Below, piece by piece: positions 1 through 64,000 of a DNA stretch of 64,000 bases. The position numbers and the translations under genes were made by a program. The notes below the pieces were generated by a model, which saw only the letters and a program-made list of their open reading frames with translations, was not told where the DNA came from and ran no database searches. Source of the DNA: Epinephelus fuscoguttatus (Eukaryota; Chordata; Actinopteri; Perciformes; Serranidae); contig NC_064773.1 in NCBI RefSeq assembly GCF_011397635.1, positions 318,001 to 382,000 of the forward strand. Reading direction: 5' to 3'. Position 1 is the first letter of the stretch. Each line of letters begins with the position of its first letter.

Positions 1-55
1 GGAGCGTGTTTATCGGACAGGTGATGAAACAGAAGTGGAGGAAGTGACATGTTAC

Positions 56-6005
<5,950 letters not shown>

Positions 6006-6336
6006 CCTGAGAACAAACACACAGACGGTGATGTCACGTCGTGCTGCAGCAGCCGCTCCTCCTCCTGCTGCTGTCTGAGCGTCAGGGCTGCTGCCTCACT
6101 TTTACGTGCACACGCAGATACACGACGCGGTGGAGACAGGAAGTGAAGATAACTTGAGCTGACGACGAAACCTCCACAAGATAAAAGCCAATATTTTATC
6201 AATACAGCTGATCAGCAACATGTAGAGAAGTTTTAATGAGCTCTGTCCACAGTCTCTGATCCACCGCCGCTGACATCATGTTGTAAACAAACACAGAGGC
6301 TTTACAACAAACAACAACTGTCGTTTGTTGTTTGTG

Positions 6337-6396
6337 TCTGTTTTTAGCCTCATTGCAGCCTGTAGCTCTACAGGCTGCAATGAGGCTAAAAACAGA
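6337..6396. repeat. Perfect 29-bp inverted repeat (hairpin)
   Basis: Arms 6337-6365 and 6368-6396 are exact reverse complements separated by 2 bases. They lie at one side of a dispersed DNA-type repeat (about 6337-6675) whose other side has the common teleost motif gcactatccctttaa. It lies 330 bp upstream of the SVOPL start codon. Confidence 0.92.
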
Positions 6397-6850
6397 GTTC
6401 AGATGACGTCTTTTTATGTCGGGGCTTCGGGACACTTGGATCACTACGGACGAGCAGTATGGAGATATTTTGTGGTTTCAATGATGTGTTTTTGGACGTT
6501 TGAATCTGGGGCGCCGTCAGCCTCCATTAGGTGGAGTTGTGTTGCTACCTCCTCTCCCCTTGGATCTCTGCAAGTGATGTGAGGACTCTAAAACTTCACC
6601 TGAGCCTCCCTCGGCATATGGGTGAGTAGATAATGGCTGAATTTACATTTTTGGGTGCACTATCCCTTTAAGGGCATCATCACAATCCCCCTCATTATAT
6701 TTTATTTTACTTTTACGTATCTATTGAATTTTCCCTCAGTGCACTTTTTTGTTTGTTTTGTGGACAGTTGTTATTTGTTATTAGTTTACAGTTTGATAGT
6801 TAAAATATAATAAAATGTCATCATTAATAATAATAATTATTATCAATAAT

Positions 6851-7218
6851 CGGGCGGCACGGTGGTGTGGTGGTTAGCACTCTCGCCTCACAGCAAGAGG
6901 GTTGCCGGTTCAATCCCGGGCGTGGGAGCCCTTCTGTGTGGAGTTTGCATGTTCTCCCCGTGTCAGCGTGGGTTCTCTCCAGGCACTCCAGCTTCCTCCC
7001 ACAGTCCAAAGACATGCAGGTTAATTGGTGACTCTAAATTGTCCGTAGGTGTGAATGTGAGTGTGAATGGTTGTCTGTCTCTATGTGTCAGCCCTGTGAT
7101 AGTCTGGTGACCTGTCCAGGGTGAACCCTGCCTCTCGCCCAGTGTCAGCTGGGATAGGCTCCAGCCCCCCCGTGACCCTCAAGAGGAAGAAGCGGTTAGA
7201 AGATGAATGAATGAATGA
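6851..7218 (+). mobile_element. tRNA-derived SINE with 12-bp target-site duplication
   Basis: Starts cgggcggcacggtggtgtgg, with tRNA-like A-box (around 6866-6880) and B-box ggttcaatccc (6908-6918). The body has the widespread teleost stretch gtttgcatgttctccccgtg and the tail is (gaat)n. The 12-bp duplication attatcaataat lies at 6839-6850 and 7219-7230. The family name is not assigned. Short open frames inside are not genes. Confidence 0.88.
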
Positions 7219-7230
7219 ATTATCAATAAT

Positions 7231-8214
7231 CAATAATGAATCACCTGTTCTCTGACTGTTAAAGTTTATTTCTCTCTTCTGTTGTTTTCATGAGTTTAGT
7301 TTGATGGGTTTTTGCTTCCTGTCAGTCTCACACAGTATATAATAAATATTCACTTCATGTGTTCACCTCATTAATGTTTTCTATCTGACAGGTTTCATTA
7401 AGTCTAATATGAGTTATATTGATTTCTTCAGCAGGTCTCACAGAGCTGTAACCCTGAGCAGAGGAAACAGCTGTGACTATAGTTTCCTGTTGTTTCTCCA
7501 CGTCGTCTCAGTCAGTTCTGCCTGAGGTGAAACATTTACATATTCATTCAGGGATAAAAACACATTTCATATTCACTGTACAGACTCCTGCAGTATTTAC
7601 ACTGCGTGATATTACAGTTTTCTCTTCCTGAACTTTTCCAGTCCTCAGCTGTTGTTTGTCTTTCACTGTGTCACCTGTAACTCAAAGTTGTTTCATAAAC
7701 ATTTGATAAATCTATTTTCAGTCAGCGTCCATTTTCTATGAGACGCTGAATTAAATTGTTTTTTAAACTGACCTCTCCTGAATGTTTTATTAATTTCTGA
7801 CCTGCAGGGGCTTTAAAAAGTGTTTTTGGTCTGATTCATATTTTAGTTTATTGAATAATTAGTGAGCAGATGTTTTTACCTGCCCAGGTGACCAGGATGT
7901 TGTCGTGTGTTTAACTTAAAGTCAGAGTCTTGTGTGGTTTCTCAGAGGAGGAGGAGGAGGAGGAGCACATGTCTATTATCAGTTTGACAAGTTTTGTATT
8001 TACATTTCCAACACATGACTGTGTCTGATACACATTTAATCTGTCCTACAGTTTCTGTCACTGCTGCTCCTCTAATACATGGCAGTGTACTCACTGATGC
8101 TGCAGCCATTTTGTTTACTATGAGTCCATTAAATAATAATAATAATAATAAATAAATAAACTATTTCATTGAACTAAAAGCTGAAATATTGTTTGGTTCA
8201 AATCAGTGACCTGA
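7231..8214. other. Non-coding AT-rich stretch
   Basis: No gene, exon homology or RNA gene seen. It contains a short (gga)n run near 7946 and an (aat)n run near 8134-8158. Confidence 0.6.
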
Positions 8215-9049
8215 GGGGTATTCCAGAAAGCGGGTTTAGTGAAAACTCAGAGTAAGTTAACCCTGAGATGAGGGAAACTCTGGGTTTTCAGTTCCAGACA
8301 GAGAGGTAACTGAAACTCTGAGTCAGTCACCATGGTAACAGACTCTGTGAACATAACCTGCTCGCTGACAGGTTTTCTTCAATAAACCCTGAGTTTCTCT
8401 CTGTCTCCTCCCTCTTACACGCTGTTTCATTTCCTCATTCATTCAGTCCGTGTCAAAGCTTGTATCGAAGCGCATTCATTAGCGGAGATTTACCGTCTGT
8501 CACAGTCTAAATCCTGCTGGATATTAGTTTGTTACTCAGGACTGTCTGAAGTTACTGAATTTATGCACATCAGTCATTTCTTTGGACATCAGCTTTTGTC
8601 TTTACATTCAAATATTACACAGCGAGAATTCACCTCAGCTCAGAATCAAACCTCTGTCCTTTTATATTTATTATTTTTATAACACTGTGCACAAGGATCA
8701 GACTGTCAGTCTGTCAGAGCAGCTCCCACATGTTTATTGCACATAATGTGTAGGTCTAATTATTTAAATGTTAAAATGGGTATGAAGCTTTAGACACGTA
8801 GTATCAGTGACTAATGATCTCTATCAGTGATGTCACTGGTCGCACTGATGGAACATAACTCCTATAGCCTAATATTGGGGATTATATGTTCATATTTCTG
8901 AGTGAGCAATGGTGCAGCATTTCACTGTCTTTACATTTACTACATTTGTAGCTGAAATAAAGTCACTGAATGCTGTTGAGTCAAGATACAAATAGATGTG
9001 CAACATTTTCAAATCTACTGTATTTTAACCTCAACGTCTTTTCAGGTGC

Positions 9050-9423
9050 AAATCACCAAACATATTATTACTGGGTCAGACTGTGATGGTCCCAACCCCA
9101 TTGATAAAGCAAGAAATTCCACTAATTAACCCTGATAAGGCACACCTGTAAAGTGGAAACCATTTCAGGTGACTACCTCTTGAAGCTCATGGAGAGAATG
9201 CCAAGAGTGTGCAAAGCAGTAATCAGAGCAAAGGGTGGCTATTTTGAAGAAACTAGAATATAAAACATGTTTTCAGTTATTTCAGCTTTTTTTGTTAAGT
9301 ACATAACTCCACATGTGTTCATTCATAGTTTTGATGCCTTCAGTGAGAATCTACAATGTAAATAGTCATGAAAATAAAGAAAACGCATTGAATGAGAAGG
9401 TGTGTCCAAACTTTTGGCCTGTA

Positions 9424-9425
<2 letters not shown>
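9050..9425 (-). mobile_element. Tc1-type terminal-repeat fragment, copy 2 (inverted)
   Basis: Reverse complement of the 4812-5062 fragment, ending ttttggcctgtact, and extending further inward (tgatggtcccaacccc, gcacacctgtaaagtgg) than copy 1. It lacks transposase. The two inverted copies lie 4.2 kb apart, either side of SVOPL exons 1-2. Confidence 0.8.

Positions 9426-9487
<62 letters not shown>
9426..9487. repeat. (TA)n(CA)n microsatellite
   Basis: Alternating TA followed by CA at the junction between the Tc1-type fragment and the 3' end of the LINE. Confidence 0.95.
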
Positions 9488-11481
9488 GTATATGCAAGCA
9501 ACACATACACATAAGCAACAAAAAATAAAAAGACAAAGAAGAACTTAAACATTGTGGATCAAATGTAACAACAATTTCTTTTTAAAATTAATCAAAGACA
9601 ACGAGCTCTTCACTATATGTACCTTGGAGTTCCATATCTGTACACCACGATATCTAAGAGAGTACTGGCCATGTTTTGCTTTATAAAAAGGAAGATGGAG
9701 AATAGGAGAATAATATAAAGTCAGTAAACAAGTGACATTTATAACGCTTCGAACTTTGCTGATGATCCCTAATGACTTCACAATTTTGTTATGAATAAAA
9801 TGAATATAGGGTTTCCAATTTAAATTCTCATCAACTAAAATGCGTAAAACACGTGTACGAGATACTTGGGAAATTTGTTTTCCATCAACTACAACTGTAA
9901 CATGATCTCTAATGTATTTCTTGCCCTTTCCTGCAAATATTATGAAATTAGATTTTTTAATGTTTAATGCAAGTTTATTGAGTTGAAACCATTTTGCAAC
10001 TCTCACCATTTCCTCATTTGTATTATTTATTAGAGTGTGCAAGTCAGTATGTGATAAAATCATGTTGGTATCATCAGCAAACAAAATGGGAAAAGAGAAT
10101 TTACAAACTAATGAGAAATCGTTAATATAAATTACAAATAATACGGGTCCTAGAATGGATCCTTGTGGTACACCATGTGTTGTATGAACTGTATTTGAAA
10201 CACAACCATTCATTAATACATACTGCTCTCTTTCACTCATATAATTAGTTAACCATTTTAATGCATTTCCTTGAAAACCATAGTATTTTAATTTGGCCAA
10301 CAGAATATCATGATCGATGGTGTCAAATGCCTTGGATAAATCCAAAAAAAATGCCAAATGCAATTTTGTTGTCGTTCAAAGATGTGTGTATTTTGTCTGT
10401 AAGTTGCAATAGTGCCATGTAGGTAGAATTATCCTTTCTAAATCCATACTGATGCTCATATAAGATATTATTCACATTTAGATGCTTTAACATTCGGGTA
10501 TAAATCAATTTTTCCAAAATTTAAGAAAAGCAAGGTAAAATAGATATAGGGCGATAATTAGTGAAGTTACTTTGATCACCAGTTTTAAATAAAGGTATAA
10601 TTTTTGCTTTTTTAAGATCCTTGGGAACAACACCTGTTTCCATAGATCGACCTAAAATATGAGTAAGAGGTTCCAATATGTAATTAGATACCTCTTTTAC
10701 TAATGAACTAATAATTCCATCATGGCCAGGTATTTTTTAGATTATTAATAATCTCATTTACTTCAATTATTTGTGGTGGCTCAAATTGCAACTTACATGG
10801 ATATTGTTTTCTGAAAAATCTAAAGGATTACCCAAACAATTGTTAGTTTTGCTAGAAAGAGAAGCACCCACATCTGCAAAAAAACTATTAAAGCCACATG
10901 CGATGTCATATGGAGCGGTGACTGATTTATCTCCATTTTGAAACTGAGAGACTGAAACCGATGAGGTTTTCTGTCTTTTATTTAGTAATTGATTAATAAT
11001 ATTGCATGTAGATTTTATATCATTTCTTGATTCTTGGAGCTTCTTTGAGAAATATGTTTTTTTGCTGAGCGTAAAATGTGCACAAATTTGTTTTTATATG
11101 TTTTATATTCTTTAGAATTTAAAGGAGTTGGATTTAGAATATATTTTTTGTATAATTTATTTTTTGTCAAGGAAGATTTTTTAAGGCCTGGCGTAAACCA
11201 AGGTTTATGAAGATCATCATTCCTCTTTTTTGTTGTCTTTTTAAAAGGAAAACACTGGTTGTATAAACTATCAAATAAATTCATAAAATTTGAATACGCT
11301 AATTCAGTATCTTTCTCATGAAGAACATTATCCCATGAGACATTTGCCATCTAAAACCTGAAATTGTCCATATTTTTCTTATTGTATACTCTGTAGTAAT
11401 AAATGTCAGATATTTTATTTGTTTTATGATTTTTTTGAACCAGACTAAAAATAGGTAAATGATCAGAAATGTTGGTATATA

Positions 11482-12696
11482 CACTGCCTGGCCAAAAAAA
11501 AAGTTGCCACCTGGATTTAACTAAGCAAATAGGTACGAGCCTCCTATTGGATAATCACTGCATGGGCGATTATCTTTCAGCTGGCAACAAGTTATTTAAC
11601 CCCAACTGGTGCAATGAGTTGCTTCTCATTTCCTAAACAACCATGTCCAAAGACACATCCCGTGGTCGTGGAAAAGATGTTAGTCTGTTTGAGAAGGGTC
11701 AAATCATTGGCATGCATCAAGCAGAGAAAACATCTAAGGAGATTGCAGAAACTACTAAAATTGGGTTAAGAACTGTCCAACGCATTATTAAAAACTGGAA
11801 GGATAGTGGGGACCCATCGTCTTCGAGGAAGAAATGTGGCCGGAAAAAAATCCTCAGTGATTGTGATCGGTGATCACTTAAACGTTTGGTGAGATCAAAT
11901 CGAAGAAAAACAACAGTAGAACTCAGGGCTATGTTTAATAGTGAAAGTAAGAGCATTTCCACACACAATGCAAGGGAACTCAAGGATTGGGACTGAACAG
12001 CTGTGTAGCCTTAAGAAACCACTAATCAGTGAGGCTAACCGGAAAAAGGCTTCAATTTGCTAGGGAGCATAAAGATTGGACTCTGGAGCAATGGAAGAAG
12101 GTCATGTGGTCTGATGAGTCCAGATTTACCCTGTTCCAGAGTGATGGGCGCATCAGGGTAAGAAGAGAGGCAGATGAAGTGATGCACCCATCATGCCTAG
12201 TGCCTACTGTACAAGCCTGTGGGGGCAGTGTTATGATCTGGGGTTGCTGCAGTTGGTCAGGTCTAGGTTCAGCAACAGTATGTGCTCAAAGAATGAGGTC
12301 AGCCGACTACCTGAATATACTGAATGACCAGGTTATTCCATCAATGGATTTTTTCTTCCCTGATGGCACGGGCATATTCCAAGATGACAATGCCAGGATT
12401 CATCGGGCTCAAATTGTGAAAGACCGGTTCAGGGAGCATGAGACATCATTTTCACACATGGATTGGCCACCACAGAGTCCAGACCTTAACCCCATTGAGA
12501 ACTTTTGGGATGTGCTGGAGAAGGCTTTGCGCAGCAGTCAGACTCTACCATCATCAATGCAAGAGCTTGGTGAAAAATTAATGCAACACTGGATGGAAAT
12601 AAATCTTGTGACATTGCAGAAGCTTATCGAAACAATGCTTTAATCAGGCCAGTGTCAGAAATATTAGAGTGTGACCACTTTTTGTTTTTTCCCAGT
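11482..12696 (+). mobile_element. Tc1/mariner-like element inserted in the LINE
   Basis: The left end cactgcctggccaaaaa follows a TA; the right end (gtgaccactttttg, then tcccagt) is a diverged match. The insertion point lies in the LINE endonuclease domain between DNIFT and NISDHLP. It carries one broken transposase gene on the plus strand, opposite to the LINE. Confidence 0.88.
11643..12643 (+). pseudogene. Tc1-type transposase pseudogene
   Basis: DDE transposase in two blocks. 11643-11873 encodes the paired helix-turn-helix region (FEKGQIIGMHQ, TSKEIAETTKIGLRTVQRI), ending at a stop at 11871. A decayed linker with further stops follows. From about 12032 the catalytic domain is intact, with the three acidic residues in [14 protein letters not shown] and NPIENFWD, and the end at 12643. 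The internal stops mean it cannot make a full transposase. Confidence 0.9.
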
Positions 12697-14600
12697 CAAA
12701 AAAAATTGTGAAGATATTATCAATAAGGGTTGCAGATGAAATGGAAATCCTAGTTGCCATATTAATTAAGGGATACAAATAATTTGAATACAAAGTAGTT
12801 AGAAATTCTGCAGTTTGTGGATGATGCTCTTCCCTAAAAAGATTGATATTAAAATCACCTATGAGATAACAAACTTTGCCCTCTTTTGATATAAGTTCTA
12901 GAACATCTGAAAGCCGTTGATTAAAAAGATCAACATCTGTATTGGGTGGTCGATAGATACATGCAATGACTATGATTTTTTCCCCCAACTGAAGGGCATG
13001 AAGTAATTTCAATAAAAACAGATTCTGCAACATTAGTTTCAAAAGTCATAAGATCATCTCTGCTGACAAACTGCTAACTATTGTGGATGAAGAGAGATAC
13101 ACCTCCACCAGTTCTCATTCCTCTCATCCAATGAATGGCTTTGTACTCAGGCAGTTCATACAGTGAAACCACAAATTCATAAAGCCATGTTTCAGTTCAA
13201 GCTAAAATTGCAAATTTATGATCCAAAGATGAGAGATAATGAGTCAAATTGTCATAATTTTTAGATAAACTCCTAACATTTAGATGAAAAATAGAAAATG
13301 GATTGGATGTAGCAGCGTGTGTTAAGCTTTGGCATAACAGTTTGAACTCTTTTTCTTCATAGTATTTACATGTATCTGGTCTCTGCAAAAAGGTTAGAAA
13401 ATTTGAATCAGGATCGTGGTCATTATATCTACAACTTGTGCCATTTATTTTTAATGGACAAAAGATAGAAGCTTTGTCATCAACATTCAGTGATTTACCA
13501 TTGATTACCGAAATTAAATCATTATTGTCGAGACCATGAAAAGGAAACTCTGATGTACATTTTTGGCAGGTCCAATTTACCCAGTCTAATACCTTTGAAT
13601 AATTCAAGCGTGTACATTTGAAATGATAACCTCTTTTGCAGACACCACATTCATATACTGAGCTTTTTATACTCTTTTACATGTATTGCAGATCTCTTGG
13701 AAATATGTTATATTTGATGTGTCGTTTTGATTCATAATAATACAGAATGAATTCTGAGACAGTTACCAAGATGAGAATATGAGCAAGTTATCGAATCAAA
13801 TCATTCAAGAAGAACGTGGTTGGTGAACAATCAATTGGTCATACCGTAGACATGCAATCTGCCCCTTATCACGTGCCTCTTTAAGTTTAGGCCGCAGTTC
13901 CATTCATTTCAGTCTCACATTGTCTGTAAAATCCTCACTGATGAAGATCTCGGTGCCTTTTAGTTTTTTTCCTCTTCTTAGAAGTTCCTCTTTATCCTTG
14001 AGTCTGAGCAGTTCCATCACAACAGGCCTCGGCCTGATTGCTTGCTCTTCAAATTTTCCCTTGTGATGTGCATACTCAACTTCAATTGTTTTGGGGTCAA
14101 GTTCCAGTTTGTCAGCCAATAATTGTTTGACTTTAGATTCTGTGATTTGCCACGATTCACTCCTTTCTTCTGGGATTCCATCAATGATGATGTTGTTCTT
14201 CTTCGATTGACTCTCCAGATATTCTGATTTTCCAGAAAGTTTATCAAAAGAAGCTTGGACAGATGCAGACTCACTTGAAATGTTCTTGAGACCAATGGCA
14301 TGGTCAGAAAGTCTTTTGTTAAGATCGTCTACATCCTTTTATGAATACTGCAAACTGATCTTGATGTCCTGTACATCTTTCATGATCGTATCCATCCTTT
14401 GGTTGGTAGAATCCATAAATAATTGAACAAAGGTCTTAAAGTTTCTTTCCTGTTGCTCAATTAAGTCTTTAAAGAATGATTTTTGCTGATCAAGTAGCTC
14501 ATGAATCAGTCAATGAATAGGATTCCTGCTCCTGGTTGAGTTGTTTGGGCCCCATGATGGACAAAAAAGAGGCAAAAAATAAAACAACAATAAGCAATAT

Positions 14601-15455
14601 ACAGTACTTGTTGCTGGATGAATGAATGAATGAATGAATGAATGAATGGATGGATGATGAGCCTGGGCCTGGAAGCCTGGCTGCTGGTGGAGGCTTGGGC
14701 CTGGGCTTGAGAGCCTGACTGCTGCTGGGAGCCTGGACCCGGGCCTTAGGCCTTTCCCTCAGGTTGTTGCTGCAGGCTGGTCTTCAGCTGATGGCTAGCT
14801 GCTCCCTCAGCCGATGCTGGATCCAACGCAGCAGAGAGAGCAGGCCAGGGTAGAGGGAATCTACCAAATATCCAGAATTGCGAACACCATACACAGCTTT
14901 TTGTTGTTTAATGTACTACCTGACTGTATTGCAAGACAAACTGACAAATATATAGAATTTTCAAAGCTTAAAAAGGATAAAATAAGGTTAAAAAAGGTAG
15001 GAGAGTCAGGAGCTCTGAGGCCTTGCTGCTTCCTCTGACCAAGCCTAGCCTAGCCTATATGTTTTAAATCTTCTGCCTCCTGTGTTTTTCCCCATCAGAT
15101 TAAATCTGAACAAATATATTATGATATATTATTAATATAATGTAATGTATCTGCAGCCTGATACACAGTCAGATTCCACCACTTTATCTTCATTAAGGAA
15201 ATGTAAGTCTGATAAATGATGAATAAACTTTTTTATTAACTTTATGGTTAACTTATTGACACTTTCCTCGCTCTGACTCAGGCTCTTCTTTTAAAGATAA
15301 ACGTGCACCGTCTGCTACACATGCATTAATATCTCTACATCCACTGGATTAAAATGGAGGCGCTGTCTTTTATTGACCTGTTGCCATGGTGAATCGTGGA
15401 GTCGGAGCTCCATTGATGATGGCTTTTTATTGTCGGCTTAACTCAGAGTGAACAT
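14601..15455. other. Non-coding repeat-derived stretch
   Basis: Starts with (gaat)n and cctgggcctg-type direct repeats (14620-14760). The rest shows no gene, and is probably the interior of the outer inverted-repeat element. Confidence 0.5.
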
Positions 15456-15464
15456 ACTCACACC

Positions 15465-16672
15465 ACGTTTACACATAGCCGGGTATTTAGAGAAATAAAT
15501 ATTTCCCCCCTCCGTTTTCAATAACAACATCGTGCACACAACATCGTTTTCAAAAATGTTGTCATTTACAAGAACCCAGATAAATACGTCATCGAGCGCT
15601 GTCATAACTATGCCAAACCTATGGGCGGCAGTGTAGGGAGAAGGATGAAGCCATGCAAGCCAATCAGAACTCTCAGAATCGACAACAACAACAACGACGA
15701 CGACGACGACGACGAATAAGATGCGTGACTTCCTGTTCCTTTCAAAACAGTAAACATGGCGAGAGTTTCGTTTGTGTGGACTGACAGTGAAGTGGAGCTA
15801 CTCCTAAATGTCGCTTTAAACGCCGGATTTCCGCTGGATGCGTGTCCGTTGCGGAACGGCAGCGCTGGTTATCTGCTGCGTGCTCCGCCGTCCGTCAACA
15901 CCCACCGGCTGCATTTGCTGTGCGGTGCGGTGCAGCTCTGCCGGAAGACATCTGTGCACTGCCATGATTAACATCTCCTCGTCCATGGTGTCAACGGGGT
16001 GAAATGACGTCTGAAAACCTCTGACCTGTTGACTTCAGGCCTGCCTCCGCCCATTATGACGTTTTCAAGGTGTAGTGCAGGGAAATATGATCCGCCGTGA
16101 ACACTGTGTATTTTATTTTGAAAATTAACCGGATGTTTTATTTTGTTTCTGTGCATGACTTCCTGCCCCGCACGATCTGCTCTGTGCTGAATTGCTGCGT
16201 TGTGCTCCGGCGTCCGGCAAAAATAGAAGTCCTGTGTATCTGTTGCGGAGGGCTCCGGAGCGGAGACGCAGCGCAGCCGCAGCCGGTGGAAACACACACA
16301 TTGACTAGAATTGAATCCTATCGTCTCCGCTGCCGTGCCGGAGCGGAGACGCAACCAACACACATCTGGTGGAAAAAGGCCGTAATAAAGCGTTTGCACA
16401 AACGTAAAAATGAGTACCACCTCAACAGCATCCATGATCAGTAGCCAAACAAAGTGTAAACATAGGTCGCTCACATGACGTCATGACTTTCAGAACCTAA
16501 AACCCTGTTTCACCCAGTTTAGACGGCAACACACAGACAGAGTTTTCAGAAATCTCCACTTCGGCCGGAGTTTTTACAAATGATCGTTTTCCGTGAAAAA
16601 AACTCAGTTTGCATGTAAACAAGAGGCCAAACAGCATGAAAATATGTGCGTTTTTCCTACGTGTAAACGGGG
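15465..16672. mobile_element. Second inverted-repeat DNA element with transposon-protein remnant
   Basis: Ends are inverted copies around cgtttacac (left near 15469) and gtgtaaacg (right near 16662). At 15756 on the plus strand an ATG opens MARVSFVWTDSEVELLLNVAL, which resembles the MADF/Myb-like N-terminus of teleost PIF-type transposon proteins, then decays. Nested inside the 8215-16806 element. It also carries a (gac)n run at 15690-15715. Confidence 0.55.
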
Positions 16673-16977
16673 TATCAGAGTTGACTGAACTAATTCAAAT
16701 CAGCTGTTCTGGAACCGGTAACTCAGAGTTTCCCATCTCAGGGTAAATCAGCTCAGAGTTCAGGGATAGACTCAGAGTTTGTTGAACCTCCTACCTGGAA
16801 TACCCCTCTGATGTCTGAAAACGTCTCACTGTTCCACCTCCTCCTGTTTGATTATGATCATTATTATTATTAAAACAGTTGTTATATTCATGTAAAGACT
16901 GAGTAACTGTGAGTAATCAGTGTGGCTCCTGCAGGTTGTTTCCTGGACGTAGATGAACTTAAACCAAACGTTAATTT

Positions 16978-17190
16978 AATTTTGTCCTTTGTCAGAAACA
17001 TTTGAGTTTTAAACCTCTGTGACTTCACAGATTTGAAAGTAGAAACAAACTCTCCAACAGACCAAAGATCTCTGATGATTCCTAATTTTGTCCTTTGTCA
17101 GAAACATTTGAGTTTTAAACCTCTGTGACTTCACAGATTTGAAAGTAGAAACAAACTCTCCAACAGACCAAAGATCTCTGATGATTCCTG
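16978..17190. repeat. 106-bp tandem duplication
   Basis: Two adjacent near-identical 106-bp copies (tcctttgtca at 16985 and 17091). No coding capacity is evident. Confidence 0.9.
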
Positions 17191-17820
17191 CAGGTCTGCT
17201 CTGTTTGTTAACCTGCTGCTTCCGATTTAACAGGCTCACTAAACCGGATGTAGAGTAAACACAGGTGTCAAAGGTCAACCATGTCCGAGCCGAATCTCAC
17301 AGAAACACACTGTAAATAGTTCTTCACCTGTTTTTATCATGTTTGTTCAGTTCTCAGCGAGTTTTAGGAGGAAATCTTTAAACCGCCGGATTTTAAACGG
17401 AGTTTGGCGGGACGGTTCCTCCGGGTTCTCTGAGGAGAAACACGGAGTGTTAAAGTTTAATATGAGTCATTAAGTGTGACGTATCACAGCAGCACCTGCG
17501 GACAGGTGTCAGAACACTCACACTGACATCAGCTTCATGTTAGCCTCAGTTTACCTGCAGGACGTCGACGGACGCTCAGGTGAGCTCACCTGCGCGTTAA
17601 AGTGTTTCTGTTTTCAAGAATAAAGGTACTCACAGTGCTGTCTGTCCTCTGTATCCACCTGTCTGTCCTCCGTGTCTCTGATCATTCTGTTCACACACAC
17701 ATCATTTCTTCTACAGGTTATTCCGGTATTCTACCTGTTGTTGACCTGCCCAGGTGAATCAGGAAGCAGCTGTGACGTCGGCGTCACCGGGAAACGGGCG
17801 GGACGAATGGGGGGGGGACT
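17191..17820. other. CpG-containing non-coding region, possible SVOPL upstream promoter
   Basis: This 630-bp stretch is richer in CG than its surroundings. On the minus strand a possible donor CTGCAG-GTAAAC is near 17560. SVOPL needs a 5' UTR exon upstream of 6007, so this is one candidate, without firm support. Confidence 0.25.
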
Positions 17821-18412
17821 TTTTTCTTAGCCTGTAACTTCAGCATTGACAAAATGTCACCCTTTCACCGCCAGGCCTTCCTTCCATGGTCTCTCATTTT
17901 CAATTTCTTTTAAAATAATTCATAGATTTTATCTATCTAATGATCACATTGTTAAATCCATGTGAAATGCACTTTCTGTTCTGTAAATACTGAAACTGTT
18001 ACTCACTTATTTTGGCACTGCCCCACTGTCAAAAGCCTCTGGAGTGATGTTTGTAATTTTATTGCTGACAATATTGAAAAAGAATTGAAGATGTTTGGAC
18101 TCTTTGACTGAACAAAACAGAAATGCGGCAAAACCCAATAAAACATTTGTTATTAATCTCATCATCAAGATTTCACATTCATACATGTAAGTTTACACAT
18201 AGAAAATCTTTCTACAGTGAGGTCAAGCAGTACATCGACTCCATCAAATTTCCCTTAATCAAAAGACAATCATTAATATTTGTGATCATTTTAATATTTT
18301 CTTGTAAACTCTTATCCCCCCTGGCATATGTGATATATGCCATATGTGTGTAATGTTGAAGATTTGCATTCTGTTAACTTCCTGTGTGTTAAATAAAGTT
18401 TTGAAAGAAAAA
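17821..18412 (+). mobile_element. L1/Tx1-like LINE 3' fragment
   Basis: The plus strand shows the C-terminal ORF2 signature THLFWHCPTVKSLWSDV at about 18001, then FHIHTCKFTHRKSFYSEVK with breaks, ending in aataaagttttgaaag and an A-rich tail followed by (gga)n. It is 5' truncated. Confidence 0.7.
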
Positions 18413-20090
18413 AAGGAGGAGGAGGAGGAGGAGGAGGAGGAAGATGTTTGTACCTGGACATTCAGTATGGAGGCCTGTTGGGTCAAAATTACCTCCTGTT
18501 TGATGATTCAGTTATACTGATATCGACCAATGAACAGTTGTGACGTCATCATAACGTTAAAATCTGAAATTTAGAAAATAATGTCGAAACAATATAGTTT
18601 GAAATAATAAAGTTTTACTGCTAAAATATTACAAATATTATTATTTATTTTATTTTTTGTCATCTCGTGACTTTATTCACCTGTTGTTATTTTCTGTCTT
18701 CACCTGTGAGGTGATCCTGAGCGTCTTCAAAGGTGCCGATTATTACTATACGATATTACTTACTTTTTTTTTTTAAGTTTTGATACCCTATGAGCTCTTT
18801 ACCCTGTGTGCTGCTATCCAGTGCTGCTGGAATCTTAATTTCCCTGAGGGAGTCTTCCCAAGGGATTAATAAAGTTCTGTCTAATCTAATGAATAAATTA
18901 GTTGTTTTGGTTTTTTTATAAAACTTTTTTTTCCTAAATAAAGTATGACTTTTGTTCTCAAAGTATTTCAGCTTTCCTGTTCAAATATTAAATTATTCCA
19001 AAATATTCCAATATATTTTGTAACTATTCTCAATATTGTGACTTACACCTTGAAATTTTTGGGACTTTTTAATATAAAAATATTTGACATGAGGGCCTGA
19101 AACAAAATGTAATTTGGACAAAAAGCTGTCAACGTCCTGAATATGAACCTTTTTTCATGTTTTATCTTATCATGCTTTTTTTTTCCAGATAAAAGCAGAA
19201 CCTTGTTTGGTCTCTGTGATTTTTGAAGGAAAAATATAAACTATTTAATTGAACACAGCAGATTTATGATCACTAAATATCTAACAGATGAATTTGAGTT
19301 TGAACTTTGAGCATAAAGACGAGCAGCGACAGCGTGACGTTTGAACACATCTGTTTAATGTTTGTTAACACACCTGTCAGACTGAAACACCACAGGATGC
19401 AGCTCTGTCATGTGACACAGTCCTGTCATGTGACACAGTCAGATCAACTGACGACTCACCTGGCGCCTGGCGAACAGGTGAGGCTGCTGGCAGTGTGTCC
19501 AGCTCACTGACGTGACCTTGAAAACTACTTCTCCTCCGACCTGTTTCCATCAGGCTGCTGCACTGAGTTACTCCTGGGTCACAGCTGAATCACACCTGGA
19601 GTGATGTGACCTCACCTGGTCTCAGGTGGTCTCAGCTGGTCCAAGCTCAGTGAAGCAGTCTGATGGATCAGGGTCCAGAGAGGAACAACAGGAATGTGGT
19701 TCGACTGTACGGAAGTTCGTTCATGACACAACTAACGACTCAAGGCGTCTGATGAGATCTGAGAACTTCAAAACCTTCAAAAGGTGTTTGAACTCAGAAG
19801 CAGGTGAACAGTGAGTCCTGCTGGATCAGCTGATCTGATGTGGATCAGATCAGCTATTTTAGGAAACCTGAACGACGAAGGTTAAAAATGAAGCTGTGTG
19901 TTTATTGTCTGGGAACGAGTTTCGGTCTGCTGTGACAGGAAGTTACGACGTGTGTTTCTACATCTTTCACACCAGTTCAGGTCACAGGTGCAGACAAGTT
20001 ACCGTCTGTCTGCACATGTCAGCGTGTCGTTTGCACGAGTTAGCACAGTGTGCAAACAAACTATAAGATCCAAGGTGTGCTGAGGATCAA
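18413..20090. other. Intergenic, no gene seen
   Basis: Contains (gga)n at 18415-18442 and a LINE-type 3' tail near 18790-18895 (ttccctgagggagtc, then aagggattaataaag). Otherwise AT-rich sequence without exon homology or RNA genes. Confidence 0.5.
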
Positions 20091-20096
20091 AGGACG

Positions 20097-20361
20097 TCTC
20101 ATTTATAAAACGATACGTAAGATCCAGACTGAAAATGTACCTATGGACAGAAGCCAAAAATAGCGTGCACCAAAAAATATTCGCCAGTTTCTACAATCAG
20201 GCTCCACCTCACCGTCTGCGTCGCCAACTTCCTGTCTCCAAACTGTTGGTTAGCACGGGTCAAAGTTTGTCCCGCCAGGTCTGTTTATAGACATCACAAC
20301 TTTAATGTGTTAAGTGGTATACGTATCTTTCAGGCCTTGTTAACGTTTATAAATGAGAGCC
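20097..20361. mobile_element. Short inverted-repeat element (MITE)
   Basis: The left end ctcatttataaaacg is mirrored by cgtttataaatgagag on the right, about 265 bp apart. Non-coding. Confidence 0.6.
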
Positions 20362-23300
20362 CAGGTGAGTGACCCCACTCTGAGTCGTAGTTTTGTCATG
20401 AGCGAGCGTCGGCAGGTCGCCGGGTCGTCTGCTGGATTCTCACTGAGGATCTAGAAAAGAGACAGTCTAGAAAACACTGAAGGAAACATTCAGGAGAAGT
20501 TAGTGAAGCTGCAGAGTCTGAATCAGGATGCCGCCACGCTGCAGGAGTTCGTGTTTGTGTTTGGCGTGTGACGAGTTTTGGACACACCTCAAGTCGTTAG
20601 CACCATGTGATCCTGTAGGCGAGGCCAAGTCCTTACAGCTTGACTGACAGGTGCTAGGTCCAATCATAAAGTCTCCAGCCGGTGAAGAGTTCTGTGAAGG
20701 ATGTGTTGGGGCTGTCGCCGGGCAGATCTTTGAGCAATCACAGATAAAATATTTTCTATATGTTCATAATGCTTTCTATTCATCATTGCACACTGTTACT
20801 GTCACCATCTTCTTTTCCATTAAAATATATCTTCAGCAAATGCAAAACAAAAAACAGGATGTTTCATGATGTTTTTTTTTTCTCTGGGATGGTGGATGGA
20901 TTTATGGCACTGTGACATGAATCACTCTTCGCTGACTCTGAACTCGATGTGGAACAACTCTTCACTGGTATAACATCTTTAGCAGCATGCTAACATTAAC
21001 TGGAACATCACGAGTAGCTAAAGCTTCAAACTGAGTCAAACATGCTGAAGAGCAGCAGAAAGCAGAGACGAACACATCCTCTCACACCTAAACCAGATCA
21101 CAGAGAAACCAGCAGAGACAGGAAACCGCCCGTTCATGTTCTGTCAGAACCCGGATCCTAGGCCGTGACAGCAACAAGCACATCAGGGTGAAGGCTGAAC
21201 CAACCTCATCCTCAAGGCTCGTTTATTCTCCCTTTATGTACCAACAGATCTTCCATGTGTCCTTTATGATGTCATACACACAGCCAATAGATGGCACCAG
21301 AGGGCGGAGTCAAATGTTTCAGATAAGAACAAACGAGGCGACGGTCGAGGAGGTTGTAATATTTGACCTTTAAATAGAGGAAGTGTTGTAGATGGCGGTG
21401 GACTGTGAGGTCATTAAATACTTCCGGACATGAGGACGCAGAATTCTTTTCACTATGTCACCAATTCGTCTGCTGTTATTTAAAATGTCTTTGTCGTCTC
21501 ATTTGGTCATATCTCACCTGAACAACTCTACACTGCCTCCATGATCGCTGGTGGTTCTGCCACGTTTCTTCCGAATCTGTAAGCTTTCAGAAAACGTGCT
21601 CAACGTTTGATACTGACATCAACACCACTACAGACCTCAGAGAAAAACACTGGGCTGACAGGATAATGACAGGACGAGCAGCAGGACTTCATCTCACGAA
21701 CATGACGAGATGATGGTAAACATGTCGATATACGTATCACTTAAGTATAACCGAAGTGACGTTCAGATTCAGCCACAGAGACTATTGCATCAACCGATCA
21801 TTCTGATCTCCAACAGCTGTTACCAACATGTGACAAAGCACTGAGCAACCAGTGACCAGGTCTGCACCAATCACCGCACAGCACGGCAGGACCAGCCAAT
21901 CACAGCACATTAGGGCGGGACTTGCTGGAAAAACAACAACATCTGAGCGACAGGTGGATGTAAACAGACAACAGCTCACAGGGACGAGCTCTGATATTAA
22001 ACTCTGATAGATCCTATCGTGAGTTCGGCAAACACGTCTTTGTTCAGTGCAGTCCATCGTTTGTCTTTTAGTGAAGGTCGACCGCACTGAAGCTCGAGGT
22101 GAGGTGGTATCTGTTTTATTTTAGTGGGGCATACAGTAGGGTGGGAAACACCAGAGGCCCCACGATATGTTATTATCACAGCATTTAAGTCACAATACAA
22201 TTTTATTGCGATTTTAAATGTTTTGTGATATGTCGAGTATTGCGATGATATTGTGACTTATTACTCTTTTTTCAAGCACAAATTTTTTTCCCCAACAGGA
22301 AACTCTGTCAACATCTGCTTTCATATTTGCAATATTAATAATTTATATAATAAAAAAATGATACTTGGCATCTCTGTATCAATACAATATTGCCACACAA
22401 AGTATTATGACACAACGACATATCAATTTTATCCCCCACCCCATCGTTTAGGGAACATGACAGTGTCTGTGTGCAGGAGCTCTCCAGTGTAATAAGAAAT
22501 ATAAACTCACAACATGTTAATAAAGGTAATATTCTGACACCTATTGTCCTTATTAAAGATAAAGATACAACTGTACATCCTCTTAATTTAAATTTCTCTC
22601 TGTCACCAAACTGAGACAGACGATAGGTCAAACTGGCTCAGTCTTTCCACCGTTCCAACAATTACAGACTCCTGTTTGGTCAAAATAAATCCCTCATTTA
22701 CCGAGTTGTTTCTCCCCACAGTCTCTTTCTGCTGTCAGTTGTTTACAGTCCTGTAACCTCTCACAGTCACCATGATGATCAGCTGATCTGCCTGCTCCAC
22801 CGGTACTGCCTGACCTCTGGCAGCACGTGCTGTGAACTACATACAAAACATCCTCATCACAGCTCGTCTGTCTGAGTTAAACAGAGAGATAAGTGTCTGT
22901 ATTTTTGGAAATCATACTGTTGGTACTTTTAAATATCCTGGTGTACCAGTATACCGTGACTCTGCCCAACCCTACGCCACAGCAGCTTCACATCAGCTGC
23001 AGCCATCTTGTTTTTTTCCTTTTTGAATTTCAGAATGCCTCAATGGCACTTTTCTTTACGGTCTCCGTCTCTAACACCCAGTATAAGATAAACAGTTGTG
23101 ACTGGCCCGGCTCGTCTCAGCCTGATGGTCATTTGTCCAAAGGGGAGGAGGACCAGACCACAGACTATAAATAATGGACGTAACCACTGTGATGTCTCTC
23201 ATTGGTTCATGGACTCCCATTTTACAGCCTGGAGTTTGGTGTTTCAGCCATCGCCATCTTGGTTTTTTGAAGCCAGAAGTGACCACATTTGGACGAGAGG

Positions 23301-24440
23301 GTGGATCTGACAGAGAAGCCGAAGACAATATCAGCAGACAGCCTGTCACTCAAAGAGGCCCCACCCCCATAATTATGTATAACTTTAAGCCTGAATAAGA
23401 TGTAAATAGTAGAAATAGAGTTCTATAAACGTTTTCCCGAAAGTCCTGAATGTTGAAATGATCTACAGAGACCAAAGAGGCTGTCAACATGTTTATTTCT
23501 GCATGTTAACATGGAGGTCTGTGGGGACTGATTTCCTCTGGGAGACAGCCTCTAGTGGACATTGGAGGAACTGCACATTTTGGCACTTGAGTTTTGGCTT
23601 CACCTCACTGCTAATGAGGAATGCTAAGAATGGAGTTGTTTTCTGAGGTGTAATGGACATAATGGCCTGAGGAACACTAATGAGGCGGTCACTGTTGTAT
23701 TAGTAATATGTCATCTGCAGCTCTGTGCTGCGGTGCACCCCAGGGCTCCATCCTGGGTCCCATTTATTTTTTTTGTGAGTGATAAACACGGCAGCCTCTA
23801 GGGGGAGCTGATGTGTAGATTTTAGCTTTCGTCCCTGGTTGTGATGAACGGCTGGTTTCCCGTCTCTGCACCATTATTAATATATTTTACCTCCTCTATA
23901 GCGTTCTGCCCACAAACTGATGGATGCAACATATCAGCAATGAAAGAACTTGATATCAAAGCGATGCATGAGCGCTAAGTTTTTTTTGTTGCCACCAATA
24001 CATGAACACACAAGCGAGCAGCTACGCTAAGCAACGTCTCCACAGAGAAACAAGCGCTGGCTCAAAATCTACAGCGAGCTCAAACACAAGAGGAATACAA
24101 CCATAGAACAGTAGTTTGGTCTTTTTTGATCAAAATAAAAATATTTAAAGTATACTTTCATATATAAGCAATAAAAAATAAGTAACATCTCAATACTCCA
24201 ATAATAACTCTGACATTAATATTGTGCTCATTGGGATTCTATCTCTTTACAGATATTTATATTCATTCTTATAGATATTTATATATTTTTTTTCTTGTTT
24301 TGCGTCCCTTTGTTGTAGGAAAGGTACGCCACCTCCAGCTGTCAACAGTGCAAAGACTTCATTGATATGGTTTATGAGCGGAGACCTAATCTCCGTGGCT
24401 GATGGGAGCGTGGAAGGCAACAAGTGGTCAATGAGGAGAT
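20362..24440. other. Intergenic, decayed repeats
   Basis: No gene supported. At 20440-20570 a plus-strand remnant reads like a short coiled coil (EKLVKLQSLNQDAATLQ) with stops. 22150-22450 and 22900-23000 have the repeat styles cacgatatgttat and ggtgtaccagtata. 23040-23640 carries dispersed repeats. At 23730-23770 the plus strand reads [11 protein letters not shown], a reverse-transcriptase remnant. Genes found here in mammals (ATP6V0A4, TMEM213) are not visible. Confidence 0.5.
21292..21311 (+). promoter_or_regulatory. CTCF-like motif
   Basis: The sequence tggcaccagagggcggag resembles the vertebrate CTCF core (ccaccagagggcgc type). It sits in the interval between SVOPL and KIAA1549, where a boundary would be plausible. 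Motif match only. Confidence 0.35.
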
Positions 24441-24464
24441 GGTATGAGGCTGACGGTTAGCACC

Positions 24465-25960
24465 ACAGAAGGTCCAGAGGGACAATCCACTTCAGAACTT
24501 CAGGAGGGACAATTGATTCTAGAAGGACAGGAGGGACCACCCACTCCAGTAGGTCTAGAAGGACGATCCATCCAGACTGGCAGAAGAGAAGAGTCGCTTC
24601 AGGAGTTCAAAAGGAACAATCCACTCCATAAGTTCATCAACTCCAGAACTCCAGGTAGGATGATCCGCCCCAGAAGGTCAGAAGGGACCATTTACTCCAG
24701 AAGTCAAGGAGGGACGATCTTCTGGTGCGATCTGCTCCAGACGGTCAGGAGGGACTATTCGCTCTTGAACTCAAAGAAGGATCATTCATTCTGGGAGGTA
24801 AGGGGAGATGATCCACTCCAGAGGGCCAGAAGGGATGATCTGTTCCAAAAGTCCAGGAAAGACATTCTTAAACTGACTTTCAAGAGATACCATCCCCTCC
24901 AGAAGGTTGAGATTGATCATCCACTTGAAAGGTTAACAGCCACCATCTACTCAAGAAAGTCTGGAAGGACGATCTACCTGGACTCTCAATGATCCACCCC
25001 AGAAGGTCAGAAGGACAACTTCTGGGATGATTTGCTCCAGACTGTCAGAGGGGTCCATTCGCTCCAGAACTCAAGGAAGGGTCATTCATTCTGGAAGGTT
25101 AAGAGAGATGATCTACCCCAGATTTTCAGTAACAGATTGCTGCTCCAGAGGGCCAGGAGTGATGAAGTGCTCCAAAACTCCATTATGAATGCTCCATAAC
25201 ATCAGGAGGGACCATTCACTCCAAGAAGGTCAGGAAGGACACTCCACTCAAGACAATCATGGAATAAGGGTCCATTCCAGAGGTTCAGGAGGGACAATCC
25301 ACCTCAGAGGGTCAGTCGGGAGCATCCACTGCAGAACTCCAGGAGGGATGGTCTTCTCTGGAAGGACAGTCCACTCCAGAAGTCCAGGTGGGACAATATT
25401 CTGGGATGATCCTCTCCAGAGGGTCAAGTGGGACCATTCACAACAGAACTCAGGGAATGATCATTCATTCCAGAATGTAAGGAGAGATGATCCACTCCAG
25501 ATTTTTTAGGAATAAATTACCACTTCAGGAAGGATGATGTGCTCCAAATCTCCAGGATGGATTAAATTCCCCATAACGTCAGGAGGGAGGATCCACTCGA
25601 GAGGGTCAGAAGGAATGATCTGCTTCAAAAGTCCAGGAAGGACAATCTTAAACTGATTCCAAGAGGGATCATTCCCTCCAGAAGGTCAGAAAAGATGTTC
25701 CACTCCAGTCTCCAGTCAGGGAATGAGGATTCATTCCAGAACTCCAGAGGGGACAATGCTCCAAGACAATCCACTCCAGATGATCAACAGGAATGATCCA
25801 CGCCAGAAGTCCAGGTGGACATCATTCTGGGGCGATCCACTCCAGAAGTTAAGAAGGGATGATCATCAAATGATCCACGCCAGGAAGCACTTCAATGGAA
25901 ATGTGAAAAGTCAAACTCCATGTAATGAAACACTGAGCTGAAGGATGACGTACAGACGGA
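24465..25960. repeat. Degenerate minisatellite (gatccactccagaaggtcagg style)
   Basis: About 1.5 kb of diverged units around ccagaaggtcaggaggga and cgatccactcc, with longer higher-order similarity (for example 24720-24810 against 25030-25120). Short open frames here are translations of the repeat. It ends 210 bp from the KIAA1549 stop codon. Confidence 0.8.
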
Positions 25961-26167
25961 CGGGACCCTGTAAAGTACCGGAGGTCTTTCAGTCAGGACA
26001 CACAGTCTTTTTTCAGACGTGGATAGTGGTCCAGTGTCATTTTGGATTTAGCGGCACAGACATAGATTAGCTCAAGAGAGTCCAGAGTGTGGATCAGTTA
26101 GTTTTGTGGTTGTAGTCTCTACGGGCTGAAACCAGTTGAGTCCTGATCCAAACAGGCCCAGACCAGT

Positions 26168-26392
26168 CTAAGGGTAGCTGGTCACTGCAGCTTGTTTCTG
26201 GGCTAGACGTCGCAGTTCCTCCCTGATAGCCTTTATAAGGGAGGCGGAGGTGTGGGCGGATGGTGAGGCGTCCTCTGGCGGGTACTCTGGAGTGGGTGAG
26301 GTCAGGAGGAGTGGTGGGGCTGACGGGTCCCGCAACGAGGAGCTGGGCATCTGGAAAACAGAGGAAGAGGAGAACTCAGGAAACGACAGCAC
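26168..26392 (-). CDS. kiaa1549: KIAA1549 last coding exon
   Basis: 75 codons including TAG at 26168-26170. The conserved end SASLIKAIREELRRLAQKQ is present, followed by AAVTSYP. No clear AATAAA was found just downstream. Confidence 0.93.
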   Translation of the reverse strand: MLSFPEFSSSSVFQMPSSSLRDPSAPPLLLTSPTPEYPPEDASPSAHTSASLIKAIREELRRLAQKQAAVTSYP

Positions 26393-29300
26393 CTGTAGGG
26401 AGAGGGAAGACAGGGACAAAGAGTGAGACCAGAAAATGAATCAGATAAAAGATATAGCAAAGAAATTGATTAACAACCAGCAGCCTCGGTGTGATTTAAC
26501 AATGTGAAAGAAACTTATAAATCAACCAGTCCTGTACAAACTGGTCTGATTTTACTACTCCCCACAGTGGACTCACACTCTCTCTGCTGGCTCCTGGTCT
26601 GGACAAGTCTTGGTCTGAGTGCTGCTGGTTCCAGCTGGAGCCAGTGGGACCAGACATGCTGCGACCCACCCCAGGGTATGCCCCAATCTGACTGGACAAA
26701 CCCACCTGAGTTAGGTGGTGGAGCTGTGCGCCTGCAGGTCAACAGGTGTAACAGATACAACAAATTAACGTCCACTCTGGAGGACAGAGTGCTGCTGAGT
26801 TTCAGGAGGCAGACGGACAACACACACTACTGATCTCATACATGTGGAATCATGTCAAACACAGCAATGAAAGTCCTTAGTGCACGCAGATGACTGTACC
26901 TGTGCTGCCCCCTACAGGTCGTGGTCTGGACGAGGAGGGGGGGTCCTCATACTGCCCCCTGCTGGAGTACACCGACTCCTGCAGCTGGTCTCCAGTAGAA
27001 ACATATCCTCCTGAGTTTAGGCCCTGCCTGAATACAACACAGAGAGTCAGTACTGGTTCTGGTCCAGATGACAGACCTGGACCTGGTTTTAGGTGTACTG
27101 ACACTGACCTCTGCAGCAGACCCTGGACTGACGTGGGAGACATCCCCAGCTCTGCATACCTCTGCAGAAAGAGGGAGAGAAGAAGAAAATGAAAACTGAA
27201 CATGGACTCCTGAAGGACTGAAAATGTCCTCAGCTGCAGGATGACTGACTCACTGCAGAGAAGGGGCTGTGAGAGGGGGCAGCTGGGTAAGAGCCCCACT
27301 GCCTGCCCGGGGGGCGGGGCTGGGGGGAGGGGCTTGGCAGAGCAGGGCTTACCCCGCTTACCCCGGCGCTGCCCTGCGAGGACGGCGACACCAGGGCGAA
27401 GGCGTCGTCCAGAAGGGAGTGCATCTGCTGCCGCGCCTCCTCAATGGAGGGCTGGGGGGGCATGTAGGGCGGCGGGGCTGGGGCGGAGTCAAACACCTCA
27501 TCAGTAGGAGAGGGGCTGCCATGGTCTGGGGGCAGGTCAGGGTCCGACTGATGAAGAGAGGAAAGAGAGAATACAGAACAGGTGTTAAGTGTGGTTCCGA
27601 TCAGATATGGTTATTACAAAGGTGTTCCACAGGGTTCAGTACTGGGTCCTCTGATGTATGTTTATTCTCCAAATCTATGTCTGTTTTTATGGTGACGTGA
27701 CTCTCTTCCATCCATCGACATTGTCTCAGACTACTCCTCTACCTCATTACAGTCTGCTCCTGATGACCTCCTGACCTCTGATTTTACTTTAAACTATAAA
27801 TCTATAAAAAAAAAATGGACTGTTCATGATATGCAGAAACACATGATGGTCACAGGCATCAGGGTTTGGTCAAATATTAAGGTTACGGCTGCATCACCAC
27901 AGCACACTAAAACCCCACAGTGTTCCTGTTTTAGCTCCTCATCGGATAACAAATCAAAAATTTTGCTCGGGTTCAGCCCACTCGACATACTGCTGTGTTG
28001 TACTATGGCCTATTCATGTGCTGGAATTTGTTATGTATGTGACAACTGAGTGTGTGTACATTGCTGTGCTGCACTGCTGTGCCAGCCCTGTGTTTGACTG
28101 TGCGTAACAGCAGTCTTTTAATGGTCATTTACACACTGTCCATTTCAGTAACTTTGTCAGATAACAAACTGTGTCAGACTCGGGTCGGGTTTGGACTTAA
28201 AATCAGAAAGTCTGCCGGGTTTGGATCGGGGTTGTTTTAATTGTTTCGGACTTGGGTCGGGTTCGGTCAGGAAAATGCAGACTGAGCCACATTTTAGTGT
28301 GCTCACCTGTGAGTATGTGTGTGCGTGTGCATGCACGTGTGTGTGTATTTAGTTAGTTTAATAAACAGACAAGGTATAGACAGGAATGGTAACCTTAAAT
28401 GACTTCTGCTGTGATGTTGTGGGGGGGGGGGGGTAGTGTTCCCCCTGTATAATGGTAGGGGGAACACTATAAGTGAATCAAAGCTTTGTTTCTACTGAGG
28501 GAAATGGTTTCACTTTACAAGAATAAACAGGAGGTCTGCGTCGCTGTGACGTGTAGTTACATTTCTGGCGAGGTGAATGTCTACGGCGTAGGGTACAGTG
28601 TAGGGTATGGGTTTACACTGACATCAAAAATGTATTCAAAATAAAATCAAAAGACACGCTGACTTTAAAATCATTAATATACAATAAGAATAAAAAGGAA
28701 CCAAAGCGCTACCCTGAGGAACTCCACCTTTAGTAGATACAAAATCAGACAACTACTAGCATGTGATCTGATATTGAAGTTCCGTGTCAAGAACCCTGAC
28801 AGTTATAAACATGTTCACGGCCACTGACCTGTGTTTGATGAGATTTCACTGCACGATTAAAACTAATTTGAAGGTTGTTGAGAAAACTTTCACTCTTCTG
28901 ACTCTGACTGACATCCGCCTCACTTTACTCTGAATAAGGAGTAAAACCTATTCTCTGTGTGTCTAGGGACAAACAGGAAGTCCCTGAAGGTTGAGAAAAA
29001 CTGATCTGATGGATGAGACTGAATCTACAGAGGGTTTATGATTCCTGTCCATCCTGAGTCTCAACAGACGACAGATCTGAGCTGACTCACCATGTAGGCC
29101 ACGTTGTTGAGTCCTGGGTACTTCCTGTAGGTGGCGCTGTGATCGGTGAGCAGCCGGTCTCTGTCTGTATCAGGAAGACTTCCAGGTCCTGGCTGAGTCC
29201 GCCGACCCCGCGGAGAGCGCCTCCCTCTGGGACACAGAAATAACCATAATAGATTTATGAATGAATGTTGTAAATAATAAAAATAAACAAAATGATTCTG

Positions 29301-32300
29301 CCAACGACTGTCGAATCATTCTGACCTCCTCCTGGAGTCGGTGGGGGTCGGGGGTGAGTGGGCGTCGGCCTGCAGGATGCAGTCCATGTGGTCGTGGGCG
29401 GAGCTATAGAGACGTTGGGCCACCTCGCTCTGCACTGGTCCATCCCCGAAAGCGTCCATGATGTCGTCCATGGAGGGAAACTCACACTGACCCCGCCTCT
29501 TGGCGCGCTGCCGCAGTTTGTTCCTGTGATGTTCGATCTCCGACTTATGTCTCAGCGCCACCTGCAGGACCAACACAGGAGGGTTGACGATGTCAGACAG
29601 GTTTTAAACGTCATGGCAGGCGGCGAGGGTGTTATTTATTTTCCTGAGCCTCTCACCTCCGTGCTGACCTTCTCTGTCAGCGAGGGGCTCGGATGGGGCG
29701 GGGCATGCAGTGGCGGTGGGCTCGGTCGCGGCTGCATGGCGATCAGCTGCACCTTGTTAGCCTGGCGACGTGTGCCGTCAGAGGAGCCTCGAGAGAGGCG
29801 GTCAACGTGGTCAAAGATGGAGGATGAGGACAGAAGCTCATCCGGAGCGCTGCCTGATGGAGTGACACAGGAAACAAAGTTTCTGTTACTGTGGCGACGC
29901 TCTGAGTCTGATCAGCTGATCGTCTCTGCTTGATCTCAGATCGATCACTGACAGGAAGTTATTGATTAGAGCAGCTTTCATGTGTCAGACCGGAAGTGAT
30001 GTCATAAACATACCCATCTTGTTCCTCCCTTCATCCAGTAGCATCAAAGAGAAAAAAAACAGATGTTTGATTACAAATGAACCTGAACTTTGTTTCCCTC
30101 CTCATCCTCCTCTTCCTCTCTTTGATTTGTTTTAAAGAATCCTAATTAAATTAAACTTCCTGTCGACACACTGACTCTAACGCTCCACTGCACCACACAC
30201 ACACACACACACACACACACACCAAACAGTTCAGCTGATGATGTCACTGTGTCTCTGACCATTTTTGGGTGTCTTCCTGTGCTGTTTCCCCTCACTGGGT
30301 GTGGCCACAGGACGGGTGCTCTCCTCTGCCGATTCTCTGCCACTTGATTGGTCGCTGCCTAACGAGTCGCCGTCTGACGGGCTGAGCCTGACAAGATGGA
30401 ATAATCACAGTCTGAGGCCAAATAAGCGCCAGCATTTTTGTAAAATAAAAACAATTTTGAAATTTAAGAATATTTGTAGACATTTCTAGAAATTCAGTTT
30501 TGGACGTTTCTGAAAAAAAAAAAAACATTTTTGAAACTTTGAACATTTGCGGCCGTTTTTAAAAGTACGTTTTTGCAGGTGGGGATAAACGTGTAAACTT
30601 CTGACCTGCCCCTGCGTCGGCTGGACCGTGCCACCTTCGTGGACGACCCTTTGGATTTGGGGGTGTTTAGGTCTCCGCCGTCAGAAGGCGTGGCCTCTTT
30701 GACGGGGGCAGGCAGTTGGCCGGGCTCCTGGATGACCATGATGTCGTCCTTGCTGTGCTGACCCAGGTGGAGTTTGGCGAAGTCGAAGCCTTTGACGCTC
30801 GGAGCCTGGAGCTGAGAGAGGACACACGATCAGCTGTTTGTGTGGACGACAGGAAGGAGTTAACCACTTCCTGTTGACCTCTGACCTTCTGCCTCTGCTG
30901 GATAGTGTTGATGGCATCTGGCTGGAACTCAAGCTTCTCAGAGCCGCACAGCTTCCAGTAGAGGATGATGATGATGAAGACGGCCAGCAGGACGGGGACG
31001 ACCACGCCAACGATCAGCCAGATGCTGCTGCTCTGAGTCTCCGCTGGGGGGACGGACAGGGTGTCCACAGCTGAGGACAGGTGAGACACGGGTAGGAGAC
31101 AGGTGAGACAGGGGAGACAGGTGAGACACAGGTGAGGTTAGATTCAGGTCTTGACTTACGTTGTGCGAGTGGTCTCTGGACTCGGTGTCCGAGGACGATG
31201 GCGGCTCTCTGCAGGTCCAGACGGTTCAGGGTGATGGCCGTGGCCTCAGCAGGTATCCGCTCACCACCTGGACCTTCTACGAAATAATATACCTCCAGGG
31301 GGCGCTCCGACCCCAACAGCCTCGCCACTCGCACCACCTGAGACACCACAGGTGAGACAGAATTATTATTCATTTACATTTCAAACTCTGATACATCACA
31401 AATCCAGAATTCTTCAGTTTGATTTGAACCTGGTCCAAACTTGGTTTCACTTGGCTGCTAGTTCATTCCTAGCTAGCCAGCATCGCAAATTGCCGCAACC
31501 AGGGAGCGGGTAGCGAGTGTTGGTCGGCTGACATCCTGGTTGCCATTCTACGGCAGCCCTTGGACAGTGATACCCCCCTCCCTTCCTTCTGTTCTCTTCT
31601 CACGGAGGCAGCTATCCACGGACATCGCCCAGCTAAGTTACACCCAGCTAAGTGAACACTGGACTTTGTTTCCCATTCAATTTGAGCTCCAACCGGCCGC
31701 ATGGTTTCCATACGGTAGCATTTATTCTAGAATGGGGACTGTTTACATGAGCATATTGGTATAATTCCACTGTGTCTACTGTTGTTTGTACTGGTACTGT
31801 ACATATTGGTATCATTTACTGTGAGCTGTTTGTACTGGTACTGTACATATTGGTATCATTTACTGTGAGCTGTTTGTACTGGTACTGTACATATTGGTGT
31901 CATTCACTGTGAGCTGTTTGTACTGGTACTGTACATATTGGTGTCATTTACTGTGAGCTGTTTGTACTGGTACTGTACATATTGGTATCATTTACTGTGA
32001 GCTGTTTGTACTGGTACTGTACATATTGGTATCATTTACTGTGAGCTGTTTGTACTGGTACTGTACATATTGGTGTCATTTACTGTGAGCTGTTTGTACT
32101 GGTACTGTACATATTGGTGTCATTTACTGTGAGCTGTTTGTACTGGTACTGTACATATTGGTATCATTTACTGTGAGCTGTTTGTACTGGTACTGTACAT
32201 ATTGGTATCATTCACTGTGAGCTGTTTGTACTGGTACTGTACATATTGGTGTCATTTACTGTGAGCTGTTTGTACTGGTACTGTACATATTGGTATCACT

Positions 32301-34169
32301 TACTGTGAGCTGTTTGGCCTGGTACTGTACATATTGGTATCATTGACTGTGAGCTGTTTGTACTGGTACTGTACATATTGGTATCATTCACTGTGAGCTG
32401 TTTGTACTGATACTGTACATATTGGTGTCATTTACTGTGAGCTGTTTGTACTGGTACTGTACATATTGGTGTCATTTACTGTGAGCTGTTTGTACTGGTA
32501 CTGTACATATTGGTATCATTTACTGTGAGCTGTTTGTACTGGTACTGTACATATTGGTGTCATTTACTGTGAGCTGTTTGTACTGGTACTGTACATATTG
32601 GTATCATTTACTGTGAGCTGTTTGTACTGGTACTGTACATATTGGTGTCATTCACTGTGAGTTGTTTGTACTGGTACTGTACATATTGGTATCATTTACT
32701 GTGAGCTGTTTGTACTGGTACTGTACATATTGGTATCATTCACTGTGAGCTGTTTGTACTGGTACTGTACATATTGGTATCATTTACTGTGAGCTGTTTG
32801 TACTGGTACTGTACATATTGGTGTCATTGACTGTGAGCTGTTTGTACTGGTACTGTACATATTGGTATCATTTACTGTGAGCTGTTTGTACTGGTACTGT
32901 ACATATTGGTGTCATTCACTGTGAGCTGTTTGTACTGGTACTGTACATATTGGTATCATTCACTGTGAGCTGTTTGTACTGGTACTGTGCATTCTGCTAT
33001 AATTATTTGCATTACTATTTGTTTTTTCTTCAGATAAATCTGATAATTGTTGCTCGGTCTCTTTACTCATTTATTTAGTAGAGTGTCCACACACCTTCTC
33101 ATTCTACATATACACAGAGGTATACTGGTGGCTTTACAGCCTACATTTTATTTAATTTAGAGATTCTAATAGAGTCATATTATTGATTATCTCTGATCCC
33201 CACGCTCAATTTGGTCGTTGCCACAGTGCGAGCAACAACGCTGACGCTAGGTGGCGCCAAGCTAAAAAAAACCAAATCCTATCTGTTGCCTCTTTAAAGC
33301 TTAGAGACTAGATTGCCATATGACATTTAAAGGATAATTGTTTATCAATGATAAAACCTAAGTACTTGTAACTCGTTCAAATGCATTACCTTGGGAAGTT
33401 ACAATGTTTGGAAGCATTACTGGTAGTCTAGCATTTTTTGGTTTGTGAACCAGGATGCTGCTTGTTATGACACGCCAATGTTAAGGAGCATATTGATCAA
33501 GATCTTAGGATTGACTGTATCAAACGCTTTTGATAGAAGATTGATTGCTATCCGCAGCATCAATGATGTCATTTGTTGCACTGTTAGTGCTGCCCTATAC
33601 ATGTGTGAGGTGAGTGTATACCAGTGTGACATGTGTGTATACCTGTGTGATGTGTGTGTATACCTGCAGACTGTTGTTGCCCACAGCTGTAGCTCTCCTC
33701 AGGCGCCTCCTGTTGGTGGTCTGCAGTCCCTCCTCCAGCAGCAGAGCCAGACGTCTCTCCAGACGAGCTTTAAAACTTCTCTCAGTCACCTGCTGCTCCT
33801 GAACCCCCAACAGGACTGAAACACACCAACACACCCACGCAGACTACAGTCAGCTCTGCTGTTGCTCTAACAACAATAACAATAATCCATCTCAGTGTTA
33901 CGGAGGTTAGTAAAGTGGAAGAACATCACCCATCTGTCTCCACACAATCCCAAACTATCTGTACTGAAGGTGGGCGGTGCCCAGGTGTGTCCTCACCTGT
34001 ACGGACCCAGGTGGAGCGCAGGTGGTGGGACGTGTTCAGCTCAGGGTAATGGAATGCTGTAACACAAACATGTCACATGTTTAACACCTGAGCAGAGTGA
34101 GACCTGTTCATGTGTGGTAAACACCTGACCTACACTCGTTTAACACGTGATGTACACAGGTAACAACAA

Positions 34170-34212
<43 letters not shown>

Positions 34213-37200
34213 CGTACGTTCTGCGATCTGCAGGACAGGATATCCTACGTAGAAGCTGAACTCAACCAGGCTGAGCTTCCTCAGATGTTCGCTAGCCTCT
34301 GACCCTGGCAGGAAGTCCCGCCCATCACGCACCGCAAAGACGATGTCGACGGAAACCTTCTGTTCTGCTGCCGCCAGCCGGGTTCCCATGGTGATGTTCA
34401 ACAGCTGGAGGAGACACACGGACGTACAGCCACTGAAACTCATCACGTTTTTATAGGTTCTGTTACCTGTTTAAATCCAACAGGTAACAGACTCACCTGT
34501 AGCTACCATTTTTTAAAGTTTTTTTTGGGGAGTTTTTCCTGATCAGCTGTGAGGGTCCTCAGGACAGAGGGATGTCGTATGCTGTAAAGCCCTGTGAGGC
34601 AAATTGTGATTTGTGATATTGGGCTTTATAAATAAAATTGAACTTGAAATTAAAACTGTACGGAGACGTTAACTATAAACAGGAAACAGACTCACCTGTA
34701 CGATGACATGTTACCTATGAACAGGTGACTCACCTGTACGGTGACATGCTAACTATAAACAGGAAACAGACTCACCTGTACGGTGACATGCTAACTATAA
34801 ACAGGTTACAGACTCACCTGTACGATGACATGTTACCTATGAACAGGTGACTCACCTGTACGGTGACATGCTAACTATAAACAGGAAACAGACTCACCTG
34901 TATGGTGACATGTTAACTATAAACAGGAAACAGACTCACCTGTACGGTGACATGTTAACTATAAACAGGTTACAGACTCACCTGTACGATGACATGTTAA
35001 CTATAAACAGGTGACTCACCTGTACGGTGACATGTTAACTATAAACAGGAAACAGACTCACCTGTACAGTGACGTTACTATAAACAGGAAACAGACTCAC
35101 CTGTACGGTGACATGTTAACTATAAACAGGTGACTCACCTGTACAGTGACATTACTATAAACAGGAAACAGACTCACCTGTACGGTGACATGTTACCTAT
35201 GAACAGGTGACTCACCTGTACGGTGACATGCTAACTATAAACAGGAAACAGACTCACCTGTACGGTGACATGTTAACTATAAACAGGTGACTCACCTGTA
35301 CGGTGACATGTTAACTATAAACAGGTTACAGACTCACCTGTACAGTGACGTTACTATAAACAGGAAACAGACTCACCTGTACGGTGACATGTTAACTATA
35401 AACAGGTGACTCACCTGTACAGTGACATTACTATAAACAGGAAACAGACTCACCTGTACGGTGACATGTTACCTATGAACAGGTGACTCACCTGTACGGT
35501 GACATGTTAACTATAAACAGGTGACTCACCTGTACGGTGACATGTTAATTATAAACAGGTTACAGACTCACCTGTACGGTGACATGTTAACTATAAACAG
35601 GTGACTCACCTGTACGGTGACATGTTAACTATAAACAGGTTACAGACTCACCTGTACAGTGACGTTACTATAAACAGGAAACAGACTCACCTATACGGTG
35701 ACATGTTAACTATAAACAGGTGAGTCACCTGTACGGTGACATGCTAACTATAAACAGGAAACAGACTCACCTGTACGGTGACATGTTAACTATAAACAGG
35801 TGACTCACCTGTACGGTGACATGTTAACTATAAACAGGTTACAGACTCACCTGTACAGTGATGTTACTATAAACAGGAAACAGACTCACCTATACGGTGA
35901 CATGTTAACTATAAACAGGTTACAGACTCACCTGTACAGTGACGTTACTATAAACAGGAAACAGACTCACCTGTACGGTGACATGTTACCTATGAACAGG
36001 TGACTCACCTGTACGGTGACATGTTAACTATAAACAGGTGACTCACCTGTACGGTGACATGTTAATTATAAACAGGTTACAGACTCACCTGTACGGTGAC
36101 ATGTTAACTATAAACAGGTGACTCACCTGTACGGTGACATGTTAACTATAAACAGGTTACAGACTCACCTGTACAGTGACGTTACTATAAACAGGAAACA
36201 GACTCACCTGTACGGTGACATGTTAACTATAAACAGGTGACTCACCTGTGAAGTGACATGTTAACTATAAACAGGTTACAGACTCACCTGTACAGTGACG
36301 TTACTATAAACAGGAAACAGACTCACCTGTACGGTGACATGTTAACTATAAACAGGTGACTCACCAAACAGGTTACAGACTCACCTGTACTGTGACGTTA
36401 CTATAAACAGGTGACTCACCTGTATGGTGACATTTCCTGCCTCATGCGATCGTTTCCGGGTCTCGCTGTACGCCATCACCAGCCCTCTCTCGACTCGTTC
36501 ACTGAAGTTACAGACTCTGACGTCGACGTGGGCAGGGACAAACTGCAACACAGAGTGGATCTGGTACCTGAGGTCAGGTACGGTGTAGAGCGGTGACACG
36601 GTGGGGATGGGGCCGAAGCCACGTGGCTGCTGGCGGAGGGCGTTGATGACGGACATGGCGGTGAAGATCAAAGATCCCGACACGACGCGGAAGGCAAAAC
36701 TGGATGGAGTTCTCAGGAACTGATGAGGCAGCAGAAAAGTGACAGACAGCTGTCAATCATGTGACATCATACAGGTATACATGTGACATCATCAAGGTGA
36801 GTTGAAGGTGTGTTCAGAGCTATAATGAAGACTCAGGACGACAGGTGAGAATAATTAACCAATATTGAAACCAGAGACCAGAAACAACAACAGGAATGAA
36901 ATGACCTAACACAGGGTTATGTGATAGGGCTTTTTAGTGGAGGTGGAGGAGGTGGTGGAGGAGGTGGAAGTGGGGGCGTCTGAGGAGGAGGTGATTTCTG
37001 TGGAGGTGGAGGTGACTGTTGTTGAGGAGGTGGTGTCTGTGGTGGAGGAGGTGGTATTTGATGCTGTGGAGGTGTTTGTGGTAGAGGAATTGGAAGTGAT
37101 GGAAGAGGCAATGTCGGTGGAGATGGAGGCGGAGCCTGTACCTGCAGCTCGACAGAGCGGTTGAACTCTTTCTTCAGCAGGTCTCTGACCTGACTGAAAC

Positions 37201-40200
37201 CAGCTGATGAACCTTTGGAGCTGACTGAAGGACAGAAGAAGAAGAAGAAGAGATCAGGTGACCTGCTCAGGTGACTCAGCAGCACTTCCTCTTCCTGTCA
37301 CACAACCTACTCACCTACTCTGACCAGGTACATCTCTGGCTTGGTGACATTACACAGGTACTGTCTGGTGGGCGGGGTCTGGGCCACTCTGGGCGTAGTG
37401 ACTGGGGGGGCTCTGGTCAGGCTGATGGCAGTGATCTGGGTGGTGGTGGTGGTGATGGCGGTGGTCGTGGTCGTCGCCTTGGTGGTGGTGATCCTGGTGG
37501 GTGTAGCCTTCACTGGCTTATCTGTGACCACTGCAGGCCTCTCCGGTCTGTCAGGACGGGTGGGCGGTCCTAGTGGGGGAGGGGGAGGCACCCGGCCGGT
37601 ATTGTTGGAAGGGGGACGCGGAGGGTGTTGGCCCGGGACGTGGTCTTTGGGTTTGGAAGGAGAAGGAGTCGAAGGGGCCCTGACGGTGGTGGAGGGTGGA
37701 GATGGCTCCTCTTCATCCTCACCTGTAAGAGTAGGTGAGAGGGTGAGGGGAGGGGTGGGTCCCTCTGGGGGACGCTTGGGCTCCCTACCTGGAGGAGGAC
37801 CAGAGCTCGGGGACGGAGATGGGGATGAAGGGGGGAGGTGGGTTTGGGTTGTTGTGGGAGTGATGGGGGGTTTGGAGTCGGTCCGGTTGACCCAGTCCTT
37901 TTCCCTGTCTCTGTCCCTGTCCCGCTCCCTGTCCCTGTCCTGGTCTCTGTCCCTGTCCCTGTCCCTGTCCCGCTCCCGCTCACGTTCCCGTTCCCTCTCC
38001 CGGGCCAGCAGGTTGGTGTAGTACTCCATACTGTTCATGTCCGGCAGCAGCAGTTCCGTCGGCTCTAGGGGCATCATGTCTTCGAGGTCGTAGTCCTCGT
38101 CCCAGTTGGGGAAGACATCTGGATGGGTGGGGCGAGTGTGCAGGGTGATGCTGGGGGTGGAGGAGGAGGGTGAAAGAGGAAGGCGGGAAGATAGGGGGAT
38201 GGTGGGACGAGCGGGGAAGGCAGTGTCGTAGGAGACCCAGTCTCCCCCTATGTCGTCGTAGGGGTGGTTGGGCAGCGGTGTGGCCAGGGCCAGCTCCTCG
38301 CCGTCAGGCACCATGAAGGACAGAGTCTCCAGGTAGTCTCCAGAGCCCCAGGCCTCCTCCAGGGAGGGGCCCTGCTCCCAGGGGGGAGGTGGGGTGAGGG
38401 TGGGCTGGGTGTGTGGGGGCAGGGGTGGGGGAAGGCTGGGGGACAGGAGGTCTGGAGGTCTCAGCAGGAGGTGGATCCCCTGAGCACCAGAGTCTGAGTC
38501 CTCTGCTGAGCCTGCGCCACCGCTGTTACCATGGTAACCGGACTCTGATAGGGGGCTGGCGGCCGGAGGTCTGATAAGGGAGGAGGAGGGTAATGACGGA
38601 TGCGATGAAGACTCCATCGTCCTGTTGAAGTCCAGCACACCTGTGAGACAAAGACAGGGATTAAATATCTCTACATTAAAGACTGTCCCGGATGAACACC
38701 AAGGACCCTGACCAACACTTAGGACCCAGACCAACACTGAAGACCCTGACCAACAATGAGGACCCTGAAAAACACTGAGGACCCTGACCAACACTTAGGA
38801 CCCAGACCAACACTGAAGACCCTGACCAACACCAGGGGACTGGTGAGGAAGGCGGGGACCAGGCACTGAGGACCCTGACCCAGTCTCCCTGACCCAGCAC
38901 TGGAGGACCCTGACCTGACCAACACTGAGGACCCTGACCAACACTTAGGAACCTGACCAACACTGAGGACCCTGACCAACACTGAGGACCCTGACCAACA
39001 CTGAGGACTCTGACCAACACTGAAGACCCTGACCAACACTGAGGACCCTGACCAACACTTAGGAACCTGACCAACACTGAGGACCCTGACCAACACTTAG
39101 GAACCTGACCAACACTGAGGACCCTGACCAACACTGAGGACCCTGACCAACACTGAGGACTCTGACCAACACTTAGGAACCTGACCAACACTGAGGAACC
39201 TGACCAACACTGAGGACTCTGAAAAACACTGAGGACCCTGACCAACACTGAGGACCTTGACCAACACTTAGGACTCTGAAAAACACTGAGGACCCTGACC
39301 AACACTGAGGACTCTGAAAAACACTGAGGACCCTGACCAACACTGAGGACCTTGACCAACACTTAGGACTCTGAAAAACACTGAGGACCCTGACCAACAC
39401 TGAGGACTCTGAAAAACACTGAGGACCCTGACCAACACTTAGGAACCTGACCAACACTGAGGACCCTGACCAACACTGAGGACCTTGACCAACACTGAGG
39501 ACTCTGACCAACACTTAGGAACCTGACCAACACTGAGGACTCTGAAAAACACTGAGGACCCTGACCAACACTGAGGACCTTGACCAACACTGAGGACCCT
39601 GACCAACACTGAGGACTCTGAAAAACACTGAGGACTCTGAAAAACACTGAGGACCCTGACCAACACTGAGGACCTTGACCAACACTGAGGACCCTGACCA
39701 ACACTGAGGACTCTGAAAAACACTGAGTACTCTGAAAAACACTGAGGACCCTGACCAACACTGAGGACTCTGAAAAACACTGAGGACCCTGACCAACACT
39801 GAGGACTCTGAAAAACACTGAGGACCCTGACCAACACTGAGGACCTTGACCAACACTGAGGACCCTGACCAACACTGAGGACTCTGAAAAACACTGAGTA
39901 CTCTGAAAAACACTGAGGACCCTGACCAACACTTAGGACTCTGACCAACACTGAGGACCCTGACCAACACTGAGGACTCTGAACAACACTGAGGACCCTG
40001 ACCAACACTGAGGAACCTGACCAACACTGAGGACCCTGACCAACACTTAGGACCCTGACCAACACTTAGGACACTGACCAACACTGAGGACTCTGACCAA
40101 GACTGAGGACTCTGAAAAACACTGAGGACCCTGACCAACACTGAGGAACCTGACCAACACTGAGGACTCTGAGCAACACTGAGGACTCTGAACAACACTT

Positions 40201-43200
40201 AGGACCTTGACCAACACTGAGGACCCTGACCAACACTGAGGACTCTGACCAACACTGAGGACTCTGAACAACACTTAGGACCTTGACCAACACTGAGGAC
40301 CCTGACCAACACTGAGGAACCTGACCAACACTGAGGACTCTGACCAACACTTAGGACCTTGACCAACACTTAGGACCTTGACCAACACTGAGGAACCTGA
40401 TCAACACTTAGGACATTGACCAACACTGAGGAACCTGACCAACACTGAGGAACCTGACCAACACTGAGGACCCTGACCAACACTGAGGACTCTGAACAAC
40501 ACTGAGGACTCTGAACAACACTGAGGACCCTGACCAACACTGAGGACTCTGAACAACACTGAGGACCCTGACCAACACTGAGGACTCTGAACAACACTGA
40601 GGACTCTGAACAACACTGAGGACCTTGACCAACACTTAGGACCTTGACCAACACTGAGGACTCTGAACAACACTGAGGACCCTGACCAACACTGAGGACT
40701 CTGAACAACACTGAGGACCCTGACCAACACTGAGGACTCTGAACAACACTTAGGACCTTGTCCAACACTGAGGACCCTGACCAACACTGAGGACCCTGAC
40801 CAATGATGAAGACCCAGATGAGATGTTGAACCGCCTCAACATGAAGGAGCAGCGGCTCTACTTCGAGCTTCCTCCAGATGTCTGACTCCTCCCCCTATCT
40901 CTAAGGCTGAGCCCAGACACCCTACAGAGGAAACTCAATTCAGATGTATCTGTGACCTCATTCTTTCAGCCACTACCCAGAGGTCATGACCATAGGTGAG
41001 GGTTGGGACGGAGATGAACCAGGAAATCAAAAGCTTTGCCCTCTGGCTCAGCTCTCTCTAAACCACGGTGGTCCGGCGCAGCGCCCACATCACTGCGGAT
41101 GCTGCACCAAACCACCGATTTACCTCATGCTCCATTTTAACAGAACACGTTCAGCTTCAAAAAGCAGAGATGAAATTCTGGGGTCGCCAAACCAGACCCC
41201 TTCCTCCCCCCGGCTGCACCTTCAGTTCCTGTCCATGAATATAACAAACAGGATCAGAGACAAGGGAAGATGCTGAAAGAGGAACAACACCCACTGAGAA
41301 CATGTCTGACATTGTGCTTAGTATTCAGACACAGCTCTCAGTTTGGTTATACAGGGACAGGATGGCTCATATAATGACCCCCGTACCCTGTAATCCTGCA
41401 GTACCCCCCAAAGGACTCCCTGGTTTGTAAGCTTTGTCCAAGTCCACAAAACATACGTAGACTGGATGGACAAACTCCCAGGACCCCTCTGTTCCACAAC
41501 CAGGACAGAGTCCACACTGCTCCTCCTGAAGGTTGGAGCCTCCTCTCCAGAATAAACTGTCCTATAGAGGCTGATCAGTGAGACGCTCCGACAGCAGCAG
41601 CATACCTCTTCCTTCCTCACAGAGGACATGACAAAACAAAACTCAGGAGATAAATAAAGAGTAGAAGAAGAACAAAACGGTGAAACTGAAAATGAGGCCA
41701 GAGTTTGGGACACATAAAGATAAATCTGTAATAAAACAACATCAGTATTTCCTGTTAATATGAATCTGAGCTGATCAGTGTTCAGATGGTCACATGACTC
41801 GTCACACAGCGACCTCCTTCTTCTTCTCTGCCTCTTTTTTCTGTCTCCTCTGCAGTCTCTTTAAACCTATTTGTCTTTGTGTCATCACACACATACACAC
41901 ACGCACACACACACACAGCCTTCACTGAGCCTCTCTCATGTGCTGCCGGCCTTGTTGCCGTGGTGACGCAGTGCTTTGCGGCAGCATCACGTGCTGAATG
42001 GAGACGAGTCATTGGTATTCAGGAGGCGACGCCCTCAAATACACAGAGAGATGATGATGATGATGGATGGATGGATGGATAATAGATAGATGATATCGAG
42101 CACAAACAATATAATAAAAATATTTAAAGATATATATATCGTTTGAAGAATCTGTCTGACATGACAGCGCACTGCAGGACTGTTATCTCCTGGCTGAACA
42201 TGTGATTTAAATATCAGATGAATTAATGTGGTTAATTATTATCATTAGGATTAAAGTGCACGTCTTCACATAAGTAAAGTTAATTAAGATTGTAAACCTG
42301 CAGGCAACTCATCGACTAATGGACCTAAATGATAACTGTTGGTCCACTGGGAAAATTCTTAGTTGGGGGGGCAGGGGCCTCATAGGAACTCTACATACAT
42401 CCACATACTGCACCGACATGTTCTCAGTCCATCTCATCAAACACTGCTGCTTCCTCAGCCGACCTACACATCAAACTGTGACTATCTGATTCCCTCTGCA
42501 TCAGTTGTTGACCTTCTGGGACGCCGTGTCAACTTCAGCCTGTTACATGCATTGTCTGTTTTCAAAATACGCTTCTGTTTTCACAGGAAATGTACAGTTT
42601 GATACAGTCTCTTTCAAAATAAAAGCACTATGTTGGTACAACACCACCAACTGATGTTTTTTTCTTTCAACACACACGTGGTTACATTTAGCCAACACAC
42701 ACACGTGGTTACGTTTAGCCAACACACACACGTGGTTACGTTTAGCCAACACACACACACGTGGTTACGTTTAGCCAACACACACACGTGGTTACATTTA
42801 GCCAACACACACACACGTGGTCACATTTAGCCAACACACACCGCGTGGTTATGTTTGCCAACACACACGATGGTTACGTTTAACCAACACACGTGGTTAC
42901 ATTGGATGGATAGATAATAGATAGATGATGTTACATTTAAAAATATTTGGTTATATATCGTTTGAAGAATGTGGTTACATGACACACACTGCAGGACGTT
43001 TATCCAACACTGGCTGAACATGTGATTTAAACACAGATGAATTAATTGGTTTAGCCATTATTATCACGTGGTTACGTTTAAAGTCCACACACTTCACATA
43101 AGTTACGTTAATTAAGATTGTAACACACACTGCAGGCAACTCATCGACTAATGGACACACACACGTGGTCACATGTTGGTCCAACACACACACGTGGTTA

Positions 43201-45221
43201 GTTGGGGGCAGCCTCATGGTTACATTTAGCCACACACACATACTGCCAACACATGCGTGGTTACATCCATCTCATCAACACACACTGCTGGTTACATTCC
43301 TCAGCCAACACACATCAAACTGTGACTATGTGATTCCAACACATCAGTTGTTGACCTTACGTTTAGCCAACACACACAGCCTGTTACATGCATTGTCTGT
43401 TTTCACACACACGCTTCTGTTTTCACAGGAAATGTACAGGTTACATTTAAAATAACACACATGTGGTTACATTTAGCCAACACACAACTGTGTTACATTT
43501 CAACACACACACATGGCTACGTAAAGCCAACACACACATGCTTACGTTTAGCCAACACACACGTGGTTATGGTTAGCCTACACACACACGTGGTTACATT
43601 TAGCCAACACACACACACGTGGTTACATTTAGCCAACACACACACGTGGTTACGTTTAGCCAACACACACACGTGGTTACATTTAGCCAACACACACACG
43701 TGGTTACATTTAGCCAACACACACACGTGGTTACATTTAGCCAACACACACACGTGGTTACATTTAGCCAACACACACACGTGGTTACGTTTAGCCAACA
43801 CACACACGTGGTTACTTTTAGCCAACACACACACGTGGTTACATTTAGCCAACACACACACGTGGTTACATTTAGCCGACACACACATGTGGTTACATTT
43901 AGCCAACACACACACGTGGTTACGTTTAGCCAACACACACACGTGGTTACGTTTAGCCAACACACACACGTGGTTACATTTAGCCAACACACACACGTGG
44001 TTACATTTAGCCAACACACACACACGTGGTTACATTTAGCCAACACACACATGTGGTTACGTTTAGCCAACACACACACACGTGGTTACATTTAGCCAAC
44101 ACACACGTGGTTACATTTAGCCAACACACACATGTGGTTACGTTTAGCCAACACACACACACGTGGTTACATTTAGCCAACACACACATGTGGTTACGTT
44201 TAGCCGACACACACACACATGGTTACATTTAGCCAACACACACACGTGGTTACATTTAGCCAACACACACACGTGGTTACATTTAGCCAACACACACATG
44301 TGGTTACGTTTAGCCAACACACACACACGTGGTTACATTTAGCCAACACACACACGTGGTTACATTTAGCCAACACACACATGTGGTTACGTTTAGCCAA
44401 CACACACACATGTGGTTACATTTAGCCAACACACACACGTGGTTACATTTAGCCAACACACACATGTGGTTACGTTTAGCCAATACACACACACACACAC
44501 GTGGTTACGTTTAGCCAACACACACATGTGGTTACGTTTAGCCAACACACACACGTGGTTACATTTAGCCAACACACACATGTGGTTACGTTTAGCCAAC
44601 ACACACACACGTGGTTACATTTAGCCAACACACACATGTGGTTACATTTAGCCAACACACACATGTGGTTACATTTAGCCAACACACACACGTGGTTACG
44701 TTTAGCCAACACACACACGTGGTTACATTTAGCCAACACACACACGTGGTTACGTTTAGCCAACACACACGTGGTTACATTTAGCCAACACACACACGTG
44801 GTTACGTTTAGCCAACACACACACGTGGTTACATTTAGCCAACACACACACGTGGTTACGTTTAGCCAACACACAAACGTGGTTACATTTAGCCAACACA
44901 CACACGTGGTTACGTTTAGCCAACACACACACGTGGTTACGTTTAGCCAACACACACACGTGGTTACATTTAGCCAACACACACACGTGGTTACATTTAG
45001 CCAACACACACACGTGGTAACGTTTAGTCAACACACACAAATGTGGTTACGTTTAGCCAACACACACACGTGGAACATTAACATTTAAAGAACATCCAGA
45101 TGGAACTGTTGATAGGAGCAGCGTTCACTGAAGGTTCTATTTTCAGCCTGAAATAACATCACATCAACACAAAGAGCTCCGAGCTAGCATACCCCTGAGA
45201 CAGAGTCTGCGTTCACACAGG

Positions 45222-45257
<36 letters not shown>

Positions 45258-45684
45258 ACAGCAGCCAATAACAGCACAGGCAAACTTCACATCTTCTTAT
45301 AAGGAACTTCCTGTTTCCTGCAGGTAGCTCAGAGGTCAGAGGTCACACAACAACTACTATGACCAAAAGTATGTGAATGTCCTGCGTCTGAGTTCTTTAA
45401 CCGTCAGACCTGATGTGCTGTTTTTCTCTCTGATGTGTTACTCCAGAAACACTGAAGCCTACGTTTCCCATGATGCACTTGTGTGGTGTATTTCATCAGA
45501 GTCAGAGGAGGACTAACCAGGACAACTTACCTGCAGCAGGTGAGCTTGATGTCACCATGGAAACCAGCATGCCGGCCACCAGCAGGATCCCACCGAGTGT
45601 GCGTCTGCACGCTGAGGTTCTGGGCTCCATCCTGCTCCTGGTCCTGGTCTTGGAGGTAGGGCCCGGCGGGATTACAGGGTCCAT
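26168..45684 (-). CDS. kiaa1549: KIAA1549, single-pass membrane protein, 19 coding exons
   Basis: Coding exons: 45684-45531, 38640-37315, 37224-37142, 36719-36420, 34404-34218, 34056-33997, 33815-33664, 31337-31160, 31070-30886, 30811-30606, 30387-30260, 29853-29657, 29561-29326, 29226-29091, 27547-27254, 27161-27109, 27027-26900, 26731-26577 and 26392-26168. All have GT-AG borders and matching phases, giving 1460 residues (human about 1950; the difference is mainly in exon 2). Order: signal peptide (GGILLVAGMLVSMVT), Ser/Thr/Pro-rich lumenal region (about 52-493), conserved lumenal part with CNVTKPEMYLVRV, FVPAHVDVRVCNF and VEFSFYVGYPVLQIAEP, membrane segment near 830-852, and a cytoplasmic tail with SVKGFDFAKLHLGQ, ALRHKSEIEHHRNK, EEARQQMHSLLDDAF and SLIKAIREEL. 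The human gene is known for BRAF fusions in pilocytic astrocytoma and for retinal disease; its molecular function is unclear. Start at 45684 chosen as the first in-frame ATG before the signal peptide; an ATG 18 codons on is an alternative. Confidence 0.95.
26577..26731 (-). CDS. kiaa1549: KIAA1549 penultimate coding exon
   Basis: The acceptor CTGCAG before 26731 gives AQLHHLTQVGLSSQIGA, matching the family (human QIQHLTQVGIASRIGA). An apparent acceptor at 26705 would break the phase with the previous donor at 26899. It ends DLSRPGASRES at 26577. Confidence 0.88.
27254..27547 (-). CDS. kiaa1549: KIAA1549 cytoplasmic tail exon
   Basis: 98 codons in phase 0: SDPDLPP, DEVFDSAPAPPPYMPPQPS, then EEARQQMHSLLDDAFALVSPS, one of the most conserved blocks of the family, and a Pro/Ser linker ending PFSA. 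An earlier GTAAGC after GSAG could be an alternative donor; extension to 27254 fits the family better because QWGSYP is retained. Confidence 0.85.
27600..27720 (+). mobile_element. LINE reverse-transcriptase remnant
   Basis: The plus strand reads KGVPQGSVLGPLMYVYS around 27617-27668, the RT PQGS block of a CR1/L2-type LINE, in the KIAA1549 intron before exon 27547-27254. Flanks are decayed. Confidence 0.65.
28300..28480. repeat. GT-rich and poly-G tracts with small inverted repeat
   Basis: GT-rich run at 28313-28348, a run of about 13 G near 28422, then a short inverted repeat agtgttccccct / agggggaacact (28436-28470). Confidence 0.7.
28680..28800 (-). mobile_element. LINE reverse-transcriptase remnant
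   Basis: The minus strand reads GVPQGSALV around 28697-28725 with frame breaks on both sides. A short fossil in the same intron as the 27.6-kb remnant. Confidence 0.5.
30886..31070 (-). CDS. kiaa1549: KIAA1549 transmembrane exon
   Basis: It starts in phase with VDTLSVPPAETQSSS, then a hydrophobic segment IWLIVGVVVPVLLAVF followed by isoleucines and LYWKLC, then the basic/polar start of the cytoplasmic tail EKLEFQPDAINTIQQRQK. It is the only strongly hydrophobic stretch after the signal peptide, consistent with type I topology. Confidence 0.93.
31787..32990. repeat. 44-bp minisatellite, about 27 copies
   Basis: The unit contains tactggtactgtacatattgg, then trtcattnactgtgagctgttt; the 44-bp spacing is clear from successive acatattgg positions (31801, 31845). 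Copies are very homogeneous. In the KIAA1549 intron between exons 33815-33664 and 31337-31160. Confidence 0.93.
33180..33600 (-). mobile_element. Possible antisense LINE fragment
   Basis: Contains actgtatcaaacgcttttga, which in reverse reads like the RT block KAFDTV seen intact at 10310-10330. Strongly decayed; weak support. Confidence 0.3.
34162..34210. repeat. (GT)n microsatellite directly after a KIAA1549 donor
   Basis: About 49 bp of GT. On the gene strand the donor of exon 34404-34218 (GAAC-GTACGG) leads straight into (CA)n. Confidence 0.95.
34515..34660 (+). mobile_element. Short dispersed repeat with LINE-type 3' end
   Basis: gtttttcctgatcagctg ... gtaaagccctgtgaggc ... gggctttataaataaaattg is a widespread teleost 3'-end repeat. 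It interrupts a unit of the neighbouring minisatellite, with ctgta on both sides. Confidence 0.6.
34665..36419. repeat. Minisatellite derived from a KIAA1549 exon/donor junction
   Basis: About 43 units by eye, each with gactcacctgtacggtgacat followed by gttaactataaacagg and a short linker. The core is the near-exact sequence of the exon 36719-36420 end and its splice donor. Units of about 38-45 bp alternate in higher-order patterns. Confidence 0.92.
36420..36719 (-). CDS. kiaa1549: KIAA1549 conserved lumenal exon
   Basis: It encodes exactly 100 residues in phase 0, starting FLRTPSSFAFRVVSG and ending GNVTIQ. It contains the conserved HSVLQFVPAHVDVRVCNF and VERGLVMAYSE. The donor ACAG-GTGAGTC and the last exon bases recur many times in the intron that follows. 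Confidence 0.93.
36935..37110. repeat. GGAGGT-rich purine tract
   Basis: Imperfect ggaggtggtg-type repeat in the intron after exon 37224-37142. On the gene strand it would read Pro-rich if translated past the donor at 37141, but it is intronic by phase and homology. Confidence 0.7.
37315..38640 (-). CDS. kiaa1549: KIAA1549 exon 2, mucin-like lumenal region with Arg-Glu/Arg-Asp run
   Basis: 1326 bp in one exon. It is rich in Pro, Ser and Thr, as in other KIAA1549 proteins, with acidic conserved patches (SGDYLETLSFMVPDGEELA, then NWDEDYDLEDMMPLEP and MNSMEYYTNLL). Around residues 265-300 there is an uninterrupted run of about 36 alternating Arg with Glu or Asp (plus-strand 37905-38010), coded by hexanucleotide repeats of ccgctc/ctgtcc type. 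It ends in Thr-rich sequence and YLCNVTKPEMYLVRV, which matches the human exon end. It is about half the length of the human exon. Confidence 0.92.
38695..40805. repeat. 19-bp minisatellite, over 100 copies
   Basis: Unit aacactgaggaccctgacc with a few common variants (actctgaaaaac, actctgaacaac, accttgacc, cacttagg). It starts about 55 bp upstream, in gene sense, of the acceptor of KIAA1549 exon 2. It creates long minus-strand open frames (SVLVRVLSVGQGPQCW style), because a 19-bp period cycles through frames without stops. Confidence 0.95.
40810..41560. mobile_element. Dispersed repeat in KIAA1549 intron 1
   Basis: Contains gcggctctacttcgagc, ggtcatgaccataggtgag and catcactgcggatgctgcac, a sequence style that recurs widely in teleost genomes. 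Coding frames are broken and I cannot name the family. No KIAA1549 exon is seen here. Confidence 0.45.
42640..45075. repeat. 27-bp minisatellite in KIAA1549 intron 1
   Basis: Unit about 27 bp: acacacacgtggttacat (or acgt) plus ttagccaac. Two blocks, 42640-42900 and 43440-45075, separated by a mosaic segment. The 27-bp period is 9 codons, so both strands stay open (HTWLHLANT; TTCVCWLNV); these are not genes. Confidence 0.95.
42903..43452. repeat. Mosaic copy of 42068-42610 interleaved with the 27-bp repeat motif
   Basis: This segment matches 42068-42610 at an almost constant offset of 835-843 bp. Short patches are replaced by pieces of the minisatellite (ccaacacaca, ggttacattta, cacgtggttacg). 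Shared anchors include aatagatagatgat, gcaactcatcgactaatgga, tgcattgtctgttttcac and ttttcacaggaaatgtacag. Confidence 0.9.
45215..45257. repeat. (GT)n microsatellite
   Basis: Alternating GT in KIAA1549 intron 1, about 275 bp from the donor of the start-codon exon. Confidence 0.9.
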
Positions 45685-45745
45685 CGTCCTCAAAGGGCCG
45701 CCACTCTGATCCCAGTACAGAGAGCCGAGGGCTCGTCAGGAGGAC
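45531..45745 (-). CDS. kiaa1549: KIAA1549 exon with start codon and signal peptide
   Basis: The acceptor (GTCCAG before 45745) is followed by about 61 bp of 5' UTR, then ATG at 45684 and 51 codons plus one base to the donor CAG-GTAAG. The segment LGGILLVAGMLVSMV followed by TSSSPAA is a plausible signal peptide. The phase-1 donor joins exon 2 across 6.9 kb, forming a glycine codon. Confidence 0.85.
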
Positions 45746-45834
45746 CTGGACCACAAGAGGGACAGTCAGCTCAGGGTTCAGGTCTCTGAGGGAATACTGA
45801 CTTGATTTGATTTAATCAGACACAAGAGGAACCA

Positions 45835-46005
45835 CAGAGAACATGGAGGACACGGAGGACACGAAGGACATGGAGGACACGGAGGACACGAAGGACACGG
45901 AGGACACGGAGAACATGGAGGACACGAAGGACACGGAGGACACGGAAGACACGGAGGACACGGAGAACATGGAAGACACGGAGAACATGGAAGACATGGA
46001 GTCCT
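45835..46005. repeat. 9-bp/15-bp tandem repeat (ggacacgga)
   Basis: Repeats of gaggacacg/gaaggacatg just upstream of the KIAA1549 start-codon exon, in the 5' intron. Open frames (SSVSSVS style) are repeat translations. Confidence 0.85.
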
Positions 46006-46395
46006 GTTCTCTGGAGTTTTGACTTTGACTCATTAAACCAACAGACATGTGAAACGATGCCTTCAGGTTCAAACTCTAGCTGCAGTAACACACAGACACT
46101 TTGGAAACATTCTGTGATATAAATTATTAAAGTGACAAAAATAAATGAAACTTATGATATAATCAGCTGTTCTTCAGTCCATCAGATACATTTTACTGCT
46201 GTTAATAAAAATGTGATGAACAGACTGGAACTTTATTAATTAAAACACATGTTGACCCAGATTTAAAAACAGGAAACACATCACTGTTTTATCACAATCT
46301 CAACACATTTAAAATCACAATAATATCGTACTGTGATAAAATGTTATTGTGAAGAACCGTTTACATTTATCACACAAACAGCCTCAGTCAATTCA

Positions 46396-46413
46396 TATAT
46401 ATATACATACATA

Positions 46414-46447
<34 letters not shown>

Positions 46448-46472
46448 GATAGATAGATAGATAGATATATAC
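46396..46472. repeat. (TATC)n-(GATA)n palindrome
   Basis: A run of tatc repeats meets a run of gata repeats at tctaga, flanked by tatata and tacata on each side, so the two halves can pair as a long hairpin. Confidence 0.9.
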
Positions 46473-46692
46473 ATACGGTATAATTTTGACAAACTGAGAT
46501 GATGATTATGTTTTATAGATCAAACAGTAAACAAATAATCTCTAAAATGATCTGATTGATGAAAATAATTAATAAAATTAATGATAAATGAGCTGCAGTC
46601 TGGTCTGACTGAAGTATTAATACTGACTGCAGAAACTTTCACTGCATCATCATCATCATCACTTTTCATTTAGAACAAATTTCACCCACCCC

Positions 46693-46694
<2 letters not shown>

Positions 46695-46741
<47 letters not shown>
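46695..46741. repeat. (CA)n microsatellite
   Basis: About 47 bp of CA directly beside the CpG-rich promoter region. Confidence 0.95.
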
Positions 46742-46743
<2 letters not shown>

Positions 46744-47600
46744 AGCGGGGCCCTGTTCAGCTGTGTTCCGGCCCTGCTGCTCTGCCTCACCGTGTCCAGG
46801 CCGCTCACACCTCCGCCGGCCCTGCACGGCTCGGCTCGGCTCGGCTCTGTTCAGCTCAGCTCACACTGACCCCATTACCGGACAGGCAGCCCTCTAACAC
46901 CTCCCGGCCTGTCTCCGGTCTGTCTCCGGTCTATGCTCCGCGAACACACCGGACATAGCGGCTGCTCTCATCCCGCCCCACAGTCCTCGTCCCGGGTTAC
47001 AGCTGCCCTAGTTACCGGCTCCGGTCCGGTCCGGTGCTGTTGACCGTGCTCATGCTGCTCAGCCCGGGAGCCGCCTCCCTCCTGTCGGTGAGCCGCAGCT
47101 GGAGCCTCCATGCTGCTTCACACCGACACCGAGCACCGGCGCTGCGGACCAGATCCGCAGCCGCCCCCCTCATCCTCCTCCACACCGTTAACACACACGC
47201 ATCATACTGACAGGGAGCCGAGCCGAGCCGGGCCGGGCCGGGCCGTCGGTACCGGCTCATTCAGATCAGACCTACCTGCCATCCTGGAGATGCGGTTCGG
47301 GCGCGTCACGCCTCTGCCTCAGCCGCGCGGCGCGCTCCCTGCGCGGGGAAGGAGGAGGCGGAGAGTCCCTGCAGAATCACACCTTCCTCCTCCTCCTCCT
47401 CCTCCTCCTCCTCTCTGTGTCCGCAGTCTTCTTCACCTCCACATGCCTTCCTCTTCCTTACGGGAATCAAATACGGACTGAGCCTCCAGAGCCTCCGTCA
47501 CATCCACAGCACGGCCCGGTGTCGGTGTCGGTACCAGTCCAACCCGGCTCCGCCTCCCGCCGCCGCCGCTGCCGCTGCTGCTGCTGAGCGTCAAATGATC
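46742..47600 (-). promoter_or_regulatory. CpG-island-like KIAA1549 promoter and non-coding first exon
   Basis: GC-rich, CG-dense sequence with ggccggg and ggctcggctc repeats, sharply unlike the AT-rich flanks. On the minus strand, ATGGCAG-GTAGGT provides a good donor at 47275, which can splice to the acceptor at 45745. No TATA box recognised, as usual for CpG promoters. It also holds (tcc)n runs near 47385 and 47630. The transcription start was not determined. Confidence 0.6.
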
Positions 47601-50600
47601 CAAATCTACAATTCAAACGACATCTTGTTTTCCTCCTCCTCCTCCTCCTCCCCCTCCTCACACACAGACACAGAGCTGAACCAGGATCAGACCTGCTGGA
47701 TCAGGACCGACAGGACCGGGACCATCAGAACCAGCAGTGCGTTTCTGACCTGCAGAGTGTGAAACACCGAACCAGCCAATCACCTGTGACCTGTGACATC
47801 ATCAGTCATCAAAACAAAAATCTGTCACAGTTTGATCATCATCAACAATTATCATTAATATCATCAATAACTCCTCTTCATCATCATCATCATCATCATC
47901 AATCTACGGTGTCCCAGACGAGCCTCTTCCTCCAGCTGCAGTCTGTGACTCTGTAGCGCCCCCACAGGAGTAAAACTCACAACATCAGGTGGCTTCACTG
48001 GTAACAGGATTTTTGCACCTGCTCGAATCGACGTCACACCTGAGATTCAGCTCGTTAAACGTTAAATACGAACACCGTGCGTACTCTGTGTTTATGTCGT
48101 CTGTGTTTCTGAATGTTTACAGATGAAACAGAGCCGGAGATCGTGGAGGCGTTGAAGCTCAGGTAAAGCGAGAAAACGATCTGTAATAAAATATTAAATG
48201 TCTCTGTGCACATGTCGGCATGTGGTTAATGACCTCACTGCTGTCTACAACACTGCCTCTTTTCAAAGGTCTAATATCATGACCTCCTCCTTCATCACCT
48301 CGTTTGTTGGTGTCTTAAAATTCTGACTCTGCCCTGTGCTGCCATCTGTTGGCTGTATCTAAGACATCATAAAGGACACGTGGACATGTGAGGACAGTGA
48401 GGTTTAGGATGGGAGAATAACTGACGTCTCGTTTCCTCTCTGTGTCTGTAGATCTGTAAAGATACAGATGATGCCCCTAGTGTCCAAAACAAGGAAGTGC
48501 ATGTCTTTACAGGTGGGTAGACACCTGACAGAATCACCTGTGGCTGTGGGGGAGGGGCTAATTTAGTCCGTGTTTCACCATCCTGTAGTGTGAAACATTA
48601 CCAGGACAGAAACAGGACCAATACAACAGTGACGATCAACAGGAAGCTGAGCTGAAGGAAACATCCTGATAGCTAGTTAGCTTAGCTGTTAGCTTAGCTA
48701 GCACACTGTCATATGGTGTCTCTGAAATCCTCTGCTAACGTTTGTTTTTTTGACGTAAATTCTAGACAGAAATATTCCAGAGGAGGAGGAGGAGGGGACG
48801 TTGACTCAACGCAGAGGTTTAAATCCTGCTGTAGCCTCTGTGTAGACACTCCCCCCCCCCCCATGCTATAGTCTAACATGCACCTCCTCAGAAATGTAAC
48901 CACACGTCACGGCAAGGCAGACTTCCTGTTTTTTCATTGTAAGTGAAAACAAACTAAATTTTAAATCGTTTCACAGAGAAGAAACAATGACGAAGACTAA
49001 ATCCTCCACACTGTAACATCCAAGTCCTGTGTGTGATTTATCCTGATTTCATATGAGTAGAGGAAATCTCCGCTAGCTGCTAGGCTAATTTATACAATGT
49101 CAAATGCCATAGGCTTGTGCTAATAATGTTAGCATGCTGTATTTGTGGGGGAAATGTGTCCAGATAAAGACAAGTGTTTGTCTGCAACAAAGTTCATTCA
49201 GTGATTTCATGCACATGACACAAGTCAACACAAAATATTCTTGTGTTCAAACTCGCACGTGTAACGCAACATGAACATTTGCATTGCACACGCCAGTTGT
49301 TTTGTCAGTGAACCTTGTGAGCTGTAATGGAGCTGAATTTTGTAACGTTATCTTTGTTACATGTTGCTGTTGTCCCTGGCTTCATATGAGTAGAGAAAAA
49401 CTGCACTAGCTGCTAGGCTAATTTATACAATGTAAAATGCTATAGGCTTGTGCTAATAACGTTAGCATGTTGTATTTGTGAGGAAAATGTGTCCAGATAA
49501 AGACAAGTGTTTGTCTGTGAATGCTGCGAGTTATAGTGAAGCTGATTTGTGTTTGAACTCCTCCCTCAGATGTGCAGCATGTTGTCAGAGATCTTTATCT
49601 TTGTCACATTTAAGAGGACATTTTCATTATATTTAATTCATCATGTCTAATTATTCCTTTACTTCTTTTTTCTATGCGCTGTTTTCTGTATTTCTTGGTT
49701 TTTATTGGATTATTTCTCACGGACTACTCAGTCTGCTTCCTGTTGGACTTTATTTTCTCTATAAGTTTAGTTCGTTTATCTGTTTCTCCTCCAGTTAAGG
49801 TCTGTCTGTATCAGTCTGGTTCATCTCCACCTCCCTGATTTTTCCTTTTTACTATTTGGATTTTTTACAGTTGTGTGTTGTGTGTACAAATAATAAAATC
49901 ATGTCTTTATTAAGTCATGTCTAGGGTTTGTCTTTTAAATCAGTCAAACTTTAAAAAACGTGTGTTGTTGGGACGCAGGTCAGACTGCTGAACAGCTGGA
50001 AACTCAGTCACAGTTTTGTAGGTGAATAAAAATGAAACACATCATGTTTCTGTCGTGTGGAGTTTATTTGAACATATCTGTGGAGATGTTTAACAACGAC
50101 CCCGAGGAACATTTTAATTCTTAAGTCTGAAAATAACCGTAAAAATACACAGTAACAAAAATATTTCAGTTTTTATCAAAGGCAGAAGAAGAAACATGAC
50201 AAACTTTAACCCCTTAAAACACACCGATATACAGAGGATCAATAAAAACACAGGGTCAATAAAAACAGAGGATCAATGAAAACACAGGATCAATGAAAAC
50301 ACAGGATCAATAAAAACACAGGATCAATAAAGGATCTGACCCAGACGAGCAGAGCCTGCTGAATCGCCATCGGACCAATCAGATCAGTCTATCTGACAGA
50401 GGCGGGCTCTGGGCGGGCTTAACATGATGAGGACAGCGCTGCGCCGTAGGAGTCGAAAAGTAAACAGCAAACCAGTGGGGCTCAGTGCAATGAATACGTC
50501 ACCTTGTTATTTGCTCTGATTGGCCATCGTGCTATCCAATTGTGTGCGGCGGCATTTAATATGCCTGAGTCAGTGCGGCCCCTTGGGTAGGAAGGGTGTA

Positions 50601-50970
50601 TCGGTGAGGCCCAGACTCTAAATCTCTCCAGGCTATATCTGTTATTGAATCTAAAGTATTAAAAACAAAAGGAGGTGACTCGTTGAGGTCACAGCGAGGC
50701 GCTGACTGATGACACATCAGACGGACAGCGTGCTGCCTTCAATGGTCGATCCGTCTGACGTTCAATCTGCAGCTCGTTAATGTCCATTAAAACTCTTTCT
50801 CTCGTCTCTGTTTGCCTTTCTACAGTGAAGCCACATGTTTAACTGTTTCCCACAATCCTTCACTCCATCCTTCTCTCCTTCACTCATCACTCCATCCTTC
50901 TCTCCTTCACTCCTTCACTCATCACTCCATCCTTCTCTCCTTCACTCCTTCACTCATCACTCCATCCTTC
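47601..50970. other. Intergenic between KIAA1549 and the ZC3HAV1-like gene
   Basis: No gene supported. (atc)n runs at 47870-47900. Two copies of a 138-bp segment lie at 49048-49185 and 49380-49518 (catatgagtagag to aagtgtttgtctg), 332 bp apart. (tccttcactccat)n runs at 50860-50970. A small gaggagg tract is at 48782. Confidence 0.6.
49048..49518. repeat. Two copies of a 138-bp segment with 332-bp period
   Basis: Copies at 49048-49185 and 49380-49518 share nearly all bases, including agctgctaggctaatttata and gtgtccagataaagacaag. The intervening part is not obviously repeated a third time. Confidence 0.88.
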
Positions 50971-51722
50971 TAGGGATGTCCCGATCCAATATTCAGATTG
51001 GTATCGGCCGCCAATATTAGCAAAAAACGTGCATCGGCATCGGATCGGACTGCATGGAAAAATGCCGATCCAAGAACTCCGATCCAGTTTTTCACGGAGT
51101 CCGATCCAGGTTTTCCGACCAGCCCAGCGCTCTGTGATTCAAGCAGTCCATTCCAGTGATCCGCTCCAGCTCTTACCATCAGTCCACCAGGCCAGCATGC
51201 AGACGGCAGACACACACAGGGAGGGTAGGAGGAGTAGCGGTCAATTAGTTAACTGACTATTTGTTTTCTGCTCTGGTTTTTTGAGAGTGATATTTTTATT
51301 TGGTTTACACTCTTACTGTTTAAGTAAAGAGCACTGATGGCATTGTTTTGGGCACAATTGGTGAAACTGGAGCCATGGATGGACTACAGAAACACTACTA
51401 AAATAACTGAAAAGGAAAGGCTGCATTGTTTGTTAAATGTCAACAATGTCTTGTGGTGTTAATCTATTTTTTATTAATTAGGGGGCCAAAGCACAAGTGT
51501 GTGGAGTCTTGCTGCTATTTTAATTTCAGTGTTAGACTACTAACCCGATTAAGTAGTTGTTCTTGTTAGAGTAATATTGCTTGATCAAACCTTTTCTAAC
51601 ATGACTGACAACAAAATAAGTGAATATGTATAATACGCGCTTGGATCGGTATCGGCCAAAACTCAAGGCTGTAATATCGGTATCGGATTGAAAGTGGAAA
51701 AAGCTGGATCAGGACATCCCTA
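50971..51722. mobile_element. hAT-type MITE, 752 bp, with 8-bp duplication
   Basis: Ends tagggatgtcccgatcca and, inverted, tggatcaggacatcccta. The 8-bp flank catccttc is present on both sides (50963-50970 and 51723-51730), though the surrounding (catccttc)-rich tandem repeat weakens that as independent proof. Interior contains the ggtatcggc style repeats and no transposase. Confidence 0.8.
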
Positions 51723-52435
51723 CATCCTTCACTCCTTCACTCATCACTCCATCCTTCTCTCTGCTGTGACATCAGCCCTGTGAGCTCCCTCCAGTGCTGT
51801 AACTAAGTACATTTACTGAATCACGTAACTTAAGTACAAATTTAAGGAACTATTACTGAGTCTGTTCTTTTTACCTCAGAGGGAAACACTGGACCGTTTC
51901 CTTCACGTCATAAATCTGACACTGAGTTTATAAAATATGGTGATGATTATTAATTAAACTAAACAACAGTGGAGCTGAAAAAATTAATCAATCAGCTGAC
52001 TGACAGGAAATTAACTGGAAACTGTTTCTGACAAACATTTTGCTGTTACATTTTAGGTCAGTTACTTTAAAGTACTTTTAATACTTGAGTTACAATTTCC
52101 TGATTTTATTGACTCATATTTACTGCAGCAACATTTTCAGTTCAGACTCTGACCTGTAACAGAGTATTATGTAACATAGTATTATGTAAGATAGTATTTA
52201 GTAACAGAGTAGCAGTTTGAATCACTGAGTTTGGATCTGTCAGGTCCATCAGGTCCATCAGGTCCATCAGGACCATCAGGTCCGTCAGGTCTGTCAGGTC
52301 AAGTCAGGAAGATATTTCCAGTAAAGAGGTGACGTCAGAGACAGTCTGAGTCCAGGTATGTTCAACTGAGATAAGGCACTGCATCAGGTCCCTCATGTCT
52401 GTCAGGGCTACCAGGTCCAGTCTGACCAGACAGAC
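51723..52435. other. 3' flank/UTR of the ZC3HAV1-like gene with a dispersed repeat
   Basis: 51793-51900 has gctgtaactaagtacattta, a frequent teleost hAT-derived repeat. A minus-strand AATAAA at 52105-52110 is a possible polyadenylation signal about 330 bp after the stop codon. A short caggtccat repeat is near 52243-52300. No PARP-domain exon is seen. Confidence 0.5.
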
Positions 52436-52774
52436 CTACATCAGGTTTAGGGTTGTCTTCTGGTTCTGGACCTGGGCCACTGAGACGAAGCGAGGCCGCC
52501 GGCAGACCCTCCTCTTGGTGTTGTGCTTGTGGTTCCTCTGGTACATGTCTGCAACCATCAAAAAGCACAACAAGAGTTTGTCTTCAGTTCTCTCAGCAGA
52601 CATCAGACTCTGTGGTTAAACAGAAAGTGACAGGAAGTGACAGGAAGTAGTACCTGTGAAGCTGATGACGTACTCTCTGTGGCCCTTCACCACTTTGACC
52701 TCGGCGGTTCTGTCACGCAGGAACGCCTCCTCAAGAGTCTGTGATGTCACTGACATGGTGCGCTGCTTCTCGTC
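52436..52774 (-). CDS. zc3hav1: ZC3HAV1-like last two exons (end of WWE region and stop)
   Basis: 52774-52654 continues the second WWE-like module (MSVTSQTLEEAFL, AEVKVVKGHREYVISF). 52548-52436 adds MYQRNHKHNTKRRVCRRP and RFVSVAQ before TAG. A real splice upstream of the stop could in principle bypass it, but no downstream catalytic exon is visible before the KIAA1549 promoter. Confidence 0.85.
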
Positions 52775-55700
52775 CTGAGGGGGGCAGATGGTCCAGGTTT
52801 GTATTGATCTGATCAGTTACAGGTTCAAAGACTTTCAGCCATCAGACTCACCTCAGGAGCTGGTCTCAGAGTCCAAAGGTTCAAACTCAACCCTGTCCCT
52901 TAGGAAGAATACTCCCTTAAGTTAAGGGATTCCTTTAGGAGCAACTCTCAGGTTGTCTCCATTCCCTCGGCTAGCTCCAGAGATGCTAACTGTGCTAATG
53001 CTAACAGGAGGAGGAGGAGCTCCACCCACACATCAGCAGACTCTGAGGGCAGACTGACGGTGTGAACTCGTCACTCACAGCATCAACATGGTTACCTGGT
53101 TTTATCTGAGCTGAATAATGTGTCTTGCATCTCTTACTCCTCTTCAATCGACATAAATTGAACCACAGTTTCATGTTCCGCTGATTATTAACCTGTAGAC
53201 AGACTCTGATTGGTTCCTTCAAATGTTCTGAAGGTTCCTGAAAACCTTCTGCCAACACATGAGAGCAAACTTCAGTTGTTAAGGGCAAACACCAAAATGT
53301 TTTCCTTTAAAGGAATACTCCAACGATTTGGGAGTTATGCCCTTTCTCTATCATTTTCATATTGAGACAACATGATCGATATCTTTTTTGTGTCTGTATG
53401 TCCAGTGGCTGGGTCTCGGTGGTTAGCATTGCAGCTTAGCTTAGCGAATACAATTGAAGTCTATAGGGGGTCAGTAGCCTACTCGTAAAAGTGAACAGAT
53501 AAACGTCCTCCTGACCCTTCAGACCCTCCTGACCCCCTGACCTCCTGACCTCCTGACCCTTCAGACCCCCTGACCTCCTGACCTCCTGACCCTTCAGACC
53601 CCCTGACCTCCTGACCCTTCAGACCCTCCTGACCCCCTGACCTCCTGACCCTTCAGACCCTCCTGACCCTTCAGACCCTCCTGACCCCCTGACCTCCTGA
53701 CCCTTCAGACCCTCCTGACCCTTCAGACCCTCCTGACCTCCTGACCCTTCAGACCTCCTGACCCTTCAGACCCTCCTGACCCTTCAGACCCTCCTGACCC
53801 CCTGACCTCCTGACCCTTCAGACCCCCTGACCTCCTGACCCTTCAGACCCTCCTGACCCCCTGACCTCCTGACCTCCTGACCTCCTGACCCTTCAGACCC
53901 TCCTGACCCTCTGACCTCCTGACCCTTCAGACCCTCCTGACCCCCTGACCTCCTGACCCTTCAGACCTCCTGACCTCCTGACCCTTCAGACCCTCCTGAC
54001 CCTTCAGACCCTCCTGACCCCCTGACCCTTCAGACCCTCCTGACCCCCTGACCTCCTGACCTTTATGGTTAACCTCCCTCCAGCGGTCTGACTCACCGGC
54101 TGTCCGTACTCCACCCAGTCCCCGTGGTCTCCCTTGTAGTACCACAGCCACTCGGTTGTCAGGACATAGTGAGGCGGCTTTGTTACCGAGGAAACTGTGG
54201 AGAGGCGGCGAACGGGCTGCGATTCCTGAGTCATCGTCACGAAGTCGACGCCACAGCTGAAAACAGAGAAGAGTCTGAGTCAACACCTCATCCACTATCA
54301 TCTTCACACCTGGACGAAGGTGAGATGTGACCTCCGACCTGTGCATCTTAGACGGGTCACAGAAGTCCTGCTCAATGTCCTCCATGTGCGGCAGATCCAT
54401 CCAGGTGAAGCCATCAAACACCTCCCACTTGTAGGGCAGGTGGAAGTGAACACGGCGACACTCGTCTGGTCAGAAACAACAGAACGATGTGAGACTGCAG
54501 CGGAGAGAGGCTGTGGTTTCATTTAAAGAAATCTGCTCCTGTGGTGACGTTAGAGAAATGATTAACCTGATGACATCACACACCATTCAATAATCTCTTT
54601 AAGGTTCATAAAAAATAACAACACAAATAAAAGAGTATCCTCCTGCATGGACCAGAGTCTCTTTAACCGGCCCGGTGCAGCTGCACGTTTAGACAAAGAC
54701 AGGCCTGTCTCCATTAGAGGCCTGGTCTGGTTACACCAAACACCTGGTTTTCAGCTAATGTCAAGTATTTAAACTCTGCTGCCATCTGGTGGAGTTTAAA
54801 TAACCAGGTGATGTGTGATGACAGGGTGACGGTGAGGTTACGATGAAGTAATGAATGTGAACTCACTCTGAAACCTGCAGCTGTTTCTGGTGAAGTGCAG
54901 ACAGATCTCTGTCCGCTCATCCGTCTGATCCACAGCGTGATACGACGAATCAGGAGACGTCTCTGACAGACACATGGATACATCGAGAGTCATCCTGCAC
55001 GCTGTCTGATACACTGCTAATACTGAGCAGGTGTAAAAAGGTGTGTCATTGTTACCTGTGGCAGCGGCGGCGGTGAGGTGGTGGATGTTCCTGTAGATGA
55101 CAGGCAGCTCGTGGATGACATCAGCGCTCAGTCCCCTCTCCTCCAGCATGCGGCGGCCTTCCTGGTCAATGGCGTGCTGGCGTTTACACTTGCTTCCGAA
55201 CATGCAGTCGCCCTGGACGAAGTGCTGACACAGGTGCACCTTGGTGCAGCTCTCCCTGAAGGTGCAGTTGCCATGAGGACCGCAGCCTTTGTTGTAGTGC
55301 AGACACACCTGAGACAGGAAGTCAAACAGGAAGTGACACAGCCAGCGGTGAAACACCTGAGAAACACATTACACTGAAGAAATCTAATGTTTGTTTTTAA
55401 TCATGACTGAACTTCCCATAATAAATCATCTTTTAATAAACGATTACAGGTGGACGTTTGTTGTAAATATGTGTTTTCATAATTACAACAAAAAGAGTTT
55501 GTGTTTATGGATTAAATGTAAAATATATATATATGTGATGCTTATAGAACGAAAGTCAGAATATACACAAAGAACAAAATCTGAAATGAAACTTTGAGTA
55601 TATGGAGTGACAGTCTAAATATACGGAATTAAAGTTCCGTGACAGTCGGCATATATAGAATTAAAGTCTGGTTATATAGAACAAAACTTGATTTGAGTGT

Positions 55701-58700
55701 ATGGAATAAAAGCCAGAATACTTAGAATGAACTTAAATATACAGAATGGAAGTCAGAATATATAAAACAAAACTCTGAGTGCATGAAGTGGCAGTCACAA
55801 TATACGACATGAAAGTTTGAGTTTATAGAATGAAAGTTGGAATATAATGGAATAAAAGTACAGAAGAATATACAGAATTAAATTTGAATATATGGAATGA
55901 AACTTGAATATAGAGAATGAAAGCCCGAAAATATAGAATGAAACTTTGAGTGTATAGAGTAAAAGTTTGACTATATATAATTAAAGCCAGAATGATACTT
56001 TAAATATAAAGAATGAAAGTTGGATGAAACTCAGCATATATAGAACTAAAGTTTGGTTATATCAAATAAAAAGTTTCAGTTTATAGAATGAACATTGGAA
56101 TATAATGGAATCAAAGTTTGATTATATGGATTAAAAGTCAGAATATACAGAACGGAATTAAAATGTATGGAATGAAACTTGAACATATTGAATACAAGTG
56201 GGAATACATAGGATCAAAGTTTGAGTGTATGGAATGACAGTGGGAATATATAGAGTTAAATTTAAATATACGGAATTAAAGTTTGGACATTAGGAGTGAC
56301 AATGGGAATATATAGAGTTAAAGTTTAGATATACAGAATAAAGAGACAGAGAGAATCTATCACATGAAACTTAATAATATTGAATATAATTTGAGAAGAC
56401 TCTCTTCTCAATAAAGTGTGATTAATGTGATGTTCTATTAATATGACTTTTTTCTATTAATATGGGTTTTCAACTGTAGGATTCTGATGAATGGATGAAC
56501 AAATAAAAGGATGCTGTATTAATAAATGATGTGGTTGTGAGCATGAGATGTTTAGTCATGATGAATAAAACCAGACAGAAACAAAATGCTTTTACTTTAC
56601 CTCTGAGGAAAACTCACTCACTCACCTCCACACCTTTATTGTTTTTTCTTTTTTTTTTAATTTTTGTTCTTTTTCTTTTTTGTTCTTTTTTAAATTTTTG
56701 TTCTTTTTTCTTCTTTTTTTTCTTCTTTTTTTGTTCTTTTCCCTTTGTTCGTTTTTTTTTTCTTTTTTGTTCTTTGTTTTGTTTGTTGACGTCTTCAACT
56801 GTCCAAAACCCAAAGATGTTTATTTTAACAGCAGAGAACACTCAGGTACATCACAGGTGTCTCAGGTGTGTCTCAGGTGTGTCTCAGGCGTGTCTCAGGT
56901 GTATCTCAGGTGTGTTACAGGTGTGTCTCAGGTGTGTCTCAGGCGTATCTCAGGCGTGTCTCAGGTGTATCTCAGGCGTGTCTCAGGTGTGTCTCAGATG
57001 TGTTACAGGTGTGTTACAGGCGTGTCTCAGGTGTATCTCAGGTGTATCTCAGGTGTGTTACAGATGTGTCTCAGGTGTGTTACAGGTGTGTCTCGGGTGT
57101 GTTACAGACGTGCCTCAGGTGTGTTACAGGCGTGTCTCAGGTGTATCTCAGGTGTGTTACAAGTGTGTCTCAGGTGTGTTACAGGCGTGTCTCAGGTGTG
57201 TCTCAGGTGTGTTACAGGAGTGTCTCAGGCATGTTACATGCGTGTTACATGCGTGTTACAGGCATGTCTCAGGTGTATCTCGGGTCTATCTCAGGTGTGT
57301 TACAGGCGTGTCTCAGGTGTGTTACAGGCGTGTCTCAGGTGTGTTACAGGTGTATCTCAGGTGTGTCTCAGATGTGTTACAGGTGTGTTACAGGCGTGTC
57401 TCAGGTGTATCTCAGGTGTGTTACAGGCGTGTCTCAGGTGTATCTCAGGTGTGTCTCAGGTGTGTTACAGGCGTGTCTCAGGTGTATCTCAGGTGTGTTA
57501 CAGGTGTGGCTTAGGTGTATCTCGGGTGTATCTCGGGTGTATCTCAGGTGTGTTACAGGCGTGTCTCAGGTGTGTCTCAGGTGTATCTCAGGTGTGGCTC
57601 AGGTGTGGCTCAGGTGTGTTACAGGAGTGTCTCAGGTGTATCTCAGGTGTGTTACAGGTGTGGCTCAGGTGTATCTCAGGTGTATCTCAGGTGTGTTACA
57701 GGCGTGTCTGAGGTGTGTTATAGGCGTGTCTCAGGTGTATCTCGGGTGTATCTCAGGTGTGTTACAGGTGTGTCTCAGGTGTATCTCAGGTGTGTTACAG
57801 ATGTGGCTCAGGTGTATCTCAGGTGTGGCTCAGGTGTGGCTCAGGTGTGTTACAGATGTGGCTCAGGTGTATCTCAGGTGTGTTACAGGTGTGGCTCAGG
57901 TGTATCTCAGGTGTGTTACAGGTGTGTTACAGGTGTGTCTCAGGTGTATCTCGGGTGTATCTCAGGTGTGTTACAGGTGTGTCTCAGGTGTGGCTCAGGT
58001 GTATCTCAGGTGTGTTACAGGTGTGTTACAGATGTATCTCAGGTGTGGCTCAGGTGTGGCTCAGGTGTATCTCAGGTGTGTTACAGGTGTGTCTCAGGTG
58101 TATCTCAGGTGTGTTACAGGTGTGGCTCAGGTGTGTCTCAGATATATCTCAGGTGTGTTACAGGTGTGTCTCAGGTTTATCTCTCGTGTGTTACAGGTGT
58201 ATCTCAGGTGTGGCTCAGGTGTGCCTCAGGTGTGTTACCTCTGGCAGCAGGGCGGGGTCGTTCTGCAGCAGTAGCAGGAACAGCTGCTCCTCGTCGAGGT
58301 CGTGCAATGTGCATTCTCTCAGTAAGTCAAAGTTGCGACCCGAACGAATGTCGTGGGAGAATTTACACGGCTTCCTGCAACAGATGATGACATCACACAT
58401 CTTCATATCATCAGTGATCAATAATCAATACTTAATATTTATCACCAGTCTGCTGCGTCCTGACTTTATGACAACCTGCTGCAGAATGAGTTGAACAGAA
58501 CATACCTGCCGACTCTGGATTCAGCTGAATAAAAAGGATTCATAAATCATAACATTAAATTCTGAAGGTTTCACTCAGTGGTCAGGTGTGAACAGTTACA
58601 GGTGTGTGTGGTGCAGCTCAAACACCTGACGACACAATATTTAGATCCTCAGTGACAAACAGGTAAACACTAGTTAGTTAATGAGGGGAAAACTATTATC

Positions 58701-59202
58701 CAAATTCCAGCAGCTGCTGACACAAACAAACATGTGAAAACATGTCAACATGCATGACACGTTTCAAACAGCTGCTGTGAGATAAATAAATTCAGGCTGA
58801 GGAACAAACTGCAGCAGAGACGAGGACGGACTGATGAAGCTTCACTACAGGTTAATAAAGGACACCTGTCCACATGCAAATGAGGACGAGGAGCAGCAGA
58901 TTCTACCTGAGATATGAACACATGATCAGAAACACTCAGACAGGTGAGCACACGCCATCATCATCACCATCAGTTTCATTTCCCTGGAATCAGTCAGCTG
59001 TTCTATGACTTCACTGTAACATGACACCTTCTCATGGCTATGGTGTTGCTATGGTAACAGCTTTGGTCCCTGTTTACTTCCTGTCAGCTGACAAACTGTC
59101 CAAGGTACAACGTTGTAATGTCACCTCAGTGAGGTGTGACACACTTTAATGAGACTAATTACAGATCGTCTGTGTGTCGGTCCCACGGTGACCACAGAGT
59201 CC

Positions 59203-59234
<32 letters not shown>

Positions 59235-59823
59235 GTTTTGTGGTGTAATGCTCCTTTAATACGCAGCTGCAGCAGGTTTCTGTTTCCTTAAGTTTCGTTT
59301 GGCCTGTTCACAGCTGCAGGAGGAGTGTATCCCTCCGCGGCGGAGGAAACAGACAGTGAAATTAATGCAGATGATGAGTTCAGTCTCTGCGTGTTGTTTT
59401 AGATCTACGGAAGCCTGGAAGCGGTTAATAACTTCATCAGAACAAACTGATTGTACATGTTACTGTGACACCCTGTGCGCGTGCGCGCTGCTCTCACCTG
59501 CCCTTGCCGAACCTGCAGTTTCCGTAGATGAAGAACTTGCACAGGTGGAGGTGTGGACAGTCCTCCTGGCTGCAGCCTCCGCTCTCCTCCCGACCGTATC
59601 GACCGCACAGCCGCAGGGACGTCTGGGCCACCACGGTGAGGCCCCCCGCCGGGCCGCCGACCAACAGGAAGCGGGGACACTTCTGGACGATGAAGCAGAA
59701 CTCCTGCTCGGTGATGTCGACGCGCTGCAGCAGCTTGCGGTGCAGCTGCAGCAGCTCCATGGACCCGGAGCTGCTGCACAGCAAGCTGGTGGCGAGCTGC
59801 ACCTCCCGGCTGTACCCGGACAT
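52436..59823 (-). CDS. zc3hav1: ZC3HAV1-like (ZAP-like) CCCH-WWE protein lacking a PARP domain
   Basis: Related to vertebrate ZAP, which binds CpG-rich foreign RNA in the cytoplasm and recruits RNA decay factors. Exons: 59823-59498, 58374-58239, 55308-55056, 54962-54867, 54465-54339, 54256-54097, 52774-52654 and 52548-52436. All have GT-AG borders and matching phases: 443 residues. Residues 1-85 resemble the N-terminal winged-helix part. CCCH-type finger at C95-C103-C112-H116; Cys/His clusters at 156-179 and C181-C189-C195-H199; another finger at C259-C267-C273-H277. Tandem WWE-like region from about 280 (LPYKWEVF, GFTWMDLP, EQDFCDP; then EWLWYYKGDHGDWVEYG). The TAG at 52438-52436 follows RRPRFVSVAQVQ, where PARP12/ZC3HAV1 would continue to a catalytic domain. 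Synteny beside KIAA1549 supports ZC3HAV1 or ZC3HAV1L; the exact paralogue is uncertain. Confidence 0.88.
53505..54062. repeat. Minisatellite (cctcctgacccttcagac)
   Basis: Alternation of cctcctgac and ccttcagac blocks, about 560 bp, in the intron after exon 54256-54097 and starting about 35 bp from its donor. Confidence 0.92.
55400..56400. repeat. Degenerate AT-rich tandem repeat
   Basis: Diverged units built around aatatatagaat, gaaagttt and gagtatatggaatg fill about 1 kb of the intron between exons 58374-58239 and 55308-55056. Confidence 0.75.
56640..56785. repeat. T-rich low-complexity tract
   Basis: Runs of T broken by ttcttt and gttctttt; AA-poor on the plus strand. Open frames of Phe or Lys/Glu are low-complexity translations. 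Confidence 0.9.
56840..58236. repeat. 11-bp minisatellite starting at a splice donor
   Basis: About 125 copies of an 11-bp unit (caggtgtgtct, caggtgtgtta, caggtgtatct, caggtgtggct), ending directly at the donor of exon 58374-58239. Because the unit has no stops in any phase, all three plus frames are open for hundreds of codons (RCVSGVSQVCY style). These are not genes. Confidence 0.95.
58490..59497. other. First intron of the ZC3HAV1-like gene, non-coding part
   Basis: No exon homology or RNA gene seen. It contains a (gat)n run at 59203-59233. Confidence 0.6.
59498..59823 (-). CDS. zc3hav1: ZC3HAV1-like exon 1 (winged-helix part and first zinc finger)
   Basis: Start MSGYSREVQLATSLL at 59823. 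The frame is open upstream, but no other ATG fits the family start. DITEQEFCFIVQKCPRFLLV is the family's conserved N-terminal segment; HLHLCKFFIYGNCRFG begins the first CCCH finger, completed by exon 2 (KPCKFSH). GC-rich, like many first exons. Confidence 0.88.
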
Positions 59824-60182
59824 GATGCTCTCTGAGCGGACTCCACCGGCAGACTGAGCCCGGTCTGTACCCGCAGCCCGGTACACCTCCCACAACACTT
59901 CCGCCTCCACACTGTCACGGTAAAAGCACACCTCCACAACACAGGCACAGCAGCTGATAGTGACGTCACTGTCTGACAATAAATAAACAGTAAACAGAAG
60001 CAGGAACAAAGTGCAGCAGTGTCTGGTCTGTACAGGAACAACTGCTCCGGAACAAAACTCACAATATATAAAACAAATCAGTCTGAATGAAGACTGAAGG
60101 TTTATTCTGCTGAGTGACACTGATCAGATGACACTCCTCTGACACTTATATTTGATATGGAACTACAGGGACGTGTGCTGTG

Positions 60183-61730
60183 CAGTGTTGGGTAAGGGTT
60201 ACTTTAAAAATAATCAAAGTACTTTACTGCGTTACTTTTTTAAAAAGTAACCAGTTACTTTACTGCGTTACTCCCTGACAAATGTAACTCAAGCACTTTT
60301 GGGGCGTTGATGGCTTGGTGGTGGAGCAGGCGCCCGTGTGCAGGGCTGTTGCCACCGCGGCCGGTTCAGCTCCGGCCTGTGGCCCTTTGCTGCGTGTCGC
60401 TCCCTCTCTCTCCCCCTTCAGGCTCGTCTGTCCTGTACATTAAAGGCTTAAAAATGCCCGAAAAATATCTTAAAAAAAAAAAAAGTAACTCAAGCACTTT
60501 TAAAGTACTTTTGAGTATTCTACATTTCCTATTGGCCAATGGACCACAGGGCGCTAAGCCTACATTTTTTGTCTCCAAAATTAAAGTTATGGACCACTTG
60601 CCCTTCACTGAGATCCAGTTCTCCCATCACAGCCGTCACTTTGACCAGTAGAAACACACAACGATCTGCTGCCGTAGACAACTGTATGACAACAACACCC
60701 CAGCGTTTTTAATATTTCCTCTAGGGATGTTACCACACAGAGTAAAAGGGGGAAATGATGGTGTGAAACAGCAGAGGCACTTTGTCAACCCACTGAGTTA
60801 ACGTTACTGTCATTAGCATCAAGCTAGCAAACAATGGTACATCCTCACGGTCGGACATAAAGTAATAACATTAACAAATAGCGGCGGGGCTTTTACTCAC
60901 CACAGCTGCAGAGGCTCCCAGCTTCATTTGAAACAAACTACATTATAGACGGTCCATTATTTATTAATCCCTCTGTGTGTTTATATATTTACTTTAATCC
61001 GCTCCCGTTGTCTTTATAAAGTTAACAAATCACGTCGTCATTTCAAACTCAACACTTCCTGAACTTGTTTCAAATTAAAAGCCCCTTATAACCTCGGCTG
61101 AGAGAATCCCTCCATTTTCTAAATAGGCTTTTATTCTGAAACATTTGTCAGAACTTCCTGTGGAAGATACAGTAGCTTGACAGTTTACGTATGGCACTTC
61201 AAATGTAGCTCCTGCCATCTGCTGACGCTTTTAGGTGACTACAACAACATGTCGGCTGGCACATGAACACACACAGTGACTCAAATAATAGTAAAGTAAT
61301 AAAAATAGGACAAGAATAACCCAATGACATCACACACGCCGTGAAAGATGACCGGGGATAATTGGTGAGTACCAGCGTGTAGCGTGTACCAGGCATAATG
61401 CAAGTCCTGAGTCTGAAATATGTCTGTCAGCGAGTCCTACTCCACCTGTTTAGACTCCACCGTAGACAACGGCAGCATTTCTCCGACCACGTAGCGAGCC
61501 ACAAGCTTCATGACTTCTTTCAGACTGACAGGTTTAACGTTATCTCCGTTATTAGAACCAAACAACAGCCGTTGCTGTTTCGGAGCTGAAGGAGCAGCAT
61601 CCTAAAAGTAACGGAAGTAACTGATGTCTTGTTTGAAAATGTACTCAAGAATTTGATTACTCAAACAGCAAACTAATACGTTAGGTTACTCGTTACTGCG
61701 TTACTTAATAACACGTTATACCCAACTCTG
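60183..61730. mobile_element. hAT element, non-autonomous, 1548 bp, with perfect 8-bp target-site duplication
   Basis: The left end cagtgttgggtaa and, inverted, cagagttgggtataa match the CAG-GTTGGGTA termini of hAT elements. The duplication gtgctgtg is exact at 60175-60182 and 61731-61738. The subterminal region repeats agtaac/gcgttac motifs. No transposase frame was found. It lies just upstream of the ZC3HAV1-like gene. Confidence 0.92.
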
Positions 61731-61738
61731 GTGCTGTG

Positions 61739-63420
61739 ACAGAACATCAGAGATGGTAAATCAGCTGTTCAGTGAGAATAGAAAACATTCATCAGCTGTT
61801 TCCCTCTGGGCTCATCATGCTCTGTACAGACCGGACCTGTCCACCTCCTGCTGTGACACCTTCACTGACCACGCTGACACACCCACAGGAAAACTCTGTG
61901 TTTCACCAGCTTCCTGTTAAAACAACATAACACATCCTTCCTCACTGGCGGACTGACAGACTGTGTCTCCGCCCCACGTGTAACAGCAGCCTGGATCAAA
62001 CCTGCTCAGGGCAGAAGCTGGGAAATAAATCTGGTCTCTTCCTGACAGAAATCTGCTGTTTACAAAGTTCAAGAGACATCCTTTGAACTTGTTCATGGCT
62101 GTCACTCTGTCAGGTTCAGTAAAGACACTGAGACCATGTGCACCCAGAGACCGTGTCCCATCTGGTCTGGACCTATGAACATCATCATCATCATTACAGG
62201 CCGGTTTCATGACTGTCACAGTTTTAAAAAGCTCCTCCCGCCCTTCACTGAGACACAAACTGCTGAGTGACCGTCAGGATGGATTCAGCACCAACACATG
62301 AACTGACAGAAGAAATAAACAGCTTGAATAAGAATCAGTTGTCAACATGAACATTCATAGACTTACAAAAAGCCTTTGACATGACTGATCACATTAAAAT
62401 CAGGCATCAGTTTGTTCAGATGGGTGAATTTAAGTCATCATGTGGTCACATTACCTGTGGTGTCCCCCAGGGGTCAGTACTGGGGCCATGACTGTTTCTG
62501 TTATATATTAATGACCTGTGTGTCGGGTTACACAAACGCTGAAGTTTGTGTTATTTGTGGTTGATACTGATATTTAATGTTCCTGAGAGGACTGACAGCT
62601 GCTTCTGACACAGATCACAACAGACATCAACAAACTGTCACTGAATCTGACAAAAACAAAATAATGTCATTAAAAAAAAAAAGTGTGTAGGTATGTGCAG
62701 TTCGGGATCACATTCAGCCAAAGCTGTCAGGGAGCAGTGCATCATGGGAAAATCCAGACTCACACTGGACCATAGATCACTGTGATCATCTACTGCTCCT
62801 GTTAGAACAAGAGATAATTTACTTCTGAGCAACATTAAAAACGGTCGAGATGTCATTTAAATATTAAATCTAAAAACACAGAGTGCTGGTGCAGCTCTGC
62901 TGAGACGAGGTTTGTGTATTTAATATCTGAGACTCTTGTTTATTTATCTATATTAATGTTTGTCAATAAGTTGTTGACAGTTTCATTTTGAAATAAGAGA
63001 TGAATAGTGAGAGTGAGGATTATAGAAGAGTTCACTTCTTCCTTTTCATCATGTTCATGTATTCTTTGTTTTTATTGTTTGTTTTGCTTGAAATGAAGTC
63101 ACTGATTCATTGATTCATTATTAGTGTTATTAGTGTTAATGAAAGTGAAGTTGACATCATGTTTCTAACAGACTGATGAGACATTAAAATCAAACACATG
63201 GTTAATAATAATCTGAGTTTGATTTTAAATCTGTTTGTTTCAGAGGTTTTATTTTGCAGCCTCAGAGTGTGGCTGATGTTTGAACTCTGAGCTCACTGTG
63301 AAACCTTGATGATGAGCTGCAGGTGTGTGTGTGTGTGAGATCACACACAGGTGAGACTCGTCAGAGCTCCACCTCAGGTGAGATCAGGTGAGCGTGATGA
63401 TGATGAAGATGATGAGTGAG
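61739..63420. other. Intergenic with LINE remnant
   Basis: No gene supported apart from the reverse-transcriptase remnant listed separately. AT-rich toward 63200; the last 100 bp before 63423 has caggtgaga-type direct repeats. Confidence 0.5.
62345..62560 (+). mobile_element. LINE reverse-transcriptase remnant
   Basis: The plus strand reads KAFDMTDH at about 62370 and CGVPQGSVLGP at 62456-62488 followed by a stop, then LFLLYINDLCV. Frameshifts and stops show a fossil of a CR1/L2-type RT. Confidence 0.7.
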
Positions 63421-63422
63421 TC

Positions 63423-63700
63423 ATGATGCTGCTGCTGTCTGTCATGTGTCTGCTGCTCTCAGGTCAGAAATATACATTTACTCTCTCAACACATTTAACA
63501 CCTGTTTTGTTTTTACACATGACAACATCTTCACGTGTTTGTGCATCAAACTCATCAGCTGCTGCTGTTGCTGCTGTCCTCATCATCTTGTGCTTTTGTT
63601 TTCCATCTCCTCAGACGTGACGTCAAATCATCTGAATGTGACAGTGAATGAAACTCTGCAGGGACATGAGACGTTCTCTGGACTCTTTGGATTCACAGGT
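63423..63700 (+). CDS. Putative secreted/membrane protein, first two exons (incomplete)
   Basis: Exon 1 starts at ATG 63423 (a second ATG is next) with MMLLLSVMCLLLS, a signal-peptide-like leader, to a donor near 63462 (CTCAG-GTCAG). Exon 2 starts after ctcctcag near 63616: DVTSNHLNVTVNETLQGHETF, ending FGFT before ACAG-GTACAT near 63700. Phases agree (1 to 1), and NVT and NET are N-glycosylation sites. The phase-1 leader/ectodomain layout is typical of teleost immune-type receptors and other secreted proteins, but I do not recognise the family. The rest lies to the right of the window. Confidence 0.4.
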
Positions 63701-64000
63701 ACATTAATCAATAATTATTGATTCTCTCGTCAGATCTGATTCTAAACGTTCTGATCGTCCTCTGATTTAACTACTGTCACATTTTATCATCAAATGTTTC
63801 TCAGCACTAATAAAAAAAAGTGATTATTAAATTTAAAACAATTTTTAAAAACCAACTTCTGATTTTAAACATTTGTTGGAATGATTTTAAAAAAATATAT
63901 TTAAAAAATATGAAATGTGATATTAAAACAATTTGTTTGAACTTGAACATTATATAGAAACCCCATCTCTCTCTCACACACACACACACACACACTTTAT
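63701..64000. other. AT-rich intronic or intergenic end of window
   Basis: No exon seen; ends in (ca)n at 63977-63994. Confidence 0.5.

Follow-up and report, generated by a model that had tools for sequence, protein, structure and literature searches.

What happens when the end of an exon, together with its 5′ splice site, is repeated some forty times in the intron that follows, and how does such a row of donors come about? The question is raised by a gene on the minus strand of the 64,000-bp stretch of grouper DNA analysed here (the window, G000:C22:318001-382000, from a genome of 1.047 Gb in 26 contigs). The protein obtained by joining its exons matches UPF0606 protein KIAA1549 isoform X1 from Epinephelus lanceolatus (giant grouper) with 100% identity over 419 aa, and PF12877 with an E value of 5.2e-143. 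The exons followed were B (37224-37142), C (36719-36420), D (34404-34218), E (34056-33997), F (33815-33664) and G (31337-31160), all on the minus strand. Exon C, placed by protein identity and PF12877, ends in ATGTCACCATACAG and is the seed of the array discussed below. Its boundary reads ATGTCACCATACAG|GTGAGTC, with the authentic donor GTGAGTC at 36413-36419 on the minus strand. Exon D, its acceptor partner by protein continuity, joins to it in frame as in the E. lanceolatus protein (P0001), and the junction taken in the annotated KIAA1549 protein is the first donor. The intron between exons C and D is 2015 nt long and the one upstream of exon C 422 nt. Exon D has itself a very weak donor (AAC|GTACGG, 34218), after which comes a CA repeat. 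The neighbouring minus-strand gene at 54400-60100 encodes a PARP12-like winged helix and CCCH fingers (PF24356, PF25261).

The preliminary description had reported a minisatellite made of about 43 copies of this splice site between 34665 and 36420. The copy number is confirmed both by TRF (34656-36356, period 42, 42.8 copies, 83% matches) and by the 43 GTGAGTC decoys, each within a repeat unit, that are found in the array. The limits needed correction: the array is better placed at 34656-36419 on the minus strand, where 45 units can be counted from the real donor on (the 43 GTGAGTC decoys plus one GTGACTC variant), and the final 14 exon bases (36433-36420) form a first partial unit. Each unit was also said to carry a nearly authentic exon end in front of GTGAGTC, which is true of the consensus (13 of 14 bases), while the core is more variable than claimed, the exact ATGTCACCGTACAG being present upstream of 26 of the 44 repeat donors (43 GTGAGTC and the GTGACTC variant). 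The units are mainly 38, 39 or 42 nt long and come in 19 versions of mixed order; one block of six successive units occurs again within the array, which points to block duplication. On the plus strand at 34502-34655 the array is interrupted by a 154-bp insert, read directly, with CTGTA on both flanks (34497-34501 and 34656-34660), which from its look we take to be the 3′ tail of a retroelement. Past the insert lies a diverged remnant of the array (34445-34501, minus strand) that holds one more GTGAGT (GT at 34496), bringing the GTGAGT decoys of the whole intron to 44 and leaving 92 nt between the last of them and the acceptor. The best local alignment of this remnant scores 63, little above the highest of 300 shuffles (60; mean 32.5), which leaves the donor as its one clear feature. 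A genome-wide search with the 22-nt unit junction (one mismatch at most) gave 16 places, every one of them at the KIAA1549 locus with the real donor included, and the reversed pattern gave 0.

The units were aligned to the exon junction to see where the repeat came from. The last 14 bases of exon C (36420-36433, minus strand) share homology with the 3′ portion of the repeat unit and agree with its consensus at 13 positions, whereas the 134 other CAG|GT sites on the gene strand of the window (34640-36460 left out) agree at 10 of 14 at most, a value reached twice. Upstream of this core, exon C and the unit have only scattered bases in common. Outside the array the exon 14-mer is not found within 1 mismatch on either strand of the window; 13 places have up to 3 mismatches and the best has 2. 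The exon end encodes G-N-V-T-I-Q, of which the last 14 bases give V-T-I-Q, and the consensus core of the repeat (GTC ACC GTA CAG) would read V-T-V-Q. These residues are conserved in fish. In the best 120 of the 243 fish proteins above threshold, among which species recur, 116 are readable at the junction; position five of GNVT[V/I]Q holds V in 105 of them, with I in 8, M in 2 and L in 1. The array thus seems to keep an older exon end, since V is the residue of 105 of these 116 proteins and of the repeat core while the grouper exon has I. Between the two codons, GTA in the repeat and ATA in the exon, stands a CpG-to-CpA change, and one repeat unit carries the same change as the exon. Judged from these sequences, the simplest history would have the array arise from an exon that still carried GTA, with the CpG-to-CpA change reaching the exon afterwards, which would make the array codon a likely fossil. 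A KIAA1549-like paralogue on C4, presumably KIAA1549L, has 49-56% identity and an intron at the same position (NFTVH|GTGAGTG); the 1711 nt checked in that intron contain no second GTGAGT. The joint of exons C and D therefore lies at an intron position shared with the paralogue, and no new intron was formed in the duplicated sequence. The 13/14 match, the coding conserved in fish and this array-free paralogue support the origin first proposed for the array, namely that the exon/intron junction was duplicated in tandem. The opposite view is that the intron gave rise to a generic minisatellite rich in CAGGTG, whose likeness to the exon is incidental, or that the array wrote itself into the exon. 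The same three observations speak against it, the paralogue as a partial refutation, and we consider it improbable even with the genome-wide evidence in its favour that is given further below.

Donor strength was taken as the pairing energy with the U1 5′ end. The real donor of exon C pairs at -12.2 kcal/mol and so do 41 of the 44 decoys, the weaker ones being two at -10.6 and one at -9.2 kcal/mol; eight other donors of KIAA1549 range from -1.7 to -12.2 kcal/mol. The decoys were therefore rightly described as strong. It was also correct that decoy use would add repeat sequence to the mRNA, to which must be added that each of the 44 decoys brings a premature stop, computed to begin 36 or 39 nt past the end of exon C, i.e. 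within 14 codons; 15 of the 44 would add a multiple of three nt. Equal strength in 41 of 44 and a stop from 44 of 44 are what one would expect if the decoys were used appreciably as a brake, the decoy transcripts gaining a stop and being degraded so that array length tunes the output of KIAA1549. A further point for such a brake is that the outermost decoy makes a short intron of 92 nt, and among human near-equal donors short introns tend to favour the downstream site and long introns the upstream one (PMC9225289). Set against it are five human minigenes carrying a pair of identical strong donors, in which, under exon definition, the upstream donor was exclusively used (PMC9225289). The wider human figures there are less one-sided: among natural events with near-equal donors the upstream one wins just 60%, and across all events the downstream one is preferred in about 60% (PMC9225289). 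Exon definition is the likely mode for exon C, by extension of such human work to a fish, because it lies between a 422-nt upstream and a 2015-nt downstream intron. The brake also sits poorly with an annotated protein that takes the first junction. Protein records were tried as a witness of decoy use and given up: none of the 120 listed fish proteins (best 120 of 243) shows an insertion 5 residues or less from the junction, a result against the brake that says little on grouper RNA. Three of them have insertions 6 residues past the junction (P0022, P0047 and P0064) and 12 have deletions within 6 residues of it (P0072, P0082, P0084, P0086, P0094, P0096, P0099, P0101, P0104, P0105, P0108 and P0111). 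Taken together, we regard appreciable use of the decoys as a brake as unlikely, although it is the rival to be taken most seriously. Another idea, that ACCTG, the donor complement, downstream of donors is a general theme, was dropped as too weak (8 of 31 solitary CAGGTGAG have ACCTG within 40 nt, with a background of 10-13%).

It may also be asked whether the array itself has a function under selection, as a row of U1 sites guarding the pre-mRNA from early cleavage, as an RNA fold that hides the decoys, or as an AP-1-like DNA element. The intron does offer 44 decoy U1 sites, and the array has 18 TGASTCA (AP-1-like) motifs. On folding, the prediction for a 741-nt stretch of the array is z -8.3 when compared with 20 shuffles; predictions in three settings also make the real donor more open than 30, 44 and 36 of the 44 decoys. 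The predicted 50-nt fold around the real donor has z -3.3 and places the donor inside a hairpin. A fairer control than ordinary shuffles is given by tandem arrays built from shuffled units. Against these, four KIAA1549 unit models fold at z -2.1, -2.0, -0.6 and -2.9, so that the excess at KIAA1549 shrinks to between -0.6 and -2.9; the units of two other grouper genes described below give -0.5 (a zinc-finger gene) and +0.7 (L050), and four further arrays lie between -1.6 and +0.5. RNA structure was therefore rejected as the cause of the decoys being ignored, the fold being mostly reproduced by tandem arrays of shuffled units. By these predictions structure may help at KIAA1549 and is not a general explanation, and a selected function for the array appears to us very improbable, the least likely of the readings weighed.

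The array has company in the gene, in the window and in the genome. A second small donor array in KIAA1549 (33596-33666, minus strand; a 21-nt unit in 3.4 copies) starts at the donor of exon F, with which it has CAG alone in common. Its first decoy would add VYTHITQ in frame with no stop, the decoys adding seven or fourteen residues. Counting arrays with a period of at least 10, at least 3 copies and a length of about 100 bp or more, we found 16 in the window, covering 11,444 of its 64,000 bp, and none by the same criteria in five 9.9-kb stretches elsewhere (four mid-chromosome and the paralogue locus). Two arrays of the window are CTCACCTGT-like and fill most of their intron up to the acceptor, i.e. 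they are acceptor-side arrays: one at 31066-31136 in KIAA1549 and one at 364-1205 in an MFS transporter-like gene, which we assume to be SVOPL from synteny. The latter array carries CAGGTGAGG antisense to its gene, an arrangement that a generic minisatellite would explain. The same may be said of the frequency of CAGGTGAGT in grouper tandem arrays, three of them spaced 11-41 nt apart giving 492 overlapping matches genome-wide, where the reversed pattern gives 43. The matches listed come from C1 to C9 and were grouped by hand into at least 10 loci, with the donor-side flank read in eight. Among these listed matches, 2 of the 8 flank-read loci have an array that begins at an exon carrying an ATG reading frame. 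No clear coding exon adjoining the array was seen by eye in the other 6, again among the matches listed, which is a further point for a generic repeat; open frames of about 35 to 67 codons reach the array at L046, L048 and L049. Among the matches listed, 6 of 10 loci lie less than 1 Mb from the end of a contig, which also holds for the window. L051 and L052 were looked at for repeat structure only. In L051 (G000:C5:186000-195900) the CAGGTGAGTAAC array flips strand midway, with a 31-nt unit in 18 copies followed by a 61-nt unit in 34 copies in the opposite direction.

The two loci with an exon are the following. One, L053 (G000:C6:46582500-46592400, minus strand), is the exon 1 array of a C2H2 zinc-finger gene (downstream fingers PF00096, E 2.9e-22). 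Its 42-nt units consist of the last 19 bases of exon 1 plus the start of the intron, in 103 junction copies. Of 102 copies, 49 repeat the 19 exon bases exactly and 51 do so with a single change, which speaks against an incidental match. By donor type 60 copies are GC and 43 GT, the first three being GC. The other, L050 (G000:C4:45132000-45141900), is a first-exon donor array of 21-nt units in 18 copies. About 4 kb past it lies a frame resembling the ubiquitin-like domain of IQUB (IQUB PDB chains at E 0.0052 and 0.036; best PDB match 2daf at E 0.00032; Pfam ubiquitin below the cut-off), so that L050 is a probable IQUB gene, provided that the array exon and the downstream frame belong to one gene, as we infer. 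No Pfam match was obtained for the exon 1 peptide of either L053 or L050. The junction array of KIAA1549 is thus not a one-off, and two other genes of the grouper genome have the same build.

The reading that we prefer, with a probability of roughly three in four, is that a minisatellite was seeded at the exon/intron junction near a chromosome end and has been tolerated as exon definition takes the donor nearest the exon. Its beginning would have been a duplication in tandem that spanned the 3′ end of KIAA1549 exon C together with the donor, in a region rich in minisatellites close to the contig (probably chromosome) end; unequal exchange or slippage would then have brought it to about 43 copies. 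The copies are intronic, and the first junction is intact and the one nearest the exon. Exon definition, joining the upstream acceptor with the nearest donor, would lead to use of the first donor and to removal of the intron with the array as a whole, and stray use of a decoy would give an early-stop transcript, a likely target of nonsense-mediated decay. The array, its exon origin, the equal donor strength, the stops and the same build at two other genes are shown by the analysis, and dominance of the upstream donor at exon C would follow by analogy with the human minigenes. Some points go against this reading. Only 14 nt of homology link the array to the exon, and a hairpin is predicted to contain the real donor. 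Also, position would have to outweigh strength in the zinc-finger gene, because its first three donors are GC and 43 of its 103 copies have the usually stronger GT. A broader version, which we offer tentatively and hold to be rather less likely than not to be correct, is that junction minisatellites are a recurrent product near grouper chromosome ends, at the exon ends of many genes, and persist by strongly positional donor choice. If so, dozens of identical or stronger downstream donors would be ignored because donor choice under exon definition is strongly positional, and the zinc-finger gene, with GC first and 43 GT behind, would be its extreme demonstration.

KIAA1549 is a natural case of 45 near-identical donors lined up one after another, a choice that donor strength cannot account for; the two further genes of the same build are material for the question whether position decides it. 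It also looks like a case of a minisatellite preserving the fossil of an older exon end. In the human IFI6 gene (6-16, G1P3), too, the minisatellite reportedly starts at an exon end and shares its sequence. This is the closest published case that we found: two downstream repeat units are reported to serve as donors, and three mRNAs result (Turri et al. 1995, as cited in PMC4526556). Both minisatellites supply multiple splice donor sites to a transcript; they differ in that the repeat donors of IFI6 are reported to be used, while KIAA1549 has 43 decoys, each giving a stop, that are not known to be used. For donor choice, the equal-donor study worked with two-site minigenes (PMC9225289). Among the matches listed from the open-licence literature, no report of a comparable array in fish was recognised. 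In human segmental-duplication genes, minisatellites at exon-intron boundaries average 30-bp units in 4 copies (160 bp) and may create new introns (PMC2812944). Like these, the KIAA1549 array is a tandem repeat at an exon-intron boundary that changes gene structure, but it is about ten times longer and shows no new intron. Tandem duplication has likewise been linked to splice-site sequence in intron gain by tandem genomic duplication (PMC4974935), whereas the KIAA1549 copies stay inside an existing intron. The kind of array is already known; of interest here are how large it has become, the codon that is likely a fossil, and the fact that three genes show the same build.
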